This document shows positions 1 through 64,000 of a stretch of 64,000 nucleotides of DNA, in pieces (positions within the stretch are counted from its first letter, which is position 1; the number at the start of each line of letters is the position of its first letter). A program made the translations under genes and the position numbers. Under the pieces are notes generated by a model, which searched no databases, had not been told where the DNA came from, and saw only the letters and a program-made list of their open reading frames with translations. This DNA comes from an uncultured Anaeroplasmataceae bacterium (GTDB lineage Bacteria; Bacillota_I; Bacilli_A; Acholeplasmatales; Anaeroplasmataceae). Location: the NCBI GenBank assembly GCA_944325035.1, contig CALUYM010000003.1:1-64000 (forward strand), written 5' to 3'.

Positions 1-68
1 CCCTTAAGGGGCTTGTGAAGTTATAGGCCCTTATAGGGGAGCCAAAATACCACCCGTTGAACGGGTGG
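1..68. other. Strongly structured GC-rich segment, possibly an IS200/IS605-type element end
   Basis: The first 68 bases are far richer in GC than the rest of the window and are built from short inverted repeats. There is a CCC/GGG palindrome at 1-10, a CCC-TTATA-GGG motif at 28-38, and a perfect 8-bp stem with a 3-base loop at 50-68 (CCACCCGT, then ACGGGTGG). No T-run follows the last stem, so it does not look like a terminator. Subterminal hairpins of this kind, and the structured guide-RNA scaffold of TnpB elements, are known at the ends of IS200/IS605 elements. No transposase is visible because the window begins here, so the identification is an inference. Confidence 0.3.
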
Positions 69-252
69 ATTGTTATTCAATAATTCATGATTAACTTTCA
101 GGATTAATTATTAAGTGCTATTTTAATTCTTTTATAATTTTAATGTAAAATCGATATTAACTACATGGTTATTATTAAATACAATATATACCCTTCATAG
201 TTCTTACCAAACATTTTATTTCTAAAAGAGGATAAAATTAAAATCTGATATT

Positions 253-1656
253 TTAGTTATTAAAATATTTATCTAAGTCAAAATAATCGTCTAAATACTC
301 TCTTGTGTTATAGCACATTTCCTTAAATAATTCTTTAGATTCATCCATAGTTAATGAGTCACAAAGTGGTTGATTGGCAAAGGCTAAATAAAGTTTATTT
401 AAATCACGTTCTTTAATTCCCTCATATGTCAAATCAATATTCAAGGTATTTCTCAAGACCAAATTAAGAGCTCCGGTAGGTAAAGGTTTAGATACAACAG
501 GTTTAACTTGATCATGAGAGAAGACACAATTTGTTTCAACAATACTGCCAATTGGCATTTGTGGCATTTGTCCCATATTAGGCATATTTACATTAGAAAC
601 GATATTTTTAAAACCTAAAATTGCCTTCATTAAATCAACAGCTTCTTCAGTTGATTCTTTTAACTCAAATTTTTTCTTTCCCTCAGCCATTAGTTTTGTT
701 TCTTCAACTAAAATAGTCTGCTGTTTTTCACGATAATCGACAGTTGTTAAATTAAATAACCAATCTTTAACAGTCTGTTTATCTTTTAAATACCAACGAT
801 TAGATACAAATTCAGCTAAATGTCTATCTCCAGCAGCTGCTAAGGCTCCATACTTATTAAATAAATCCATCTTTACTTTGTTTCCATATGCGAAACAATC
901 GGTTTTAAATGCATCAATTGCAGCACCCTCACGTTCATAAAAACCAGTGTCATAGTATTTCTTTTCAAAATCTTTAATTAAAGATAATAAATCAATATCT
1001 TGAAACTTAGCTTCAGTTATCCAGGTAAAATGGTTAATTCCACAAGCATCAGTATAAATTTCATTTCTTTTAACTTTAATTCCTTTTGTTTCCTCTAAAA
1101 CTCTAGTTAAAAATTCTTGAGTGTGGAATACTTCATGACAACAGCCAAATGCCTTAATTTCAGGGAATACATCATATAATGCTTTTGTACAAATACTCAT
1201 TGGATTTGTGAAGTTTAAAACCCATGCGTTTGGACATATTTTTTTGATAGCTTTTGCAAATACTTCATACATTGGAACTGTTCTCATAGCCCTTAAGATT
1301 CCACCAGGGCCAACAGTATCGCCAACTGATTGAAATATTCCATATTTTTCTGGAGTATGCACATCACTTCTCATCTCTTTAAAAGTTCCTGGTAGAATAG
1401 AGATAATAACGAAAGAAGCATCTTTTAAGGCATCTTCAAGATTAGATACAACTTTGTAGTCAAATTTAGATTTTACATTAGTATAATTTTTTAATGAGTT
1501 ACCAATTTTGGCATTTCGATTAGCTGCTTCAATATCAATGTCATATAAATCAATCTCGCCCGATAAACCTTCGGTTACAGCTAAGTCAGACATGAAGATT
1601 CGAGCCCATTGTTTAGACCCGCCACCAATATAAGCTATTTTAATTTCTTTTTCCAT
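253..1656 (-). CDS. GH4 family glycosidase, probable alpha-galacturonidase (LplD-like)
   Basis: This 467-residue protein is a glycoside hydrolase family 4 enzyme, which uses NAD and a divalent metal in a redox-type hydrolysis in the cytoplasm. The Rossmann glycine motif GGGS is at residues 11-14, the NPM motif at 151-153, the metal-binding Cys-His in CHEV at 173-176 and NHF at 208-210. From family knowledge, the residues after Cys-His sort GH4 specificities, and CHEV marks the alpha-galacturonidases typified by Bacillus LplD, as opposed to CHS, CDM or CNV types. Galacturonate release fits the pectate lyases at 31-37 kb. No good ribosome site precedes the ATG; the start rests on the conserved N-terminus. 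Alpha-galactosidase remains the main alternative. Confidence 0.8.
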   Translation of the reverse strand: MEKEIKIAYIGGGSKQWARIFMSDLAVTEGLSGEIDLYDIDIEAANRNAKIGNSLKNYTNVKSKFDYKVVSNLEDALKDASFVIISILPGTFKEMRSDVHTPEKYGIFQSVGDTVGPGGILRAMRTVPMYEVFAKAIKKICPNAWVLNFTNPMSICTKALYDVFPEIKAFGCCHEVFHTQEFLTRVLEETKGIKVKRNEIYTDACGINHFTWITEAKFQDIDLLSLIKDFEKKYYDTGFYEREGAAIDAFKTDCFAYGNKVKMDLFNKYGALAAAGDRHLAEFVSNRWYLKDKQTVKDWLFNLTTVDYREKQQTILVEETKLMAEGKKKFELKESTEEAVDLMKAILGFKNIVSNVNMPNMGQMPQMPIGSIVETNCVFSHDQVKPVVSKPLPTGALNLVLRNTLNIDLTYEGIKERDLNKLYLAFANQPLCDSLTMDESKELFKEMCYNTREYLDDYFDLDKYFNN

Positions 1657-2051
1657 TTTCTTTTTAGCATAATCAAATTGTACTTAAGATTATACATTCT
1701 CCTTTTTTAGAGTTTTATTTATAGTTATGAGTACAACATAACTTATATATCTCCAGCTTTGATGAGATAATTAATTACAAGACTTTATAAGTATAAAAGT
1801 TTTAATACTTACTAAAGAAAGATTATTTAGTTATAGTTGTTTTTGATATATCTATATTTTAAAATCTTATTTTTTCAATTTCAAGACTTCTAATTAAAAT
1901 ATTATTGATAAGATTAGAAAATGTATTAAATTATTCGTAGAATTATATTTTATTAATTTTGAAACTTAAAAAAGTGCAATCTTTTTTAGACTGCACTACA
2001 ATTTACGTAACGATTATTTCAATTTGGCTTTACCCGTTTAAAACACTATTG
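1657..2051. other. AT-rich gap between two minus-strand genes
   Basis: This stretch lies upstream of the GH4 gene and downstream of the isomerase gene. Apart from the minus-strand terminator at its right end I see no gene, RNA or repeat. A promoter for the GH4 gene should lie here, but no clear -35/-10 pair stands out. Confidence 0.5.
1967..1997 (-). terminator. Intrinsic terminator of the isomerase gene
   Basis: Read on the minus strand, GTGCAGTC pairs with GATTGCAC (one G-U pair) around an A-rich loop and is followed by a run of T residues (the A-run at 1967-1973 on the plus strand). It sits about 55 bases past the isomerase stop codon, so the isomerase and the GH4 gene are probably separate transcripts. 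Confidence 0.75.
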
Positions 2052-2903
2052 TTAATTTTCTAATTTGTTTAAAATGTCTTTTACATATTTTAAACTTGAA
2101 GCCATTTTATCTTTTGGCACACCTTCAAAAATTAAATTAGCTTGTGGTACATTTTGATAAATCTTAGTTAAAATATATTCTAAGTCCATTAAGCCCTCGC
2201 CTAATCCAACTTTCAATAAAGGTTTTTCATTCATTGTAAAATCTTTTAAATGGATATTTCTAATTTTATCTTTCATTAGATCGATACATTCATCGATTAC
2301 TTTTCTTTGATAGTCTTTTGAATAGTTTTCTTCGTTTAAGAAATTATAAACATCAATTGTAACAAATACATGACCATTATCGATTTCATCAACTAAGCGT
2401 TTCAATTGTTTTGGCGAATACATACAATGACCATCAGCACCTTCAATTGATAAATTAGAACCAACTTTTTTAGCATGTTCTGCTAAATTACCAAAAATAC
2501 GTTTAACTTCTTGGTAGGCTTCTTCAGTACGATTAAGAGGATTATATGTCCACTTATCATCATTAAACGAACCAGTTTCACTACCTACATAATCAGCCTT
2601 AAGTAGATGAGCAAATTCTAAGTGTTGTTTGAATTTTTTAATATTTTTTTCAACACCTTCTTTGTTAGAATGTACTGGATTAAAATAAGAACCAATTAAT
2701 GGTACAGTTAATCCTTCATCAAAGAAAGCTTTAGCAATTTCATTTACTCTTTCATTTGTAATTTCACCATAAGCAGCAGTTTCACCAGTAATTGCTTTGT
2801 TAATCGCAAGTTGTAATCCATCAAAACCTAAATCAGCTATTTGTTTAGCTAATGTTTTTTCATCAGTTTTTCCTAAATCGTGAGCACGCACAAAAATTTT
2901 CAT
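2052..2903 (-). CDS. Sugar phosphate isomerase/epimerase, xylose-isomerase-like TIM barrel
   Basis: A 283-residue protein of the AP-endonuclease-2/xylose isomerase-like superfamily, which forms a single TIM barrel with a metal site. The chain shows the expected pattern: FDGLQL near residue 28, GSETGS near 107, a Glu in SIEGADG near 152, an Asp in VTIDVYN near 183, IHLKD near 216 and a late Glu in FEGVP near 258, which supply the acidic and His metal ligands. A good AAGGAGA ribosome site lies just upstream of the ATG. Substrate cannot be read from sequence; proximity to the GH4 gene suggests hexuronate or deoxysugar metabolism, but this is inference. Confidence 0.75.
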   Translation of the reverse strand: MKIFVRAHDLGKTDEKTLAKQIADLGFDGLQLAINKAITGETAAYGEITNERVNEIAKAFFDEGLTVPLIGSYFNPVHSNKEGVEKNIKKFKQHLEFAHLLKADYVGSETGSFNDDKWTYNPLNRTEEAYQEVKRIFGNLAEHAKKVGSNLSIEGADGHCMYSPKQLKRLVDEIDNGHVFVTIDVYNFLNEENYSKDYQRKVIDECIDLMKDKIRNIHLKDFTMNEKPLLKVGLGEGLMDLEYILTKIYQNVPQANLIFEGVPKDKMASSLKYVKDILNKLEN

Positions 2904-2937
2904 GTTAAATTTCTCCTTTTCACAAATATCATTTAAA

Positions 2938-2946
2938 TTATACCAC
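2938..2946 (-). promoter_or_regulatory. Extended -10 promoter of the isomerase gene
   Basis: On the minus strand, TGG-TATAAT (TATAAT at 2943-2938) lies 35-40 bases before the isomerase ATG. The TG one base before the hexamer is the extended -10 pattern. No recognisable -35 hexamer is seen 17 bases further up. Confidence 0.5.
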
Positions 2947-3275
2947 GCATTTAATTTATTTTTGAGTAAAATATGAATTAAATTAATTATATTGGTTTTT
3001 AATTATTAATTTTAGATATTATTTTGGTTAAACTAGTTTAAGTGTTATTAATATATTTTTATTAGAATTAGATATGAACATTAAAAGTAATTATATTTAA
3101 AATTCTTGCATAGTATTGTAAAAAAAGAATAAAAAATGCAATATTTATTGGAAAGAATTAGGGAATAGCATAATGGGATTAATCACTTAATTTTTATTGT
3201 ATTTAGTGAATATATTTATTTAACCATAGAAATGACTTGTTACAGTTCAATTTATTAGTTAAAATAAAAATTTGT

Positions 3276-3304
3276 TTGACAAAAATTAAACGTTGTTGTA
3301 TCTT
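3276..3304 (+). promoter_or_regulatory. SigA promoter of the asnS T-box transcript
   Basis: A consensus -35 TTGACA (3276-3281) is followed after 17 bases by TATCTT (3299-3304), just before the conserved T-box leader begins. The -10 matches only four of six positions, which suits an attenuated operon. Confidence 0.6.
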
Positions 3305-3311
3305 ATAAACA

Positions 3312-3533
3312 TAAGCGAAGAAGAGAATAAAAATAATAAATACGTTTTTAGAGAGCTAACGGTTGGTGCAAGTTAGAAAACAAGTTATTTTTAAACAGCT
3401 CGGAGTTGATAGAAGAATTAAGTAGACCTATCCGTATATCTGCGTTAAAGAGTTGAGTGCTAGTGTATACACTAGAACTAAGGTGGTACCGCGATGATTC
3501 GTCCTTAGATTATTCTAAGGGCGATTTTTTTTT
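3312..3533 (+). promoter_or_regulatory. T-box riboswitch specific for tRNA-Asn
   Basis: This leader carries the standard T-box landmarks. Stem I has the AGAGAGC bulge region near 3350, the apical GGTTGGTGCAAG near 3361, and a specifier loop with AAC at 3394-3396 followed by a purine, which reads asparagine. The T-box sequence AAGGTGGTACCGCG spans about 3480-3493. The terminator stem (CGTCCTTAG at 3500-3508 with CTAAGGGCG at 3515-3523, then a T-run to 3533) competes with the antiterminator. Uncharged tRNA-Asn should therefore switch on the asparaginyl-tRNA synthetase directly downstream. Confidence 0.95.
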
Positions 3534-3550
3534 GTTTAAGGAGGGAAATC

Positions 3551-4936
3551 ATGCGTACAAAAATAAAACAAATTTTCACGCAAAGTGAAAAGTATCAAAC
3601 ACAAGAAGTTACAATCTATGGGTGGGTGCGTACAAATCGTGCTCAAGCTCAATTTGGATTTTTAAATGTAAATGATGGTTCATATTTTGATAATGTTCAA
3701 GTAGTATATGAGTCAAATCTTTCTAATTTTGAAGATATTTCTAAATTTAGAGTTGGTGTATCAGTAAAAGTAACAGGTATTGTTACACTTACACCAGGAA
3801 TGAAACAACCATTAGAAATTAAAGCAACAGTTGTAGAAATGATTGGAGATTGCCCAGAAAATTATCCAATTCAACCTAAGCGTCATACACGTGAGTTTTT
3901 ACGTGAAGTTGCCCATCTTCGTCCACGTACTAATTTATTTAGTGCTGTATTTAGAATTAGAAGTGTAGCAGCAATGGCTATTCATACATATTTTCAAGAA
4001 AGAGGATATTTATATGTTCATACTCCACTAATCACTTGTGCGGATTGTGAAGGTTCTGATCAAATGTTTAAAATTACAACTTTAAACATGAATCAATTAC
4101 CGCTAGATGATGATGGTAGAGTTGATTTTAAAGAAGATTTATTTGGCAAGCAAGCATATATTACTGGTTCTGGTCAATTACATGGTGAGACATTTGCGAT
4201 GGCATTTAGTGATATCTACACATTTGGTCCGACTTTTAGAACAGAAAACTCCAACACAAAAACACATGCAAACGAGTTTTGGATGATTGAACCAGAAATG
4301 GCATTCTGCGATTTAGAAGGATTAATGGACATTGAAGAGGAAATGCTTAAATTTATTGTAAAATATGTAATCGATAAGTGTCCTAAAGAAATTGATTTTT
4401 GTGATCAGTTCGTTGAAAAAGGTCTTAAGAGTAAGTTAGAAGCAATTATTAATTCTGATTTTAAGCGTGTTAAACACGAAGATGTAATCACTATTTTAAA
4501 AGATGCTAAGGTTAAATGGGAATTTGCACCTGAATATGGTGAAGATATTGCTAAAGAACATGAAAAATATATAACAGAACATTTTGGAGGACCAGTATTT
4601 ATTACTGATTGGCCTAAAGATATTAAAGCATATTATATGAAGTTAAATCCAGATGGTAAGACAGTCGCAGCTGTGGATTTAGTTGTGCCACAAGCTGGTG
4701 AATTAATGGGTGGTTCTCAAAGAGAAGATAATTTAGATGTATTACTTGAAAGAATGGAACAATTAGGTGTGGATAAAAACGAAATTGACTGGTACTTAGA
4801 TACACGTCGTTATGGTGGTTGTCCGCATTCAGGTTTTGGAATGGGATTTGAGCGCTTAATTATGTACCTAACAGGAGTAGAAAACATTCGTGATGTTATT
4901 CCGTTCCCAAGAACACCGAAAAACTGTAATTTCTAA
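3551..4936 (+). CDS. asnS: Asparaginyl-tRNA synthetase
   Basis: A 461-residue class IIb aminoacyl-tRNA synthetase that charges tRNA-Asn in the cytoplasm. The N-terminal OB-fold anticodon-binding domain covers about residues 1-115 (VTIYGWVRTNRAQ near 20). Motif 2 is the FRTENSNT stretch near 228, where AsnRS-type ENSN separates it from AspRS. Motif 3 is GFGMGFERL near 428. The length is normal for the family. AAGGAGGG at 3538-3545 fixes the ATG start. The Asn-specific T-box immediately upstream supports the assignment independently. asnA, which makes asparagine, is elsewhere in the window at 25097. Confidence 0.97.
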   Translation: MRTKIKQIFTQSEKYQTQEVTIYGWVRTNRAQAQFGFLNVNDGSYFDNVQVVYESNLSNFEDISKFRVGVSVKVTGIVTLTPGMKQPLEIKATVVEMIGDCPENYPIQPKRHTREFLREVAHLRPRTNLFSAVFRIRSVAAMAIHTYFQERGYLYVHTPLITCADCEGSDQMFKITTLNMNQLPLDDDGRVDFKEDLFGKQAYITGSGQLHGETFAMAFSDIYTFGPTFRTENSNTKTHANEFWMIEPEMAFCDLEGLMDIEEEMLKFIVKYVIDKCPKEIDFCDQFVEKGLKSKLEAIINSDFKRVKHEDVITILKDAKVKWEFAPEYGEDIAKEHEKYITEHFGGPVFITDWPKDIKAYYMKLNPDGKTVAAVDLVVPQAGELMGGSQREDNLDVLLERMEQLGVDKNEIDWYLDTRRYGGCPHSGFGMGFERLIMYLTGVENIRDVIPFPRTPKNCNF

Positions 4937-4951
4937 TTATAATAATTAAAT

Positions 4952-4984
4952 GACAGAAGTTTAAAAGATTTCTGTCTTTTTTTT
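4952..4984 (+). terminator. Intrinsic terminator of asnS
   Basis: GACAGAA (4952-4958) pairs with TTCTGTC (4970-4976) and is followed by eight T residues. It lies 15 bases past the asnS stop codon. Confidence 0.85.
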
Positions 4985-5208
4985 GCATAAAATTAGTGAA
5001 ATGTATAACATACATTACAAAATTACATAAAAATAGGTAACTTGTTACAATTTATAAAAACTGTAAAGTTTTAAATAAAATATATACATTTTTTAAAAAT
5101 ATAAAATATAATTTATATTTAGTAATAATTTGTATAAATTTTGATAACAATATATCGAATATACCAATTTTGAGGCAGTTTTTACCACTTTTCGCTAAAT
5201 TTATTTTA

Positions 5209-5237
5209 TTGTATTGTTTTATTAAATATGATAAAAT
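5209..5237 (+). promoter_or_regulatory. Possible promoter of the ABC transporter operon
   Basis: TTGTAT (5209-5214) and TAAAAT (5232-5237) are 17 bases apart, about 40 bases before the ABC ATPase start. Both hexamers are imperfect and the surrounding region is very AT-rich, so this is only a candidate. Confidence 0.3.
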
Positions 5238-5278
5238 ATATGTGCAAAAAATATATTTTGTGCCGTATGGAGGACGTT

Positions 5279-6352
5279 ATGAAAATAACATTAAAACATT
5301 TAACTAAGGTTTTTGCTAATGCAAAAACAAAAACTGAGGTTGTAGCAGTCAACGATCTAGACGTTGAAATACCATCAGGAAAGCTTATTGGTTTATTAGG
5401 ACCTTCAGGTTGTGGTAAATCAACAACATTATTTATGTTGAGTGGACTTGAACAACCTACATCTGGTAATATCATTTTCGGTGAAGATGATGTTACAACA
5501 TTAGCGCCAGAAAAAAGAGGTATTGGTTTAGTTTTCCAAAATTACGCCCTGTATCCACATATGACAGTAGAACAAAACATTATGTTCCCACTAGAAAATA
5601 TGCGTGTACCTAAAGAAGAAGCTAAACAAAGAGCTTTTGATGCAGCTAAGTTAGTGCAAATTGAAGACTTACTTAAACGTAAACCAAGTGAGTTATCAGG
5701 AGGTCAACAACAACGTGTTGCCATTGCTCGTGCACTAGTAAAAATGCCAAGCGTTTTATTACTTGACGAACCACTATCAAATCTAGATGCTAGACTTCGT
5801 CTTCAAACTCGTGAAGAAATTAAGCGTATTCAACAAGAAACAGGTATTACAACTGTATTCGTAACTCACGACCAAGAAGAAGCGATGTCTATTTGTGATT
5901 CAATTATTGTAATGAAAACAGGTATTGTTCAACAAATGGGTCACCCACAAGAAATCTATGATGATCCTGCAAACTTATTCGTTGCTAACTTCTTAGGAAC
6001 TCCACCAATTAATGTTTTCACCGGAGAAATCAAGAACAAAGCTGTTTATATTGGTGACGAAAAAATTATAGACACAGAATTTGAAGATCAAGAAATTTAT
6101 ATTGCAATTCGCCCAGAAGGATTTATCTTTGATCAAGAAAATGGTGTTCTAACTTTAAGTCGTGAACATATCGAAGTAATGGGTAGAGATAAATCGGTTG
6201 TATCTACACATAAAAATTCACAAAAACCAACTGTAAGAAGCATTATTGATTCAGATGTTGTACTTCCAGAAGATGTTAAGCAATTAAAATTTAATATCAA
6301 ATCAAACAAGATTTTCTTATTTAACAAGGATAGTGAAATGAGGTTGAAATAA
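5279..6352 (+). CDS. MsmK/UgpC-type ABC importer ATPase
   Basis: A 357-residue ATPase of the CUT1 carbohydrate/nucleoside importer class. Walker A GPSGCGKST is at residues 41-49, then a Q-loop, the LSGGQQQRVAIARAL signature, Walker B LLLDEPLSNLD and the switch His in VTHDQEEA. A C-terminal TOBE-like regulatory region follows from about residue 240. I place the start at 5279 because GGAGG sits 5 bases before it; an upstream in-frame ATG would add 17 residues with no ribosome site. It overlaps the next gene by one base, so it is translationally coupled to its permeases. Sugar is the default substrate for this class, but the nuclease genes downstream make nucleosides worth considering. Confidence 0.9.
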   Translation: MKITLKHLTKVFANAKTKTEVVAVNDLDVEIPSGKLIGLLGPSGCGKSTTLFMLSGLEQPTSGNIIFGEDDVTTLAPEKRGIGLVFQNYALYPHMTVEQNIMFPLENMRVPKEEAKQRAFDAAKLVQIEDLLKRKPSELSGGQQQRVAIARALVKMPSVLLLDEPLSNLDARLRLQTREEIKRIQQETGITTVFVTHDQEEAMSICDSIIVMKTGIVQQMGHPQEIYDDPANLFVANFLGTPPINVFTGEIKNKAVYIGDEKIIDTEFEDQEIYIAIRPEGFIFDQENGVLTLSREHIEVMGRDKSVVSTHKNSQKPTVRSIIDSDVVLPEDVKQLKFNIKSNKIFLFNKDSEMRLK

Positions 6353-7344
6353 TGACTGAAACATCGACAGAATTAAAACCGTCTGGCTCAGCGTATATTC
6401 AACAACCTCTTACTAAAGGAGAGAAGATTAAACGTTTCCTTTATTCACAAAGAGGTTGGTTATGGATGCTTCCAGCATTTATCTTATTGTGCGTGTTTAC
6501 GTTCTGGCCAATTGTAAATACATTAATTTCGTCTGTGAGAAATAACTATACTGCTTTAAGTGGAAGATCAGACGGATTAGGATTTGAGAATTTTAAAACT
6601 GCAATCACTGATGCATATTTCTTAACTTGTTTACGTAATACAGTAATATTTGCATTTGTCTCAGTTCCTTTATCAACAATTATTGCCTTAATGATTTCTG
6701 TAGCATTAGCTTCAATTAAACCACTACAAAAGGCCTACCAATCTATTTTCTTTTTACCATATCTTACTAACGCAATGTCAATTGGTGCAGTATTCTATAC
6801 AATGTTCCAGGTAATTGGTACTAAAGCACAGCTTGAAAATGGAATGGGATCTTGGGGGCTAGTAAATGTAGTATTTGGTACTAAAATTCACTGGGTAGAT
6901 TCAGATGCATCTACTATTGCTATGATGATAGTTGTAATAATTTATGAGGTTTGGTCTGGTCTTGCTTTCAAGATTTTGATCTTATTCGGTGCCTTAATGA
7001 ACGTTAATAAGCAATATTATGATGCAGCTAAGATTGATGCTGCTAGTAAATCTAGAATTTTATGGAAGATTACAGTACCTTTAATCTCACCTATGATCTC
7101 ATATCTAGTAATCACAGGATTCATTGGTGCTTTTAAATCATATACTGCAATTGTAGGTATCTTTGGTCCTCAAATGGGACCATCTCAACAATATGAAATG
7201 GGAACTATCGTCGGTTTAATTTATAAATATATTGGTGATAGTAAAACCGGAGTTGCTTGTGCTGCTTCATTAATCCTATTCGCTATGATTATGGTATTTA
7301 CAGCAATCAATATGCTTATTAGTAAAAAACGTGTGCACTACTAG
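6352..7344 (+). CDS. ABC importer permease, MsmF/UgpA type
   Basis: A 330-residue inner-membrane subunit. After a hydrophilic N-terminus of about 30 residues there are about six membrane segments. The EAA loop that docks on the ATPase is recognisable near residues 223-245 (DAAKIDAASKSRILWKITV). It overlaps the ATPase stop by one base and is followed 11 bases later by the second permease. The periplasmic-side loop between the first two segments is typical of CUT1 permeases of the MalF/UgpA side. Confidence 0.88.
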   Translation: MTETSTELKPSGSAYIQQPLTKGEKIKRFLYSQRGWLWMLPAFILLCVFTFWPIVNTLISSVRNNYTALSGRSDGLGFENFKTAITDAYFLTCLRNTVIFAFVSVPLSTIIALMISVALASIKPLQKAYQSIFFLPYLTNAMSIGAVFYTMFQVIGTKAQLENGMGSWGLVNVVFGTKIHWVDSDASTIAMMIVVIIYEVWSGLAFKILILFGALMNVNKQYYDAAKIDAASKSRILWKITVPLISPMISYLVITGFIGAFKSYTAIVGIFGPQMGPSQQYEMGTIVGLIYKYIGDSKTGVACAASLILFAMIMVFTAINMLISKKRVHY

Positions 7345-7355
7345 GAGGTCTGAAA

Positions 7356-8282
7356 ATGAGTGAAAATAAACAAAACACTTCTGTAGTAAGTGATTCATTA
7401 AACATTAATATTGATAAGCAATTAAAAATTCAAAAAGTTTTAAAAATTGTAAAGAATGTAATTGCATATATATTCTTAAGCTTCTTTGCAATTTTCTCAA
7501 TTTTACCATTCTACTGGATGATTATTTCTTCTTTAAAGACAGAAGCAGTATATCGTCAATCTATTCCAACATTCTTTGTTGCACCAGCTGATATGCAATG
7601 GTCAAATTATTCGTATGTAATTAACGATGGTGAAGGCCTATTTGGAACAATGCTAGTTAATACATTAATTGTAGGTGTTATTTCAACAGCCTTAGGTTTA
7701 GTTATTACTATTTTATGCGCATTTGCATTCGCTAAAATGGAATTTAAAGGTAAAAACCTATTATTTTCAATTTTACTTGCTACAATGATGATTCCAGGTG
7801 AGTTATTCACAACAACTAATTTCATTACTGTAACTAAAATGCAATGGGCAAGATCATATACAGTTATGATCATTCCGTTCTTAGTAAGTGTATTCTATAT
7901 TTATTTATTGAGAAATGCGATGAAACAAATTCCTGATAGTTTATATCGAAGCGCTAAAGTAGATGGTTGTAGCGATATGAAATACTTAATTCGAGTTATG
8001 ATTCCGCTAACAGCACCAACTATTATTTCAATTACATTACTTAAATTTATCGGTACATGGAACTCATATATCTGGCCACGCCTTGTTAACTCAGGAAGCC
8101 TAGAATGGCAATTACTAAGTAACTGGGTTGCTAGTGGATTTACAATTCCAGGTTCATCTGAAACATTAAGTACGTTAAAGATGGCTGCTGCAACAATGGT
8201 TTCTTTACCATTATTAATTGTGTTTATCTGTTTCCGCAAATATATTATGCGTGGAGTATCAAAGAGCGGAATAAAGGGATAG
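7356..8282 (+). CDS. ABC importer permease, MsmG/UgpE type
   Basis: A 308-residue permease with a roughly 35-residue cytoplasmic N-terminal tail and six membrane segments. Its EAA loop is near residues 193-215 (RSAKVDGCSDMKYLIRVMI), with the usual Gly. TAGGAGG eight to ten bases before the ATG is a strong ribosome site. It pairs with the preceding permease to make the heterodimeric channel of a CUT1-class importer. Confidence 0.88.
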   Translation: MSENKQNTSVVSDSLNINIDKQLKIQKVLKIVKNVIAYIFLSFFAIFSILPFYWMIISSLKTEAVYRQSIPTFFVAPADMQWSNYSYVINDGEGLFGTMLVNTLIVGVISTALGLVITILCAFAFAKMEFKGKNLLFSILLATMMIPGELFTTTNFITVTKMQWARSYTVMIIPFLVSVFYIYLLRNAMKQIPDSLYRSAKVDGCSDMKYLIRVMIPLTAPTIISITLLKFIGTWNSYIWPRLVNSGSLEWQLLSNWVASGFTIPGSSETLSTLKMAAATMVSLPLLIVFICFRKYIMRGVSKSGIKG

Positions 8283-8348
8283 AATATTATTTATAAACAA
8301 TTGGGTTTAGGTAAAAAAAGACAAAAAACAAGGAGATAAAATAAGAAA

Positions 8349-9710
8349 ATGAAAGCATTAAAAGTATTAAGCACAGCTGCCCTAATCGGTGTATCAGCTC
8401 TTGCATTAGCATCTTGTAACAACAAAAACACTGAAAAAACAATTATTTTCCATCATGCTGCTGGTCAAACTCTTCAAAAAGAAATTGACAACGCAATTGC
8501 TAGATTTAAAGAAAAATTCCCAGGTTGGGATGTTGAACAAGCATCTCAAGGTGGTTATGATGAATTAAAGTCTGCAACAGTTTCAAATTTACAAGCAGGT
8601 ACTCAACCAGATATCGCATATTGTTACGCAGACCACGTTGCAACATATATCACTGCTGGTAAAGTTCTTGATATGAGTAAGTTCATCAACAGCACAGATA
8701 CTGTTGAGGCTAGTTCTGGTTCTTTAAATGTTGGATATTCTTCAGCTGAAGTTGCAGATTTCGTACCTGGATATTATAACGAAGGTTTAGCTACTAACTA
8801 TGCTGATTATGACAAGTATGGTTTTACTGCTACTTCAATGTTAACTATGCCATTCTCAAAGTCTACAGAATTAATGTATGTTAATTTAGATGCAATGAAG
8901 GCGGCAGGTGTTTCAGAAATTCCTACAACTTGGGATGAATTATTTGCAGCAGCAGAAAAAATTAAAGAAAAATATCCTGTTTCTACACCAATTGCATACG
9001 ACTCAGAAGCTAACTGGGCAATTGCAATGGCTAAACAAAACGGATGGAATTATACAAGTCCTACTTCTCCATACTACACATTCCGTAATGAAACAAGATT
9101 AGCTAATTGGATGGATTCATTAGCTCCTTACTATGAAAGAGGTATCATTACAACTAAGACTACTTATGGTGGATATACTTCTGACTTATTTACTCAAGGT
9201 GTAGAAGCTGGTGGATGTGTATTCTGTATTGGTTCATCTGGTGGAGCATCTTATCAAGCAACTGATAACTTCAACTGGGGAGTTGCAGCTATTCCAGGTT
9301 CTGTAGTGGACGGAAAAGTTAATAAATCAGTAATCTCTCAAGGTCCATCTTTAGTAATGTTTGATACAGGAAACTCTGAAAAATCAACTATGGCTTGGAT
9401 GTTCATGAAAGAATTATTAGACCCAAGTTTCCAATCAAGCTTCTCTCAATCTTCAGGATACAACCCTGTTAGATTATCAACATATGATAATGAATCATAT
9501 AAGGCTTTCTTAGATGATACTACAAATATTAAAGCTGTAGCTGCTAAAGTTGCAAGTACAATGTCAAACGATTTCTTTACATCACCTGCATTTAATGGTT
9601 CATCAGATGCACGTATTCAAATTGGTTCTGCATTAGTAAGTGTAATTAAGGGTGAAAAAGATGGAGCTTCAGCTCTTGAAGCTGCATATAAAGCATGTGG
9701 TGGTAAATAA
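8349..9710 (+). CDS. ABC importer substrate-binding lipoprotein
   Basis: A 453-residue extracellular solute-binding protein of family 1. The signal peptide ends in the lipobox LASC with the acylated Cys at residue 23, so it is anchored to the outer face of the membrane. The mature part begins KTIIFHHAAGQ, the usual first strand, and has the PTTWDELFAAAEKI hinge region near residue 195 and an SGYNPVR motif near 375. AGGAG is at 8331-8335, a slightly long 13 bases from the ATG. Ligand cannot be deduced. The next gene starts two bases after the stop, so binding protein and nuclease lipoprotein are made from one message. Confidence 0.88.
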   Translation: MKALKVLSTAALIGVSALALASCNNKNTEKTIIFHHAAGQTLQKEIDNAIARFKEKFPGWDVEQASQGGYDELKSATVSNLQAGTQPDIAYCYADHVATYITAGKVLDMSKFINSTDTVEASSGSLNVGYSSAEVADFVPGYYNEGLATNYADYDKYGFTATSMLTMPFSKSTELMYVNLDAMKAAGVSEIPTTWDELFAAAEKIKEKYPVSTPIAYDSEANWAIAMAKQNGWNYTSPTSPYYTFRNETRLANWMDSLAPYYERGIITTKTTYGGYTSDLFTQGVEAGGCVFCIGSSGGASYQATDNFNWGVAAIPGSVVDGKVNKSVISQGPSLVMFDTGNSEKSTMAWMFMKELLDPSFQSSFSQSSGYNPVRLSTYDNESYKAFLDDTTNIKAVAAKVASTMSNDFFTSPAFNGSSDARIQIGSALVSVIKGEKDGASALEAAYKACGGK

Positions 9711-9712
9711 TT

Positions 9713-10990
9713 ATGAATTTATTTAAGAAGGTTTCTTTAACTTTCTTAAGCATTATCGGATTAGTAAGTATTGCTTCATGTACTGATAAAAATTTTGACA
9801 AGGATGCTGGTTACAGAGATGTAACTAGCAAACTTACCTTGTCTAAATCATATGAAGGAAAAAACTTTATAGATGATGGTATTGGATTAGCAACTGTTAG
9901 TAAGTTAACTGATGGTGATACCACAAATTTTAAATTAAGTACAAAATCAACGATTGCAGATACATCTGTAATTACGGTTAGATATCATGGTGTAAATACA
10001 CCAGAATCAACTATTAATGTTGAAAAGTGGGGTAAAACAGCATCCCTTTATACAGCTAATCGCTTAACAAATGCTTATGAAATTGTGTTAGAAGCAACAT
10101 CTACACCTGCTGAAAAAGATACGAATAATACTAGATATTTAGGTTATGTATGGTATCGTGAAAGTGCGAATGACACATTTAAAAATTTAAATCTTGAACT
10201 AGTAGAAAACGGATATTCAAAAGTTACTTCAACAATCGCTGCATATAATGGTATTTTTAAAGAAGCTCAAAGTTTTGCAGAAAAACATGAAATGCATATT
10301 TGGAGTAATGATAACGATCCAAACTATTCAGATGAACCAATTTCAACTACCTTACAAGCGATTGTGACAGATTTAGAAAGTTCATCTCCTACATTCTATG
10401 ATAATGATTTAGAATTAGGTGCTAGAGTTGAATTTGATGCATTCATTGATGAACATACAACTACATCTAATGGATCAAATTATTATGTTATTTCTATGTT
10501 TGATGAAACTGGTAAGAAATATTCATTAAATGCATATGGTGGATATTCAAGTAGTAATGTAAACACAATTTTAAATGTAGGTTACTTAGTGCATTTTATT
10601 GGTACAATCCAAAAATATAATGGAAGTTATCAAGTATCTGGACTTGAATATACAATTAGTGCTCCTGAATCTGAAAAAGTTCATGTTTTACAAAAAGATT
10701 TCTATCAATTCTTTGATTCAAATCATAAACGTTTACATTTATCAAAAGAAACTGCTGTTAATGGTGATCTAACTGTAACATCAGCCACAGTTTCAGGTAC
10801 AGTTCTAACTATTGTTGGACAAGCTAAAGAAACAACAACAAGTACAGAAACTAAAGAATTTATATTAAAAGTTAATGTGTCAGAAAATTATGATGCAAGC
10901 GCATTAAAAGACAAAACAATAAAAGCAAAAGGGCTAAAAAATGCTGATGGTTCAATTCAAGTTAATTTTGCTGATTTGATCATTAGATAA
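9713..10990 (+). CDS. Surface thermonuclease (SNase-like) lipoprotein with a C-terminal OB-fold region
   Basis: A 425-residue lipoprotein, lipobox IASC with Cys at 23. Residues about 55-200 match the staphylococcal nuclease fold: the DGDT motif at 67-70, VRYHGVNTPE at 89-98, RYLGYVWY at 141-148 and NLELVENGYSKV at 160-171. Compared with S. aureus nuclease, Arg35, Glu43 and Arg87 are kept (R90, E98, R141), while the calcium ligand Asp40 is Asn95. The remaining half (about 215-320) resembles an OB fold and may bind nucleic acid. It begins two bases after the ABC binding protein. In Mycoplasma hyopneumoniae the surface nuclease mhp379 also lies with ABC transporter genes, which supports a role in digesting external DNA or RNA for uptake. 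Confidence 0.85.
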   Translation: MNLFKKVSLTFLSIIGLVSIASCTDKNFDKDAGYRDVTSKLTLSKSYEGKNFIDDGIGLATVSKLTDGDTTNFKLSTKSTIADTSVITVRYHGVNTPESTINVEKWGKTASLYTANRLTNAYEIVLEATSTPAEKDTNNTRYLGYVWYRESANDTFKNLNLELVENGYSKVTSTIAAYNGIFKEAQSFAEKHEMHIWSNDNDPNYSDEPISTTLQAIVTDLESSSPTFYDNDLELGARVEFDAFIDEHTTTSNGSNYYVISMFDETGKKYSLNAYGGYSSSNVNTILNVGYLVHFIGTIQKYNGSYQVSGLEYTISAPESEKVHVLQKDFYQFFDSNHKRLHLSKETAVNGDLTVTSATVSGTVLTIVGQAKETTTSTETKEFILKVNVSENYDASALKDKTIKAKGLKNADGSIQVNFADLIIR

Positions 10991-11020
10991 AAAACAAAAA
11001 AGAGGAGTTTAATAGAAACT

Positions 11021-13710
11021 ATGAAAATTAAAAAGAGTTTAAAGGCTTTAGCAGTTTGTACTGTTTTAGCTGGTTCTATTGGGGTTGTAGCTGCATGTAG
11101 CGAAAGCGGAACTACAGAATTAGGTGGATTAATTATTGACCAAAATAACAAAGTTGTTACATCTGATTTCGTTTTACCAGGACGTTATGTTGGTGTCGAT
11201 ATTTCTTGGACTTCAAGTAATGAAAATGTTATTAAGCTTGAAAAAACTACTTATAAAGATAAAGATGGTAATGATGTTCCTCAATGGGAAGCTAAGGTTA
11301 CTCGTCCTGATGTAACTACAGATGTTAAGTTAACTGCAACTTCAGGAGAATACAATAAAGAATTTAATGTAACTGTAAGTGCAATTGATGCTGATGAAAT
11401 TGCTGGTGCATTTAAATTTGAATATAACAATAAGAACTTAGGAACAGGTGAATATACATTAGCACCTAGTACTACTTATAAAGGATTAGTTGCTAATATC
11501 AGCTGGTCTCTTGTAACAGAAAGTCCAGTTGCAGAAGTTAACAATAATATTTTAAAAATTAATGCTAACGAAAATGCTACACCAATTAATTTAAGAGCTA
11601 CATTTACATACAATGGTGTAACTGCAATTAAGACTTATAGAGTTACTTGCCAAGCTACTCTTGAATACACAGATTCTGACGTGGTTTTGAATTGGTATTC
11701 TGGTAAGTATGACAAAGAAACAATTGATATTTCAGGATATGTAGTAAATAAAGCTGAACCTAAATCTGGTTCTAAAATTATTCAAATGATAGATTCAACT
11801 TATACAGGTGGCTTTTATCTTTATTATCCTTCTGTTTCTGATGAAGTTTGGAATTCATTACAAGTAGGAACTGCTATTAATGTGTCAGGAATAAGTTCTC
11901 AATCTTATGGTGGTTTAGTTGAAAGTGATACTGGTGTAGGAACAGTAACTTTAAATAATGATTTACCAGCATATGATGAATCAAAGGCTGTTACTGCTAT
12001 TGATGAAGCATTAATTGCTAATGCTAAGACAAATGATATTTCAAAAAATGGATATACTGATATAAATATTCTTAAGGCTAAGCAATCAACTGAAGTTACT
12101 TTGACTGGTTGGAAAGTTTCTGCAGTTAATACTGATTTCTCATCAGACACTTCAAAAGAAAAATATGCTGATTTTGTGACACTTACAAAAGAAGTTAATG
12201 GTGTTAAGGCATCTATAACTGTTCAATGGAGTTATTATTATACTGCGGCTGGTTCTGATGCATTGAATGCCATGATGGAAAAAACTAAGGAATTCAATGT
12301 AGGTGATATTGTTAATGTAAGAGCTATCCTTGGAACTAATTCTGGTAATTATAAGTTAATTCTTACAAATGCAGATAATTTAACAAAGGTAGAAGAAGAA
12401 TCAAGCATAGATGGAGCTAAACAAATTGCTTCTGTTGATGTATTAAATAAAATTAAATTCCCAAGTACTATCACTTCTACAACTGAACTTGAAGAACCTG
12501 CTGTTGAATTACCAGAAGGAGCTACACTTTCTTACAAGATATTTGGTTTTGGTACTAAATATGAAAATGGTAAGTTTACAATTGAAGCAGTATCTACTAA
12601 ACGTGATGTTACTATTCGTGCGTACTTAACTGTAAATGGATATACATTCACAAAAGATTATAATATTGTTTCTAAAGAATCAAGTTTAGATGACATGATT
12701 CAAGAAGAATTTAATAAGCTTAAAGAATCTTTAACTACAATCAATAGTTCAGGAAAAATAAGCTTAGCTAAAACTGGAAATGTATTTACATCTGTAAAAT
12801 TTGCATATTCTCTTGCTGATGGTGCACAAGGTGCAGTTTTAGATGGGTATAATCTATATACATTAGCTACTAAAGAAGATTCAAAGTTTACTTTAAATGT
12901 TACTGTTACTATAGAAGATATAGTTAAAAATGAAACAATTGAATGTACAATTAAAGCTTATACTTTAACTGATGGTGCAAAAGTTTCTTCATCTAAAGGT
13001 AATATTTATATTGAAGGTACTGTAGGAGCAATTACAAATGCTAAATATGGAAAAACTACTTTAAAAACTACTGATAATACAGAAGTAATAATTTATGGAA
13101 TGGATGATATTGCTGGTAACAACTTTGAGTTAATGATTGGTACAAAGCCAGTAGAGGGAGATAAAGTAGTTCTTTATGGATATTATTCAGAACAATATAA
13201 AAACTTTACTGCTGTAGTTGTATCTGTTAATGGAACTCCTGCTACGCTTCCATCTTTTGCTGGATTACCAGAAGGTCAAGAAATGGCAAAATTTACCGGC
13301 TCTACTGATGTTCAAACGGTAGACGGAGAAGATTATGCTAGTACTGCTGAATTAAGTGATAAATTTACATTAGTGTTTGCTAAAAACGAAAGTCAAAAAG
13401 CAACCTCTTTTTGGAGCAAGTGACTCTACTATTCGTTTATATAATGGCTCAAACAGTAATGGAAACACTATTACCTTAACTGTAAAAGAAGGATATGTAA
13501 TCAAGAGTCTTAAATTTGTATATCATACTTCAAAGACAGATGGATTTATTTCTGTAAATGGTACAGCATTAACAGCTGTTTCTGCTACACATACTGAAGA
13601 CACTTTCACATGTGAAACAGCTACAAATTCTTTAGTTATTCCAAAATTCTTCTACAAAACAAGTTAGAATTACTTCTATTCTTATCGAATTTGAACCTGT
13701 ATCTAAATAA
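11021..13710 (+). CDS. Large OB-fold/Ig-like surface lipoprotein, reading frame broken twice near the end
   Basis: The protein starts with a lipoprotein signal peptide (lipobox VAAC, Cys at 26), then Ig-like beta domains of the kind that carry a WTSSNENVIKL strand, and at least two OB-like domains (about residues 230-310 and 660-740). The first frame stops at 13423. The text continues in a second frame from about 13413 (GASDSTIRLY) and in a third from 13642 to a stop at 13710 (ending LIEFEPVSK). Removing one T from the T5 run at 13408-13412 and one base near 13641 restores one protein of about 896 residues. The product is not recognised by name. Its place between two nuclease lipoproteins suggests nucleic-acid capture, which is inference. 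Confidence 0.75.
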
Positions 13711-13752
13711 TTAGTACTCTAGAAATAAAGTAATGAATTTCTAAAAAAATAC

Positions 13753-13790
13753 AAAGTGTGAGTTTTTCAAATGAAAACTCACACTTTTTT
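13753..13790 (+). terminator. Intrinsic terminator of the ABC-nuclease operon
   Basis: A perfect 14-bp stem (AAAGTGTGAGTTTT at 13753-13766 with its complement at 13774-13787) ends in a T-run. It marks the end of the transcript that carries the ABC genes and the first two nuclease-linked lipoproteins. Confidence 0.9.
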
Positions 13791-13854
13791 ATAAAAGAAT
13801 TCATTTAAATGTATGATAAAAATTGGATAAGATTATACGGAGGATTATGTAAAC

Positions 13855-15459
13855 ATGAAAAAAAGAATATTATTATCATTATTAGGTGTTGCAGGTTTAA
13901 TGACCATAACTTCATGCGAAATAGATAAATCTACTCAAACACCTGATATAAGTGAAACAATACCAAGTACAACTGTACCACCTAGTACAACACCAGATGC
14001 CCCTAACGTTCCAACGTTACCAACAGAATATACTGGTTATTATGCTAATATGACTAATAATCTAGGAACAACATTTAAATCTACACTTAATCAAATTATT
14101 TCAACTAATTTAAAAACAAGTAGTTATTCTAACGCTTGGAAAATTTTGGAAGAAGCGGATGCATATGACAATAACAATATTGAATGTTTCTATTCAGGTG
14201 TAGTAATTCCTAAAACAAGTCGTTCAGGTTCTGGAGCTTCAGGTTTAAATTGGAATCGTGAACATGTATGGGCTAAATCGCATGGTTTTGGTAATGAAAC
14301 TTCAAACTATGCATATTATGATGCTTTCCATTTACATGCTACAGAGGAAGGTATCAATAGTAAACGTAGTAATTTACCATTTGATGATGTAAATGATGGT
14401 TCTAGTGATAAATATGGAAATAGTTGGAATTCAAAAGCGTTTGAACCACGAGATGAAGTTAAGGGAGATGTTGCTCGTAGTTTATTCTATATGGTTGTTC
14501 GTTATGATGATAGATTGCTTGATTTAGAACTAGAGGATAATCTAACATCTACAGCATCCAAAGAACCAACCCTAGGAAAATTATCAACACTTGTTAAATG
14601 GGCATACGAAGATCCTGTTTCAGAAGCTGAAATCAAACGAAATGAAATAGTATATTCATATCAGGGAAATCGTAATCCATTTATAGATAATCCTGAATTT
14701 ATCTATTATTTATATACCGAAGAAAGCAATGACCTAGGCATAACATTAGATAATTTAATGGAACATATTTATAATGGAACTTCTGGTGATGGTAATACGA
14801 ATCCCGAAAATCCAGACAATACTAATCAAGCTGTTAAGAACGTAATTAATTTAATTAATGCGATTGGAACAGTGAATGCTAATTCAAAAAGTGCAATTGA
14901 TGCTGCTTATGCTGCATACAATGCACTAACAGATAGTGAAAAATCTTTGGTAACAAATTATCAAACATTAGTAGATGCTAATAATGCTTACAATTCGATA
15001 TATGGTGGAGAATTTAAATATAAGGAAAGTTTTAACAATGTTTTAAATGGTGAAGGTTATACAGCTAATGTATCATTTACATTGGGATCAGTAAAGTGGA
15101 TAGCATCTTATGCTTATCGAGATAGTGATTTTAGACTTGGAAATAAAAACGTAATAACTTTAGAATCAAAGTATCAAATTGATGGTGCCAGCTCAGATGG
15201 AGCATACTTACAAGCTTCATTTACCGATATTACATCAATAACTTTCAATGCTACTAATAAATATGGTACTATTAACAAAGCCTACTTAATGTATTCAGCA
15301 GATGGTGGAAATACTTTTGAACTACTTAAGGATTTTGGTAGTATTACTGCAGCTACTACATTAAATGCATCTTGGAATGATGCTAAATCGGGAATCTTTG
15401 CATTAGTCATCACTGGATCAAAACCGAGATTAGTTTTATCTGATGTTTTAGTTAAATAA
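13855..15459 (+). CDS. Surface endonuclease I (EndA-like, His-Me finger) lipoprotein
   Basis: A 534-residue lipoprotein with lipobox ITSC, Cys at 21, and a Thr/Pro-rich linker to about residue 55. Residues about 75-290 form an endonuclease I domain: the signature NREHVWAKSH at 134-143 supplies the catalytic His137, and FHLHATEEGINSKRSN at 158-173 supplies metal-site residues. Such enzymes cut DNA and RNA without sequence preference outside the cell. Residues about 325-380 are a small helical repeat (YNALTDSEKSLVTNYQTL) also found in the pectate lyase at 33710. A beta-rich domain makes up residues 385-534. A GGAGG at 13839-13843 precedes the ATG; an earlier ATG is followed at once by a stop. 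Confidence 0.88.
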   Translation: MKKRILLSLLGVAGLMTITSCEIDKSTQTPDISETIPSTTVPPSTTPDAPNVPTLPTEYTGYYANMTNNLGTTFKSTLNQIISTNLKTSSYSNAWKILEEADAYDNNNIECFYSGVVIPKTSRSGSGASGLNWNREHVWAKSHGFGNETSNYAYYDAFHLHATEEGINSKRSNLPFDDVNDGSSDKYGNSWNSKAFEPRDEVKGDVARSLFYMVVRYDDRLLDLELEDNLTSTASKEPTLGKLSTLVKWAYEDPVSEAEIKRNEIVYSYQGNRNPFIDNPEFIYYLYTEESNDLGITLDNLMEHIYNGTSGDGNTNPENPDNTNQAVKNVINLINAIGTVNANSKSAIDAAYAAYNALTDSEKSLVTNYQTLVDANNAYNSIYGGEFKYKESFNNVLNGEGYTANVSFTLGSVKWIASYAYRDSDFRLGNKNVITLESKYQIDGASSDGAYLQASFTDITSITFNATNKYGTINKAYLMYSADGGNTFELLKDFGSITAATTLNASWNDAKSGIFALVITGSKPRLVLSDVLVK

Positions 15460-15481
15460 TTAAACATAAAAGTAATGATTT

Positions 15482-15513
15482 GAGTATCGCCTTTAAACAG
15501 CGATGCTCTTTTT
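15482..15513 (+). terminator. Intrinsic terminator of the endonuclease gene
   Basis: GAGTATCGC (15482-15490) pairs with GCGATGCTC (15500-15508) with one G-U pair and leads into five T residues. Confidence 0.85.
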
Positions 15514-15568
15514 GTTTGTTAAAAGAATTTAAATATGTTAAAATGAAGTACACAGGTTAGGTGATAAA

Positions 15569-16531
15569 ATGTTTGAAAATTTATTAAATAAGATACGAGA
15601 ATATAATACAATTATAATTCATCGTCATTCTAGACCAGATGGAGATGCCCTTGGTTCGCAATTTGGTCTATATTGTGCACTTAAGCATAATTTTCCAGAA
15701 AAAACAATATTAACAGTCGGAGATATCAATCCAAGATTAACATTCATCGGAACTCTAACAGGAGCAAATGATGAAGACTATAAAGATGCATTAGCAATTA
15801 TTTGTGATGTAGCAGTGAGTACAATGGTTTCAGATGATAGATACAAACTTGCTAAAGAAGTTTATATTATTGATCATCACACCAACACCACTGATATAGA
15901 AGGAGCTATAACTATCATAGATTCTTCGCGTGCTAGTTGTGCTGATTTTGTAGCACACTTTTTATATAGCTATAAGTTAGAAATAAATGAAAAAGCTGCT
16001 ACAGCTTTATATACAGGACTTGTAACTGATAGTGGTCGTTTCCAATATCCAGGTACAAACTCAGAAACACTTTTAATAGCTTCTAAATTACTAGGAAGTG
16101 GTGCCAAAGCTCAATCAATTTTTGATAAGTTATACGTCGAAACACTTGAGTCAAAACAACTTAAAGCTACATTTACAAATCGTATGCAACTAACTAAAAA
16201 TAACGTTGCATATATGGTTAATACTCTAGATGATTTAGCTAAATATAACATTAGCTTTAATGATTGTAGTCGCGGAATGGTAGGCGTAATGTCTGGTATC
16301 GAAGGAATTAATATTTGGGCTAATTTTACATTTGATGCTGAAAAAGGTAAATATGTTGGAGAATTTAGAAGTAGAGGTATTACGATAGTCGATATTGCTA
16401 AAAAGTATGGTGGCGGAGGTCACGACCAAGCATGTGGTGCTACTTTAGAATCACCAGATTTAATTAATTTAATTCTTGCGGATTTTGATAAACGAATGGA
16501 GGAGTATTTAAATGGAACACATTCTAGCTAA
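15569..16531 (+). CDS. DHH phosphoesterase, NrnA-type oligoribonuclease/pAp phosphatase (copy 1)
   Basis: A 320-residue cytoplasmic DHH/DHHA1 protein. Motif I HRHSRPDGDALGS covers residues 18-30, the DHH triad is at 102-104, and the DHHA1 substrate loop GGGGHDQACGA is near 283-293. Members of this family (NrnA) finish RNA turnover by removing nucleotides from very short oligomers and dephosphorylate 3'-phosphoadenosine 5'-phosphate. The length is normal. It overlaps the next, homologous gene by 20 bases. Coming right after two surface nucleases, it could also process imported oligonucleotides. Confidence 0.88.
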   Translation: MFENLLNKIREYNTIIIHRHSRPDGDALGSQFGLYCALKHNFPEKTILTVGDINPRLTFIGTLTGANDEDYKDALAIICDVAVSTMVSDDRYKLAKEVYIIDHHTNTTDIEGAITIIDSSRASCADFVAHFLYSYKLEINEKAATALYTGLVTDSGRFQYPGTNSETLLIASKLLGSGAKAQSIFDKLYVETLESKQLKATFTNRMQLTKNNVAYMVNTLDDLAKYNISFNDCSRGMVGVMSGIEGINIWANFTFDAEKGKYVGEFRSRGITIVDIAKKYGGGGHDQACGATLESPDLINLILADFDKRMEEYLNGTHSS

Positions 16532-17447
16532 AATTAAAGAATATAATACAATTATTATTCATGGACATATTCGTCCAGATGGAGATTGTTATGGTAGTCA
16601 ATTTGGACTTCAAAGAGCTATTCAAGCTACATATCCTGATAAACAAGTTTATGTTGTAGGTGGAGAGTGTGATTACTGCAAATTTTTAGGCAACATGGAT
16701 GTAATATCTGATGATGTATTTGAAGGTGCATTATCAATTTGTGTTGACTGTGCAAATGGAGATCGTTTAAGTGATCAAAGATTTAAATTAGCGGAATATG
16801 TAATAAAAATTGATCATCATATTGCTGATTGTACATATGGAGATTATCAGTATGTAGAAGAAGGAGCAGCAAGCTGTACTCAAGTTATTACAGATTTAAT
16901 TATCAAAGGAAACTTAGTTATGACTAAAGAGGCTGCTTTTGCTTTATATACAGGTATTGTAACTGATACAGGACGATTCAGATTTGATAGTGTTAATTCT
17001 CACACTATGCAAGTTGCTGGTTATTTATTAGATCATGGAGTAAATCCTGCTGAATTAGATAATTTATTATCAGTTGATTCTTTAGCAACTCTAAAACTAA
17101 AAGGGTATGTTCTTTCTAACTTTGTTGTTAAAGAAGGCTTTGCATATATTAAAATGACAAGAGATGTTATTGAACAATTTGGAGTATCTGATGAAGAGGC
17201 AGCTAACCAAGTATCTACAATTTCAACGATTGAAGGTTGTCCAGTTTGGGCATTATTTATGGAATATCCTGGTAATGAAATAAGAATTCGTCTAAGAAGT
17301 AGAGGTCCAGCTGTTAATGAATTAGCTAATCGTTATGGAGGCGGAGGTCATTCTAAGGCTTGTGGTGCAAGTTTAAAGTCTTGGGATGATTTAGATAAAT
17401 TTGTGGACGAAGCGGTTGCTTTGGTTAAAGAATTTAATGAAAATTAA
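16512..17447 (+). CDS. DHH phosphoesterase, NrnA-type (copy 2)
   Basis: A 311-residue paralogue of the preceding gene with the same architecture: HGHIRPDGD at residues 17-25, the IDHH motif near 102 and GGGGHSKACGA near 277. A GGAGGAG ribosome site eight bases before the ATG lies inside the end of copy 1, so the two are translationally coupled. The copies differ at many positions, so this is an old duplication with probable division of labour (for example oligo-RNA versus pAp or cyclic-dinucleotide products). Confidence 0.88.
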   Translation: MEHILAKIKEYNTIIIHGHIRPDGDCYGSQFGLQRAIQATYPDKQVYVVGGECDYCKFLGNMDVISDDVFEGALSICVDCANGDRLSDQRFKLAEYVIKIDHHIADCTYGDYQYVEEGAASCTQVITDLIIKGNLVMTKEAAFALYTGIVTDTGRFRFDSVNSHTMQVAGYLLDHGVNPAELDNLLSVDSLATLKLKGYVLSNFVVKEGFAYIKMTRDVIEQFGVSDEEAANQVSTISTIEGCPVWALFMEYPGNEIRIRLRSRGPAVNELANRYGGGGHSKACGASLKSWDDLDKFVDEAVALVKEFNEN

Positions 17448-17462
17448 TAATAAGTTAAAATA

Positions 17463-17508
17463 AAAACAGTTAAAAACTATATTAATGTATAGTTTTAACT
17501 GTTTTTTA
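17463..17508 (+). terminator. Intrinsic terminator of the DHH pair
   Basis: AACAGTTAAAAACTAT and ATAGTTTTAACTGTT form a long stem with one bulged A, followed by a T-run at 17502-17507. Confidence 0.85.
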
Positions 17509-17628
17509 ATTAATATGAAAATAGTTAAAATGATCAAAGATTAAATTTTATTTAAGAATATATATGAACCTATCTAGAATTACATACATTAAGATTTAAA
17601 TCTTTATTCAAACTAAATTCTCTTTTCC

Positions 17629-17657
17629 TTGAAAGTTATTCTATTATATTTTATAAT
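17629..17657 (+). promoter_or_regulatory. SigA promoter of the amino acid permease gene
   Basis: TTGAAA (17629-17634) and TATAAT (17652-17657) are exactly 17 bases apart and lie 30 bases before the ATG. Confidence 0.75.
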
Positions 17658-17687
17658 ATTAATATTTACAAGTTAGGAGAAGATCTA

Positions 17688-19070
17688 ATGCAAGAGTTAA
17701 AACCGAAATATAACTTATTAACGGCAATTTGCTTAGTAGTGGGTATTGTAATTGGGACAGGAGTCTTCTTTAAAGCAGGAGATGTTTTAGGTTCAGTTAA
17801 TGGTAATTTAAGCTTATCTATTTTAGCGTGGATTATAGGTGGACTTATAATGTTAATCGCAAGCTATAATTTTGCTAATATTTCTGTAAGTTATGGTAAT
17901 ATTCATAGTATGACTGACTTTGCCCGTTTAACTGTTTCTAAAAAATATGGGTTTATAGTTGGGATATTTGCGAAATACATTTATTTTCCATCAATGACTT
18001 CAACTGTTTCGTTTGTTGTGGGAATGTATTTTTGTCAGGTATTTAAATTAACAAGTGGCCCATTTCCCTTTAATGGATATGTTTTTTTGTTCGCTTTTAT
18101 TTTTTTAACTATATTAGCTTTACTTAATATCCTTGCACCAATGATAGCATCTAAGTTACAAATTTCAACGACAATCATAAAAATGATTCCATTAATTTTA
18201 ATGGGAGGTGTTGGATTAATTGTAGGATTATCTAACGGAACGTTGACAGAAAACTTTAATTACGTCAGTTCATCTAATATCGGTAGTGGATTACTTGGTG
18301 CAGTATGTGTTACAGCATTTTCTTATGAAGGTTGGATTTGTGCTACTAATATTGGTGGAGAGATAAAAAATCGTAATCGTAATTTACCTTTAGCTTTAAT
18401 TATTGGAACAGCTATCGTAATGTTTATTTATATAATTTATAATATTGGGTTAAGTGGTGCTATTGCGAGTGATGAAATATTAAGTGGTATTCCTGCCAGT
18501 GAAAGTGTAAGATTAGCTTTTAAATATTTGTTTGGTGAGGCATTCGCTAGCATTTTAATTATTATTGTGGTTATATCGGCTATTGGAACTTTAAATGGAT
18601 TGGTTATTGCTAATAGTAGAAGTGCATATGCTTTAGCTATAAACGGCCAAGGTATTTTTCAAAAATCTATGGGTGAAATAAGTAAGAAAAAAGATGTACC
18701 TATTGTATCATCCATATTTGGATATATTGTAACTCTTTTGTGGCTTGCATATTATTATTTAAGCCAAACTAATAGTAAAGCTAATGGAATTGGATTTCCA
18801 TTTGATTCGAGCGAATTACCGATAATTACAACGTATTTGTTATATATCCCTATGTTTATATCCTTTATGATAAACAAACGTGAATATGGAACTTTTAAGC
18901 GTATTATAATGCCATCATTAGGAGTTATTTCGGCTGGTTTTATGATTTTTGCAGCATGTTATCGACATAGGATAAATACAATATATTATCTAATATTCTT
19001 CTTAGTAATAATTGGTCTAGCATGTTTAGTTGAGTTTTTAAGGGTTTATAGAGACCAAAAAAGAATTTAA
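17688..19070 (+). CDS. APC superfamily amino acid permease (SteT/YkbA-like)
   Basis: A 460-residue polytopic membrane protein with about twelve hydrophobic segments. The first segment contains the APC signature VVGIVIGTGVFFKAG at residues 19-33, whose GTG breaks the helix for substrate binding. A second typical stretch, FSYEGWICATNIGGEIKNRNRNLPLAL, lies near 211-237 and corresponds to the helix 6 and cytoplasmic loop region. It probably exchanges or imports neutral amino acids such as Ser/Thr. AGGAGA is eight bases before the ATG; its own promoter and terminator make it monocistronic. Confidence 0.85.
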   Translation: MQELKPKYNLLTAICLVVGIVIGTGVFFKAGDVLGSVNGNLSLSILAWIIGGLIMLIASYNFANISVSYGNIHSMTDFARLTVSKKYGFIVGIFAKYIYFPSMTSTVSFVVGMYFCQVFKLTSGPFPFNGYVFLFAFIFLTILALLNILAPMIASKLQISTTIIKMIPLILMGGVGLIVGLSNGTLTENFNYVSSSNIGSGLLGAVCVTAFSYEGWICATNIGGEIKNRNRNLPLALIIGTAIVMFIYIIYNIGLSGAIASDEILSGIPASESVRLAFKYLFGEAFASILIIIVVISAIGTLNGLVIANSRSAYALAINGQGIFQKSMGEISKKKDVPIVSSIFGYIVTLLWLAYYYLSQTNSKANGIGFPFDSSELPIITTYLLYIPMFISFMINKREYGTFKRIIMPSLGVISAGFMIFAACYRHRINTIYYLIFFLVIIGLACLVEFLRVYRDQKRI

Positions 19071-19111
19071 ATTCATTTTAGTTATAATTTTGTTTAAATA
19101 GAATTTTGAAT

Positions 19112-19146
19112 GAATAGAAGAGGATTTAGATCCTCTTTTATTCATT
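19112..19146 (+). terminator. Intrinsic terminator of the permease gene
   Basis: AAGAGGA (19118-19124) pairs with TCCTCTT (19131-19137), and the stem can extend outward through GAATGAATA/TATTCATT. It could stop transcripts from both sides. Confidence 0.8.
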
Positions 19147-19352
19147 TAAATAAGTTTTAGTATATAATTATAAAAAAATGATAATAAAAAGTATTTAAAT
19201 AACAAAAATACATGTACAAGAATAAAATGGTATAGGTTAATTTCTTAAGTATTTTTTTATGTAAAAGGAATAAATTTTAATTTTTATAAAAAAATAAAAA
19301 AACTTCTTGATTTTTTGTTTTCTATCTTGTATAATAAAAAGGCATAAGAAAT

Positions 19353-19428
19353 AGGACTATAGCCAAGCGGTAAGGCAAAGGACTTTGACTCCTTCATTGC
19401 GCTGGTTCGAATCCAGCTAGTCCTGCCA
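19353..19428 (+). tRNA. tRNA-Gln (anticodon UUG)
   Basis: A complete 76-base cloverleaf. The acceptor stem is AGGACTA/TAGTCCT, the anticodon stem-loop is AAGGA-CTTTGAC-TCCTT with UUG at 19385-19387, and the T-loop is GGTTCGAATCC. The 3' CCA is encoded at 19426-19428. An integrase gene begins about 120 bases downstream, making this gene a likely integration site. Confidence 0.97.
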
Positions 19429-19547
19429 TTATTTGAAATATAATTCAATAGGAAATTGGTAAATATTGAATTTTATTTAAGTACTACTCGATTAGTACTT
19501 TTTTTATTTAAAATGGTGCGTAAAGGACTGTGTATTAGTCCTTCACG

Positions 19548-20336
19548 TTATAAAGATGATAAAGGATTACACGATATTGATTTTTTCTTTAGATCATTAT
19601 TATTAACGTGTAAATATCTTTGTGTCATTTGAATACTAGTGTGACCTAATAATTTGGAAACGCTATGTATATCTACACCATTTTTCAATAAATAAGTTGC
19701 ATAAGTGTGTCTTAATTGATGAGAACTGAATTTTTCAAGATTTAGTTCTCTTTTTAATTTATAAAAGATTCTTGTTATTTGATTAGCGATTGTTTCTCTG
19801 TTTAAAACATTACCTATTAAATATTCTTTTTGATTGTTTTGATTTATTAATTTTAATATTAGACCTTTTAGAAAGTCATCAATAAAAATAAATCTTGGAT
19901 TATTTGTTTTTGTAAATTCCAAAAAAATTGAATTTTCTTTAAAGTTAATGTTTTTTACTTTGATATTTGCTAATTCATTTCTTCTAATACCAGTTTGAAT
20001 TGATAATAATATTATTACTTGGTATATTAGAGGTTTTAGTTTTACTGTTTCAATTACTTCATGTAATGTATCTTTATCTACAATTTCGATTTTGGGTTTA
20101 ACTTCACTTAATTTCTTAAATTTGAAATTTTTATGTTCCATTAAATTAAGTTCAATTAAATAATTTATTAATGTTTCAATAGCTTTTATTCTTTTATTTA
20201 TAGTTTTTGGTTTGTTACAACTTTCATAATTAATATATTTTTCTATAGCTAAGTTGTCGATATCATTAAAATAATTGATTTTAATTGATTTGAAAAACGT
20301 ATTTATAAAAAGTATAATAGAGTTAATAAAAAACAT
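19548..20336 (-). CDS. Tyrosine recombinase / integrase
   Basis: A 262-residue site-specific recombinase. A short N-terminal core-binding region covers about residues 20-80 and the catalytic domain 90-245. All catalytic residues are present: Arg118 in TGIRRNEL, Lys143 in the FTKTNNPR hairpin, His206 and Arg209 in HQLRH, His232 in LGHTS and Tyr241 in QRYLH. It lies just past tRNA-Gln and points toward it, the usual arrangement for an element integrated in a tRNA. No structural phage, relaxase or replication genes accompany it. Its first 34 codons are shared with the 480-bp duplicated unit, and a divergent promoter for the small gene lies inside its coding sequence. Confidence 0.9.
   Translation of the reverse strand: MFFINSIILFINTFFKSIKINYFNDIDNLAIEKYINYESCNKPKTINKRIKAIETLINYLIELNLMEHKNFKFKKLSEVKPKIEIVDKDTLHEVIETVKLKPLIYQVIILLSIQTGIRRNELANIKVKNINFKENSIFLEFTKTNNPRFIFIDDFLKGLILKLINQNNQKEYLIGNVLNRETIANQITRIFYKLKRELNLEKFSSHQLRHTYATYLLKNGVDIHSVSKLLGHTSIQMTQRYLHVNNNDLKKKSISCNPLSSL
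20290..20318 (+). promoter_or_regulatory. Promoter of small gene copy 1, inside the integrase gene
   Basis: TTGAAA (20290-20295) and TATAAT (20313-20318) are 17 bases apart on the plus strand. They overlap codons 7-16 of the divergent integrase, so small-gene and integrase expression may interfere. The same pair recurs at 20896-20924. Confidence 0.7.
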
Positions 20337-20350
20337 TAGTTTAAAGAAAG

Positions 20351-20662
20351 ATGGTGCTTATAATGTTAATTTATTGTGATGGTATTAATGATCATATTAT
20401 TAATAATTTAGATGAATTAGTTGAATATATGATGAATTCGGGGCGATTCAATTTTGCATTGACTTATAATATGTTACCTAAAGACTGCTATTATATGTAT
20501 GATTTTTATAAATTAGAAGATGGTAGATTATTAGTAACTGATGATTATGACAATGAGTTTTATTTTTCAACTAATGAAGAATTAAAAAAATATCTTAAAT
20601 CTATTGTATTTGAAGATGGTAGAACTTTAGAAGAATGTATACCGGAAATGTTTTTTATGTAA
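20351..20662 (+). CDS. Small acidic protein of unknown function, copy 1
   Basis: The open frame encodes 103 residues; a second in-frame ATG at 20363 would give 99, starting MLIYCDGIND. Neither start has a strong ribosome site, so the start is open. The protein is rich in Asp, Glu and Tyr, has no membrane segment or signal peptide, and shows alternating charged and aromatic stretches (YDFYKLEDGRLLVTDDYDNE near 50-69). I do not recognise the family. It is divergent from the integrase and followed by its own terminator. An identical copy is at 20957. An immunity, anti-defence or recombination-directionality role is possible but unproven. Confidence 0.7.
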   Translation: MVLIMLIYCDGINDHIINNLDELVEYMMNSGRFNFALTYNMLPKDCYYMYDFYKLEDGRLLVTDDYDNEFYFSTNEELKKYLKSIVFEDGRTLEECIPEMFFM

Positions 20663-20684
20663 AAAATTAATAATAATTTTAATT

Positions 20685-20714
20685 AAGTAATCAATTCTTA
20701 TTGGTTACTTTTTT
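20685..20714 (+). terminator. Intrinsic terminator of small gene copy 1
   Basis: AAGTAATCAA (20685-20694) pairs with TTGGTTACTT (20701-20710), followed by a T-run. The same structure closes copy 2 at 21291-21320. Confidence 0.8.
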
Positions 20715-20808
20715 GTTTTGAATATTAGATGATGTATTTAATGTTCATTATGTTAATAAGTATGATAACTGATTTTGAGTATCCTGTTCTTTTTTAAGAG
20801 GTGATAAG

Positions 20809-20880
20809 ATGGGGCTTAGTGTAACTGATTATGGTCGAAAATATTTTTCTATAGCTAAGTTGTCGATATCATTAAAATAA
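20809..20880 (+). pseudogene. Start of an unknown gene cut off by the duplicated unit
   Basis: An ATG with an AAGAGGTG ribosome site seven bases before it opens a 23-codon frame. The first ten or so codons (MGLSVTDYGRK) are unique sequence; from 20841 the frame runs into the antisense of the duplicated integrase start and stops. This looks like the 5' end of a gene truncated when the repeat was inserted. Confidence 0.45.
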
Positions 20881-21320
20881 TTGATTTTAATTGATTTGAA
20901 AAACGTATTTATAAAAAGTATAATAGAGTTAATAAAAAACATTAGTTTAAAGAAAGATGGTGCTTATAATGTTAATTTATTGTGATGGTATTAATGATCA
21001 TATTATTAATAATTTAGATGAATTAGTTGAATATATGATGAATTCGGGGCGATTCAATTTTGCATTGACTTATAATATGTTACCTAAAGACTGCTATTAT
21101 ATGTATGATTTTTATAAATTAGAAGATGGTAGATTATTAGTAACTGATGATTATGACAATGAGTTTTATTTTTCAACTAATGAAGAATTAAAAAAATATC
21201 TTAAATCTATTGTATTTGAAGATGGTAGAACTTTAGAAGAATGTATACCGGAAATGTTTTTTATGTAAAAAATTAATAATAATTTTAATTAAGTAATCAA
21301 TTTTTATTGGTTACTTTTTT
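20841..21320 (+). repeat. 480-bp direct repeat, copy 2
   Basis: This is the second copy of the unit at 20235-20714. It carries the antisense of the first 34 integrase codons (20841-20942) but not the rest of the integrase, then the complete small gene and its terminator. It is therefore a partial tandem copy of the integrase-linked module. Confidence 0.95.
20957..21268 (+). CDS. Small acidic protein of unknown function, copy 2
   Basis: The 103-residue product is identical in sequence to the one at 20351, and the upstream promoter (20896-20924) and downstream terminator (21291-21320) are also the same. Both copies should be expressed equally, so the duplication doubles gene dosage. Only the neighbourhood differs: copy 2 lacks an intact divergent integrase. 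Its function is not recognised. Confidence 0.7.
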   Translation: MVLIMLIYCDGINDHIINNLDELVEYMMNSGRFNFALTYNMLPKDCYYMYDFYKLEDGRLLVTDDYDNEFYFSTNEELKKYLKSIVFEDGRTLEECIPEMFFM

Positions 21321-21439
21321 ATTTTAAAAAAAGATGGATCAATATGGATATAAATTTAATTTATAAGATTATTAAACAATATGATGTTTTTAATAATTAT
21401 AGTCGTGTCATTATTTGAATTAAATTTATATAATAAACC

Positions 21440-21485
21440 AATAACGTTATTAATTAGGGTGAAAATTCTAAACAATAACGTTATT
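21440..21485. repeat. Two copies of the palindrome AATAACGTTATT
   Basis: The perfect 12-bp palindrome occurs at 21440-21451 and 21474-21485, 34 bases apart. As direct copies that are also self-complementary they could form one long hairpin followed by a T-rich run (terminator-like) or act as paired binding sites for a dimeric protein, for example a recombinase accessory factor. Confidence 0.7.
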
Positions 21486-21508
21486 TTTTATTTCATTAAA
21501 TTCTTAAA

Positions 21509-21520
21509 AATGGCAGGACT
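21509..21520 (-). other. Inverted 12-bp copy of the tRNA-Gln 3' end, possible attachment site
   Basis: AATGGCAGGACT here is the reverse complement of 19419-19430, the last ten bases of tRNA-Gln plus two. The two copies bracket the integrase and duplicated small genes in inverted, not direct, orientation. An integrase acting on such sites would invert rather than excise the segment, or this may be a scar of another tRNA-derived site. Confidence 0.4.
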
Positions 21521-21760
21521 GCATAGCTATAGATAAATTCGGATAATGAGATAAAAAACTTAATATAGCGTGTTTTTTAAGGATGTTCTTATAAATATAT
21601 ATATATAGTTTTACTACGTTCCTGTTAAGTATAAGAAAGCTTTGGCTTTATAGCTAGATTATTTTATTTAATATGCAATAAACGTATAACAATCTATAAA
21701 TTAAAGGTATTAGACATCATAAAATATAAGTTTTAAAATTATATTGAGGAGGAATTTAAA

Positions 21761-22333
21761 GTGGATACAAGAGAATTTCTTTCTTATGTAAATCAAAATC
21801 AATATATACAATCAGATTCAGAATGTAAAAGAAAAATGACAAAGCTAGCTACAGAGGCTAGAAAAATTACATCGGAGTTGAATAATAAGTTTTTAGAAAT
21901 GAATGAAATTCAAAAATTATTTTCTAAATTAATCGGTAGCGAGGTTGATAAAACATTTTGTCTTTTCCCGCCGTTTTATACTGATTGTGGAAAAAATATT
22001 CATTTAGGAAAAAATGTATTCATTAATTCTGGTTGTGCTTTTCAAGATCAAGGAGGTATTTGGCTTGGAAATGATGTATTTATTGGACATCAAGTAGTGT
22101 TAGCAACTCTAAATCACGATATTAATCCTAAAAATCGCAAATCACTAGTAGCTAAACCAATTGTGATAGAAGATAATGTTTGGATTGGTGCGCATTCTAC
22201 TATCTTGTCAGGAGTTAAAATAGGAAAAAATGCGATTGTCGCAGCCGGCTCAGTTGTGACTAAAGATGTTTTGAAAAATACAATTGTAGGTGGTGTGCCA
22301 GCACGTAAAATTAAAGATATAGGAGAAGAATAA
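21761..22333 (+). CDS. Sugar O-acetyltransferase, maltose/galactoside acetyltransferase family
   Basis: A 190-residue left-handed beta-helix acyltransferase that moves acetyl from acetyl-CoA to a sugar hydroxyl. The N-terminal helical cap (about residues 1-60) is followed by hexapeptide turns; the catalytic His lies in LNHDINP near 128, and the trimer-forming end reads [12 protein letters not shown] and GGVPARKI near 165-185. The start is GTG, fixed by GAGGAGG eight bases upstream. The next gene begins one base after the stop, placing it in an operon with a flavoprotein and an alcohol dehydrogenase. Confidence 0.88.
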
Positions 22334-22334
22334 A

Positions 22335-22874
22335 ATGGAAAAGAAAGTGATCGTAGTTAAATCTTCATTTAGGCATTTAAGTAATTCAAGCTTACTAGCT
22401 GATGCTTTTATCAAGGGAGCTAGTGAAGTAGGAAACGATGTTTTTGAAATCAATTTAAAAGATATAGATTTAAAATTTTGTACAGGATGTTTAAGTTGCA
22501 CTAAAACTAATAGATGTATTCATAAAGATAGTATGAATGAGTTATATTATAAAATCAGTAATGCTAATGTTTTAGTATTGGCAACACCTATTTATTACTA
22601 TGCTGTATCTGGTCAAATGAAAACATTTATTGATAGATTAAATCATTTATTTACTAAAGACAATAAATTTACTGATGTTTACTTATTAGCAAGTAGTGCA
22701 GAAGATGATAAGTATGCACTTGAAGGAGCAATTAAAGAAATAAGTGGTTTTGTAGAGTGCTTTGAAGATGTTTCAATAAAAGGAATTATTTACGGAACAG
22801 GTGTAACTGAACCAAATGAAATAATAAAAAAAGAAGCTTATCAAGAAGCTTATCAATTAGGTAAAAATATATAG
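22335..22874 (+). CDS. Flavodoxin-like NAD(P)H oxidoreductase / iron-sulfur flavoprotein
   Basis: A 179-residue protein with the NADPH-dependent FMN reductase fold. The N-terminal phosphate-binding loop SSFRHLSNSSLLADAF is at residues 10-25 and the flavin-binding ATPIYYYAVSGQMKTFIDR at 83-101. Four Cys at 49, 52, 55 and 61 (CTGCLSC) resemble the compact cluster motif of iron-sulfur flavoproteins. It probably passes electrons to quinone-like or aldehyde compounds. Its AGGAG ribosome site overlaps the end of the acetyltransferase gene, so the two are coupled. Confidence 0.82.
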   Translation: MEKKVIVVKSSFRHLSNSSLLADAFIKGASEVGNDVFEINLKDIDLKFCTGCLSCTKTNRCIHKDSMNELYYKISNANVLVLATPIYYYAVSGQMKTFIDRLNHLFTKDNKFTDVYLLASSAEDDKYALEGAIKEISGFVECFEDVSIKGIIYGTGVTEPNEIIKKEAYQEAYQLGKNI

Positions 22875-22888
22875 AAAAGGAGAATAAT

Positions 22889-24055
22889 ATGTTAGGTAAT
22901 TTTATTTATTCAAATCCAACTAAACTTTATTTTGGCGTTGATGCTTTAGAAAACTTAAAAGATGAACTTTCTAAATATGGTGAAAAAGTTTTGCTTGTTT
23001 ATGGTGGTGGATCAATTAAAAAAAATGGTATTTATGATAAGGTTATATCTGTACTTAAATCAGCAAAGAAAACAGTAATTGAAGATGCTGGCGTTATGCC
23101 TAATCCAACTGTTGAAAAATTGTATGAAGGTGCTAAATTAGCACGTGAGAACAATGTTGATTTAATCTTAGCTGTCGGTGGTGGTTCTGTTTGTGATTAT
23201 GCGAAAGCAGTGTCTGTGTCAGCTCATATTGAAGAGGATCCATGGGATAAATATTTTATTCGATTTGAAGAACCAAAATGTAAAATTATTCCCGTAGGGG
23301 CTGTCTTAACTATGGTAGGAACTGGAAGTGAAATGAATGGTGGTTCAGTTATTACCAATTATAAAGAAAAATTAAAAATTGGTCATGTTTTTGGTGAAGA
23401 AGTATTTCCTAAGTTTGCAGTATTAAATCCGGAGTTTACTTATAGTGTACCAATGTATCAAATGATATCTGGAATTTATGATATTATGTCACATATTCTT
23501 GAACAGTATTTTTCAGGAACAGACGATAACACTTCAGATTATATTGCTGAGGGCTTGCTTCGTTCTTTAATTCATAGTTCGAAAATAGCGGTAAAAGAAC
23601 CACAAAATTATGAAGCTAGAAGTAATATTATGTGGATTGCAACTTGGGCCTTAAATACATTAATCGCCAAAGGAAAGAGCGCTGATTGGGAAGTTCATAT
23701 GATAGGTCAAGCTGTAGCTGCTCATACAGATGCAACTCATGGTATGACTTTGGCTGCTGTTTCACTTCCATATTACAAACATATTTTACCTTATGGCCTA
23801 GCCAAGTTTAAGCGTTATGCTATTAATGTATGGAATGTTAATCCACAAAATAAAACGGATTTTGAAGTAGCTACTGAAGGTCTTTTAAAAATGAAAGAAT
23901 GGATGAAAGAAATTGGTTTAGTAATGAATATCAAAGACTTAGGTGTAAAAGAAGATATGTTAGAAGATATTGCTAAAAGCACTTTTATAATGGGAGGTGG
24001 ATATAAAGTTTTAAATCATGATGAAATTATAAAAATATTAAAAGAAAGTTTATAA
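22889..24055 (+). CDS. Iron-containing alcohol dehydrogenase (BdhA/YqhD-like)
   Basis: A 388-residue group III alcohol dehydrogenase, probably NADPH-linked and reducing aldehydes to alcohols. The nucleotide site GGGS is at 97-100, followed by VCDYAKAV, where the Asp resembles the NADP-preferring butanol dehydrogenases. Metal ligands lie in YDIMSHILEQYF near 187-198 and in HGMTLAAV near 279, with another His shortly after. A clear AAAGGAGAA precedes the ATG. It is the last gene of the operon and its end overlaps that of the convergent LysR gene by six bases. Confidence 0.9.
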   Translation: MLGNFIYSNPTKLYFGVDALENLKDELSKYGEKVLLVYGGGSIKKNGIYDKVISVLKSAKKTVIEDAGVMPNPTVEKLYEGAKLARENNVDLILAVGGGSVCDYAKAVSVSAHIEEDPWDKYFIRFEEPKCKIIPVGAVLTMVGTGSEMNGGSVITNYKEKLKIGHVFGEEVFPKFAVLNPEFTYSVPMYQMISGIYDIMSHILEQYFSGTDDNTSDYIAEGLLRSLIHSSKIAVKEPQNYEARSNIMWIATWALNTLIAKGKSADWEVHMIGQAVAAHTDATHGMTLAAVSLPYYKHILPYGLAKFKRYAINVWNVNPQNKTDFEVATEGLLKMKEWMKEIGLVMNIKDLGVKEDMLEDIAKSTFIMGGGYKVLNHDEIIKILKESL

Positions 24056-24934
24056 TTGTTTCTTAATTCTTTCTTCAAGTAATTTCAAAAACACTTGTGA
24101 AGCTTTTGATAAAATCGTGTATTTTTTCCAAACTAAATCTACTTCAGCTGTCAATTTTGGTGCAAGTGGTTTAAAAACGAGATTGCTGTTTCCAGTTGTA
24201 TTTATAATATTATCAATACATAAAACAACTCCAATCTTGTTTTGAGCCATTAATGCTGCGTTATAAAGTAGATTATATGAGGCGATGATATTTATATCTT
24301 TAACATCTTTATACCATGATTTAAAGAAATTTTGACGTAATGTATGCTCCGATTGAATTAGAGGAATTCCTTCTAAATCATTTGGAGCAATTTCTTTTTT
24401 ATTAGCTAAAGGATGATCCTTAGTTAGGATTACACCCCAGGTATCACGATAAGGTAGTTCCAGGTAGTCATATTTAGTTAAATCAGCTGGTTGGATTAAA
24501 AGTCCAAAATCGATTAGACCTTTATCAAGTCGTTCTAAAACATCAGCTATATTACCACTAAAAATATGAAATTTAACTTTAGGATATAATTCAGTCATCG
24601 TTTTAACTACATCAAAAATTATCGTCATACCATAGCTCTCAGCACCACCTAGATAGATATCACCAGTTAATTCATCATTAGGGTTTAACCATTCACTTTC
24701 TGCTTTTTCATAAAGTGTAATGATTTCTTCGGCTCTTTTTTTTAATAAGTGTCCCATTTCAGTTAATATCATTTTACGTTTTCCCCGAATAAAAAGACTA
24801 CTGCCCACTTCTTTTTCTATCGCTTGTATTTGTCTTGTTAAACTTGGTTGAGAAATAAACAGTTTATTAGCTGCTTTAGAGATACTCTCTTCATTGGCTA
24901 CGGCTAAAAAATATTTCATTTGAATTAGTTCCAT
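24050..24934 (-). CDS. LysR family transcriptional regulator
   Basis: A 294-residue regulator. The winged helix-turn-helix covers residues 1-60 (FLAVANEESISKAANKLFISQPSLTRQIQAIE pattern, compared with the family, split around residues 9-40), followed by a linker helix and a two-lobed inducer-binding domain from about 90 to 290. It is convergent with the acetyltransferase-flavoprotein-dehydrogenase operon, with overlapping 3' ends, and divergent from asnA. LysR proteins often regulate the neighbouring divergent gene, so either operon could be the target. Confidence 0.9.
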   Translation of the reverse strand: MELIQMKYFLAVANEESISKAANKLFISQPSLTRQIQAIEKEVGSSLFIRGKRKMILTEMGHLLKKRAEEIITLYEKAESEWLNPNDELTGDIYLGGAESYGMTIIFDVVKTMTELYPKVKFHIFSGNIADVLERLDKGLIDFGLLIQPADLTKYDYLELPYRDTWGVILTKDHPLANKKEIAPNDLEGIPLIQSEHTLRQNFFKSWYKDVKDINIIASYNLLYNAALMAQNKIGVVLCIDNIINTTGNSNLVFKPLAPKLTAEVDLVWKKYTILSKASQVFLKLLEERIKKQL

Positions 24935-25096
24935 TTTAACATTAATTAAAAATAGGCGTCAAGTATCATAAATAATAATTAATAACTTTAAGCTATAGTA
25001 AGATATAAATAGACTAATCTAAAATAATTTATTAATGTATCTAGTATTAAACTGCTATTAGCTGTATAATTAATATAAAAATCAGGAGATGATTTT

Positions 25097-26083
25097 ATGT
25101 ATAAATCAAAATTAAATTTAAAAGAAACAGAAATAGCAATTAAAAAAGTGAAAGATACATTTGAAGATTATTTAGCTTCATCGTTACAATTAATGAGAGT
25201 ATCTGCTCCTTTATTTGTAATGCATAGTTCAGGATTGAATGACAACTTAAATGGTGTGGAAAAACCAGTTTCATTTGTGGCAAAAGATATTAGTGATGAA
25301 CAAATAGAAATTGTTCATTCACTTGCTAAATGGAAAAGAATGGCCTTGGGTCACTATGAATTTAATAGCGGAGAAGGCATCTATACAGATATGAACGCAA
25401 TTAGAAAAGATGAAATAGTAGACCATATTCATTCTATTTATGTTGATCAATGGGATTGGGAAAAAATTATTGAACACGAAAATCGGACAAGAGATTATTT
25501 GGAGTATACGGTTAGACAAATTATTCATGCATTATATTTAACCCAAGAAATTGTGGTTAAAGATTTTCCGAATTTAGATAGATATATTGAAGATAACGTA
25601 TATTTTATAACAACTCAAGAATTAGAAAATAAATATCCAAATTTAAGTCCGAAAGAAAGAGAAAATGCAATTGTAAGGGAACACAAAATTGTTTTCTTAA
25701 TTGGAATTGGATGGCAACTTAAATCAGGTCTACCTCATGATGGACGCTCACCGGATTATGATGATTGGAATTTGAATGGAGATTTATTAGTTTATCATCC
25801 AATATTAGATGAAGCTATTGAAATTAGTAGTATGGGAATTAGAGTTGATGATAAGGCTTTAGCGATTCAATTAAAAGCTAAAAATTTAGAAAATCGTTTG
25901 CAATTTAATTATCATAAAATGATAATTGACAATAAACTGCCACTTACTATTGGTGGGGGAATTGGACAATCACGAATTTGTATGATTTTATTGAATAAAA
26001 TTCATATTGGTGAAGTGCAAGCTTCGTTGTGGTCAGAAAAAGAAGTAAAAAAATGTTTAGAAAAAAACATTATATTATTATAA
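25097..26083 (+). CDS. asnA: Aspartate-ammonia ligase
   Basis: A 328-residue AsnA-type asparagine synthetase that makes asparagine from aspartate, ammonia and ATP. It belongs to the class II synthetase fold. Recognisable family stretches are LMRVSAPLFV near 31-40, KWKRMALGHYEF near 78-89, GEGIYTDMNAIR near 92-103 and SIYVDQWDWEKII near 113-125, with GGGIGQSR near the end as the motif 3 equivalent. AGGAG is nine bases before the ATG. No T-box precedes it, unlike asnS at 3551. Its length is normal. Confidence 0.95.
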   Translation: MYKSKLNLKETEIAIKKVKDTFEDYLASSLQLMRVSAPLFVMHSSGLNDNLNGVEKPVSFVAKDISDEQIEIVHSLAKWKRMALGHYEFNSGEGIYTDMNAIRKDEIVDHIHSIYVDQWDWEKIIEHENRTRDYLEYTVRQIIHALYLTQEIVVKDFPNLDRYIEDNVYFITTQELENKYPNLSPKERENAIVREHKIVFLIGIGWQLKSGLPHDGRSPDYDDWNLNGDLLVYHPILDEAIEISSMGIRVDDKALAIQLKAKNLENRLQFNYHKMIIDNKLPLTIGGGIGQSRICMILLNKIHIGEVQASLWSEKEVKKCLEKNIILL

Positions 26084-26101
26084 AATAAATATATTTTTAA
26101 C

Positions 26102-26134
26102 CTGCTTATCATTTTTGTTAAGCAGTTTTTTTTT
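26102..26134 (+). terminator. Intrinsic terminator of asnA
   Basis: CTGCTTA (26102-26108) pairs with TAAGCAG (26119-26125), followed by nine T residues. Confidence 0.88.
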
Positions 26135-26183
26135 AATCGATAAATAAATTATTTAAGTAAGTGCTATATCATTTTATTGTAGG

Positions 26184-26212
26184 TTGACTGAATAATAAAA
26201 AAATGATAAAAT
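26184..26212 (+). promoter_or_regulatory. Promoter of the GGDEF gene
   Basis: TTGACT (26184-26189) and TAAAAT (26207-26212) are 17 bases apart, about 55 bases before the start codon. Confidence 0.55.
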
Positions 26213-26265
26213 TGACAAAGTAATAGAATAAAATTGGAAAATTTACATGGTGGAGTTGGAAAAAA

Positions 26266-27615
26266 ATGAACAATAGTTCTAAAATCTTTAAAGCGATTAA
26301 GCACTTTTTTGATAACTATTTGGTTTCACGTGATTTGGAAAAAACTTTAGAATGCGTTGCTGATGATTTAACGAGTATTGGAACAGGCGATAAAGAAATT
26401 GCTTGTGGGAAAGAAGCATTTAAAGAATTATTACAAAAAGAATTTGCTGCTATTCCTAATGCATTGCCATACAAATTTGAAGATTTTCATGAAAAGAAAA
26501 TAGCAGAAGATACATACTTAATTCTTTCTAATTTAGATGTTGCGTTAAAAGTGGAAAGATCAGTTGCAGTTACTTGCAAAATGCGATTAACTTCGGTTGT
26601 GCAAATAAAAAATGACAAGGTTGTAATAACTAGTTTACACGCATCAGTTGCAAGTCAAAATCAACAAGAAGGCGAGTTCTTCCCAGTTCATTTTTCCATG
26701 GAAGGATTAAAAAACATTAACTTACAAACCAAGCACAATCTATTGGAAATTGCTGCAGAACTTATGCCAGGTGGTATTATTGGTGTTTATCAACAAGCTG
26801 GATTCCCTTTCTATGTTGCTAATACTACTTTTTATCATATGTTAGGTTATGAAGATGAAAATGACTATGTAAAATCAGTTAATGGTCTATACGTAAATAG
26901 TATTTATGAAGAAGATCGTGAATATGCTGAACGCCTTATAAATGAACAATTAGAAAAAGAAGATTCTTACAGTGTTGAATATCGAATTTTAAAAAAAGAT
27001 GGTAGTTTTTTATATATTAACGACTTAGGAAGAAAAACAAAAACAGATACTGGAGAAGATGCATTAATTTGTGTTATCATCGACATCTCTAGTCGAGTAA
27101 TGCAAACTCAGAATTTAATAAAAGAAGCCAATCAAGACTTTTTAACAGGAATACTAAATCGTAAAAGTGGTCAAAGTAAAATGGAAGAGTTATTGCATAA
27201 TACTACCAATAACTTATTTTTAATGATTGATCTAGATAATTTTAAACAAGTTAATGATATTTATGGACATGATCAAGGTGATTTAGTATTGAGATGGATA
27301 GCAGCTTTAATGGCTAATACCTTTATTAATGAGATTGTATTTCGCTTAGGTGGAGATGAATTCGGTATTTTTATTAGTAATATTAAATATAAACACCAAA
27401 TGAATGATTATAAATTCAGATTAAATAAAATAATGGAACAATACAAAGCTAAAATAGAACAGGATTATCCAGAATCTAAGTCTACAATTTCAATTGGTGG
27501 AATTTATAAAAAAACATCGTGTACATTCAATGATTTATATAAACTAGCCGATGAGACTTTATATGACATTAAAAAAAGAGAAAAGGGAAAAATAACAATC
27601 ATTACCATAAAGTAG
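26266..27615 (+). CDS. Diguanylate cyclase with SnoaL-like and PAS sensor domains
   Basis: A 449-residue soluble signalling protein with three parts. Residues about 5-135 form a SnoaL/NTF2-like ligand pocket, about 150-280 a PAS domain (YRILKKDGSFLYINDLGRK near 237-255), and about 290-449 a GGDEF domain with the intact active motif RLGGDEF near 359-365. The inhibitory RxxD site is absent: the equivalent positions read FINE, so product inhibition is probably lost. It has no membrane segment. No EAL or PilZ gene is in the window, so the target of its cyclic di-GMP is unknown. Confidence 0.88.
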   Translation: MNNSSKIFKAIKHFFDNYLVSRDLEKTLECVADDLTSIGTGDKEIACGKEAFKELLQKEFAAIPNALPYKFEDFHEKKIAEDTYLILSNLDVALKVERSVAVTCKMRLTSVVQIKNDKVVITSLHASVASQNQQEGEFFPVHFSMEGLKNINLQTKHNLLEIAAELMPGGIIGVYQQAGFPFYVANTTFYHMLGYEDENDYVKSVNGLYVNSIYEEDREYAERLINEQLEKEDSYSVEYRILKKDGSFLYINDLGRKTKTDTGEDALICVIIDISSRVMQTQNLIKEANQDFLTGILNRKSGQSKMEELLHNTTNNLFLMIDLDNFKQVNDIYGHDQGDLVLRWIAALMANTFINEIVFRLGGDEFGIFISNIKYKHQMNDYKFRLNKIMEQYKAKIEQDYPESKSTISIGGIYKKTSCTFNDLYKLADETLYDIKKREKGKITIITIK

Positions 27616-27621
27616 TTTAAA

Positions 27622-27652
27622 AACATCATCTTAGATAAGATGGTGTTTTTTT
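27622..27652 (+). terminator. Intrinsic terminator of the GGDEF gene
   Basis: AACATCATCTTA and TAAGATGGTGTT form a 12-bp stem with one G-U pair and a 2-base loop, followed by a T-run. Confidence 0.85.
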
Positions 27653-27735
27653 ACCATACTAACGAAGGATAGAAATATATAGTTTCATTTAATCTAAGAT
27701 ATACTTAATTTAAATAAGAAAAGTTTTGATATTTT

Positions 27736-27764
27736 TTGACTTTAATGAGAATAATGTTTATAAT
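27736..27764 (+). promoter_or_regulatory. Promoter of the histidinol phosphatase gene
   Basis: TTGACT (27736-27741) and TATAAT (27759-27764) are exactly 17 bases apart. Confidence 0.7.
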
Positions 27765-27817
27765 TATATAGCTAATTAACTCATAATTAGTAAGTTTTTT
27801 AAGAAAGAAGAATTAAT

Positions 27818-28645
27818 ATGTCATTTATAAAGTGTAATTACCATACTCATAATCGCTTATGTAATCATGCTACAGGCGAATCAAAAGATTATGTTTTGAA
27901 AGCTATTTCTTTAGGCATGGAAGAAATTGGATTAAGTGATCACGGTCCAATTCCGACAAGTTTTATGAGTTATCAAGAATATAAAGATAATTTATGTTAT
28001 CGATTTATGAGCTTAGATGTATTTGAACATATCTATTTAAAAGAATTAGATGATGTTATAGAAGAATATGGCGATAAAATTAAAATTTATCGTGGTTTGG
28101 AAGTGGAATATCTTCCATATGAAAAAGAATTCTATGAAATGCTTCATAACAAATTAGATTATTTAAATTTAGGAATTCATTATTTCGTTTCAAATGGTAA
28201 GATTCATAATTCGTATAGTCATGTAACATATGAAAATGTATTGGATTATGCTAAAAATGCTGTTGAAGCGATGAATACGGGTTTATTTAAAACTTTAGTA
28301 CATCCCGATTTATTTATGTTTAGCTATGAAAATATCAACGGTGAAAGAAAGTTTGATGAGGCTGCTACTGAAGCTTCTAAAATGATTATTGAAGCTGCAA
28401 TTCGTAATAATGTTTATTTGGAGATAAACTGTAATGGCTTAGCTAATTCACGTAAATATGACTCAGATGATTGGTTATATCCTTATCATGAATTTTGGAA
28501 ATTAGTTAAGACATATAAAGATGCCAAAATTATTATTGGTGTTGATGCTCATCGTCCAGAAGCTTTAGATTCTGAAGATGTAGAAAAAATTCTAGGTTTT
28601 GTTAAAAAGTTAGATTTAAATGTATGTCATAAAATAGAATTTTAA
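27818..28645 (+). CDS. PHP-family histidinol phosphatase
   Basis: A 275-residue PHP-domain metal phosphatase of the HisK/YtvP class, which removes phosphate from histidinol phosphate. The metal-binding motifs run in order: NYHTHNRLCNHATG near residues 7-20, DHGP near 41, GLEVEYLP near 93, a His in LNLGIHYF near 118, HPDLFMF near 160 and GVDAHRPE near 241. The length fits. No other his genes are near, so it may serve another phospho-ester. It has its own promoter and terminator. The ribosome site is a weak AAGAAAGAAG. Confidence 0.85.
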   Translation: MSFIKCNYHTHNRLCNHATGESKDYVLKAISLGMEEIGLSDHGPIPTSFMSYQEYKDNLCYRFMSLDVFEHIYLKELDDVIEEYGDKIKIYRGLEVEYLPYEKEFYEMLHNKLDYLNLGIHYFVSNGKIHNSYSHVTYENVLDYAKNAVEAMNTGLFKTLVHPDLFMFSYENINGERKFDEAATEASKMIIEAAIRNNVYLEINCNGLANSRKYDSDDWLYPYHEFWKLVKTYKDAKIIIGVDAHRPEALDSEDVEKILGFVKKLDLNVCHKIEF

Positions 28646-28649
28646 GATT

Positions 28650-28676
28650 AAGCAGGTAAAAGCCTGCTTTTTATTT
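28650..28676 (+). terminator. Intrinsic terminator of the histidinol phosphatase gene
   Basis: AAGCAGG (28650-28656) pairs with CCTGCTT (28663-28669) around AAAAG-type loop bases and ends in T-rich sequence. Confidence 0.85.
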
Positions 28677-28860
28677 TTAACATATGATATAATTTATAAA
28701 AAGTTTATTTTATATTAGTTAAAAGTAAAAAGTTTTTTACAAATAATGATAATAAAATATAATTATTATGCTAGTGATATTTTTTTAATGGCTTATTAAT
28801 TATAATAAATACCAATTAAAAAAAATTGAAATTTTTATAGGTATATAAGGAGGATTAAAA

Positions 28861-29421
28861 ATGAAATTTTTAATAACAGGATTTAAACCGTTTCATACTA
28901 ATGATATTAATCCATCATCTTTAGTTTTGGATTATTTAAAAGATAAAGATATTATAACTTGTCAGTTAAGTGTTTCATATTTAAATGATAAAATTAAATT
29001 AGAAAATTTGATTAAAGAAGTGCGTCCTGATTATGTAATTTCTCTTGGATTAGCTGCTAGCCGAAATAAAATTACCCCAGAGTTATGCGCTATAAATTAT
29101 ATGTATTCCTCAATTCCGGATAATGACAACGTATTAAAACAAGGCGAGAAAATAGATGAGAATGGTCCTAATGCTTATTTTACCGATATACCAGTTTTGA
29201 AATTGATTGAAATGTTAAAAGAGAATGGATTTAATAGTGATTTATCCACATCGGCTGGTTCTTATGTATGCAACTCAACGTATTATCATCTTTTGAGTTT
29301 ACAAACTAAGTATCATTTTAAAGGTTTATTCATTCATGTACCCAAACTTGATGTAGTTAGTATTGAAAATTTAGATAAAGCTCTTAAATTAACAATAAAT
29401 TTTCTTAAAAATCTAAAATAA
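28861..29421 (+). CDS. pcp: Pyroglutamyl-peptidase I (C15)
   Basis: A 186-residue cysteine peptidase that removes N-terminal pyroglutamate from peptides in the cytoplasm. The opening ITGFKPFHTNDINPS matches the family start. The catalytic triad is present: Glu74 in KITPELCAIN, Cys137 in SAGSYVCNS and His159 in FIHVP. At 186 residues it is somewhat shorter than the usual 200-215. AAGGAGG lies eight bases before the ATG. Confidence 0.9.
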   Translation: MKFLITGFKPFHTNDINPSSLVLDYLKDKDIITCQLSVSYLNDKIKLENLIKEVRPDYVISLGLAASRNKITPELCAINYMYSSIPDNDNVLKQGEKIDENGPNAYFTDIPVLKLIEMLKENGFNSDLSTSAGSYVCNSTYYHLLSLQTKYHFKGLFIHVPKLDVVSIENLDKALKLTINFLKNLK

Positions 29422-29498
29422 ATTTTATAGTAATTGAAAATAGTTTGTGTTAGAATGTGAGTAAATAGATAAAAATTTGTTCGATAGGACGTGGAATA

Positions 29499-31022
29499 AT
29501 GCAAGAAGTAAAAGTCGAAGTCATATCACATGGAATGGCTTATGGGAAGGCAATTAGTGTTATGGATAATTATGTTATTTCAAACAGTTTATGCTCTAAC
29601 ACTATGCTTGAACAACAATTAATTCGTAAATCGATTGAAGAGGTCATCGTTGATTTAAAACAATTGCAACAAGAAGAAGTTTTCAAAGATGAAGAATTTA
29701 TTTTTGTCCATATTATGATTTTACAAGATCCAGTTTTACTTCAAGAGGTAGATAACCTTATTGAAAAGAAACGTTATCATGCAGCTAAAGCTTTTGATGA
29801 AGTGATCTCTTATTATATTGAAAAATTTTCTCAAGCGTCGACTGTTTATTTAAAAGAAAGAAATCTTGATTTAAAAGATATTCGTAATCGAGTTTTAAAA
29901 AAACTAAATCGTAATTTTTTTAAAACATTAGACACTGATAAAGTTATTTTAATTTGTGATGAGTTATATCCATCGCTTCTAATGGAATACAAAGATTCGG
30001 TTGCTGGTGTGATTGCATTTAAGGGTGGAAGTACAAGTCATGGAGCTATTTTATGTAAAGCTAGAGAAATACCATATGTAATTTCACCAGTTATTGATGT
30101 TGAAGATGAGACTAATATGGTCATCGATAGCCGTTTAAATGCAATTTTTATTGATGCTAGTGAAGAAATGATGCATGAATACAAAACTTTAAAAAAGCAA
30201 CTTAAAGTTGATAAACCAATTGATGACTTTTCAAAATATAAAATCAAAGTGTTAGCTAATATAAGTTCAAATGAAGAAATTGATAAGGTTTTAAAATACA
30301 ACATGTATGGTGTTGGATTATATCGAACAGAATTTATTTTTATGAATTTAAATCGTCCATTATCGATGGAAGAGCAATGTGATATTTACTCAGAAGCGGT
30401 TTTAAGATTAAATGGTAAAACAATTTGTTTTAGAACCTTTGATGTAGGAGATGATAAACAATTATCATATTTGCATACATCACATAAGGGAATTGATAAT
30501 TATAAAAACAATCGTGAATTATTTGTTAATCAAATTAAGGCGATTTTAGCATCTAATCGTTATTCAAATATTAAGATTATGTTTCCAATGATTGAATCTT
30601 ATGATGAGTTTAGATATTTAAGAGATTGGGTATATAAAATAAAACGCGAAGAAAGAAACTATAGTTATATTAAAGTAGGAATGATGCTTGAAACCAAACA
30701 AGCATTAGACCATCTAGAAGACTTTAAGGATATTGATTTTATGAGCTTAGGAACAAATGATTTAACTAGCGAACTTTATAATATTAAAAGAAGCGAAGTT
30801 TTAAATTATCAATCATTTATTGATGATTTGATTTCTAAGTTACAAAAAGTATCAGAACATTGTCGAAAGTATAATATTGAACTTTCTATTTGTGGAGAAC
30901 TTGCCGGATGTAGTGATGTTACTAAGAAATTATATGATATCAATATTAAAAATTATAGTGTTTCAGTTTCTAATGCTAGAGCACTTGAGCATTCATTAAA
31001 AGAGTGTCTTAAAATTAAATAA
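29499..31022 (+). CDS. PTS enzyme I-like phosphoenolpyruvate-protein phosphotransferase
   Basis: A 507-residue protein homologous to PtsI, which takes phosphate from phosphoenolpyruvate and passes it to HPr. The HPr-binding helical region is near residues 25-140, the phospho-His181 in KGGSTSHGAIL, and the PEP-binding barrel follows with LYRTEF, RTFDVGDDK, MLETKQAL, SLGTNDLTSEL and the conserved Cys in SICGELAG near 468. It is about 60 residues shorter than classical enzyme I. No HPr or EII gene is nearby, so it could be the main enzyme I or one serving a dedicated phosphorelay. An extended -10 (TG-T-TAGAAT at 29448-29456) may be its promoter. Confidence 0.85.
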   Translation: MQEVKVEVISHGMAYGKAISVMDNYVISNSLCSNTMLEQQLIRKSIEEVIVDLKQLQQEEVFKDEEFIFVHIMILQDPVLLQEVDNLIEKKRYHAAKAFDEVISYYIEKFSQASTVYLKERNLDLKDIRNRVLKKLNRNFFKTLDTDKVILICDELYPSLLMEYKDSVAGVIAFKGGSTSHGAILCKAREIPYVISPVIDVEDETNMVIDSRLNAIFIDASEEMMHEYKTLKKQLKVDKPIDDFSKYKIKVLANISSNEEIDKVLKYNMYGVGLYRTEFIFMNLNRPLSMEEQCDIYSEAVLRLNGKTICFRTFDVGDDKQLSYLHTSHKGIDNYKNNRELFVNQIKAILASNRYSNIKIMFPMIESYDEFRYLRDWVYKIKREERNYSYIKVGMMLETKQALDHLEDFKDIDFMSLGTNDLTSELYNIKRSEVLNYQSFIDDLISKLQKVSEHCRKYNIELSICGELAGCSDVTKKLYDINIKNYSVSVSNARALEHSLKECLKIK

Positions 31023-31054
31023 AAGAAAAAATAAAAGAAAAGAGAGAATAGGGA

Positions 31055-33433
31055 ATGAATAAGGTAAAAAAATGTGTTGCAGTTGCAATAGGTATTTCAA
31101 GTGTTTTGGGAGCTGTATCTTGTGATGATATAAAACAAGTATCGCCTACAATATCTTCTACTCCAGAAGAGTCTACAACTCCTGATACAAAACCATCAAC
31201 GCCAGTTGTTATAAAATTTACTGTTACTTTTAATACTAATAATGGACAAATTGATACGATTGAAGTTGAAGAAGGAAACAAGGTAACAAAGCCAAGTAAT
31301 CCGACTAAAGAAGGATATCAATTTTTAGGTTGGTATGAAGATGAACAATTAGAAAAAGAATATAATTTCGAAAATGCAGTCAACAGTAATATCACACTAT
31401 ACGCAAAATGGGAAAAGTTGGATGTGTATTATAAAGTAACATTTAATACAAACGATGGTAGTAAAATTGAAACGCTTAGTGTCAAGGAAGGAACCAAGAT
31501 AACAAAGCCAAATGATCCGATTAAAGAAGGATATCAATTTTTAGGTTGGTATGAAGATGAACAATTAGAAAAAGAATATAATTTTGAAAGTGCAGTTAAT
31601 AGTAATATCACACTATATGCAAAGTGGGAACAAGTCTTTATAGTTCAGTTTCTATTAGAAAATGGAGATATTTTTTATACAACTACAGTTTTAAAGAACG
31701 AAACTATAACTAAGATTGAAGAGCCAACAAAGGAAAACTATACTTTTGTCGGTTGGTTTGAATCAATTAGTGATGAAACTAGTTTTGACTTTTCATCATC
31801 AATTATAAGTGATTTAAAACTATATGCTAAATTTGTTAGAAATTTTGAAAATTTAGATTTTACACTATCAGGATATAATGAAGGGGCTTCATTAGTATGG
31901 AAGGATGAAAATGCTCAGGTAGATTTAGTTGAATATAAAAAAATAGATGATTCACCCACATATACTTTGGATAAAGAACTAATCCGTAAACTGGATAATG
32001 GTTTATATCGAGCGGATATTATAGGGATAAGTGAAGGAACATATACTGTTACCGTAAAGTCGAAGGATAACACGATATTATATAAAGAAGATGTTATAGT
32101 TAATGCTCATGATCGAAGTGGGTATGCGCATTTTAATACAACGGGAGTTGGAGCTTATAATGATGATGGTACTTTAAAAGAGAACGCTGTTGTTGTTTAT
32201 GTTAGTGAGGAAACTAAAAATACGGTTAAAGCAACAATTGCTGGGAATGAGTATACTGGTTTAGCTCAAATTTTAAAAGCACAAAAAGATAGTAAACTAC
32301 CGCTAAATATTCGTGTCATTGGTAAAATTAACGCAGCCACTTGGACAAAATTAAAATATGAAAAGACATCTGGAAATCTTGATGTTTCTCAAATAATTGG
32401 TTTGAATGGTAAAAAACTTCAAGATTATGTAATAGCTGAGAATTTAAAAGAATTAAATGAAACACAAATTATTGAAAATGGTTTTAATAATTTAGACACA
32501 GATATCCAAAATGGAATTACTAAACTTAATGGTTTAACTAATAAGATTAAATATGATGCTAAGAAAAAAGAATTTGATTCATATTATAATATGTTAGATG
32601 TTAGTGGAGCTAGTAATGTAACATTAGAGGGTATTGGAACTGATGCTATGTTCTATCAATTTGGTTTAACATGGAAAAATTGCAGTAATATTGAAGTTAG
32701 AAATATAACTTTTGATGATTATACAGAAGATGCTTGTAGTTTTGAAGGTTCAGATGAGTCTACTACGATTGAAGGATTTAAAACTGGTCATATTTGGGTT
32801 CATAATAATAGATTTAATGAAGGAAAAAATAATTGGGATGTATGTCCAGAACAAGATAAACTAGAAGGCGATGGAGCAACTGACTTTAAGAGGAATGCAA
32901 ACATTACCTTATCATATAATCATTATTATAAAAACCATAAAACTGGTTTAATTGGTGGTGGCGATACTCAACATACTGCCAATGTTACGTTCCATCATAA
33001 CTTCTATGAAGAGTGTAGTAGTCGTTTACCACTTGGTCGTCAAGCTAATATGCATATGTACAATAACTACTACAAAGGTTCTACAGGTACTAATATGTCA
33101 CTTAGAGGTGGCGCTTATGCCTTTATTGAAGCATGTTATTTTGAATCGGTTAATAATCCAATAGAAGTTAAAGAAAGCAGTTCTTTACCAAAACCAGCTG
33201 CCAAAGTGTATGGAACAATTTTTGATAATTGCACAGGAATCAATCAAGGTGTTATTGTAACTTCAAGAACAGAAGTAATTGAAAATGGAAACATTTATGG
33301 TTCGACATTTGATACTAATTCAAGTATTTTTTATTATGATGATACTAACAATATATCTAAAGTTAAATATTTAACTGATGCAAATCAAGCTAAGATCGAT
33401 TGTATGAATTTAGCGGGAATTTTAAAAAAGTAG
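31055..33433 (+). CDS. Pectate lyase (PL1) lipoprotein with InlB-type beta-grasp repeats
   Basis: A 792-residue surface lipoprotein with lipobox AVSC, Cys at 23, and a Ser/Thr/Pro linker to about residue 50. Three Listeria-Bacteroides (Flg_new) repeats of about 70 residues follow, each ending in LYAKW or similar, with the GWYEDEQ turn; they probably bind cell-surface or plant ligands. A fibronectin-like spacer leads to the PL1 parallel beta-helix (about 350-792). Hallmarks are DYTEDACSFEGSDEST near 555, DGATDFKRNANITLSYNHYY near 607 and HHNFYEECSSRLPLGRQANMHMYNNYY near 648, which supply calcium ligands and the catalytic Arg. It cuts polygalacturonate by beta-elimination outside the cell. Confidence 0.88.
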   Translation: MNKVKKCVAVAIGISSVLGAVSCDDIKQVSPTISSTPEESTTPDTKPSTPVVIKFTVTFNTNNGQIDTIEVEEGNKVTKPSNPTKEGYQFLGWYEDEQLEKEYNFENAVNSNITLYAKWEKLDVYYKVTFNTNDGSKIETLSVKEGTKITKPNDPIKEGYQFLGWYEDEQLEKEYNFESAVNSNITLYAKWEQVFIVQFLLENGDIFYTTTVLKNETITKIEEPTKENYTFVGWFESISDETSFDFSSSIISDLKLYAKFVRNFENLDFTLSGYNEGASLVWKDENAQVDLVEYKKIDDSPTYTLDKELIRKLDNGLYRADIIGISEGTYTVTVKSKDNTILYKEDVIVNAHDRSGYAHFNTTGVGAYNDDGTLKENAVVVYVSEETKNTVKATIAGNEYTGLAQILKAQKDSKLPLNIRVIGKINAATWTKLKYEKTSGNLDVSQIIGLNGKKLQDYVIAENLKELNETQIIENGFNNLDTDIQNGITKLNGLTNKIKYDAKKKEFDSYYNMLDVSGASNVTLEGIGTDAMFYQFGLTWKNCSNIEVRNITFDDYTEDACSFEGSDESTTIEGFKTGHIWVHNNRFNEGKNNWDVCPEQDKLEGDGATDFKRNANITLSYNHYYKNHKTGLIGGGDTQHTANVTFHHNFYEECSSRLPLGRQANMHMYNNYYKGSTGTNMSLRGGAYAFIEACYFESVNNPIEVKESSSLPKPAAKVYGTIFDNCTGINQGVIVTSRTEVIENGNIYGSTFDTNSSIFYYDDTNNISKVKYLTDANQAKIDCMNLAGILKK
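31305..31585 (+). repeat. Nearly identical DNA in adjacent beta-grasp repeats
   Basis: About 60 bases encoding KEGYQFLGWYEDEQLEKEYN occur twice, from 31307 and 31523, 216 bases (72 codons) apart, with no difference over most of their length. Such identity within otherwise diverged repeats points to recent duplication or conversion. Confidence 0.85.
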
Positions 33434-33458
33434 AGCGTTAAATAGATTTAAGTCTATA

Positions 33459-33511
33459 AAAGACCTTATAAAGTAGAGTAAAATTATTAATCTACTTTGT
33501 GAGGTCTTTTT
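33459..33511 (+). terminator. Intrinsic terminator of the first pectate lyase gene
   Basis: A 19-bp stem (33459-33477 with 33491-33509, two G-U pairs) runs into five T residues. It separates the two pectate lyase genes into independent transcripts. Confidence 0.88.
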
Positions 33512-33656
33512 ATGTTTAATATTAAGTTTAAAATTTTTATTTTTATGAAAAAAATGAAATTTTTAAAATATATTTAAAAAAGAAACATTTATTTTATGAA
33601 AACGACACGTAATTGAAACTTAAATAAAAGATTTTAGAAATAAACAAGATAAAAGT

Positions 33657-33685
33657 TTGACAAAATGAAAACGTTTTCATATAAT
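33657..33685 (+). promoter_or_regulatory. Consensus SigA promoter with a perfect cre/LacI-type operator in its spacer
   Basis: TTGACA (33657-33662) and TATAAT (33680-33685) are both perfect and 17 bases apart. The 14-bp palindrome TGAAAACGTTTTCA (33666-33679) fills the spacer up to the -10. It matches the CcpA cre consensus and the operators of other LacI-family regulators with a central CG. A repressor bound here would block RNA polymerase completely. A partial match, TGAAAACG, lies 69 bases upstream at 33597-33604. The start codon at 33710 follows 24 bases later. Confidence 0.88.
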
Positions 33686-33709
33686 ATGTGTAAGAAAAGA
33701 GGGAAAGAA

Positions 33710-36700
33710 ATGTCAAAAAAATTTTTTTATGCCCTAAATGTTTTAGTTTTAGGTTTGGCACTACTGTCTTGTAATCAGGGAGATATTCCAAGTTATAGTG
33801 AAGAACCATCAACAAGTATTCCATTGGAGGATACTTCAAAACTAACACCAAGTGGCAGCTATGAAAGTAGTACAACCGATGGCATAATAGTAGAAACTGG
33901 TAATATCGAAAATTTAGAAGTAAATGGTACTTATGAAGGAGCATTTTTAAAATGGACTATGCAAGAAAATTATGATTATCGGATTTATTATAAAGAATCC
34001 GAGGCAAGTACTTACAATTTATTAGATTCAATGTTAGTAAGACAAATTGATCAAACATCTATGCGTGCTGATTTATTAGGTTTAAAGGGAAGAGAAGATT
34101 ATGATATTAAAGTAGTACCTGTCTATAATAATCAAGAATTAACCAAGGGAGAATCTTTGACGAAAATTACTACTATCTCTTATGATAGAAGTGGGTACGC
34201 ACACTTCAATTATACTGAAGGAGTTGGTGCCTATAATGATGATGGGACATTAAAAGATAATGCTTATGTCATTTACGTAACGGATGATAATAAAGATGAT
34301 TTGATTGATGACAATCCGTGGCTTAGTGAATATCTTTTTAATATTCCAGGGAATGATTGGGCTAACAAGGAAGCTAGGGGAATCGGTTGGCTGTTAAATA
34401 ATACTCAGTACTCTAAAGCTGAAAGAAATTCGAGTGGAACTATTAATGTTTCAAAATCAAGTAATACTTATTCACCTGATGGTGCAAATTTAGGTTTAAT
34501 TAAACCAAACCAAGATCATCCAATTGCGATTAGATTTATTGGTACAGTTACATCACCTGAGGGTCTAACTGCATATAATTCAGTTAATGAAGGTGGTACT
34601 GTTGGTGATAATGGCCATATGGCAAGAATGAAAGATTATAAAAATATTACTATTGAGGGAGTTGGTGATGATGCGATTATTGAAGGTTGGGGTTTTCATT
34701 TTATTGCATCTAACCCAAGCGTTGGTGGTTATAATTTTGAAGCTAGAAATTTAACATTAAAAAACTACCCAGAGGATGCTCTTGGCATGGAAGGTAGTCA
34801 AGAAGGCAATACGATTACATCACCGGTTAGAAATTGTTTTGTTCATCATAATACTTTCTTACCAGGTTATTCAAGTAACCCTGCTGAAAGTGATAAAGCT
34901 GAAGGTGATGGTAGCTGTGATTTCAAACGAGGATATGCTTTTACAATGTCATATAATTATTATGAGTATTGTCATAAAACAAATCTAGTTGGTTCGAGTG
35001 ATTCAAGTTTGCAATATGATATCTCTTTTCATCACAATATCTGGTATCAATGTGGTTCAAGAATGCCACTTTTAAGACGTGCGAATATTCATTTTTATAA
35101 TAATTATATATTAGGTGACGTTACAAGTGGTGGCGTATTGAGCTACGTAACATCACTTCGAGCTAATGCATATATGTTTGCTGAAAACAATTATTATGAT
35201 GGGGCTAAACAAGTCTTTATTGATAATGGTAGCGGTGGAAGAGCTAAAGCACTTGGTAATGTTTATGTATCTTGTTTTAATAACCCAACTGGAGTAACTG
35301 AAGTTGTAGATCGTTTAGCCAAGGTAGAAAATAACTGTGCATACTTAGATAAAGATTATTCTAATTTTGATACTAATAAAGATTTATTTTATTTTGATGA
35401 AAATAAAGGTCAAAGTAATTGTTATTTAACAGATGCAGTTAAAGCTCGTGAGGAATGCATTTTAAATAGTGGTTCTAGTTATCGTTATTTAAAAAATCAA
35501 ACAAGTCTAAAAACTGATACAGTTAGTTATAATGTTAAGACACCAAGTAAGCCTATTAATTTAGATTCAGTTTTCAATGCAACTTTTCCAACAACTAAGG
35601 GAGATGCAGAGGTTGATAATATTTTATATACTAATCTAACATCAGCTTCCAATGGTATTATTAAATTTAAAAATCAAGGAGTAACATTTAAAGTTGACAC
35701 AAAAGTTTTAGTAACAATCAATTTCACATCAGCAAACAATTATGGCTATGGTGAGGGATTCTTAGTTTCTCAAAATGGAAAAGTTTATTTAAATGGTAGT
35801 GGGGAAGTTATCCTTGAAAAAGGTATTTATGTTTTAAGTTCTGTTAGAAAAGACGGTGAAACAAGTCTTTCTCAATTAAAAATTGAAGTTGTAAATCAAG
35901 AAGAATTAGAAAAGGAACGTCTTGAAGTGGCTAAAGCTGCAATTGATGCTATTCCGGTAGATATTTCATATAATGATCAAGTTAGAAATTTATTATTAAA
36001 TGCTAACAATGCTATCTTAATGCTAACTGAAAGTCAAAAGAAATTAGTAGATATTGAAAAATATAACACAAGTTATACTAAATATATTTCTTTAGGCACT
36101 AGCTATGTGGAAAACTTAATTACATTTATCGGTAAAGTTGATGAAAATAGTGGAGAAAAAATAAATGCTGCATTAAGTGCTTATGATGATTTAATTTCAT
36201 TTAATGCTAGCATTGTAATTGCTAATAAAGATGTATTGGATGCAGCGATTTTATCTTATCAAAATTTAGCAGTTGATGCTTGTATTAAGTTTATTGATGA
36301 AATTGGTGAAGTAACAATGCAAAAAGAAATGTTAATTCAAAAAGCGTTAAATGCTTATAATAGTTTAACTGATATTCAGAAAAAACAAATTACAAATTAT
36401 CAAGTCTTAATATCAGCTAAAGATAGACTGGAAGTTTTAAAACAAATTGAAGAAGTTAAGCTTTTATATAAAAATGTCGATATTAATGATTTAAAGTCAT
36501 TAGAAACATTAGTTGATGCTTATTTAGAACTAACTGAGTTAGCAAAGCTTGAGGCAAATTTAGATTTGACAGATATATATATTAAGTACACAATTTCATT
36601 AATTGATACTATCCAGGACGTAACAATTGATGATAAAAACGTGATTTTAAAAGCTCAAATGATTTATGAATTGATTTCTGAAGGGCGTCAAGTTGAAGTT

Positions 36701-37108
36701 TCTAATTATTCTACTTTAGTTTCTGCCAATGAAATTTTAGCAGGACTTTTAAATCAAAGTAGAGAATGTGATTTCCAAACAAAAGCGCCATCAAATGATT
36801 TCTTTGTAGTAAGTAAAACATCAGGGAACCCAGGATATAAAACAGGACTAAATGTTACTTATAATGGAAATTCATATACAACAGGTTTAAAAATAGAAAC
36901 GGGTACTAAAATTGAATTTACAATTGCATCTAAAATGATGCTAACTTTAGTAACGGATTCACCATCTAAACGTATTTTGATAAATGGGCAAGTATATACT
37001 GCTGATGCAAGTGGAATTGTAAATGTATTAGTTGATGCCGGAATTAATCAGATTACTAAATCTGATTCAATGAATCTTGTTTATTTATCATTAGTTCCAA
37101 GTAATTAA
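33710..37108 (+). CDS. Large pectate lyase (PL1) lipoprotein with C-terminal helical repeats
   Basis: An 1132-residue surface lipoprotein with lipobox LLSC, Cys at 21. I choose the ATG at 33710, giving a normal signal peptide after AGAGGG; an earlier in-frame ATG overlaps the operator. A fibronectin-like spacer precedes the PL1 domain (about 160-600), with DALGMEGSQEGN, DGSCDFKRGYAFTMSYNYYEYCHKTN and HHNIWYQCGSRMPLLRRANIHFYNNY as calcium- and catalytic-site hallmarks. A beta domain follows, then four helical repeats (about 750-1030) of the YNSLTDIQKKQITNYQVL type, also in the endonuclease at 13855, and a final beta domain. It is homologous to the lyase at 31055 but lacks the beta-grasp repeats. 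Confidence 0.88.
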   Translation: MSKKFFYALNVLVLGLALLSCNQGDIPSYSEEPSTSIPLEDTSKLTPSGSYESSTTDGIIVETGNIENLEVNGTYEGAFLKWTMQENYDYRIYYKESEASTYNLLDSMLVRQIDQTSMRADLLGLKGREDYDIKVVPVYNNQELTKGESLTKITTISYDRSGYAHFNYTEGVGAYNDDGTLKDNAYVIYVTDDNKDDLIDDNPWLSEYLFNIPGNDWANKEARGIGWLLNNTQYSKAERNSSGTINVSKSSNTYSPDGANLGLIKPNQDHPIAIRFIGTVTSPEGLTAYNSVNEGGTVGDNGHMARMKDYKNITIEGVGDDAIIEGWGFHFIASNPSVGGYNFEARNLTLKNYPEDALGMEGSQEGNTITSPVRNCFVHHNTFLPGYSSNPAESDKAEGDGSCDFKRGYAFTMSYNYYEYCHKTNLVGSSDSSLQYDISFHHNIWYQCGSRMPLLRRANIHFYNNYILGDVTSGGVLSYVTSLRANAYMFAENNYYDGAKQVFIDNGSGGRAKALGNVYVSCFNNPTGVTEVVDRLAKVENNCAYLDKDYSNFDTNKDLFYFDENKGQSNCYLTDAVKAREECILNSGSSYRYLKNQTSLKTDTVSYNVKTPSKPINLDSVFNATFPTTKGDAEVDNILYTNLTSASNGIIKFKNQGVTFKVDTKVLVTINFTSANNYGYGEGFLVSQNGKVYLNGSGEVILEKGIYVLSSVRKDGETSLSQLKIEVVNQEELEKERLEVAKAAIDAIPVDISYNDQVRNLLLNANNAILMLTESQKKLVDIEKYNTSYTKYISLGTSYVENLITFIGKVDENSGEKINAALSAYDDLISFNASIVIANKDVLDAAILSYQNLAVDACIKFIDEIGEVTMQKEMLIQKALNAYNSLTDIQKKQITNYQVLISAKDRLEVLKQIEEVKLLYKNVDINDLKSLETLVDAYLELTELAKLEANLDLTDIYIKYTISLIDTIQDVTIDDKNVILKAQMIYELISEGRQVEVSNYSTLVSANEILAGLLNQSRECDFQTKAPSNDFFVVSKTSGNPGYKTGLNVTYNGNSYTTGLKIETGTKIEFTIASKMMLTLVTDSPSKRILINGQVYTADASGIVNVLVDAGINQITKSDSMNLVYLSLVPSN

Positions 37109-37138
37109 ATTTTTATAAAAGAATTATTAAATTATAAA

Positions 37139-37185
37139 AGTGTAGGATATTGACCTTTAATTTTGGTTAGTATTCTGCACTTTTT
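37139..37185 (+). terminator. Intrinsic terminator of the second pectate lyase gene
   Basis: AGTGTAGGATATTGACC (37139-37155) pairs with 37165-37181 through several G-U pairs and is followed by T residues. Confidence 0.75.
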
Positions 37186-37363
37186 GATTAATATATAGAG
37201 TAATAAAAATTTTTGACTAAATTAGAGTTATTCTTATCAACTTATAGTTTAAAATAAGATGGTATTTAAACTAGGAGTTGAATAATATAGCATATTACGT
37301 GGATATGGTTTACAAGTGGCTAAAATAAGCTATAATTTAATTAAGTGAAAGAGAGATGGTTTG

Positions 37364-39160
37364 ATGATAAAAACATTAAAAAAGGAATTGGCTGAATTAG
37401 CTCATTCACAATATCGACGTATATTCTTATATTATTTTTTAGTTACAATCTTTGGGGGACTCTTACCAGTTATATTAGTTTTAATGCCACAAATGATAGT
37501 TTCCTATGTGGAAAATCAAGAAAGCTTTAACAAATTAGCAATATTGATTGTCATTTTAACTACAATTGTGGTTGTATTTAGTGGTATTTCTACTTATTTT
37601 AAAAGCGCATCTCAAGCTAATTCGTTAAATTTTAGAACACAAGAATATTTAAGATTGTTAAAGACTTATTTAGCAGTTGATTATGAAAAATTGGAAGATC
37701 CATTGTGGCTTGATTTTCTAGAAGAAAAATGTAGTTGTCTAGATTCGGATAATAGTGGTTATCAAGGAACTCTAAATTATTTAATGAAGCTTTTACCAAG
37801 CTTAGTAACATCTATTTGTTATTTAGTATTTTTAACCATGGTATCACCGATATTGATTTTACTGGTTATTTTTTATGTTATAATCGCTTTTATTAGTAGT
37901 TCTAAAGCACATAATTGTTATTTTAAAAATCGAACTAAAATTTCCCGTTTAAATCGACATGAAAGATATTATTTTAATACAGCTTCTGACTTTAACTATG
38001 CTAAAGATATCAGGTTATTTAATTTAAAAAACGAACTTTTAAGTTTAATTGATTTTGAAATAAGTGGTATTAAAAAAATTTATCGTCAAATCAGTTTTCA
38101 CATGTTTGGTTGGAGTTTGCTTGAAGTATTAGCTATGACTATTTTATTTGGAACATCGATTTATTTTATTATTACAAATTATAGCACCAATCAAAGTCTT
38201 GCGAATATGTTATTTAATATTTTAGTTCTAACAAGTTTGATTAACTTAATATCAAGTAATGCCGAAACAGTTAATTACTTTGTGCGTGGAATTAAAGAAG
38301 TAAAAGACTATTATGAATTTAGAGATAACTTAGAACCTGAATATAGTACGGATAAATTGCATAATATCAATGAGCCTTTAGAAATTGAATTTAAGAATGT
38401 TTCATTTAAATATCCTAATTCTGATAATTATGTTTTACAAAATTTATCTTTTAAAATTAATGCCAAGGAGCGTGTTGCGATTGTCGGAGCTAACGGAGCA
38501 GGTAAAACGACTATTGTTAAGTTAATAACAGGCTTATTTAAGCCGAATGAAGGTTCAATTTTAATTAATGGAATTGATATTAATGATTTTAATTTAAAAG
38601 AGTTATATCAACTTTATGCAGTTGTTTTTCAAGATTTTAATGTCTATGCTTTTTCGATTTTAGAAAATATAAGTTTAAAAGATACTGCTCATTCGAATCG
38701 AGAAAAGATTGTTGATATTTTGAAGCGAGAAGGTTTATATGAAACTATTTCTAATTTGAAACATCAAGAAGATCAAATGATGTTGAAATATATTGATCCT
38801 GAAGGTGTTGAATTTAGTGGTGGTCAGACTCAAAAATTAGCAATTGCTAGAGCTTTATATAAAGAAGGTACAAAGTGTGTTATTTTAGATGAGCCAACAA
38901 GTGCACTTGATGCTTTAGCTGAAGCGGATATTTATCAATCATTTTCTGATTTAGTAAAAGATAAGACAGCTATTTATATTTCTCATCGTATGACGAGTAC
39001 AAAATTTTGTGATAGAATTTTATTATTTGATGAGACAGGCTTAGCTGAGGTTGGTTCCCATGATGAACTTATGAAACTTCAAGGTAAGTATTATGAATTA
39101 TTTAATATTCAAGGAAAGTATTATAAGAAAGGAGGAAATGGTAATGAAGGCCTTCTTTAA
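37364..39160 (+). CDS. ABC exporter half-transporter (pair 1, subunit A)
   Basis: A 598-residue fusion of a six-helix membrane domain (about 1-320) and an ATPase. Walker A GANGAGKTT is near 371, the signature FSGGQTQKLAIARAL near 485, Walker B VILDEPTSALD near 506 and the switch His in SHRMTS near 541. I place the start at the ATG at 37364; an in-frame TTG directly before it is less likely. It overlaps the second subunit by 17 bases, and the two probably form a heterodimer. Both carry a catalytic Glu after Walker B. The substrate is unknown; peptide or lipid export is typical for this architecture. Confidence 0.85.
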   Translation: MIKTLKKELAELAHSQYRRIFLYYFLVTIFGGLLPVILVLMPQMIVSYVENQESFNKLAILIVILTTIVVVFSGISTYFKSASQANSLNFRTQEYLRLLKTYLAVDYEKLEDPLWLDFLEEKCSCLDSDNSGYQGTLNYLMKLLPSLVTSICYLVFLTMVSPILILLVIFYVIIAFISSSKAHNCYFKNRTKISRLNRHERYYFNTASDFNYAKDIRLFNLKNELLSLIDFEISGIKKIYRQISFHMFGWSLLEVLAMTILFGTSIYFIITNYSTNQSLANMLFNILVLTSLINLISSNAETVNYFVRGIKEVKDYYEFRDNLEPEYSTDKLHNINEPLEIEFKNVSFKYPNSDNYVLQNLSFKINAKERVAIVGANGAGKTTIVKLITGLFKPNEGSILINGIDINDFNLKELYQLYAVVFQDFNVYAFSILENISLKDTAHSNREKIVDILKREGLYETISNLKHQEDQMMLKYIDPEGVEFSGGQTQKLAIARALYKEGTKCVILDEPTSALDALAEADIYQSFSDLVKDKTAIYISHRMTSTKFCDRILLFDETGLAEVGSHDELMKLQGKYYELFNIQGKYYKKGGNGNEGLL

Positions 39161-40892
39161 AATAATTAAATTTAGTTTTAAAATCTCTAAAAGTTTTTAT
39201 TTTTATCTTCTTTTAAGTATTATAATTTATAGTGCCAAAGCCTTACTTTTAGTGTATACACCTACTATTTTACTTAGTGCATTAGAAAGAGGTGTTTTAT
39301 TTAAAGAAGTAGTGCTAATCGGACTAAGTTTAGTGATTATTAATGCATTAGTCCAAATTATTTCTAATCTATTACAAAATTTAATTTCTTATAAACGAAA
39401 ATATATTTCTTTAATGTATGATCATTTAATGGCAGATAAAGTAATGTCTCTTAGTTACGAAAAACTTGAAGATCCAGAAGTTCTTGATTTAAAAGAACGT
39501 GCAGTATTTGCTGTAAAAAATCAAGGAAGTTTTGAGTCTTTATTAATTGTAATGGTATCAAGTATTCAAAGTTTAGCAACGCTAATTACTTTAATCGGTA
39601 TTATGACTCAACTTGGATATGTTTTAATTTTATTAGTATTAGGCTATTTAATAATTTATATTATTCTAACTTTAATTATTTATAAAATCCAACGCAATTT
39701 CTTTGTAAGTTTAATTCCAGTTAATCGAAAATTTGGTTATTATGTTTCAACATTAACAGATCCTAAAAATGCAAAAGATTATCGTTTATATAATGCAGAT
39801 GAACTGGTGATGAAACATCTTACTAAATTTCAACAAGAGATAGCTGATGAATTTTCAATGTTTTATCGCAAGTCTGGGTTATTTAGCGCCATTATTGAAT
39901 CGATAAGAGGCCTTATTCAAGGTGGTATCTATTTTTATGTCGCTTTTCGTTTATATAAACAGTTGATAAAGGCTTCCTCTTTTTCTTTATTTGCATCATC
40001 AGCTATTTCTTTTTTAACCGAAGTTCAAACGTTAATTTTTAACATTGTTGATTTCAACCGCTACTTATACTATGTAATGCCATTCATGGAAATTCTATCC
40101 ATGCCTGATGCGGCAGAAGAAGGAAGTATTATCCTTGATAAAGAAATAGAAGAATTAGAATTTAGAAATGTATCATTTAAATATCCTCGCCAAGACAATT
40201 TAGTTTTAGATGATATCAGTTTTAAAATTAACAAAGGTGAGCTAATTTCATTAGTTGGATTAAATGGAGCTGGAAAAACTACCATTATTAAATTAATTTG
40301 TCGCTTATATAAACCAATTTCTGGTGAAATATATATTAATAACATTAACATTAATGATTATGAATTAACATCATATAATAAGCATATTTCTTGTGTTTTT
40401 CAAGATTATAAACTTTTTGGTTATTCTATTGCCAAGAATATTACAGGGCAAGATGAAAATAGCGATAAAGCGTATAATCTATTAGAGGATTTAGGTTTAA
40501 AAGATAAAATTGATAGTTTGGAAAATGGAATTGAAACGGTACTAAATAAACAATTGTCTGAAGATGCGACTAACTTTAGTGGTGGACAGGAACAAAAAAT
40601 TGCCATTGCTAGGGCATTGTATAAAAATTCCGACTTTGTTATCTTAGATGAACCAACAAGTGCGCTTGACCCAAAGAGTGAAGCGGAAATTTATGAGAAC
40701 TTTAATGTTTTAACAAAAGGAAAAACGGCAATCTATGTTTCACACAGAATGTCATCATCTACATTTTGTGATAAGATTTTAGTAATTGAAAATGGTAAGG
40801 TTGTGGCTTTTGATAGTCATCAAAATTTAATGAAAAAAGGTGGTTTATATCAAAAGTTATTTGAAACACAAGCTAAAAACTATGAGTGTTAA
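39144..40892 (+). CDS. ABC exporter half-transporter (pair 1, subunit B)
   Basis: A 582-residue membrane-ATPase fusion homologous to subunit A. Walker A GLNGAGKTT is near 375, the signature FSGGQEQKIAIARAL near 478, Walker B VILDEPTSALD near 499. The ATG at 39144 has AAAGGAGG eight bases upstream; an earlier ATG at 39138 is only two bases from that site, and longer forms have no ribosome site. The start lies inside the end of subunit A, indicating translational coupling. A terminator follows closely, so the pair forms its own two-gene operon. Confidence 0.85.
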   Translation: MKAFFKIIKFSFKISKSFYFYLLLSIIIYSAKALLLVYTPTILLSALERGVLFKEVVLIGLSLVIINALVQIISNLLQNLISYKRKYISLMYDHLMADKVMSLSYEKLEDPEVLDLKERAVFAVKNQGSFESLLIVMVSSIQSLATLITLIGIMTQLGYVLILLVLGYLIIYIILTLIIYKIQRNFFVSLIPVNRKFGYYVSTLTDPKNAKDYRLYNADELVMKHLTKFQQEIADEFSMFYRKSGLFSAIIESIRGLIQGGIYFYVAFRLYKQLIKASSFSLFASSAISFLTEVQTLIFNIVDFNRYLYYVMPFMEILSMPDAAEEGSIILDKEIEELEFRNVSFKYPRQDNLVLDDISFKINKGELISLVGLNGAGKTTIIKLICRLYKPISGEIYINNININDYELTSYNKHISCVFQDYKLFGYSIAKNITGQDENSDKAYNLLEDLGLKDKIDSLENGIETVLNKQLSEDATNFSGGQEQKIAIARALYKNSDFVILDEPTSALDPKSEAEIYENFNVLTKGKTAIYVSHRMSSSTFCDKILVIENGKVVAFDSHQNLMKKGGLYQKLFETQAKNYEC

Positions 40893-40930
40893 TATAAAGA
40901 ATTTAATTTAGATATGGAATTAAATGTATA

Positions 40931-40963
40931 AAAAATGGTACTAAAAATAGTATCATTTTTTTT
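40931..40963 (+). terminator. Intrinsic terminator of exporter pair 1
   Basis: AAAAATGGTACT (40931-40942) pairs with AGTATCATTTTT (40949-40960) with one G-U pair and runs into further T residues. Confidence 0.85.
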
Positions 40964-41035
40964 AGTGTTTCTAAAAGATATGAAGTATTTTTATGAAATC
41001 AATTAATTGTTAAAAAGAAGAAGAGGAGTTCTAAA

Positions 41036-41131
41036 ATGAATAAAAATTACCTTTTAAAATATAATTATTTAAATTATTTCAAAAAAATATTGAGTATGTC
41101 AATTTGCATATTTTTGAAAATAAGAGTATAA
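41036..41131 (+). CDS. Candidate 31-residue basic hydrophobic peptide
   Basis: An ATG follows GAGGAG by seven bases, one of the better ribosome sites in the region, and opens a 31-codon frame ending in TAA. The product is rich in Lys, Tyr, Ile, Leu and Phe, with one Cys and no Asp or Glu, so it is strongly cationic and could form an amphipathic or membrane-inserted helix. It lies alone between a terminator and a second exporter pair. It may be an exported peptide, a small membrane protein or a leader peptide controlling the downstream genes. No family is recognised and it may be non-functional. Confidence 0.4.
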   Translation: MNKNYLLKYNYLNYFKKILSMSICIFLKIRV

Positions 41132-41195
41132 TTAACAAGCTAGTTAAAGGAGTTTAATCCTTGTTTTTTATATATAAAATCTATGAGGTGTTATT

Positions 41196-42917
41196 GTGAG
41201 AGATTTAAAATATATCTATAAATATTTATTAAAATTTCCTCGAGTTTTAACTGCAACAATTGTTCTAATCGTAGTTGAAACTGTTTTTGAATTAATCATA
41301 CCTTTTTTAATGAAGGATATTATTGATAAGGGAATTTCTAATAACGATATGCATCAAATTGTTATATCTGGAATTTTAATAATTGTGTGTGCGATTATAA
41401 GTTTGATTACAGGTCATTTTTATGCCCGTTGTAATGCAAAACTAATAACAAATTTTTCATATAGTTTAAGAGAAGATGTATTTAAAAAGATTCAATCATA
41501 CTCATTTTCTAACTTGGATCATTTTAAAACAGAATCACTAGTTACAAGAGTTACAAATGATGTAACTATTATGCAAAATACTTGTGGTGGAATTAGACCA
41601 TTATGCCGAGCTCCATTGATGTTACTGATGGGAGTTGGATTATCGTTTATCATGGCTCCTAAAATAGCATGGATTTTTATTGTGTTTATTCCAATTTTAG
41701 CTTTAATTTTGTTTATAATAGTAAAAAACACAGCTAGTCAATATAGTGTTTTACAAGAAAATGTTGATGGATTAAATCAAATTGTAAGAGAAAATGTCCA
41801 AGCGATTCGTACTGTTAAAGCTTATGTTCGCGAAGAATATGAAGAAGATAAGTTTAATACGGCCAATACTAAAGTAGCAACGACGACTAAACATACTTTT
41901 CATATTGCTCAGTTAAATCAACCTTCATTTCAATTTGTACTATATGGAATCACAGTTTTAATTCTAGCTTTTGGCTCTCGCTTAGTACATAATAATGAAC
42001 TTAAAGTAGGTTCTTTATCTGCTTTATTATCATATATTTTACAAGTTGTTAACTCACTTATGATGATTTCAAATGTATTTTTAATGTTAAACCGTGGTTT
42101 TGCATCATGTAAACGATTGAGAGAAGTTTTAGAAGAAGAACCAGACATTAAATCAAGCGATAAAAACTATTTAGTAAATGATGGTGTAATTGATTTTAAC
42201 CATGTTTATTTTAAATATAATAAAAATGGTGAAGAATATGTTTTATCTGATATTGATTTGCATATTAAAAAAGGTGAAAGTATTGGTATCTTAGGTGGTA
42301 CTGGTAGTGCTAAATCTACCTTGGTTTCACTGATTTCACGTTTGTATGATGTTACAGAAGGTTCGCTTTTGATTGATGGGGCTAATGTGCGAGAGTATGA
42401 TCTAGTGAATTTGCGTGATAGTATTGCAACTGTATTACAAAATAATGTGTTATTTAGTGGAACTGTTCGTGAAAATTTAAAATGGGGTAATGAAAATGCT
42501 ACAGATGAAGAATTATTAGAAGCATGTAAGATTGCCTGTGCGGATGAATTTATTCAACGTTTACCTGGAGGTCTTGATTATGATTTGGGACAAGGTGGAG
42601 TTAATTTATCTGGTGGACAAAAGCAACGTTTATGTATTGCTAGAGCTTTATTAAAAAAACCAAAAGTTTTAATTTTGGATGATTCAACTTCTGCATGTGA
42701 TATGGAAACAGAGCGCAAGATTGTATCAGGAATTCGTAGTTTAAAAGATGTAACTAGTATTATTATTGCTCAACGTATTTCTTCGGTTGATAAAGCTGAT
42801 CGTATTATCATCCTAGATGACGGAAAGATAGTTGACATTGGTAACCATGATGAATTGTTAAAGCGTAATCGAATCTATCAAGATTTATATGAAGCGCAAG
42901 TAGGAGGTCGAAAATAA
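41196..42917 (+). CDS. Heterodimeric multidrug-type ABC exporter, degenerate-site subunit (YheI/EfrA/TM287-like)
   Basis: A 573-residue exporter subunit: six membrane helices to about 315, then the ATPase. Walker A is GGTGSAKST near 368-376, with Ala at the usual third Gly. The signature LSGGQKQRLCIARAL is near 471, and Walker B ends ILDDSTSA with Asp in place of the catalytic Glu. In heterodimeric exporters such as TM287/288 one composite site is degenerate in this way, while the partner is canonical. The start is GTG at 41196, five bases after GAGGTG. It overlaps the next gene by one base. Confidence 0.9.
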   Translation: MRDLKYIYKYLLKFPRVLTATIVLIVVETVFELIIPFLMKDIIDKGISNNDMHQIVISGILIIVCAIISLITGHFYARCNAKLITNFSYSLREDVFKKIQSYSFSNLDHFKTESLVTRVTNDVTIMQNTCGGIRPLCRAPLMLLMGVGLSFIMAPKIAWIFIVFIPILALILFIIVKNTASQYSVLQENVDGLNQIVRENVQAIRTVKAYVREEYEEDKFNTANTKVATTTKHTFHIAQLNQPSFQFVLYGITVLILAFGSRLVHNNELKVGSLSALLSYILQVVNSLMMISNVFLMLNRGFASCKRLREVLEEEPDIKSSDKNYLVNDGVIDFNHVYFKYNKNGEEYVLSDIDLHIKKGESIGILGGTGSAKSTLVSLISRLYDVTEGSLLIDGANVREYDLVNLRDSIATVLQNNVLFSGTVRENLKWGNENATDEELLEACKIACADEFIQRLPGGLDYDLGQGGVNLSGGQKQRLCIARALLKKPKVLILDDSTSACDMETERKIVSGIRSLKDVTSIIIAQRISSVDKADRIIILDDGKIVDIGNHDELLKRNRIYQDLYEAQVGGRK

Positions 42918-44794
42918 TGGCAGCAACAAGTGCAAGAAAAAGACCGGATAATTTAGGTAGGACAGTAAAACAATTACTATCTTACATGGGACGTCATAAA
43001 TTATTATTATTGATTATTACTATTTTAGTTGTATTATCAGCCGGAGCAAACTTACTTGGAACTTATATGTTCAAACCAATAATTGATAAATATACAGTTG
43101 ACCCTCATTATAGTGATTTGTGGCAAGCAATTTTGTTAGAAGCTGCGATTTATTTAATTGGAGCTTTAGCTATGCTTGGATATACGCAAATAATGGTATA
43201 TTTAGCTCAACAAATGGTATATGAGTTGCGCCGTGATATTTTCCATAAGATGGAACAATTACCATTATCTTATTTTGATAGACGTACTCATGGTGAAATT
43301 ATGAGTAATTATACAAATGATATTGATACCTTAAGCGAAGCTATGAATAATGCTTTTGCGGTTTTAATATCTAATTTAATTCAAATTATTGGATTGCTTA
43401 TCTTAATCTTTGTTTTAAACTGGTTATTATCAATTGTTTGTGTATTATTCTATATTTTGATGTTTACTTATATTTTCTATGCTTCTAAAAAGAGTAAGAA
43501 AGCATTCCGCAATCAACAAAAGATGATGGCAACATTGAATGGATTTGTTGAAGAAACTTTGAGTGGACAAAAGGTCGTTAAAGTCTTTAATCATGAAGAT
43601 AAGAATATCGAAGTTTTTAAAAAGTACAATGAAGATTTAAAGGAAGCTGGATATACGGCATTAAGATATTCATTTTCCATGATACCAATGGTTGTAAGTA
43701 TATCGTATATTAATTATGCGATTGTAGCAATTTTAGGTGGTTTAATTGCGTTAGGGTATTTCCCTATTGTTTCAATGACTTTAGGAAGCATTTCTTCTTA
43801 TTTGGTTTTTGTTAGACAAGCTGCAATGCCTATTAATCAATTTACAAACCAAGCCAACTTGTTGTTAAATGGATTAGCAGGTGCTGAACGTATCTTTAAA
43901 TTAATGGACGAACAACCAGAAAATAATTCGGGTAATATTAGATTAGTAAATGTTAATGTAATTGAAACTGAAAATGAAGAAAATCCAATTAAATTAGAAG
44001 TGGTTAATGATAAAACTAATAAATGGGCTTGGGAAAAACCTGATGGTAGTTTAACTCTTCTTAGAGGTGATGTTCGTTTCCATAGTGTTGATTTTTCGTA
44101 TATTCCTGGGAAGCGAATTTTGACTGATTTAAGTTTGTATGCTAAACCAGCTCAAAAAATAGCCTTTGTCGGATCAACAGGAGCAGGTAAGACGACAATT
44201 ACGAATTTAATTAATCGTTTCTATGAAATTGAAGGTGGCGATATCACTTATGATGGAATTGATATTCGTGATATCAATAAACATGATCTAAGACGTAGCT
44301 TGGCTATAGTATTGCAAGATACGCATTTATTTACAGGTACGATTAAAGATAATATTCGTTATGGAAAATTAGATGCAAGTGATGAAGAAGTTGTCGCAGC
44401 TGCTAAATTAGCTAATGCACATGGTTTTATTAAACGTCTTCCACATGGTTATGATACGCTTGTAACAAGTGATGGTGGTAATTTAAGTCAAGGACAACGT
44501 CAATTACTATCAATCGCAAGAGCAGCTGTGGCAAACGCACCAGTTTTAATTTTGGATGAAGCAACTTCATCAATTGATACTAGAACGGAACAATTAGTAG
44601 CTCAAGGTATGGATCAGTTGATGCAAGGAAGAACAGTTTTTGTGATTGCACATAGACTATCAACTGTTCGTAATTCAAATGCAATAATGGTTCTTGAACA
44701 TGGTAAGATTATTGAACGTGGTCGTCATGAGGATTTATTGAATCAAAAAGGTATTTACTATCAATTGTATACTGGAAAGTTAGAGATGAATTAG
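42917..44794 (+). CDS. Heterodimeric multidrug-type ABC exporter, canonical-site subunit (YheH/EfrB/TM288-like)
   Basis: A 625-residue exporter subunit with membrane helices to about residue 330 and an extra stretch of about 45 residues (near 340-385, rich in Asn, Glu and Lys) before the ATPase, typical of the larger partner. Walker A GSTGAGKTT is near 419, the signature LSQGQRQLLSIARAA near 529, Walker B ILDEATSSID near 550 with the catalytic Glu, and the switch His in AHRLST near 583. Start and stop of the upstream gene overlap (TAATG). Together the two subunits should export lipophilic compounds or drugs. Confidence 0.9.
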   Translation: MAATSARKRPDNLGRTVKQLLSYMGRHKLLLLIITILVVLSAGANLLGTYMFKPIIDKYTVDPHYSDLWQAILLEAAIYLIGALAMLGYTQIMVYLAQQMVYELRRDIFHKMEQLPLSYFDRRTHGEIMSNYTNDIDTLSEAMNNAFAVLISNLIQIIGLLILIFVLNWLLSIVCVLFYILMFTYIFYASKKSKKAFRNQQKMMATLNGFVEETLSGQKVVKVFNHEDKNIEVFKKYNEDLKEAGYTALRYSFSMIPMVVSISYINYAIVAILGGLIALGYFPIVSMTLGSISSYLVFVRQAAMPINQFTNQANLLLNGLAGAERIFKLMDEQPENNSGNIRLVNVNVIETENEENPIKLEVVNDKTNKWAWEKPDGSLTLLRGDVRFHSVDFSYIPGKRILTDLSLYAKPAQKIAFVGSTGAGKTTITNLINRFYEIEGGDITYDGIDIRDINKHDLRRSLAIVLQDTHLFTGTIKDNIRYGKLDASDEEVVAAAKLANAHGFIKRLPHGYDTLVTSDGGNLSQGQRQLLSIARAAVANAPVLILDEATSSIDTRTEQLVAQGMDQLMQGRTVFVIAHRLSTVRNSNAIMVLEHGKIIERGRHEDLLNQKGIYYQLYTGKLEMN

Positions 44795-44795
44795 A

Positions 44796-44975
44796 ATGAT
44801 ACCAAATGATAATTGTATTTTACTTAGTTTTATTAATTTGAAGTTAAGAGATATCTATGACTCTTTGGATAGTTTGTGTGATGATCTTAATATAGACAAA
44901 AATGAGATTATTAATAGATTAAATAGTATTGGTTATAGATATGATGAATGTAAGAATCAATTTATAAGTGGATAG
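44796..44975 (+). CDS. DUF4250 family small protein
   Basis: A 59-residue protein that begins one base after the exporter stop. It matches the DUF4250 pattern, which opens MIPxD, continues with a ILLSFINLKLRD-type helix, then an SLDSLCDDLNIDK segment and closes with IGYRYDE and NQF. The family is widespread in gut Bacillota and has no known function; the helix pattern looks like a small helix-turn-helix. It probably travels on the exporter message. Confidence 0.85.
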   Translation: MIPNDNCILLSFINLKLRDIYDSLDSLCDDLNIDKNEIINRLNSIGYRYDECKNQFISG

Positions 44976-45139
44976 GGAAAAGCAGAAATCAAGTAAACGA
45001 TTTTGTATAAAAACATTGTAAATCTCACTTTACATATGCTACTAAAAAAAGATAATTGCTATAGTTTTAGCTATGATTATATCTAAAAATGATGTATAAT
45101 TTAGATAAAACATATATACGATATAATTAATTGGTAGGG

Positions 45140-45491
45140 AAAATGTTGATTTTTTGATTATGGCTGGTGGAAGTGGAGAGATGTTTTGGCCACTTTTGAC
45201 TAAAAAAAGCCAAAAATATAGTTGTAATACCTGTTTCATTTGGTTGGAATGATGTCGGAAATTTTATAGCTTTGATGAACTTTTTGATAAAGATGGAAAT
45301 GAAAATGTTGTTAACAAATCTAGAGTTATAAGCGTTGATTCACCAAATAACGTTATTATTTCAGATGTAAAAAACAGCGATTTTCATTATTAGGAGTAAA
45401 AGATATGATAGTTGTTATAACTAAAGATAAAATACTAATATGTAATAAAAAAAATAGCCAGGATATAAAAAAGATTATTGCTAAGATATGA
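45140..45491 (+). pseudogene. Decayed mannose-1-phosphate guanylyltransferase (ManC)
   Basis: Two pieces of a ManC-type nucleotidyltransferase remain. From 45147 the text reads DFLIMAGGSGEMFWPL, the nucleotide-binding start of the family. From about 45216 it reads VIPVSFGWNDVGNF, and after a frame change ELFDKDGNENVV through NNVIISD, then GVKDMIVVITKDKILICN, the family's C-terminal end. The middle (about 230 codons) is deleted and at least two frameshifts separate the pieces. The remnant's stop overlaps the ATG of the next gene in an ATGA, so the genes were once coupled. Confidence 0.85.
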
Positions 45492-47410
45492 TACTATATT
45501 TAAAACCCTATTTTGAAAAGAAACCTTGGGCAGGTGATACTCTATCGGAGATATACGATTGCCCTAAGCAAACTGGAGAAGCCTGGATAGTTTCTGGTTA
45601 TGCTGGGAAATCATCTATTATATTAAACGGAAGATATCAGGGTCAAACATTAAGACATTTATGGCGTAAACATCCGGAATTGTTTGGATGCTTTGATGAA
45701 AAAGAATTTCCAATATTAATAAAATTAATTAATTCTAGTAGTGATTTATCTGTACAAGTACATCCTAATGACTATTATGCATTATCTAAGCACAATTCTT
45801 TAGGCAAATTTGAATGTTGGTATATATTGGATGGTAATAAAGCTTCCGATGTTATAGTTGGTATAAATGCTAAAAATCAAAAAGATGTTAGAATGTATAT
45901 TGATAATAATATTCTTTTACAAAAACTAATAAAAAGAAAAATTCAAAAAGATGATTTGGTTATTATTGAACCCGGAACAGTTCATGCCATTCAAGCCAAT
46001 TCATTTCTCCTTGAAGTTCAAGAATCATCAGATATAACATATAGATTGTTTGATTATAATCGTGAACCTAGACGAGAGTTGCATATTGAAGATTCGCTAA
46101 ATGTAATCAGATTTAATGATTCAAAAAATCCAGTTTATAAATTAAAAGAAAATGATGTGTTTACAAGTAAATATTTCGATATAACTAAACTTGATATTTC
46201 AGAAGAGCACTATATTGATATTCAAGAATATAGAATAATTTATGTTTTAGAGGGAAGTTGTTCCATTAATAACAATAGATTGACTAAAGGTAATGCAGTA
46301 GTTGTTACTATAGATGAAAACAATGTTGAAATTAAAGGTGATTCTAAATTGTTAATGATTACACCTAAAAAGAAAGGAAATAGGCCTAAAATGAGAAAAG
46401 TAGCATTAATAACCGGTATTGCTAGCCAAGATGGTTCATATTTAGCAGAATTTTTAATTAAAAAGGGTTATGAAGTTCATGGTCTAATAAATAGTCGTTC
46501 TTTAATTAATAAAGAATGTTTATCTACACTTGTCAATAATGATAGTATTATGGAACATTTATTATTCTTTCATTTAGGAGACATGACGGATTCATCAAAT
46601 TTAAATAGAATTATTGAAAAAATACGCCCAGATGAAATTTATCATCTAGCATCTCAATCACATGTAGATGCTTCATTTGAATTACCGGAATATACTGCTG
46701 ATGTTAATGCTTTAGGAACACTAAGATTAGTAGATGCGATAAAAAATAGTGAATTAAGAACAAAGTTGTTTAATGCATCAACATGTCAGTTATTTGAAGG
46801 AACTAATGATGGGAAAGCACAGAATGAAAATACACCATTTAATCCGAGAAGTCCATATGCAACTTCTAAATTATATGGACATTACATTGTAAAAAATTAT
46901 AGAGATGCATATAGTATATATGCAGTTAATGGAATTATGTTTAATCATTCATCTCCTAGGGAAGATGAAACCTTTGTTGGAAGAAAAATTACTAAAGCTG
47001 TAAAAAGAATTATTAAAGGTGAGCAAAAAACTTTAACAATAGGCAATTTATACAGTAAAAGAGATTGGGGATATGCACCAGATTTTGTTGAAGCTATGTG
47101 GTTATCGCTACAACAGGATAAACCAAATGATTATGTTTTTGCAACAGGAGAAACGCATTCGATAAAAGAATTTATTGAGCATGCATTTTCTTACGTAGGT
47201 ATTAAAATAAAGTGGGTGGGAAAAGGTGTTAATGAACAAGGAATTGATGAAAAAAAAGGTAATGTTTTAGTAAAAGTAGATCCATTGCTTTATCGTGTGT
47301 CAGAAATTGAGTATCTAAAAGGAGACTCTAGCAAAGCATATAAAGAATTAGGGTGGAAACATAAATATTCGTTTAGTGAATTAATTGCCATTATGATAGA
47401 TAATGAATAG
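45488..47410 (+). CDS. Fusion of mannose-6-phosphate isomerase (ManA) and a GDP-mannose 4,6-dehydratase-like protein
   Basis: A 640-residue protein. Residues 1-295 are a class I ManA-type isomerase with metal ligands in VQVHP (90-93), Glu109 and His166 in GTVHAI. Residues 302-640 resemble GDP-mannose 4,6-dehydratase, a short-chain dehydrogenase: TGIASQDGSYLAE (309-321) binds NADP, and Tyr457 and Lys461 lie in SPYATSK. The catalytic STSELYG of the family reads STCQLFEG (431-438), so the active-site Glu is Gln, and NHESPR reads NHSSPR. At the junction, Met302 (46391) is preceded by AAAGGAAA, so the dehydratase part may also start separately. With manC decayed, GDP-mannose must come from elsewhere. 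Confidence 0.85.
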   Translation: MILYLKPYFEKKPWAGDTLSEIYDCPKQTGEAWIVSGYAGKSSIILNGRYQGQTLRHLWRKHPELFGCFDEKEFPILIKLINSSSDLSVQVHPNDYYALSKHNSLGKFECWYILDGNKASDVIVGINAKNQKDVRMYIDNNILLQKLIKRKIQKDDLVIIEPGTVHAIQANSFLLEVQESSDITYRLFDYNREPRRELHIEDSLNVIRFNDSKNPVYKLKENDVFTSKYFDITKLDISEEHYIDIQEYRIIYVLEGSCSINNNRLTKGNAVVVTIDENNVEIKGDSKLLMITPKKKGNRPKMRKVALITGIASQDGSYLAEFLIKKGYEVHGLINSRSLINKECLSTLVNNDSIMEHLLFFHLGDMTDSSNLNRIIEKIRPDEIYHLASQSHVDASFELPEYTADVNALGTLRLVDAIKNSELRTKLFNASTCQLFEGTNDGKAQNENTPFNPRSPYATSKLYGHYIVKNYRDAYSIYAVNGIMFNHSSPREDETFVGRKITKAVKRIIKGEQKTLTIGNLYSKRDWGYAPDFVEAMWLSLQQDKPNDYVFATGETHSIKEFIEHAFSYVGIKIKWVGKGVNEQGIDEKKGNVLVKVDPLLYRVSEIEYLKGDSSKAYKELGWKHKYSFSELIAIMIDNE

Positions 47411-47428
47411 ACATGGGGAGAATTTAGT

Positions 47429-48205
47429 ATGAAAGAATATATTTTGTATCTAAATTTTAATATTGAGAGTATTGATAAAATAATTGAAAATATTGATCAA
47501 GATATAATAGCTAGAAAAAAGAGCTTGGTCATAACTCCAAATTTAGATTTTTTGCGTCTTGCATATAAAAACAAAGATTTTAGAAAAATAATTAATACTG
47601 CTGAGTATTCATTAATAGATGGAAAACCAATTGTTTGGTTAGCTAAAAAACAAAAGCTTAAAGTTAAAAAAATTTCTGGCTCTGATTTTGTTTATCCATT
47701 ATTAGACTTGGCTAATAGACGTAAATATAGTGTTCTAATATTTGGTGGTAAAGACGGTGTTGCTACTAAAGCTGCAAATAATATAAGAAAACAATATGGT
47801 AATATAAAATCAATTTATACATATACACCGCCGTTTGGTTATGAGAAAGATAAAGTTGAAACGGATAAATGTATTAATTTTATCAATTCATGTAATGCTG
47901 ATATTGTCCTTTTATGTACTGGTGCACCAAAAACTGAAAAATTTTATGCACAAAATAAAGAAGAATTATCAAATGCTATTTATCTTTCAATTGGAGCTAC
48001 TGTTGATTTTTTAGCTGGCAATATTAAAAGAGCACCAAAATGGATGTCTAATATTGGTCTAGAATGGTTATATAGACTATCTAAAGACTTTAAACGTTTA
48101 TTCAAAAGGTATTTACTAGATTTTGGTTTTTATTTAAAAATAAACTGGCTATTAAAATTTAATAAAAAGAAAATTAAAGAAAAAATAAATGAAATAGAGC
48201 TTTAA
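47429..48205 (+). CDS. WecG/TagA/CpsF family (GT26) glycosyltransferase
   Basis: A 258-residue GT26 enzyme that adds the second sugar, usually N-acetylmannosamine or a uronic derivative, to a lipid-linked first sugar at the membrane face. Family stretches are VITPNLDFLRLAYKNKDFR near 36-54, LIDGKPIVW near 66, GSDFVYPLL near 87 and a closing GLEWLYRLSKDFKRLFKRYL near 210-229, which gives an amphipathic membrane-binding tail. A GGGGAG ribosome site precedes the ATG. Confidence 0.9.
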   Translation: MKEYILYLNFNIESIDKIIENIDQDIIARKKSLVITPNLDFLRLAYKNKDFRKIINTAEYSLIDGKPIVWLAKKQKLKVKKISGSDFVYPLLDLANRRKYSVLIFGGKDGVATKAANNIRKQYGNIKSIYTYTPPFGYEKDKVETDKCINFINSCNADIVLLCTGAPKTEKFYAQNKEELSNAIYLSIGATVDFLAGNIKRAPKWMSNIGLEWLYRLSKDFKRLFKRYLLDFGFYLKINWLLKFNKKKIKEKINEIEL

Positions 48206-48232
48206 ATTGAAAAATTATACAATTCTACATAT

Positions 48233-49294
48233 ATGAGTTTCAGAAAGTTGGTGTATATTGTGAAAAAAATACTATATTTTACCAGAAAAATGGGACTAGG
48301 TGGTACTGAAAATATCATATTATCTTTGTGTAAGGAAATGAAAAAAGATTATGATATTACAGTTGTGTCTGCAGGTGGTGCAAATGTTGTTGCTTTAGAA
48401 AAAATGAATATTAAACATATAACTATACCAGATATTTCCACTAAAAATCCTATTAAAGTATTTAAAATTATAAAAGATTTAAAAAAAATCCTTAACAATA
48501 ATTTTGATATTGTGCATACCCATCATAGGATGGCAGCATTTTATTTAAAATTATTAATAAAGAGCAATAACACTAAATTTATACACACAATGCATAACTC
48601 TTTTTTTGATAAGATAAAAATGACTAGATATGCCTTAAAAAATGCTACTGTAGTTGCATGTGGAAACTCTGTAAAAGAAAATATTCAAACTGTATATAAT
48701 ATTAGCGATGTAGTGGTAATAAATAATGGTATAGACATTCATTATAATAAAGAGTGTATACTAGAAATAAAACAAGAAAGGCAAAAAAATCGGTATGTTT
48801 TTGGATTTGTTGGTAGATTAGCAAAACAAAAAGGAATTGATGTGCTACTAAACGCATTTAAATATATTGATAATGCTGCATTGTTTATATATGGAGATGG
48901 GGAACAAAAAAAAATATGTGATGATTATATTAAATTAAATGGATTGAGTAATAAAATTTTTATGATGGGTAAAACGGATAATCCATTAAACGTTATTGAA
49001 CAAATAGATTGTTTAATATTACCATCTAGGTGGGAGGGGCTTCCACTAAATATAATTGAAGCATTTGCTGTTAAGACATTAGTCTTATGTTCCGATATTG
49101 ATAATAATTTAGAACTGGTGGATGATCAGTGTGGTTATGTTTTTGAGAAGGATAATGTTCATGATTTGGTAGAAAAAATGAATTCTTTAATGAATGATGA
49201 TTCAAAAACTAAAATCGATAATGCGTTTGACAAATATATAAAGAGCTACACGTATGAAGATTTCATTACTAAGTATAATGAGATATACAAATGA
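48233..49294 (+). CDS. GT4-family glycosyltransferase
   Basis: A protein of up to 353 residues with a GT-B fold. The N-terminal glycine motif TRKMGLGGTENI is near residues 16-28 of the longest frame, FGFVGRLAKQKGIDVLLNAF starts the second domain near 196, and the catalytic EX7E region reads PSRWEGLPLNIIEAF near 262-276. The start is uncertain: in-frame GTG codons at 48251 and 48260 fit the family N-terminus better than the ATG at 48233, and none has a strong ribosome site. It presumably extends the lipid-linked oligosaccharide of this cluster. Confidence 0.85.
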   Translation: MSFRKLVYIVKKILYFTRKMGLGGTENIILSLCKEMKKDYDITVVSAGGANVVALEKMNIKHITIPDISTKNPIKVFKIIKDLKKILNNNFDIVHTHHRMAAFYLKLLIKSNNTKFIHTMHNSFFDKIKMTRYALKNATVVACGNSVKENIQTVYNISDVVVINNGIDIHYNKECILEIKQERQKNRYVFGFVGRLAKQKGIDVLLNAFKYIDNAALFIYGDGEQKKICDDYIKLNGLSNKIFMMGKTDNPLNVIEQIDCLILPSRWEGLPLNIIEAFAVKTLVLCSDIDNNLELVDDQCGYVFEKDNVHDLVEKMNSLMNDDSKTKIDNAFDKYIKSYTYEDFITKYNEIYK

Positions 49295-49309
49295 GCGAGG
49301 AAAATTGAG

Positions 49310-50380
49310 ATGAAAATATGTTTTTTTATAAATGATATGGGAATTGGTGGAGCACAAAGAGTTTGCAATAATCTTATTCAATATTTTAAGTCTAATTGTG
49401 ATGTTACATTATTACAAATAAACCCTTTAAGCAATAATCAAATGATGCACGATAATATAATTTCATTAAATTCTAAAAATAGATTATCTAGTTATGGGAA
49501 TTTGTTAAAATTTCTTAAAAAAAATTCGTTTGACATTATTTTTTCTTTTAGTGCGGAGTTAGGAATTTTAGTGTCTAAAGCCAAGAAAAAACTTAAAGGA
49601 AATTTTGTAAATATAAATAGATGTATTAATACATTATCATTAGAATATGCTAATTCATCTATTAAGAGACGTCTCTTCGTTAGAAAATATGTTAAACATT
49701 TTTATAAGGATGTTGATTGCGTTGTTTCTCAATCGCAGAATATGAAGGAGGATTTAATAAAAAATTTTGGTGTCCCTGAATATAAAATACATGTTATTAA
49801 TAATCCTGTTGATAAAAAATTTAATCTTGATAATAGTATTTCTAAAAGTATAGATATTCTATATGTTGGTAGGTTTGAAGCTCAAAAGAATTTAAATGAT
49901 TTATTGGATATTTTAAATGACGAAGAAATGAGAAAGTATAAATGTGTATTGGTAGGACAAGGCTCATTAGAAAGTAGTATAAAAAAAGAAATAGATGAAA
50001 AAAAATTAAATATAGAAGTTCATCCATTTTCAAACGAAATTGTTAATTATTATAGAAAAAGTAAATGTTTTGTATTATGCTCTCTATATGAAGGGTTTCC
50101 AAATACATTGCTTGAATCTATCGCTTGTGGAACACCTGTCGTCTCTTATGATTGTCAATCTGGACCAAGTGAAATTATTGAAACCACAAATGGTGTATTA
50201 GTAAAGTATTTAGATAAAGATGCTTTAAAAAAATCTATCCAATATGTATTAAATAAAACTTGGGATAATATTGTTATTAGCGAAAGTGCTAAAAAATATA
50301 ATTATGAAAATATAATGAATAAATATCAAGAATTATTTAAAATGGTATTAAATAATTCTAGAAAAAATAAAGGTGAGTAA
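49310..50380 (+). CDS. GT4-family glycosyltransferase
   Basis: A 356-residue GT-B enzyme. NDMGIGGAQRVCNNL is near residues 8-22, ILYVGRFEAQKNLNDLL near 183-199 and the EX7E donor site CSLYEGFPNTLLESIACGTPVVS near 257-279. The family includes GalNAc- and glucosyl-transferases of capsule and O-antigen clusters; donor and acceptor cannot be read here. It overlaps the polymerase gene by eight bases. Confidence 0.88.
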   Translation: MKICFFINDMGIGGAQRVCNNLIQYFKSNCDVTLLQINPLSNNQMMHDNIISLNSKNRLSSYGNLLKFLKKNSFDIIFSFSAELGILVSKAKKKLKGNFVNINRCINTLSLEYANSSIKRRLFVRKYVKHFYKDVDCVVSQSQNMKEDLIKNFGVPEYKIHVINNPVDKKFNLDNSISKSIDILYVGRFEAQKNLNDLLDILNDEEMRKYKCVLVGQGSLESSIKKEIDEKKLNIEVHPFSNEIVNYYRKSKCFVLCSLYEGFPNTLLESIACGTPVVSYDCQSGPSEIIETTNGVLVKYLDKDALKKSIQYVLNKTWDNIVISESAKKYNYENIMNKYQELFKMVLNNSRKNKGE

Positions 50381-51632
50381 TATGTCATTAATTTTATTTC
50401 TCTGTTGTTTGATGATTATAGAGCCTATATTATCAAATTATATTTCTTTTTTCTCATATTTAGATGAAATTATTACAATATTTATGTTATTTTCATATAT
50501 TTTAAAATCTACCAATTCTTTAAGGAACACCGGGAGAGTAAGCTATAAGTCTATTATATTTTTATTATCGTATTTGTGTTTTATTTTCTTTGGATTAATT
50601 GGAAATTATATATATGGATTTCAAAGTTCTAAAATTGCAATTTTTAAGGATATATTAGCTATATCAAAATTTATAATTTGTTATTTATATGCTAAGAGTT
50701 GTACTAAATTCTTAAGTGATAATTCACTAAATATTGGAATGTCTTTTTTAAGATTTTTAACTTTAATTATGTTCATTTGTTTACTTATACATTTTATACC
50801 TAGTGTCAATATATTTACAACGGGAGAATATAGATATAACATTAAGGTATATAGATTTTTATTTTCTCATCCAACATTTATGGTAGCTTCATGCGTTGCT
50901 ATGACAGCATTATTTTTACATTTTGGTAAAAAAAGTGATTATATTTTTATTTTTTTATTACAATTGATAATTTTGAGCGGTATGAGAACCAAAGGAATAG
51001 TTATTTTTAGTGTGCTAATTGCTATTATTTTACTAAAAAAATTAAACAAAATATTTGATCGTAAATCTTTTAAAGTAATTAGTTTTATAACTGTTTTAAT
51101 GGTACTTATAACTATATTATTAATGATTGATTCTAAAATTAATGAAACTTTTAAATATGGTTTACTAGCAGCTAGACCTGCTTTATATATTGTTTCAGGA
51201 AGGTTATTTGTTGATTGTTTTCCATTAGGTTCCGGATTTGGAAGTTTTGCATCATCAATATCTGGAGAATACTATTCTAATGTTTATTCTTTTTATGGTA
51301 TACAAAATGTAATCGGACTTACATCAGATAAATATAATTATATGGCAGATACATATTGGCCGTATATTTTAGGGCAATTTGGTTTAATTGGAACAATAAT
51401 CTACTTGTATATTCTTTTTATTATTTTTAAATATTTTATACAAAATATAAAAGATAAGAATTATACTGTACTATATATTCTTGCATATATATTATTTACA
51501 TCTGTTGTTGAAACTATATTCACTAATGTAACAATTATTCTAATGGGCCTAATATTAATACTTATGACAGTTAATAGTTGTAATTTAAAAAATTTTCAGG
51601 AAGATAATTTGAAGGTGTACACTGATGAGTAA
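50373..51632 (+). CDS. Wzy/O-antigen ligase-like polysaccharide polymerase
   Basis: A 419-residue, very hydrophobic protein with about ten to twelve membrane segments and one larger extracytoplasmic loop (about 265-330, containing GSGFGSFASSISGEYYS). Sequence conservation in this class is low; membrane layout, loop position and location between glycosyltransferases and a flippase identify it. It should polymerise repeat units on the outer face. It overlaps its neighbours by eight bases on each side. Confidence 0.8.
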   Translation: MSNMSLILFLCCLMIIEPILSNYISFFSYLDEIITIFMLFSYILKSTNSLRNTGRVSYKSIIFLLSYLCFIFFGLIGNYIYGFQSSKIAIFKDILAISKFIICYLYAKSCTKFLSDNSLNIGMSFLRFLTLIMFICLLIHFIPSVNIFTTGEYRYNIKVYRFLFSHPTFMVASCVAMTALFLHFGKKSDYIFIFLLQLIILSGMRTKGIVIFSVLIAIILLKKLNKIFDRKSFKVISFITVLMVLITILLMIDSKINETFKYGLLAARPALYIVSGRLFVDCFPLGSGFGSFASSISGEYYSNVYSFYGIQNVIGLTSDKYNYMADTYWPYILGQFGLIGTIIYLYILFIIFKYFIQNIKDKNYTVLYILAYILFTSVVETIFTNVTIILMGLILILMTVNSCNLKNFQEDNLKVYTDE

Positions 51633-53070
51633 GAGTGTTAAGATAAATGTTATTTATCAAATTATCTATCAATTAATAATGATTATTGTTCCAATTATTA
51701 CTATGCCTTATGTTTCGTCAAAACTTGGTGCTGAATTAATAGGAGATAATTCTTATGCAGTTACAATTGCAAACTATTTTGTTATTTTTTCCATGCTAGG
51801 ATTAAACAATCTTGGAACAAGAAAAATTTCTATGATAAAGCATAATAGGAATGAGTTAAATAAGACTTTTTCAGGATTGTTTATTTTACATATTTTCATT
51901 ACAATTCCTGTTATTATTTCCTACTGTTTGTTATGTGTGTTTTATAATTTTGAGAAAAAATATTTATTAATAATAAATGGAATTGCAATTATCACTTCGC
52001 TAGTTGATATTAATTGGTTTTTCTTTGGCTTAGAAAAATTCAAAATTACTGTAACGAGAAATTTAATAATTAAAGTAATTTCTGTAATTGCCATTTTTAT
52101 TTTTGTAAAAGATAAAAACGATTTGTGGATATATGCTTTAATTCTTGTCATTACTAATTTATTCAGTAATCTATATCTTTGGGTTATTGTTTTTAAAGAG
52201 GTAAGTTTTGTTCGTGTTGAATATTCAAGATTAAAGTCTTATATAAAACCACTATTTATTTTGTTTATTCCTGTAATAGCCGTTAGTGTTTTTCGGTATA
52301 TGGATAAAATCATGTTAGGTGTTTTTATGGAAAATAACATTGAACTAGGTTATTATGAACAAAGTGATAAGATAATTACAGTCGGTGTCTCAGTTGTCAC
52401 TGCAATAGGAACCGTTATGTTACCACATTGTTCTTCTTTGTTTTCACAAGGAAAGGATAAAGAAGCTCTATTTATAATTAAGCAGTCTAATTTGTTTTCA
52501 GCTTTTGCAAGTTGTGGAGTAGCATTTGGATTAATAACAATTAGACACTTAATTTCCACAGTATATTTGCCGGTTGAATTTGAAAAATGTGAAGATGTTA
52601 TTTTAGTATTATCTATTTCTATTATTTTTATTTCAATTGCAAATGTAGTACGAACACATTATCTTATTCCTAAATCAAAGGATACTATTTATGTTTTGTC
52701 AGCTATAATAGGAGCAGTAATAAATTTTATTTTCAACTTATTTTTTATTCGAAAATTTGGAGCTGTTGGAGCTGCAATAGGAACTCTAGCTGCCGAGTTA
52801 ATGGTAGCTATAATTCAAGTTGGTTCATGCAAGAAAGAACTACCTATCTTTAAAATGATTATTGAGTATATTCCTTTTATGTTTTTTGGAATTTTAATGA
52901 TTTTCCTTACACCACTATTAACAAATAGAATTCAAGACGGCTGGATAAAGTTAATTTTACAAATAATAGTTGGTGGTGGAATTTATGCTATTTTGTCCAC
53001 TTTATATTTTGTTTTATTGAAAAAGGAATATTTAAAAATAAAAAAAGACAAAAAATTTGAAAAATCTTAA
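51625..53070 (+). CDS. Wzx-type polysaccharide flippase
   Basis: A 481-residue membrane protein of the MOP superfamily with about fourteen segments. The opening KINVIYQIIYQLIMIIVPIITMPYVSSKLGA and the GVYSYA-like IGDNSYAVTIANYFVIFSMLGLNNLGTRKI pattern (quoted across residues 5-68) are typical of the family. It moves the lipid-linked repeat unit across the membrane before the polymerase acts. Confidence 0.9.
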   Translation: MSKSVKINVIYQIIYQLIMIIVPIITMPYVSSKLGAELIGDNSYAVTIANYFVIFSMLGLNNLGTRKISMIKHNRNELNKTFSGLFILHIFITIPVIISYCLLCVFYNFEKKYLLIINGIAIITSLVDINWFFFGLEKFKITVTRNLIIKVISVIAIFIFVKDKNDLWIYALILVITNLFSNLYLWVIVFKEVSFVRVEYSRLKSYIKPLFILFIPVIAVSVFRYMDKIMLGVFMENNIELGYYEQSDKIITVGVSVVTAIGTVMLPHCSSLFSQGKDKEALFIIKQSNLFSAFASCGVAFGLITIRHLISTVYLPVEFEKCEDVILVLSISIIFISIANVVRTHYLIPKSKDTIYVLSAIIGAVINFIFNLFFIRKFGAVGAAIGTLAAELMVAIIQVGSCKKELPIFKMIIEYIPFMFFGILMIFLTPLLTNRIQDGWIKLILQIIVGGGIYAILSTLYFVLLKKEYLKIKKDKKFEKS

Positions 53071-53147
53071 GTTGGAATTATTTTTTAAATTATCAAGTTA
53101 CAATACAATAATTAGTATATATAAATTATGATGTAGGAGAAAGACTA

Positions 53148-53594
53148 ATGAATAAATTTTTAAGAAAAGTTATATTTCATTTTACATATCCAGAACGAAA
53201 AGTTAAGAAACTTTTAAGAAAATATAAAAAGAAAAAAAGTATTTTGATACAAAATAAATTAAGAAAGAAGTATAACATATTGATTGGTACTAATGCTGTT
53301 ATAGGTTCTAATTTATCTATAATCCATCCAATGAATATTGTTATAGGACGTGATGTAATATTAGGAGATAATATCACAATATACCATAATGTGACAATTG
53401 GTCAAAAGAATAATCAATTTCCAACAATAGGAAACAATGTAATTATATATCCAAATTCAGTTATTATTGGTAACATAAATGTTGGCGAAAATTCTATTAT
53501 AGGCGCTGGCTCTGTTGTAACAAAAGATGTTCCTTCTAATTCGATAGTCGGCGGAAATCCTGCCAAAATAATAAATAAAAATGAAAAATTATGA
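53148..53594 (+). CDS. Serine-acetyltransferase-like hexapeptide acyltransferase
   Basis: A 148-residue protein with a basic N-terminal region (about 1-45, many Lys and Arg) and a left-handed beta-helix. The catalytic His is in IYHNVTIG near 84 and the usual end reads [24 protein letters not shown]. Short CysE-like proteins of this kind O-acetylate glycans in polysaccharide clusters. The start is preceded by AGGAGAAAG. Confidence 0.82.
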   Translation: MNKFLRKVIFHFTYPERKVKKLLRKYKKKKSILIQNKLRKKYNILIGTNAVIGSNLSIIHPMNIVIGRDVILGDNITIYHNVTIGQKNNQFPTIGNNVIIYPNSVIIGNINVGENSIIGAGSVVTKDVPSNSIVGGNPAKIINKNEKL

Positions 53595-53688
53595 TTTAGA
53601 ATTTTATGTTACTATTAAAATCTTATATATTTTATCTATTAAATGTTAATTAAATTATTATACTTATATTTTGATGGAGTACACACAA

Positions 53689-54231
53689 ATGAAAAAAATT
53701 TTGAAGATGATCGTTTATACCCTTACTCTTATTTATAACTCTATAATTAATAAAATTCCTAGTAGACACTTTAGAAAATGGTATCTCCAATTATTTGGGG
53801 CAAAGTTCGGAAAAAAAAGTTTTTTATTTAGAAGATGCGAAGTTTTAAAGCCTTATGGATTGAAAATTGGAAATAACGTATCAGTAGGTTGGTTTGCATC
53901 TTTAGATGCAAGAGGTGGACTTGAAATAGGAAACAATGTAAATATTTCCTCTTACGTAAAAATTATAACAGGTACACATGATATTGATTCTTTTGATTTT
54001 AAAGGTGTTTTTAAACAAGTGATTATAGAGGATAATGTTTGGATTTGTACAGGAGCAATTATACTGCCGGGAGTTAAGATTGGAAAAGGAGCTGTTGTTT
54101 CTGCTGGTGCTGTTGTTAGTAAAGATATTGAACCATATTCTGTAGTTGGTGGTGTACCAGCAAAACATATAAAATTTAGGAATGAAAAAAATTGTAATTA
54201 TATTGTTGGAACTACTACAATATTTCACTAA
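53689..54231 (+). CDS. WcaF/NodL-like hexapeptide O-acetyltransferase
   Basis: A 180-residue left-handed beta-helix acyltransferase. I place the start at the ATG at 53689, nine bases after GGAG at 53676-53679; longer forms from TTG or ATG upstream lack a ribosome site. The catalytic His is in ITGTHDIDSFDF, and the trimer end reads GAVVSAGAVVSKDI and VGGVPAKHI. It is a second, distinct acetyltransferase in the cluster, suggesting two decorations of the repeat unit. Confidence 0.82.
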   Translation: MKKILKMIVYTLTLIYNSIINKIPSRHFRKWYLQLFGAKFGKKSFLFRRCEVLKPYGLKIGNNVSVGWFASLDARGGLEIGNNVNISSYVKIITGTHDIDSFDFKGVFKQVIIEDNVWICTGAIILPGVKIGKGAVVSAGAVVSKDIEPYSVVGGVPAKHIKFRNEKNCNYIVGTTTIFH

Positions 54232-54460
54232 CAAATTATTATTTAAATATAAGAAAATATAATAAATATATAATATGTTTTGGATTATTTTATAAATAAA
54301 ACTTATCCAAATACAAATTAGAATAAAGCATAATAAGTAGTTATCTAAAATTACTACTAAACTTAAACATAATGAATTTTAAATTTTTATATAAAAAATG
54401 TTTTAATTATATAAACAAAATGTTAGGATAAAATAGTAGATATTGGGTTGGTGATAATTT

Positions 54461-55642
54461 ATGGATAAAAATTTTTTAAAAGAACATTATATAAAACATT
54501 ATGGATCATGTGATGATGTTTTATTCTCATATTGTCCATATAGAATTTGTCCATTGGGAGCCCACGTAGATCATCAGCACGGCTTTGTTACTGGCTTTGC
54601 TCTTAATTATGGAATAGGTATTTCATATTCTATTAATGATGACGATTTATGTCAAGTTGTCAGTCATAATTTTGAAAAAAGAAAAAGATTTAGAGTAACG
54701 GAAGTTTTGGAACAGCAAAATGATTGGTGCGACTATATAAGGGGTGGAGTCAAAGCTTTACAAAAACATGGATATATTTTAAAATACGGAATAAATGCAT
54801 ATATATTCGGGGAACTTCCTGTTGGTGGATTATCATCCTCTGCTGCTAATATTATTTCTTTTTTGATTGCTATATCAAAAGCTAATGGATTTAAATTATC
54901 AGATCAAGAATTAATTGATTATGCTTATGAATCAGAAACAGAATTTGTTGGAATGTCAATTGGAAAGCTTGATCAATCATGCGAGGTTCTATCAAAGAAA
55001 AATCAATTATTATTATTGGATACTAATAATGGAGTATACAGAACTATACCTCTGGGGAAAACGAACACAAGATATGAATTTTTAATCATTCATTGTGGTG
55101 CTGAACGTTTACTTGCTGAATCATCATATAACATTAGAGTTGATGAGTGTAAATCTGCTGCTTTTATAACTAATTCGTATTTGGGTATATATAAAAAATT
55201 TAGTGATACATTTTTAAGAGACTTGAAATATGAAGATTTTTTAAAATTTAAAGATATGATGCCAGTGGCATTTTCAAAACGAGCAATGCATTATTACACC
55301 GAAAATGAAAGAGTTCAAAAAGGAGCGAAATTCTGGGCTATGGGTGATATTTCATCATTTGGTAAAATGGTATCAGAGTCTGGGAAATCATCAATAGAGC
55401 TTTATGAAGCAGGATCAACATTATTAGTAGATTTATACAATATTATTGTAAAAATAAAAGGTGTATACGGAACTCGATTTATGGGTGGTGGATTTAATGG
55501 TGCATGCTTAGCAATTATCGATCCAATATATGAAAGCAGTATTATTGAATATATTAAGGCTGAATATGCTAAGTTACATCCTGAATATAAGGATAATATG
55601 CAAATATTTGTGTGTACATCTGAAGATGGAGTGGGTGAATAA
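54461..55642 (+). CDS. GHMP sugar-1-kinase, galacturonokinase/galactokinase-like
   Basis: A 393-residue GHMP kinase that should phosphorylate a sugar at C1. Residues 25-41 read CPYRICPLGAHVDHQHG, which resembles the plant galacturonokinase and arabinokinase branch (PYRICPLGAH) more than typical bacterial GalK (PGRVNLIGEH). The phosphate loop PVGGLSSSAAN is at 120-130 and the C-terminal GTRFMGGGFNGACLAI near 350. The next gene, a nucleotidyltransferase four bases away, would turn the sugar phosphate into an activated sugar. The exact sugar is an inference. Confidence 0.78.
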   Translation: MDKNFLKEHYIKHYGSCDDVLFSYCPYRICPLGAHVDHQHGFVTGFALNYGIGISYSINDDDLCQVVSHNFEKRKRFRVTEVLEQQNDWCDYIRGGVKALQKHGYILKYGINAYIFGELPVGGLSSSAANIISFLIAISKANGFKLSDQELIDYAYESETEFVGMSIGKLDQSCEVLSKKNQLLLLDTNNGVYRTIPLGKTNTRYEFLIIHCGAERLLAESSYNIRVDECKSAAFITNSYLGIYKKFSDTFLRDLKYEDFLKFKDMMPVAFSKRAMHYYTENERVQKGAKFWAMGDISSFGKMVSESGKSSIELYEAGSTLLVDLYNIIVKIKGVYGTRFMGGGFNGACLAIIDPIYESSIIEYIKAEYAKLHPEYKDNMQIFVCTSEDGVGE

Positions 55643-55645
55643 ATT

Positions 55646-56359
55646 ATGATTTGTATTTTATTATGTGCGGGATATGCTACAAGAATGTATCCACTTACAG
55701 AAAATTTCCCTAAACCATTACTTAAAATAAAAGGAAAAACCATTATTGATCGCTTAATAGACGATTTAGAAAATGGTCAAAAAATAACTAAATATATTAT
55801 TGTATCTAATCATAAATTTATTAATGAATTTATATTATGGAAAAAAACAAGAAAAGAAAATATTGTTGTTTTGGATGATGGATCAACAGCTAATGAAAAT
55901 AGATTAGGAGCTGTTAAAGATATTTGGTTTGCTATTAACAATGAACATATTGATGAAGATATAATAGTATTAGCAGGAGATAATCTTTTAGATTTTTCAT
56001 TGAATGAATTTATTAAATTTTCAGAATCTAAAAATGCTAATGCAATTATGACTTATAAAGAAAATGATGTAACCAGACTTAGAAGAACTGGTGTTATTGA
56101 AATGGATACAGAAAATAGGGTAATATCATTCGAAGAAAAACCTTTGAATCCTAAATCAAATAATGCAGTTCCTCCTTTTTATATATTCAAAAAAGATAAT
56201 TTGAAGTTAATCTATAAAGGTATAGAATCAGGATGTGCAGTTGATGCTCCGGGAATGTTTATAGAATGGTTTGTTAAGCATACATCTATTTATGCCTGGT
56301 CAATGACAGGAAATAGAATAGATATTGGGAATTTAGATGACTATTATGCCAATAGATGA
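55646..56359 (+). CDS. Sugar-1-phosphate nucleotidyltransferase
   Basis: A 237-residue NTP-transferase. The nucleotide loop LLCAGYATRMYPLTENFPKP is at residues 5-24 (variant of GxGTRL), the magnesium Asp is in VLAGDNLLDF near 116 and the sugar-binding EEKP near 165. It lacks the C-terminal beta-helix of bifunctional enzymes. Next to a GHMP kinase it should complete a two-step salvage route from free sugar to NDP-sugar for the polysaccharide. It ends in TGA. Confidence 0.85.
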   Translation: MICILLCAGYATRMYPLTENFPKPLLKIKGKTIIDRLIDDLENGQKITKYIIVSNHKFINEFILWKKTRKENIVVLDDGSTANENRLGAVKDIWFAINNEHIDEDIIVLAGDNLLDFSLNEFIKFSESKNANAIMTYKENDVTRLRRTGVIEMDTENRVISFEEKPLNPKSNNAVPPFYIFKKDNLKLIYKGIESGCAVDAPGMFIEWFVKHTSIYAWSMTGNRIDIGNLDDYYANR

Positions 56360-56433
56360 AAAAACTATTCAAATAAATTTATTTTTATATTTAATTATAA
56401 TTTGATTAATGTGAATTGGGAGAAAATATATTT

Positions 56434-57342
56434 ATGATAAAAAAAGTTTTTAAAGCTATAAAAGATGGTACTTTCTTTGAAAAAGTAGAAACAAAACTAA
56501 AATTAAAAAAATTAAAAAAATTTAAAGGAACAGATGAAGAGTATTTAACATTGTGTTGTAAATTGTTTTTAAAATATGATGTAGACCTTAGAAATCCTAA
56601 AACTTTCAATGAATGGATAAATTGGTACAAATTAAATTATAAAAACGATTTAATGCCCATTTGCGTAGATAAAGTTAAAGTAGATGAATATGTTAGTTCA
56701 AAAGGATTATCAGATATTTTGGTGAAAAAGTACGAAATTTGGGATTCTCCTAGTCAAATTAATATTAATAAACTACCTAATTCATTTGTTATAAAGACAA
56801 ATCATGATTCAGGTGGAGTTTGTGTATGTAAAAGTAAATTGCATTATAATAAAAATATGCAAAAAAAACTTAAAAAAGCATTTAAGAAAGATTTTTCGAA
56901 TTTATTTAGAGAATGGCCGTATGCTAAGGTTGAGAAAAAAATATTTGCAGAAGAATATTTAAGTGAAAACAATAAAATTCCTTGCGATTATAAATTCTTT
57001 TGCTTCAATGGAGAACCAAAGTTTTTATATGTTTGTACTGGGAGAGGTGTAAAGACTTGTTTTGATTTTTTTGATTTAGAATGGAATCATCTTAACATTG
57101 TTCAACATTATCCAAATAGTAACAATACAATTTTGAAACCTAAAAATTTTGATAGAATGCTTGATGTTGCTAGGATATTATCCAAAGACTTTCCTTTTGT
57201 TAGAGTAGATTTATATAACATAGATGGTCAAATTAAATTTGGAGAATTAACTTTTTATCATTTTGCTGGAATAACACCATTTGAAACTAAAGATATGGAT
57301 TTAGAGTTGGGTAAATTTTTTATAGATAATATAAAATGTTAA
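56434..57342 (+). CDS. TupA-like ATP-grasp protein
   Basis: A 302-residue protein of the TupA-like ATP-grasp family. The hallmark PKTFNEWINWYK is near residues 52-63, then a VDKVKVDEYV segment, LPNSFVIKTNHDSGG near 112 binding ATP phosphate, and a C-terminal VRVDLYNIDGQIKFGELTFYHFAG with the metal-binding Asp and Glu. TupA joins glutamate units in teichuronopeptide, so this enzyme may attach an amino acid or peptide to the glycan. The ATG at 56434 follows GGGAG by 11 bases; an upstream in-frame TTG is less likely. It is the last gene of the polysaccharide cluster. Confidence 0.85.
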   Translation: MIKKVFKAIKDGTFFEKVETKLKLKKLKKFKGTDEEYLTLCCKLFLKYDVDLRNPKTFNEWINWYKLNYKNDLMPICVDKVKVDEYVSSKGLSDILVKKYEIWDSPSQININKLPNSFVIKTNHDSGGVCVCKSKLHYNKNMQKKLKKAFKKDFSNLFREWPYAKVEKKIFAEEYLSENNKIPCDYKFFCFNGEPKFLYVCTGRGVKTCFDFFDLEWNHLNIVQHYPNSNNTILKPKNFDRMLDVARILSKDFPFVRVDLYNIDGQIKFGELTFYHFAGITPFETKDMDLELGKFFIDNIKC

Positions 57343-57440
57343 GAGTTATCTAAAAATCGTTTATAAATTTTTTTTAATTTACATACAAAATAAAGTTATT
57401 TTCCTTAAAATCAATGGTATATTTACGTCTAAAAAAGTGG

Positions 57441-57476
57441 ATAGAGTGGCACGATAAGTGCCACTCTATTTTTTAC
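57441..57476 (+). terminator. Intrinsic terminator closing the polysaccharide cluster
   Basis: ATAGAGTGGCAC and its complement GTGCCACTCTAT form a perfect stem (57441-57469), followed by six T residues. It is about 100 bases past the last gene. Confidence 0.9.
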
Positions 57477-57559
57477 AAAGACTTTTTATTTATTTAGTTT
57501 TAATACTAGTAGTTTGTTGTATTTACTGTAGGTACTACGACATTAATTTATTTCTTTTT

Positions 57560-58520
57560 TTACGTGTATATAAAATTTTTGCATCATAATTGATTATATA
57601 ATACAATTTTTAATGCGATAGAATTTTTGTTTCTATAGGCTAATCTATAGAGTGTATTAATGTCACGATTAACATGTTCCATAGAAGCATTTGATATTCT
57701 ACGATTTTTTACTCTAATAAATTAGTTTATTATTTAATCTTCCCAATTTTTAACATTTTTCATACTTTGATATATTCATTTATTTGAGATTGTATAAATT
57801 TCAATAGAATCTCATCTAGCTATTCTTTAGCATTATCAAAATTTGAGAATTCATTAAAATTGAAGTATTTGTTAAATGTCAATACACATCAGCTGATGTG
57901 TATCTATTGATAACATGTAATCTATGCTTTCGTGAGAGTTAATATTTTGACATTGTTGATTTACCGTAATTTTTTAAAAATAATTCTAGTCATCTATTAG
58001 GTAAGCGTTTTTGGGCGATTATCATGTGAGTATCGTATAAATTGATGGAAGATAATCGTATTTTTTACGCTCATTCAAATTTATACTATAGAAGTAGTCT
58101 TCATGAAAATTTAATAATACATCAATTATTTATTTTAAATATATTATACGGTAAAAAACATTATTTAGGATAAATCAATATTTCAGAATATAGCTAATCA
58201 GTAGTTAAAAAATAAGGTAGCTTTAATCGTTTCATATCAACTTTTTTTACATGAGTTGGTAAAACATTAATTTTTTGGCAACAGCTGTATATATTGGTTG
58301 GATTCTTTAATACGTAAAATGTTTTGGAATCTTTTTGAATGATAGTTCTTCTTTGAGATAAATAATTTTTTAAAATATTTAGTAGGATTAGTGCACTTCA
58401 TAATTCTACAATAAAGTTTAAAATTGATATTAATTTTTTAAGAAGTAGAAACTTTTAACATTTTACTTCTTGAACTCCGAATGATTGATTTTTTAGAATT
58501 GCAATATGAGAAAACGGGTT
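57560..58520 (-). pseudogene. Decayed ISL3-like transposase
   Basis: On the minus strand, translation from about 57890 down to 57600 gives recognisable pieces: NKYFNFNEFSNFDNAKE, then LDEILLKFIQSQINEY, then MKNVKNWED, FIRVKNRRISNASMEH and VNRDINTLYRLAY. The order matches the C-terminal part of ISL3-family DDE transposases, where an NW-EEI-NSF segment precedes the ISNxxxE catalytic Glu and an AYGY-NF-RFR end. Stop codons and frame changes occur throughout. The N-terminal half (to about 58520) is too decayed to follow with confidence. Confidence 0.6.
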
Positions 58521-58609
58521 ATTATTGTATGATAAAAGATATCATGTGACTTCTTTTAATCGATTCCAATATAGTCTAATCCATATCCTTTGATGGATTC
58601 AAAATCTCA

Positions 58610-58667
58610 AATAAAGCCTCCTTAGTATAATGTTTTCACAAACATTATTATACTGGGAGGCTTTATT
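58610..58667. terminator. Long hairpin, probable bidirectional terminator
   Basis: AATAAAGCCTCC (58610-58621) and GGAGGCTTTATT (58656-58667) are perfect complements, and the inner arms AGTATAATGTT and AACATTATTATACT extend the stem with a short bulge. It lies just beyond the transposase remnant, so it may mark the old element end. Confidence 0.7.
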
Positions 58668-58679
58668 TATTCTCTTAAA

Positions 58680-60550
58680 CATACATCATTTAATTTAAAA
58701 TAATAATGAACTGTAAAACTTCAGTTAAGATACTTACTTTATTACTATCATTTTTATCTTTAATAAATGATATCTATTTTCTAGTAGATAAATTCTATAA
58801 GGAACATAAGATTGTTTACTTAAATGTTACTAATTTCTATAATTACTATATGTTGTTATGATTAACCGAAACAAATAAACTTTTTAAAACTGTATTTAAA
58901 TGATTTAGAAACTTTCTACAGTACTTCTTTTTTTAAAAATTACAATTTTAATAAAAAATCTATCTACTATTTTAAAACTCAACTTTAATAGGTATATTTA
59001 TTATTTATTTTCATTATAAAAATTTAGGATTAAACGCTAGCTTAATTAATATATATAATGATAGAATATTATAATCTCCTAAAAAAATTTTAAATTTGTT
59101 CAAAACATAATGGTTTTTCTAAGTATAATTTAATAATAATTGCGATAAAATGTAAATATAAACGTGAAAATCTTGGAATCCTATGTTATAATAACGATAA
59201 ACTTTTTATTTAACTATAGAGAGTAAATAATTTGGGAGGGATTTTATGTAAAATATAGATAATACAAAACTAATCAATATGAATCTATTAATATTAATGA
59301 ATATTTAAAAACAGGTTTGTTTAATGTTTTAATTTATATGATACTAATTATTATAAATTAATAGCATAATTAAAAAAAATAATAAAAAAAGGATAATGGA
59401 GCGTAGTTTCTAATTATCATTCAAAAAAAGACTTTCATAAAATTGATAGTATTATAATGATGCTGAATTAAATTGATTATGCATTATGTCAATAGGATAA
59501 AAACTTGTAACACTTTTCTATCCAAATAAGATAAGCTAACTCTAATTTTTGTGATGCTTGTTAAAATAGTATTTATATGATATTGTAATATGGTTAAGGC
59601 TGGTCACAGCACTATGAATTAATATATAAAAAAAGAGAAGATTATAATTTACCTATTTCATCATTTTGATTTATGGAATTAAATTGGAATAGTAGAATGT
59701 TCTAATATAGCATAAATAGATATTTTGAGAATGATGTTATCAATTTAAGAATCTATATACATATATTACTAAATTTTCGAATTAATAAGTTTTAATATTT
59801 GAAAATAACTTATTTGTTAGGGTGGTCATTATTACTAAATGTAATGCTGTTTATAACTAATTATTCACATAATCATGTAACTGATTTTAGTGAATAAATA
59901 TGCTATGAATCATATTGATTTTATTCTGTAGACAAAAGTGTTTTGTAGCTTTTCATATCATCAAATTTATCATTTTTAATTTTACGTAATTTAGAAGCTT
60001 AGAAATATTCTTAGTTAAGTAAGGATTAAACTTTATAAATGAATAATTATGATTATTTAAAAGTTACATAAGATTATTTTAATAATGGCATATAGTTTAA
60101 AGCCCTATTGTTATTTATTAAGAACTAAATAGAGAGCTTAAAATACTAAGAAAGTGCTTAAAATTTCTTTAGAGTTATGAAAAGAAAAATACTTATTTGA
60201 ATTTTTCACGTTTTAGTTTGAACGATAATTGCTGTGTGAATTTATGACTATCTAATCTAATAAGGTACATAAAATAGCGTTTCTAAAATAAAATGTACTA
60301 AAAACATTTACAACAAGCAAATTTTTTAATTATGAAACCTTATAATTTATAAAACATTAAGTTCTAACTAGTCACTACTTTAAAAAATATGGTAAGCTCC
60401 TAATTAAATAATTTAAAGTTGTAAATGAATATAAAATAAATCTACATGGTTTATTAAATAATGGATTCTTTTAAAAGAGGCAAAAACAATTAAGGTATAA
60501 GGAAGGAGAAAATATTATTATTTTAGTTAAATTATTACTAATCTAATAAT
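58680..60550. other. Decayed region without intact genes
   Basis: Stops occur in all frames every few codons. One trace is a GGGAGG ribosome site at 59234-59239 followed by an ATG at 59246 that meets a stop at once, after which broken plus-strand pieces continue to about 59760. These include GWSQHYELIYKK and, further on, ELNWNSRMF, faintly like the WSHY and NNWSVR motifs of DUF1016/YhcG proteins; this is weak. No RNA gene or array is visible. The length of the gap is itself unusual in this compact chromosome. Confidence 0.4.
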
Positions 60551-60560
60551 ACATAAAAAT

Positions 60561-61804
60561 ATGAAAAAAATACAGGAATATGAAAATTTAGATCTACTTG
60601 ATTATGTTGAAGATGAAGAAATAGACTTAGATATTGAGACTGATTCTGTTAGTGAGGAAATAGGAAATAGCGATGAAAAGAGAAAGCTATATGTTGATAA
60701 AGTTGATAAATCAACATCAGATTTATTTCGAATGATAGTAGAAGGGGAATTAAATTTACAACCAGATTATCAAAGAAAACTTGTTTGGGATAATAAAACG
60801 ATGTCTAAATTTATAGAATCTTTATTGTTAGCAATACCAATTCCGACTATTTTTTAGCTGAAAATAAAGATGATACATTTGAAGTTATAGACGGACAACA
60901 AAGATTAGCAACTATTTTTGCTTTTATGAAATCAAAGGCACCCAGTTGTATTGATAATTTACCAATTCAACTTAGAGAATTAAAAGAACTTAAATTAGGA
61001 GGATTAGAAACATTAAGGCAATATAATAAAAAATTATATACTGAACTTCAAGATGTTCAACGAAAGTTTAACAATGTTTCTTTACCAATAGTAATCATAA
61101 AGAAAGATTCTAGTGAAGATATAAAGTATGATATATTTTCAAGAATAAATAGTGGCGCAATTAAGCTAAATCATCAAGAACTTTTAAATGCTATGTATAG
61201 AGGTAAATTGCTTTGTGCATTAAATGAGGCATCAACTACATGTCAAGTAGATAAATTATTTGGATATAGACCAGTTTTAAAAAAAAGATTTGGATATCAT
61301 GAAATCTTATTAAGAGCCAAGGTTATGGAGTCATTTATTGATAAAGAAACTTGGAAAATAAAAGCAGTTAAAATAAAAAACAAAGAAAATTTTAATGCAG
61401 AAAAAGAATTTAGAACATATAATGGTAGATTAAATAGTGCAGTTTTGGAGTATTTAAAAGAGTACAGGGATGATGAAAATGAAGGCTATGAATTAAAAAA
61501 GTTTATTAATGATTCATTAGAAAAAGTCGATATAGTTTTTGGAGAAAAATGTTTTAAAAGGATAAACGCTGGTAAAGCAACAAGTATTAATAAAACAATT
61601 GCAGAATTACAAATTGTAGTATTATCAAAATTTGATTTAGAATTTATAAAGAAAAATAAAGTTCAAATTTTAAACTCATTCAATAACTTTTTAGAAAGTA
61701 ATAGTTCTGATGTTTTTACAAGGGGAACGAATAACACCACAAATATAAATAAAAGATATGAATGGGGTGCAAAAGTTTTTAACATATTCAAGGGGAATTA
61801 TTAA
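60561..61804 (+). pseudogene. DUF262 (ParB-like/GmrSD-type) protein gene broken by a single-base frameshift
   Basis: Two frames join to one protein of about 414 residues. The first (60561-60857) has an acidic N-terminus and the DUF262 motif QPDYQRK at residues 67-73. The second runs on from LAENKDDTFEVIDGQQRLATIF, with the second motif DGQQR encoded at 60890-60904, to 61804. Adding one T to the T6 run at 60850-60855 restores the frame (PIPTIFLAENK). DUF262 domains act as NTP-dependent nucleases or sensors in type IV restriction (GmrSD) and other defence systems. Apart from this lesion the gene is open throughout, so the break is recent, switchable or a sequence error. Confidence 0.8.
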
Positions 61805-61805
61805 T

Positions 61806-62510
61806 ATGCTGTCAGTAATAAAAGATAATTTCGATAAATATCTGGAAATTTACAATGGTTTTTGTTTGGATGAAAGTAAGGATCCGGTAGCAATCAATTT
61901 ATTGAAGAATTCTTTATACTTGTCTGTATTTACTACATTTGAAGATTTTTTAAAAAAACTAATCAAAGACTATTTAAATAATATATCTGATGAAGGAATA
62001 AAATTTACTGATTTATCTTCAGGATTTGCTAAAGCTTTTTTTATGGGGCATCAAAAACAAATAAATAAAATTTTGGAAAATAAAGAAAGAAACGAAGATG
62101 CATTTAAAAGTTATTTCAAAAAAATAAAAGAAAATATAAAAAAAGAAGAATTAGAAAAATATATATTTTTTAAATTCTTACATGAAAGTAATCTAAAAGG
62201 ATATTATAAAGATTTATTTGAACAAATATTAGGTGATAGAGATTTTTTAAGTAACCTAGAGTTAAATAATATTGATGAATATGCTGATATAGAAATAATA
62301 AATTCTACAAATGCCAATAATTTTTTAATACACTATGTCGAAGAAATAAGAAATTCCATTGCTCATCAAAATCAGGAATTTAAAGTAGGTGAACTTCCAT
62401 TTAAAATAGTGATTGCTCATTTTTTGTTTATAATCGAAAAGATGATAAAAAAATATGAGGAACATACGAATTTTGAGTTTGGTAGAATAAGCATAAATCT
62501 TTTGGCCTAA
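61806..62510 (+). CDS. HEPN-domain protein of the MAE_28990/MAE_18760 type
   Basis: A 234-residue, largely helical protein. Near the C-terminus it carries RNSIAH, with Arg182 and His187 in the R-x4-H arrangement that forms the active site of HEPN ribonucleases. The N-terminal LKNSLYLSVFTTFEDFLKKLI segment (about 30-50) matches the start of MAE_28990-like HEPN proteins. I set the start at 61806, nine bases after AGGGGA, rather than at an ATG inside the upstream gene. It begins one base after the DUF262 stop, so the two form a unit. In related pairs such HEPN proteins are proposed RNA-cutting effectors. Confidence 0.78.
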   Translation: MLSVIKDNFDKYLEIYNGFCLDESKDPVAINLLKNSLYLSVFTTFEDFLKKLIKDYLNNISDEGIKFTDLSSGFAKAFFMGHQKQINKILENKERNEDAFKSYFKKIKENIKKEELEKYIFFKFLHESNLKGYYKDLFEQILGDRDFLSNLELNNIDEYADIEIINSTNANNFLIHYVEEIRNSIAHQNQEFKVGELPFKIVIAHFLFIIEKMIKKYEEHTNFEFGRISINLLA

Positions 62511-62599
62511 ATGTGATATTTTCATTTGAAATAAAAGTTCGTTATATGGAAAAAGCATAGATTTAAAATGAACAAAATCATATAATGTTATGGAGATAA

Positions 62600-63720
62600 A
62601 TATGATGGTAGTATGCAAAAGATAGTTATAAAAGGCTTATCTGATATGTTTGATTATGATATTAAAATAAAAAAATGTTCTTAATATAATTAAAAAATCT
62701 AATGGATATGGAAAGTCAACAATTTTAATAATTGTGAAATTATTTTCTTAAAAATTTATGGATTTTTATTTAATTAAAATGAGTTTTAAGGAAATAGATT
62801 TTTATTTAGATGAGTAGATTTACATTATAACAAAGGCGAATGATGTATTAAAATTCATGACATAAAGAAAAATTTAACGGATATTAAATACATAATTCTA
62901 AGGAGTATTCAAAAATCATTCCATTTATATAGTTGATGATGATCATGTTTTAGATCCATTTACAGATAAAATTTATACTATTTCTATTTTTTAGAGAAAA
63001 TTATTCTTGCTTAGATGATAATAGCTTAAACAAAAAAAGATTATAGCAAGCAATTTAAAGATATTAAGGAAATATTTAATTTGATTTCTAATAAATTAGG
63101 TGAAATTTATTTATACAAGAAGAAAGGTTAATTAAAGTGTAAATAAATAATGAATTTAGAAATTCCAATGATATTATTAATGAGATAAAAAATTACCAAA
63201 AAAATGATTAAAATTCTTAATGAACATTCTAATGAGTAGAAATTACTTAAAATGATTATTCAAAAAATGAAAATTTTTAAAATGAAAATAGATAGTTTGA
63301 GATGATACAATTTCATTATCTACATATACATACAAATCGGCGTTTTTCAAAAATTCATTTTGATGGCTTTAAAGATAAGTTTAACGTTTATGCACCATTT
63401 ATTGAAAAATTAAATATTTTTACTCAAATAATAAATGGTATGGAAGTAATAAAAAACGATAAATTAAAACTCAATTTAAATTTATTGTCATCAGGAGAGA
63501 AATAAGAAATAGTTTTATTTTATAAATTGATTTCGAAACTCCTCAAAAAGTATATTATTAATTGTGAGGCTGAAATTTCTTTGCACTTTATATGAAAAAA
63601 TAAATTTATTAATGATTTAGGAAAATCATTTGATTCTTTAAAACTGAAAAACTATTATGAAAAAGACATAGATCAATCTATTCAAAAAATTAACAATTGT
63701 ATAAAAAATGTAATGATGAA
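62600..63720 (+). pseudogene. Decayed AAA-family ATPase (AAA_15/AAA_21, SMC-like)
   Basis: Pieces of one ATPase survive in order. From about 62614 come QKIVIKGLSDMFDYDI and, after a shift, NGYGKSTIL, a Walker A. At about 63108 comes IQEERLI, and at 63302-63505 an open stretch ending LNLLSSGEK, the ABC-type signature. After an in-frame stop it continues EIVLFYKLIS and EAEISLHF, the Walker B region. The family pattern (REQRLI-like, SSGEKQEIVL, DEPEISLH) is clear. More than ten stops or shifts make it dead. It follows the DUF262-HEPN pair and may have been its third member or an adjacent defence gene. Confidence 0.7.
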
Positions 63721-63738
63721 ATAAATAAGACTTTTAAC

Positions 63739-63778
63739 AAATAGGTGTTTGAATAAAAACTTAAGCATCTATTTTTCA
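63739..63778 (+). terminator. Weak intrinsic terminator past the ATPase remnant
   Basis: AAATAGGTGTTT and AAGCATCTATTT can pair with two G-U pairs and are followed by T residues. Confidence 0.5.
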
Positions 63779-63841
63779 TTTATAGTTATTTTAATAAAAA
63801 ATATAGTTGGTTGGTTAAAATTTGCAGGATATTCATCCTAA

Positions 63842-64000
63842 ATTTTCAACTATCTAGCCATTTTTTTAAATTCATGCAGGCAAAAAGTAGGTGAAGATTT
63901 CACTTTATCCTCTCAAATACAAGATATCTGCGATATCTTGTAAATATTAATCAATAATTTTATTTATAATCAGCAAAATATCTTTCAATTGTTTCCTTAC
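63842..64000 (-). pseudogene. 3' end of a decayed IS1182-like transposase
   Basis: Read from the window end on the minus strand, one frame gives KETIERYFADYK, then FTRYRRYLVFERIK and LHLLFACMNLKKMAR. These match the C-terminus of IS1182-family transposases, with the catalytic-region E-x-x-E/IERxFAD motif, the FTRYRGL segment and the closing LFACMNLKKMA. Three in-frame stops interrupt it. The rest of the element lies beyond the window. Confidence 0.75.

Follow-up and report, generated by a model that had tools for sequence, protein, structure and literature searches.

A probable decaying tRNA-Gln island with a duplicated orphan gene in an uncultured Anaeroplasmataceae bacterium

A genomic island integrated into a tRNA gene is defined, in the scheme of Islander (PMC4383910), by a regenerated tRNA gene at one end and the displaced 3′ fragment of that gene at the other. 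The DNA analyzed here, a window of 64,000 nucleotides from an uncultured Anaeroplasmataceae bacterium, contains at the 3′ end of a tRNA-Gln gene a segment of 1,982 bp that can be read as such an island because the regenerated gene and the displaced fragment match the published signature (Islander, PMC4383910). The tRNA is intact, the displaced fragment lies downstream in the same orientation, and a tyrosine integrase is present between the two. In length the segment falls below the 2-200-kb range applied by Islander, the 2-kb minimum being a practical search cut-off and not a biological criterion. No open frame between the attachment (att) sites encodes a relaxase, coupling protein or replication initiator, by which an ICE or mobilizable element would be recognized. 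The features of the locus are collected in Table 1.

Table 1. Features of the tRNA-Gln island in window coordinates
Feature	Position	Strand	Remarks
tRNA-Gln (TTG), integration target	19353..19428	+	ARAGORN and Rfam RF00005, 65 bits; 3′ end regenerated by island
attL, tRNA-side repeat TAGTCCTGCCATTATTTGAA	19418..19437	+	
Tyrosine integrase, 5′-truncated, 262 codons	19548..20336	-	Pfam PF00589, 7.9e-33
Repeat copy 1	20235..20714	+	480 bp: 102 bp of integrase, promoter, small gene and terminator
Promoter-like TTGAAA-17-TATAAT, copy 1	20290..20318	+	
Small acidic gene, copy 1	20363..20662	+	99 aa; alternative start 20351 gives 103 aa
Intrinsic terminator, copy 1	20685..20714	+	Loop holds the one difference (20697 C)
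Spacer between copies, unique	20715..20840	+	No relatives found within the order
Shine-Dalgarno GAGGTGAT and 5′ part of putative gene X	20798..20841	+	ATG 20809, MGLSVTDYGRK..., interrupted by copy 2
Repeat copy 2	20841..21320	+	TATTTT at 20842-20847 and 21320-21325
Promoter-like TTGAAA-17-TATAAT, copy 2	20896..20924	+	
Small acidic gene, copy 2	20969..21268	+	Protein identical to copy 1
Intrinsic terminator, copy 2	21291..21320	+	
3′ part of putative gene X	21320..21418	+	In frame once flanks are joined at TATTTT; stop TGA 21416-21418 within attR
attR, displaced tRNA-Gln tail	21400..21419	+	18/20 identical to attL

The tRNA-Gln locus and its truncated integrase

The repeat that bounds the island comprises the final bases of tRNA-Gln and nine bases beyond. 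Its two occurrences share one orientation and agree at 18 of 20 positions, compared with 0.01 matches expected at three or fewer mismatches in shuffles of the 64 kb. The next best match to attL in the window agrees at 15 of 20 positions, is inverted and lies outside the island. Both substitutions in attR sit in the portion that matches the tRNA tail, as is expected if that end was released from selection. As judged from the sequence, these repeats are the signature of an island integrated into a tRNA gene; they were overlooked in a preliminary description of this DNA. The integrase remnant and both copies of a 480-bp repeat lie between the att sites, and the G+C content of the island is 21.5%, compared with 27.8% for the window. 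The island can be described as a fairly ordinary piece of decaying mobile DNA, and it is probably immobile.

Alignment with full-length relatives of 304-344 residues revealed that the integrase starts ∼65-80 residues late and lacks the beginning of the core-binding domain. The catalytic R, K, HxxR, H and Y motifs are kept (GIRR, TK, HQLRH, GH and QRY, respectively), and no Shine-Dalgarno sequence precedes the ATG. The missing N terminus was found neither in the spacer between the repeat copies nor in the rest of positions 19400-21800, where tblastn matches remained at chance level. A 55% integrase match at 20706-20942 was rejected as the duplicated 102-bp fragment with an extension judged to be chance. 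Searches for close integrase relatives in GTDB and IMG/VR returned only a 44-residue match.

The simplest reading of these observations is that the 5′ truncation would have joined the integrase to the upstream region of the small gene carried by the repeat. With its frame open over 262 codons and all motifs present, the enzyme may still function or may have been inactivated only recently. The promoter of the small gene would lie inside the integrase gene because the integrase is truncated, and the overlap is most simply regarded as a deletion scar rather than an arrangement tying both genes. The preliminary description had considered the small gene to be tightly tied to the integrase on account of this overlap. 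Although the association is real, with the promoter-like site inside the integrase gene, a tight tie does not agree with a 5′-truncated remnant lacking a Shine-Dalgarno sequence.

Two further observations were made just beyond attR. An exact 11-bp inverted tRNA-Gln tail (AGTCCTGCCAT, minus strand) is present at 21510-21520, 90 bp beyond attR (0.02 expected in the window), and may have been left by an earlier attachment event or by an inverted one. In addition, the perfect 12-bp palindrome AATAACGTTATT occurs at 21440-21451 and 21474-21485, 34 bp apart, and again at 45346-45357. The first two occurrences lie upstream of acetyltransferase, FMN reductase and alcohol dehydrogenase genes, and the palindrome, for which 0.02 would be expected in the window, looks like the putative operator of a regulator.

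The duplicated transcription unit and its protein

The two copies of the 480-bp repeat differ at one position (20697 C versus 21303 T), which falls in the loop of the terminator hairpin, and are spaced 606 bp from start to start. Promoter-like site, open frame and hairpin were found twice and the encoded proteins are identical, which bears out the earlier account of a whole transcription unit duplicated with one base change. Between the copies lie 126 bp of unrelated DNA, for which no relatives were found in the order; unique DNA borders each copy on both sides, and the right flanks differ. The layout is int-R-S-R-Y and not R-R (where R is the repeat, S the spacer and Y the right flank), and simple tandem duplication is ruled out by the unique spacer and the differing right flanks. 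The copy count in related genomes that had been proposed found the unit only twice in this genome and in none of 159 other genomes of the order, and no terminal inverted repeats of the kind that mark a transposon or MITE were reported at its ends. The data support a unit duplicated, or homogenised, recently.

Within the window the 480-bp unit is by far the longest repeat, the only other identical 40-mer pair belonging to a 63-bp repeat at 31306. The latter is a direct repeat, 216 bp apart, in the first of two long adjoining genes (31055-37108; 792 and 1,147 aa) with lipoprotein-like starts. Beyond these, the ABC transporter genes at 37361-39160 and 39093-40892 overlap by 68 bp (39093-39160), provided that translation of the second begins at its first ATG.

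The two TTGAAA-17-TATAAT sites each score 11/12 and are the top two of positions 19300-21800. Given that promoter-like sites overall are no commoner than in shuffles, their assignment as promoters is plausible but not proven. The preferred start of the small acidic gene is ATG 20363 (99 aa), and the gene is very probably real because an open frame of 99 codons would arise by chance at ∼2e-5 per trial at local composition. The terminator hairpin has an 11-bp stem, a 4-nt loop and a T-run, with folding z values of -2.7 and -3.2 for the two copies, and the base change in its loop should be without consequence. Since the single difference lies in this loop, the identity of the two proteins says little about selection and is expected at such divergence.

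The 99-residue protein has a pI of 4.17 and a net charge of -12.4. No relatives were found in Pfam, PHROGs, NCBIfam, PADLOC, PDB sequences, phages, plasmids or IMG/VR, nor in GTDB contigs (peptide-pattern scan) or 160 genomes of the order, and the earlier designation as an unknown small acidic protein is thus upheld for the collections searched. Matches at E 0.01-0.05 were short stretches within far longer, unrelated frames, and the PADLOC anti-phage defence profiles gave no match up to E 1. A single-sequence AlphaFold2 model predicted an alpha/beta protein with moderate confidence (pLDDT 73, pTM 0.68). Fold searches with this model, likewise proposed in the preliminary description, yielded nothing significant (best Foldseek E 0.08-0.2, TM ∼0.3-0.4), the top Foldseek matches being the immunity pair 9l5u and SAP/EAT2 SH2 domains. 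A known defence protein, a phage protein and a solved fold were each rejected as the identity of the protein because no matches were obtained. An excisionase, a small basic winged-helix DNA-binding protein, was also rejected given the acidic pI, the lack of a family match and the beta-rich model.

Since tRNA-Gln in related genomes hosts either an integrative element that includes a replication gene or an AbiE island in decay, the small acidic gene is most likely island cargo, and its product would be soluble and constitutively expressed. For a small acidic island protein, and with AbiE cargo at the tRNA-Gln gene of a related genome (G030, see below), a role in immunity, inhibition or counter-defence would be the likeliest class by context, but this is a tentative guess.

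Origin of the second copy

The spacer ends with a very strong Shine-Dalgarno sequence and an ATG followed by eleven codons, at which point copy 2 begins. The arrangement GAGGTGAT-NNN-ATG (GAGGTGATAAG-ATG) is unique in the window, where 0.04 would be expected. When the flanks of copy 2 are joined at the 6-bp TATTTT, a 43-codon frame (gene X) is open across the join, with 32 codons after the junction, and ends in attR; an in-frame continuation of 32 codons would arise by chance with P ∼0.03. As predicted from the joined flanks, an intact X would read MGLSVTDYGRKYFKKRW... (MGLSVTDYGRKYFKKRWINMDINLIYKIIKQYDVFNNYSRVII). No homologues of X were found, matches being at chance level only, and weak matches of X or the spacer at three other loci (L095, L099 and L100) were rejected, as these sit between ordinary genes. 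The strong start and the open frame across the joined flanks lead us to infer that the island formerly ended with gene X and that copy 2 of the repeat split it, a split that the preliminary description had missed.

TATTTT flanks copy 2 perfectly, whereas copy 1 is flanked by TATTTT and TGTTTT. In DNA this AT-rich, ∼5% of random pairs of 12-bp windows share at least 6 bp, so the match is weak evidence, and the evidence for this part of the explanation is moderate.

The reading that we consider probable is that of a decaying tRNA-Gln island whose orphan cargo gene was copied once by a microhomology-type event. Here, a tyrosine integrase of the family found at tRNA-Gln in related genomes would have formed the island, of which only a truncated integrase and small cargo genes would afterwards have remained, with a deletion fusing the integrase at approximately codon 65-80 to the unit of the small gene. 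Later, a copy of the unit would have landed inside X, with TATTTT microhomology on one side and the terminator T-run on the other. This could have occurred in two ways that give the same product. In one, TATTTT in the integrase and TATTTT in X would delimit a 606-bp tandem duplication, from which 126 bp between the T-run and TATTTT were then deleted; in the other, a template switch would lead from X into the repeat and back. Copying may have been assisted by the hairpin and T-run with which the repeat ends on its right. The event is best read as one-off and of microhomology type.

The preliminary description had suggested that dosage is under selection or that some process actively copies the unit. 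Fixation by selection for a double dose of the small protein, for example in immunity or defence, concerns retention of the copies and can be combined with the microhomology reading. It would account for promoter, gene and terminator being whole in both copies and for the identical proteins; however, a recent neutral event would explain a single difference over 480 bp just as well, and only two copies exist, with no array and no relatives that hold more, such that we consider it unlikely.

Copy 2 starts within integrase sequence, as would be expected had two related islands integrated in tandem at tRNA-Gln and a deletion spared only the 5′ integrase fragment and small gene of the second, and cases of islands arrayed in tandem at a single tRNA gene have been described (Islander, PMC4383910). 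Such an origin is nevertheless distinctly unlikely: a third tRNA tail is absent between the copies (the 15/20 match being outside and inverted), the near-identity demands two islands that are almost the same and yet differ at their right ends, and the X frame across the join is not predicted. The genome is a draft of 10 contigs, in which two strain variants might have been merged around the shared 480 bp, but the unique flanks of each copy, the one distinguishing base and the coherent X split by copy 2 make an assembly artefact very doubtful.

Recombination by tyrosine recombinases proceeds through overlaps of some 6-8 bp, and the TATTTT flanks of the copies could suggest that the integrase moves the 480-bp unit as a self-contained active cassette, encoding a protein family without known relative, via 6-bp overlaps into new sites; this is hardly credible given that neither the genome nor its relatives hold further copies, that the ends show no inverted repeats, that the neighbouring integrase is truncated and that so low-complexity a repeat is expected by chance in ∼5% of pairs. 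Neither dosage nor active copying is thus favored by two copies only, with none in 159 genomes and no terminal inverted repeats, and the junction resembles ordinary microhomology.

Comparison with known islands and related loci

Relatives of the integrase adjoin tRNAs in other genomes, the tRNA being tRNA-Gln in G003, G004, G009, G018 and G030. Among 30 tRNA-Gln loci read across the family, 24 have DHH phosphohydrolase genes just upstream, and 5, the window locus included, have this type of integrase downstream. In the window, the DHH genes are at 15569-17447 and an amino-acid permease gene intervenes before tRNA-Gln. The family-wide tRNA-Gln site beside the DHH gene pair can be regarded as an integration hotspot, and the orphan genes in islands of this kind merit tests for a part in defence or immunity. 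The locus also indicates that a recognisable tRNA island can shrink below the cut-off of a standard finder, and its duplication preserves in readable form how a gene is copied at microhomology, with the split neighbour gene as the visible cost. Neither the island nor the duplication overturns established knowledge.

In common with Islander islands (PMC4383910), the window island has the tRNA gene regenerated at one end, a co-oriented displaced 3′ fragment opposite and, between the ends, a tyrosine integrase whose 3′ end is beside the tRNA. It differs in being just under 2 kb, in its truncated integrase and in an orphan, duplicated cargo. The G030 island (L087, 11566-15552), which has a 12-bp tRNA tail, shares the tRNA, the upstream DHH-DHH synteny, the integrase family and the decay, its integrase being broken by a stop codon. 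By contrast, it spans ∼3.9 kb and carries a DUF6088-AbiEii pair, with the toxin gene broken in two, instead of the small acidic gene. The G003 integrative element (L084), whose far end was not found, likewise places an integrase relative (39% identical) beside tRNA-Gln, but has far more DNA, with a Rep_trans replication initiator in the DNA neighbouring its integrase and many other genes that the window island is without. Given the large element in G003 and the small islands in G030 and the window, the tRNA-Gln site accepts both large elements and small decaying islands.
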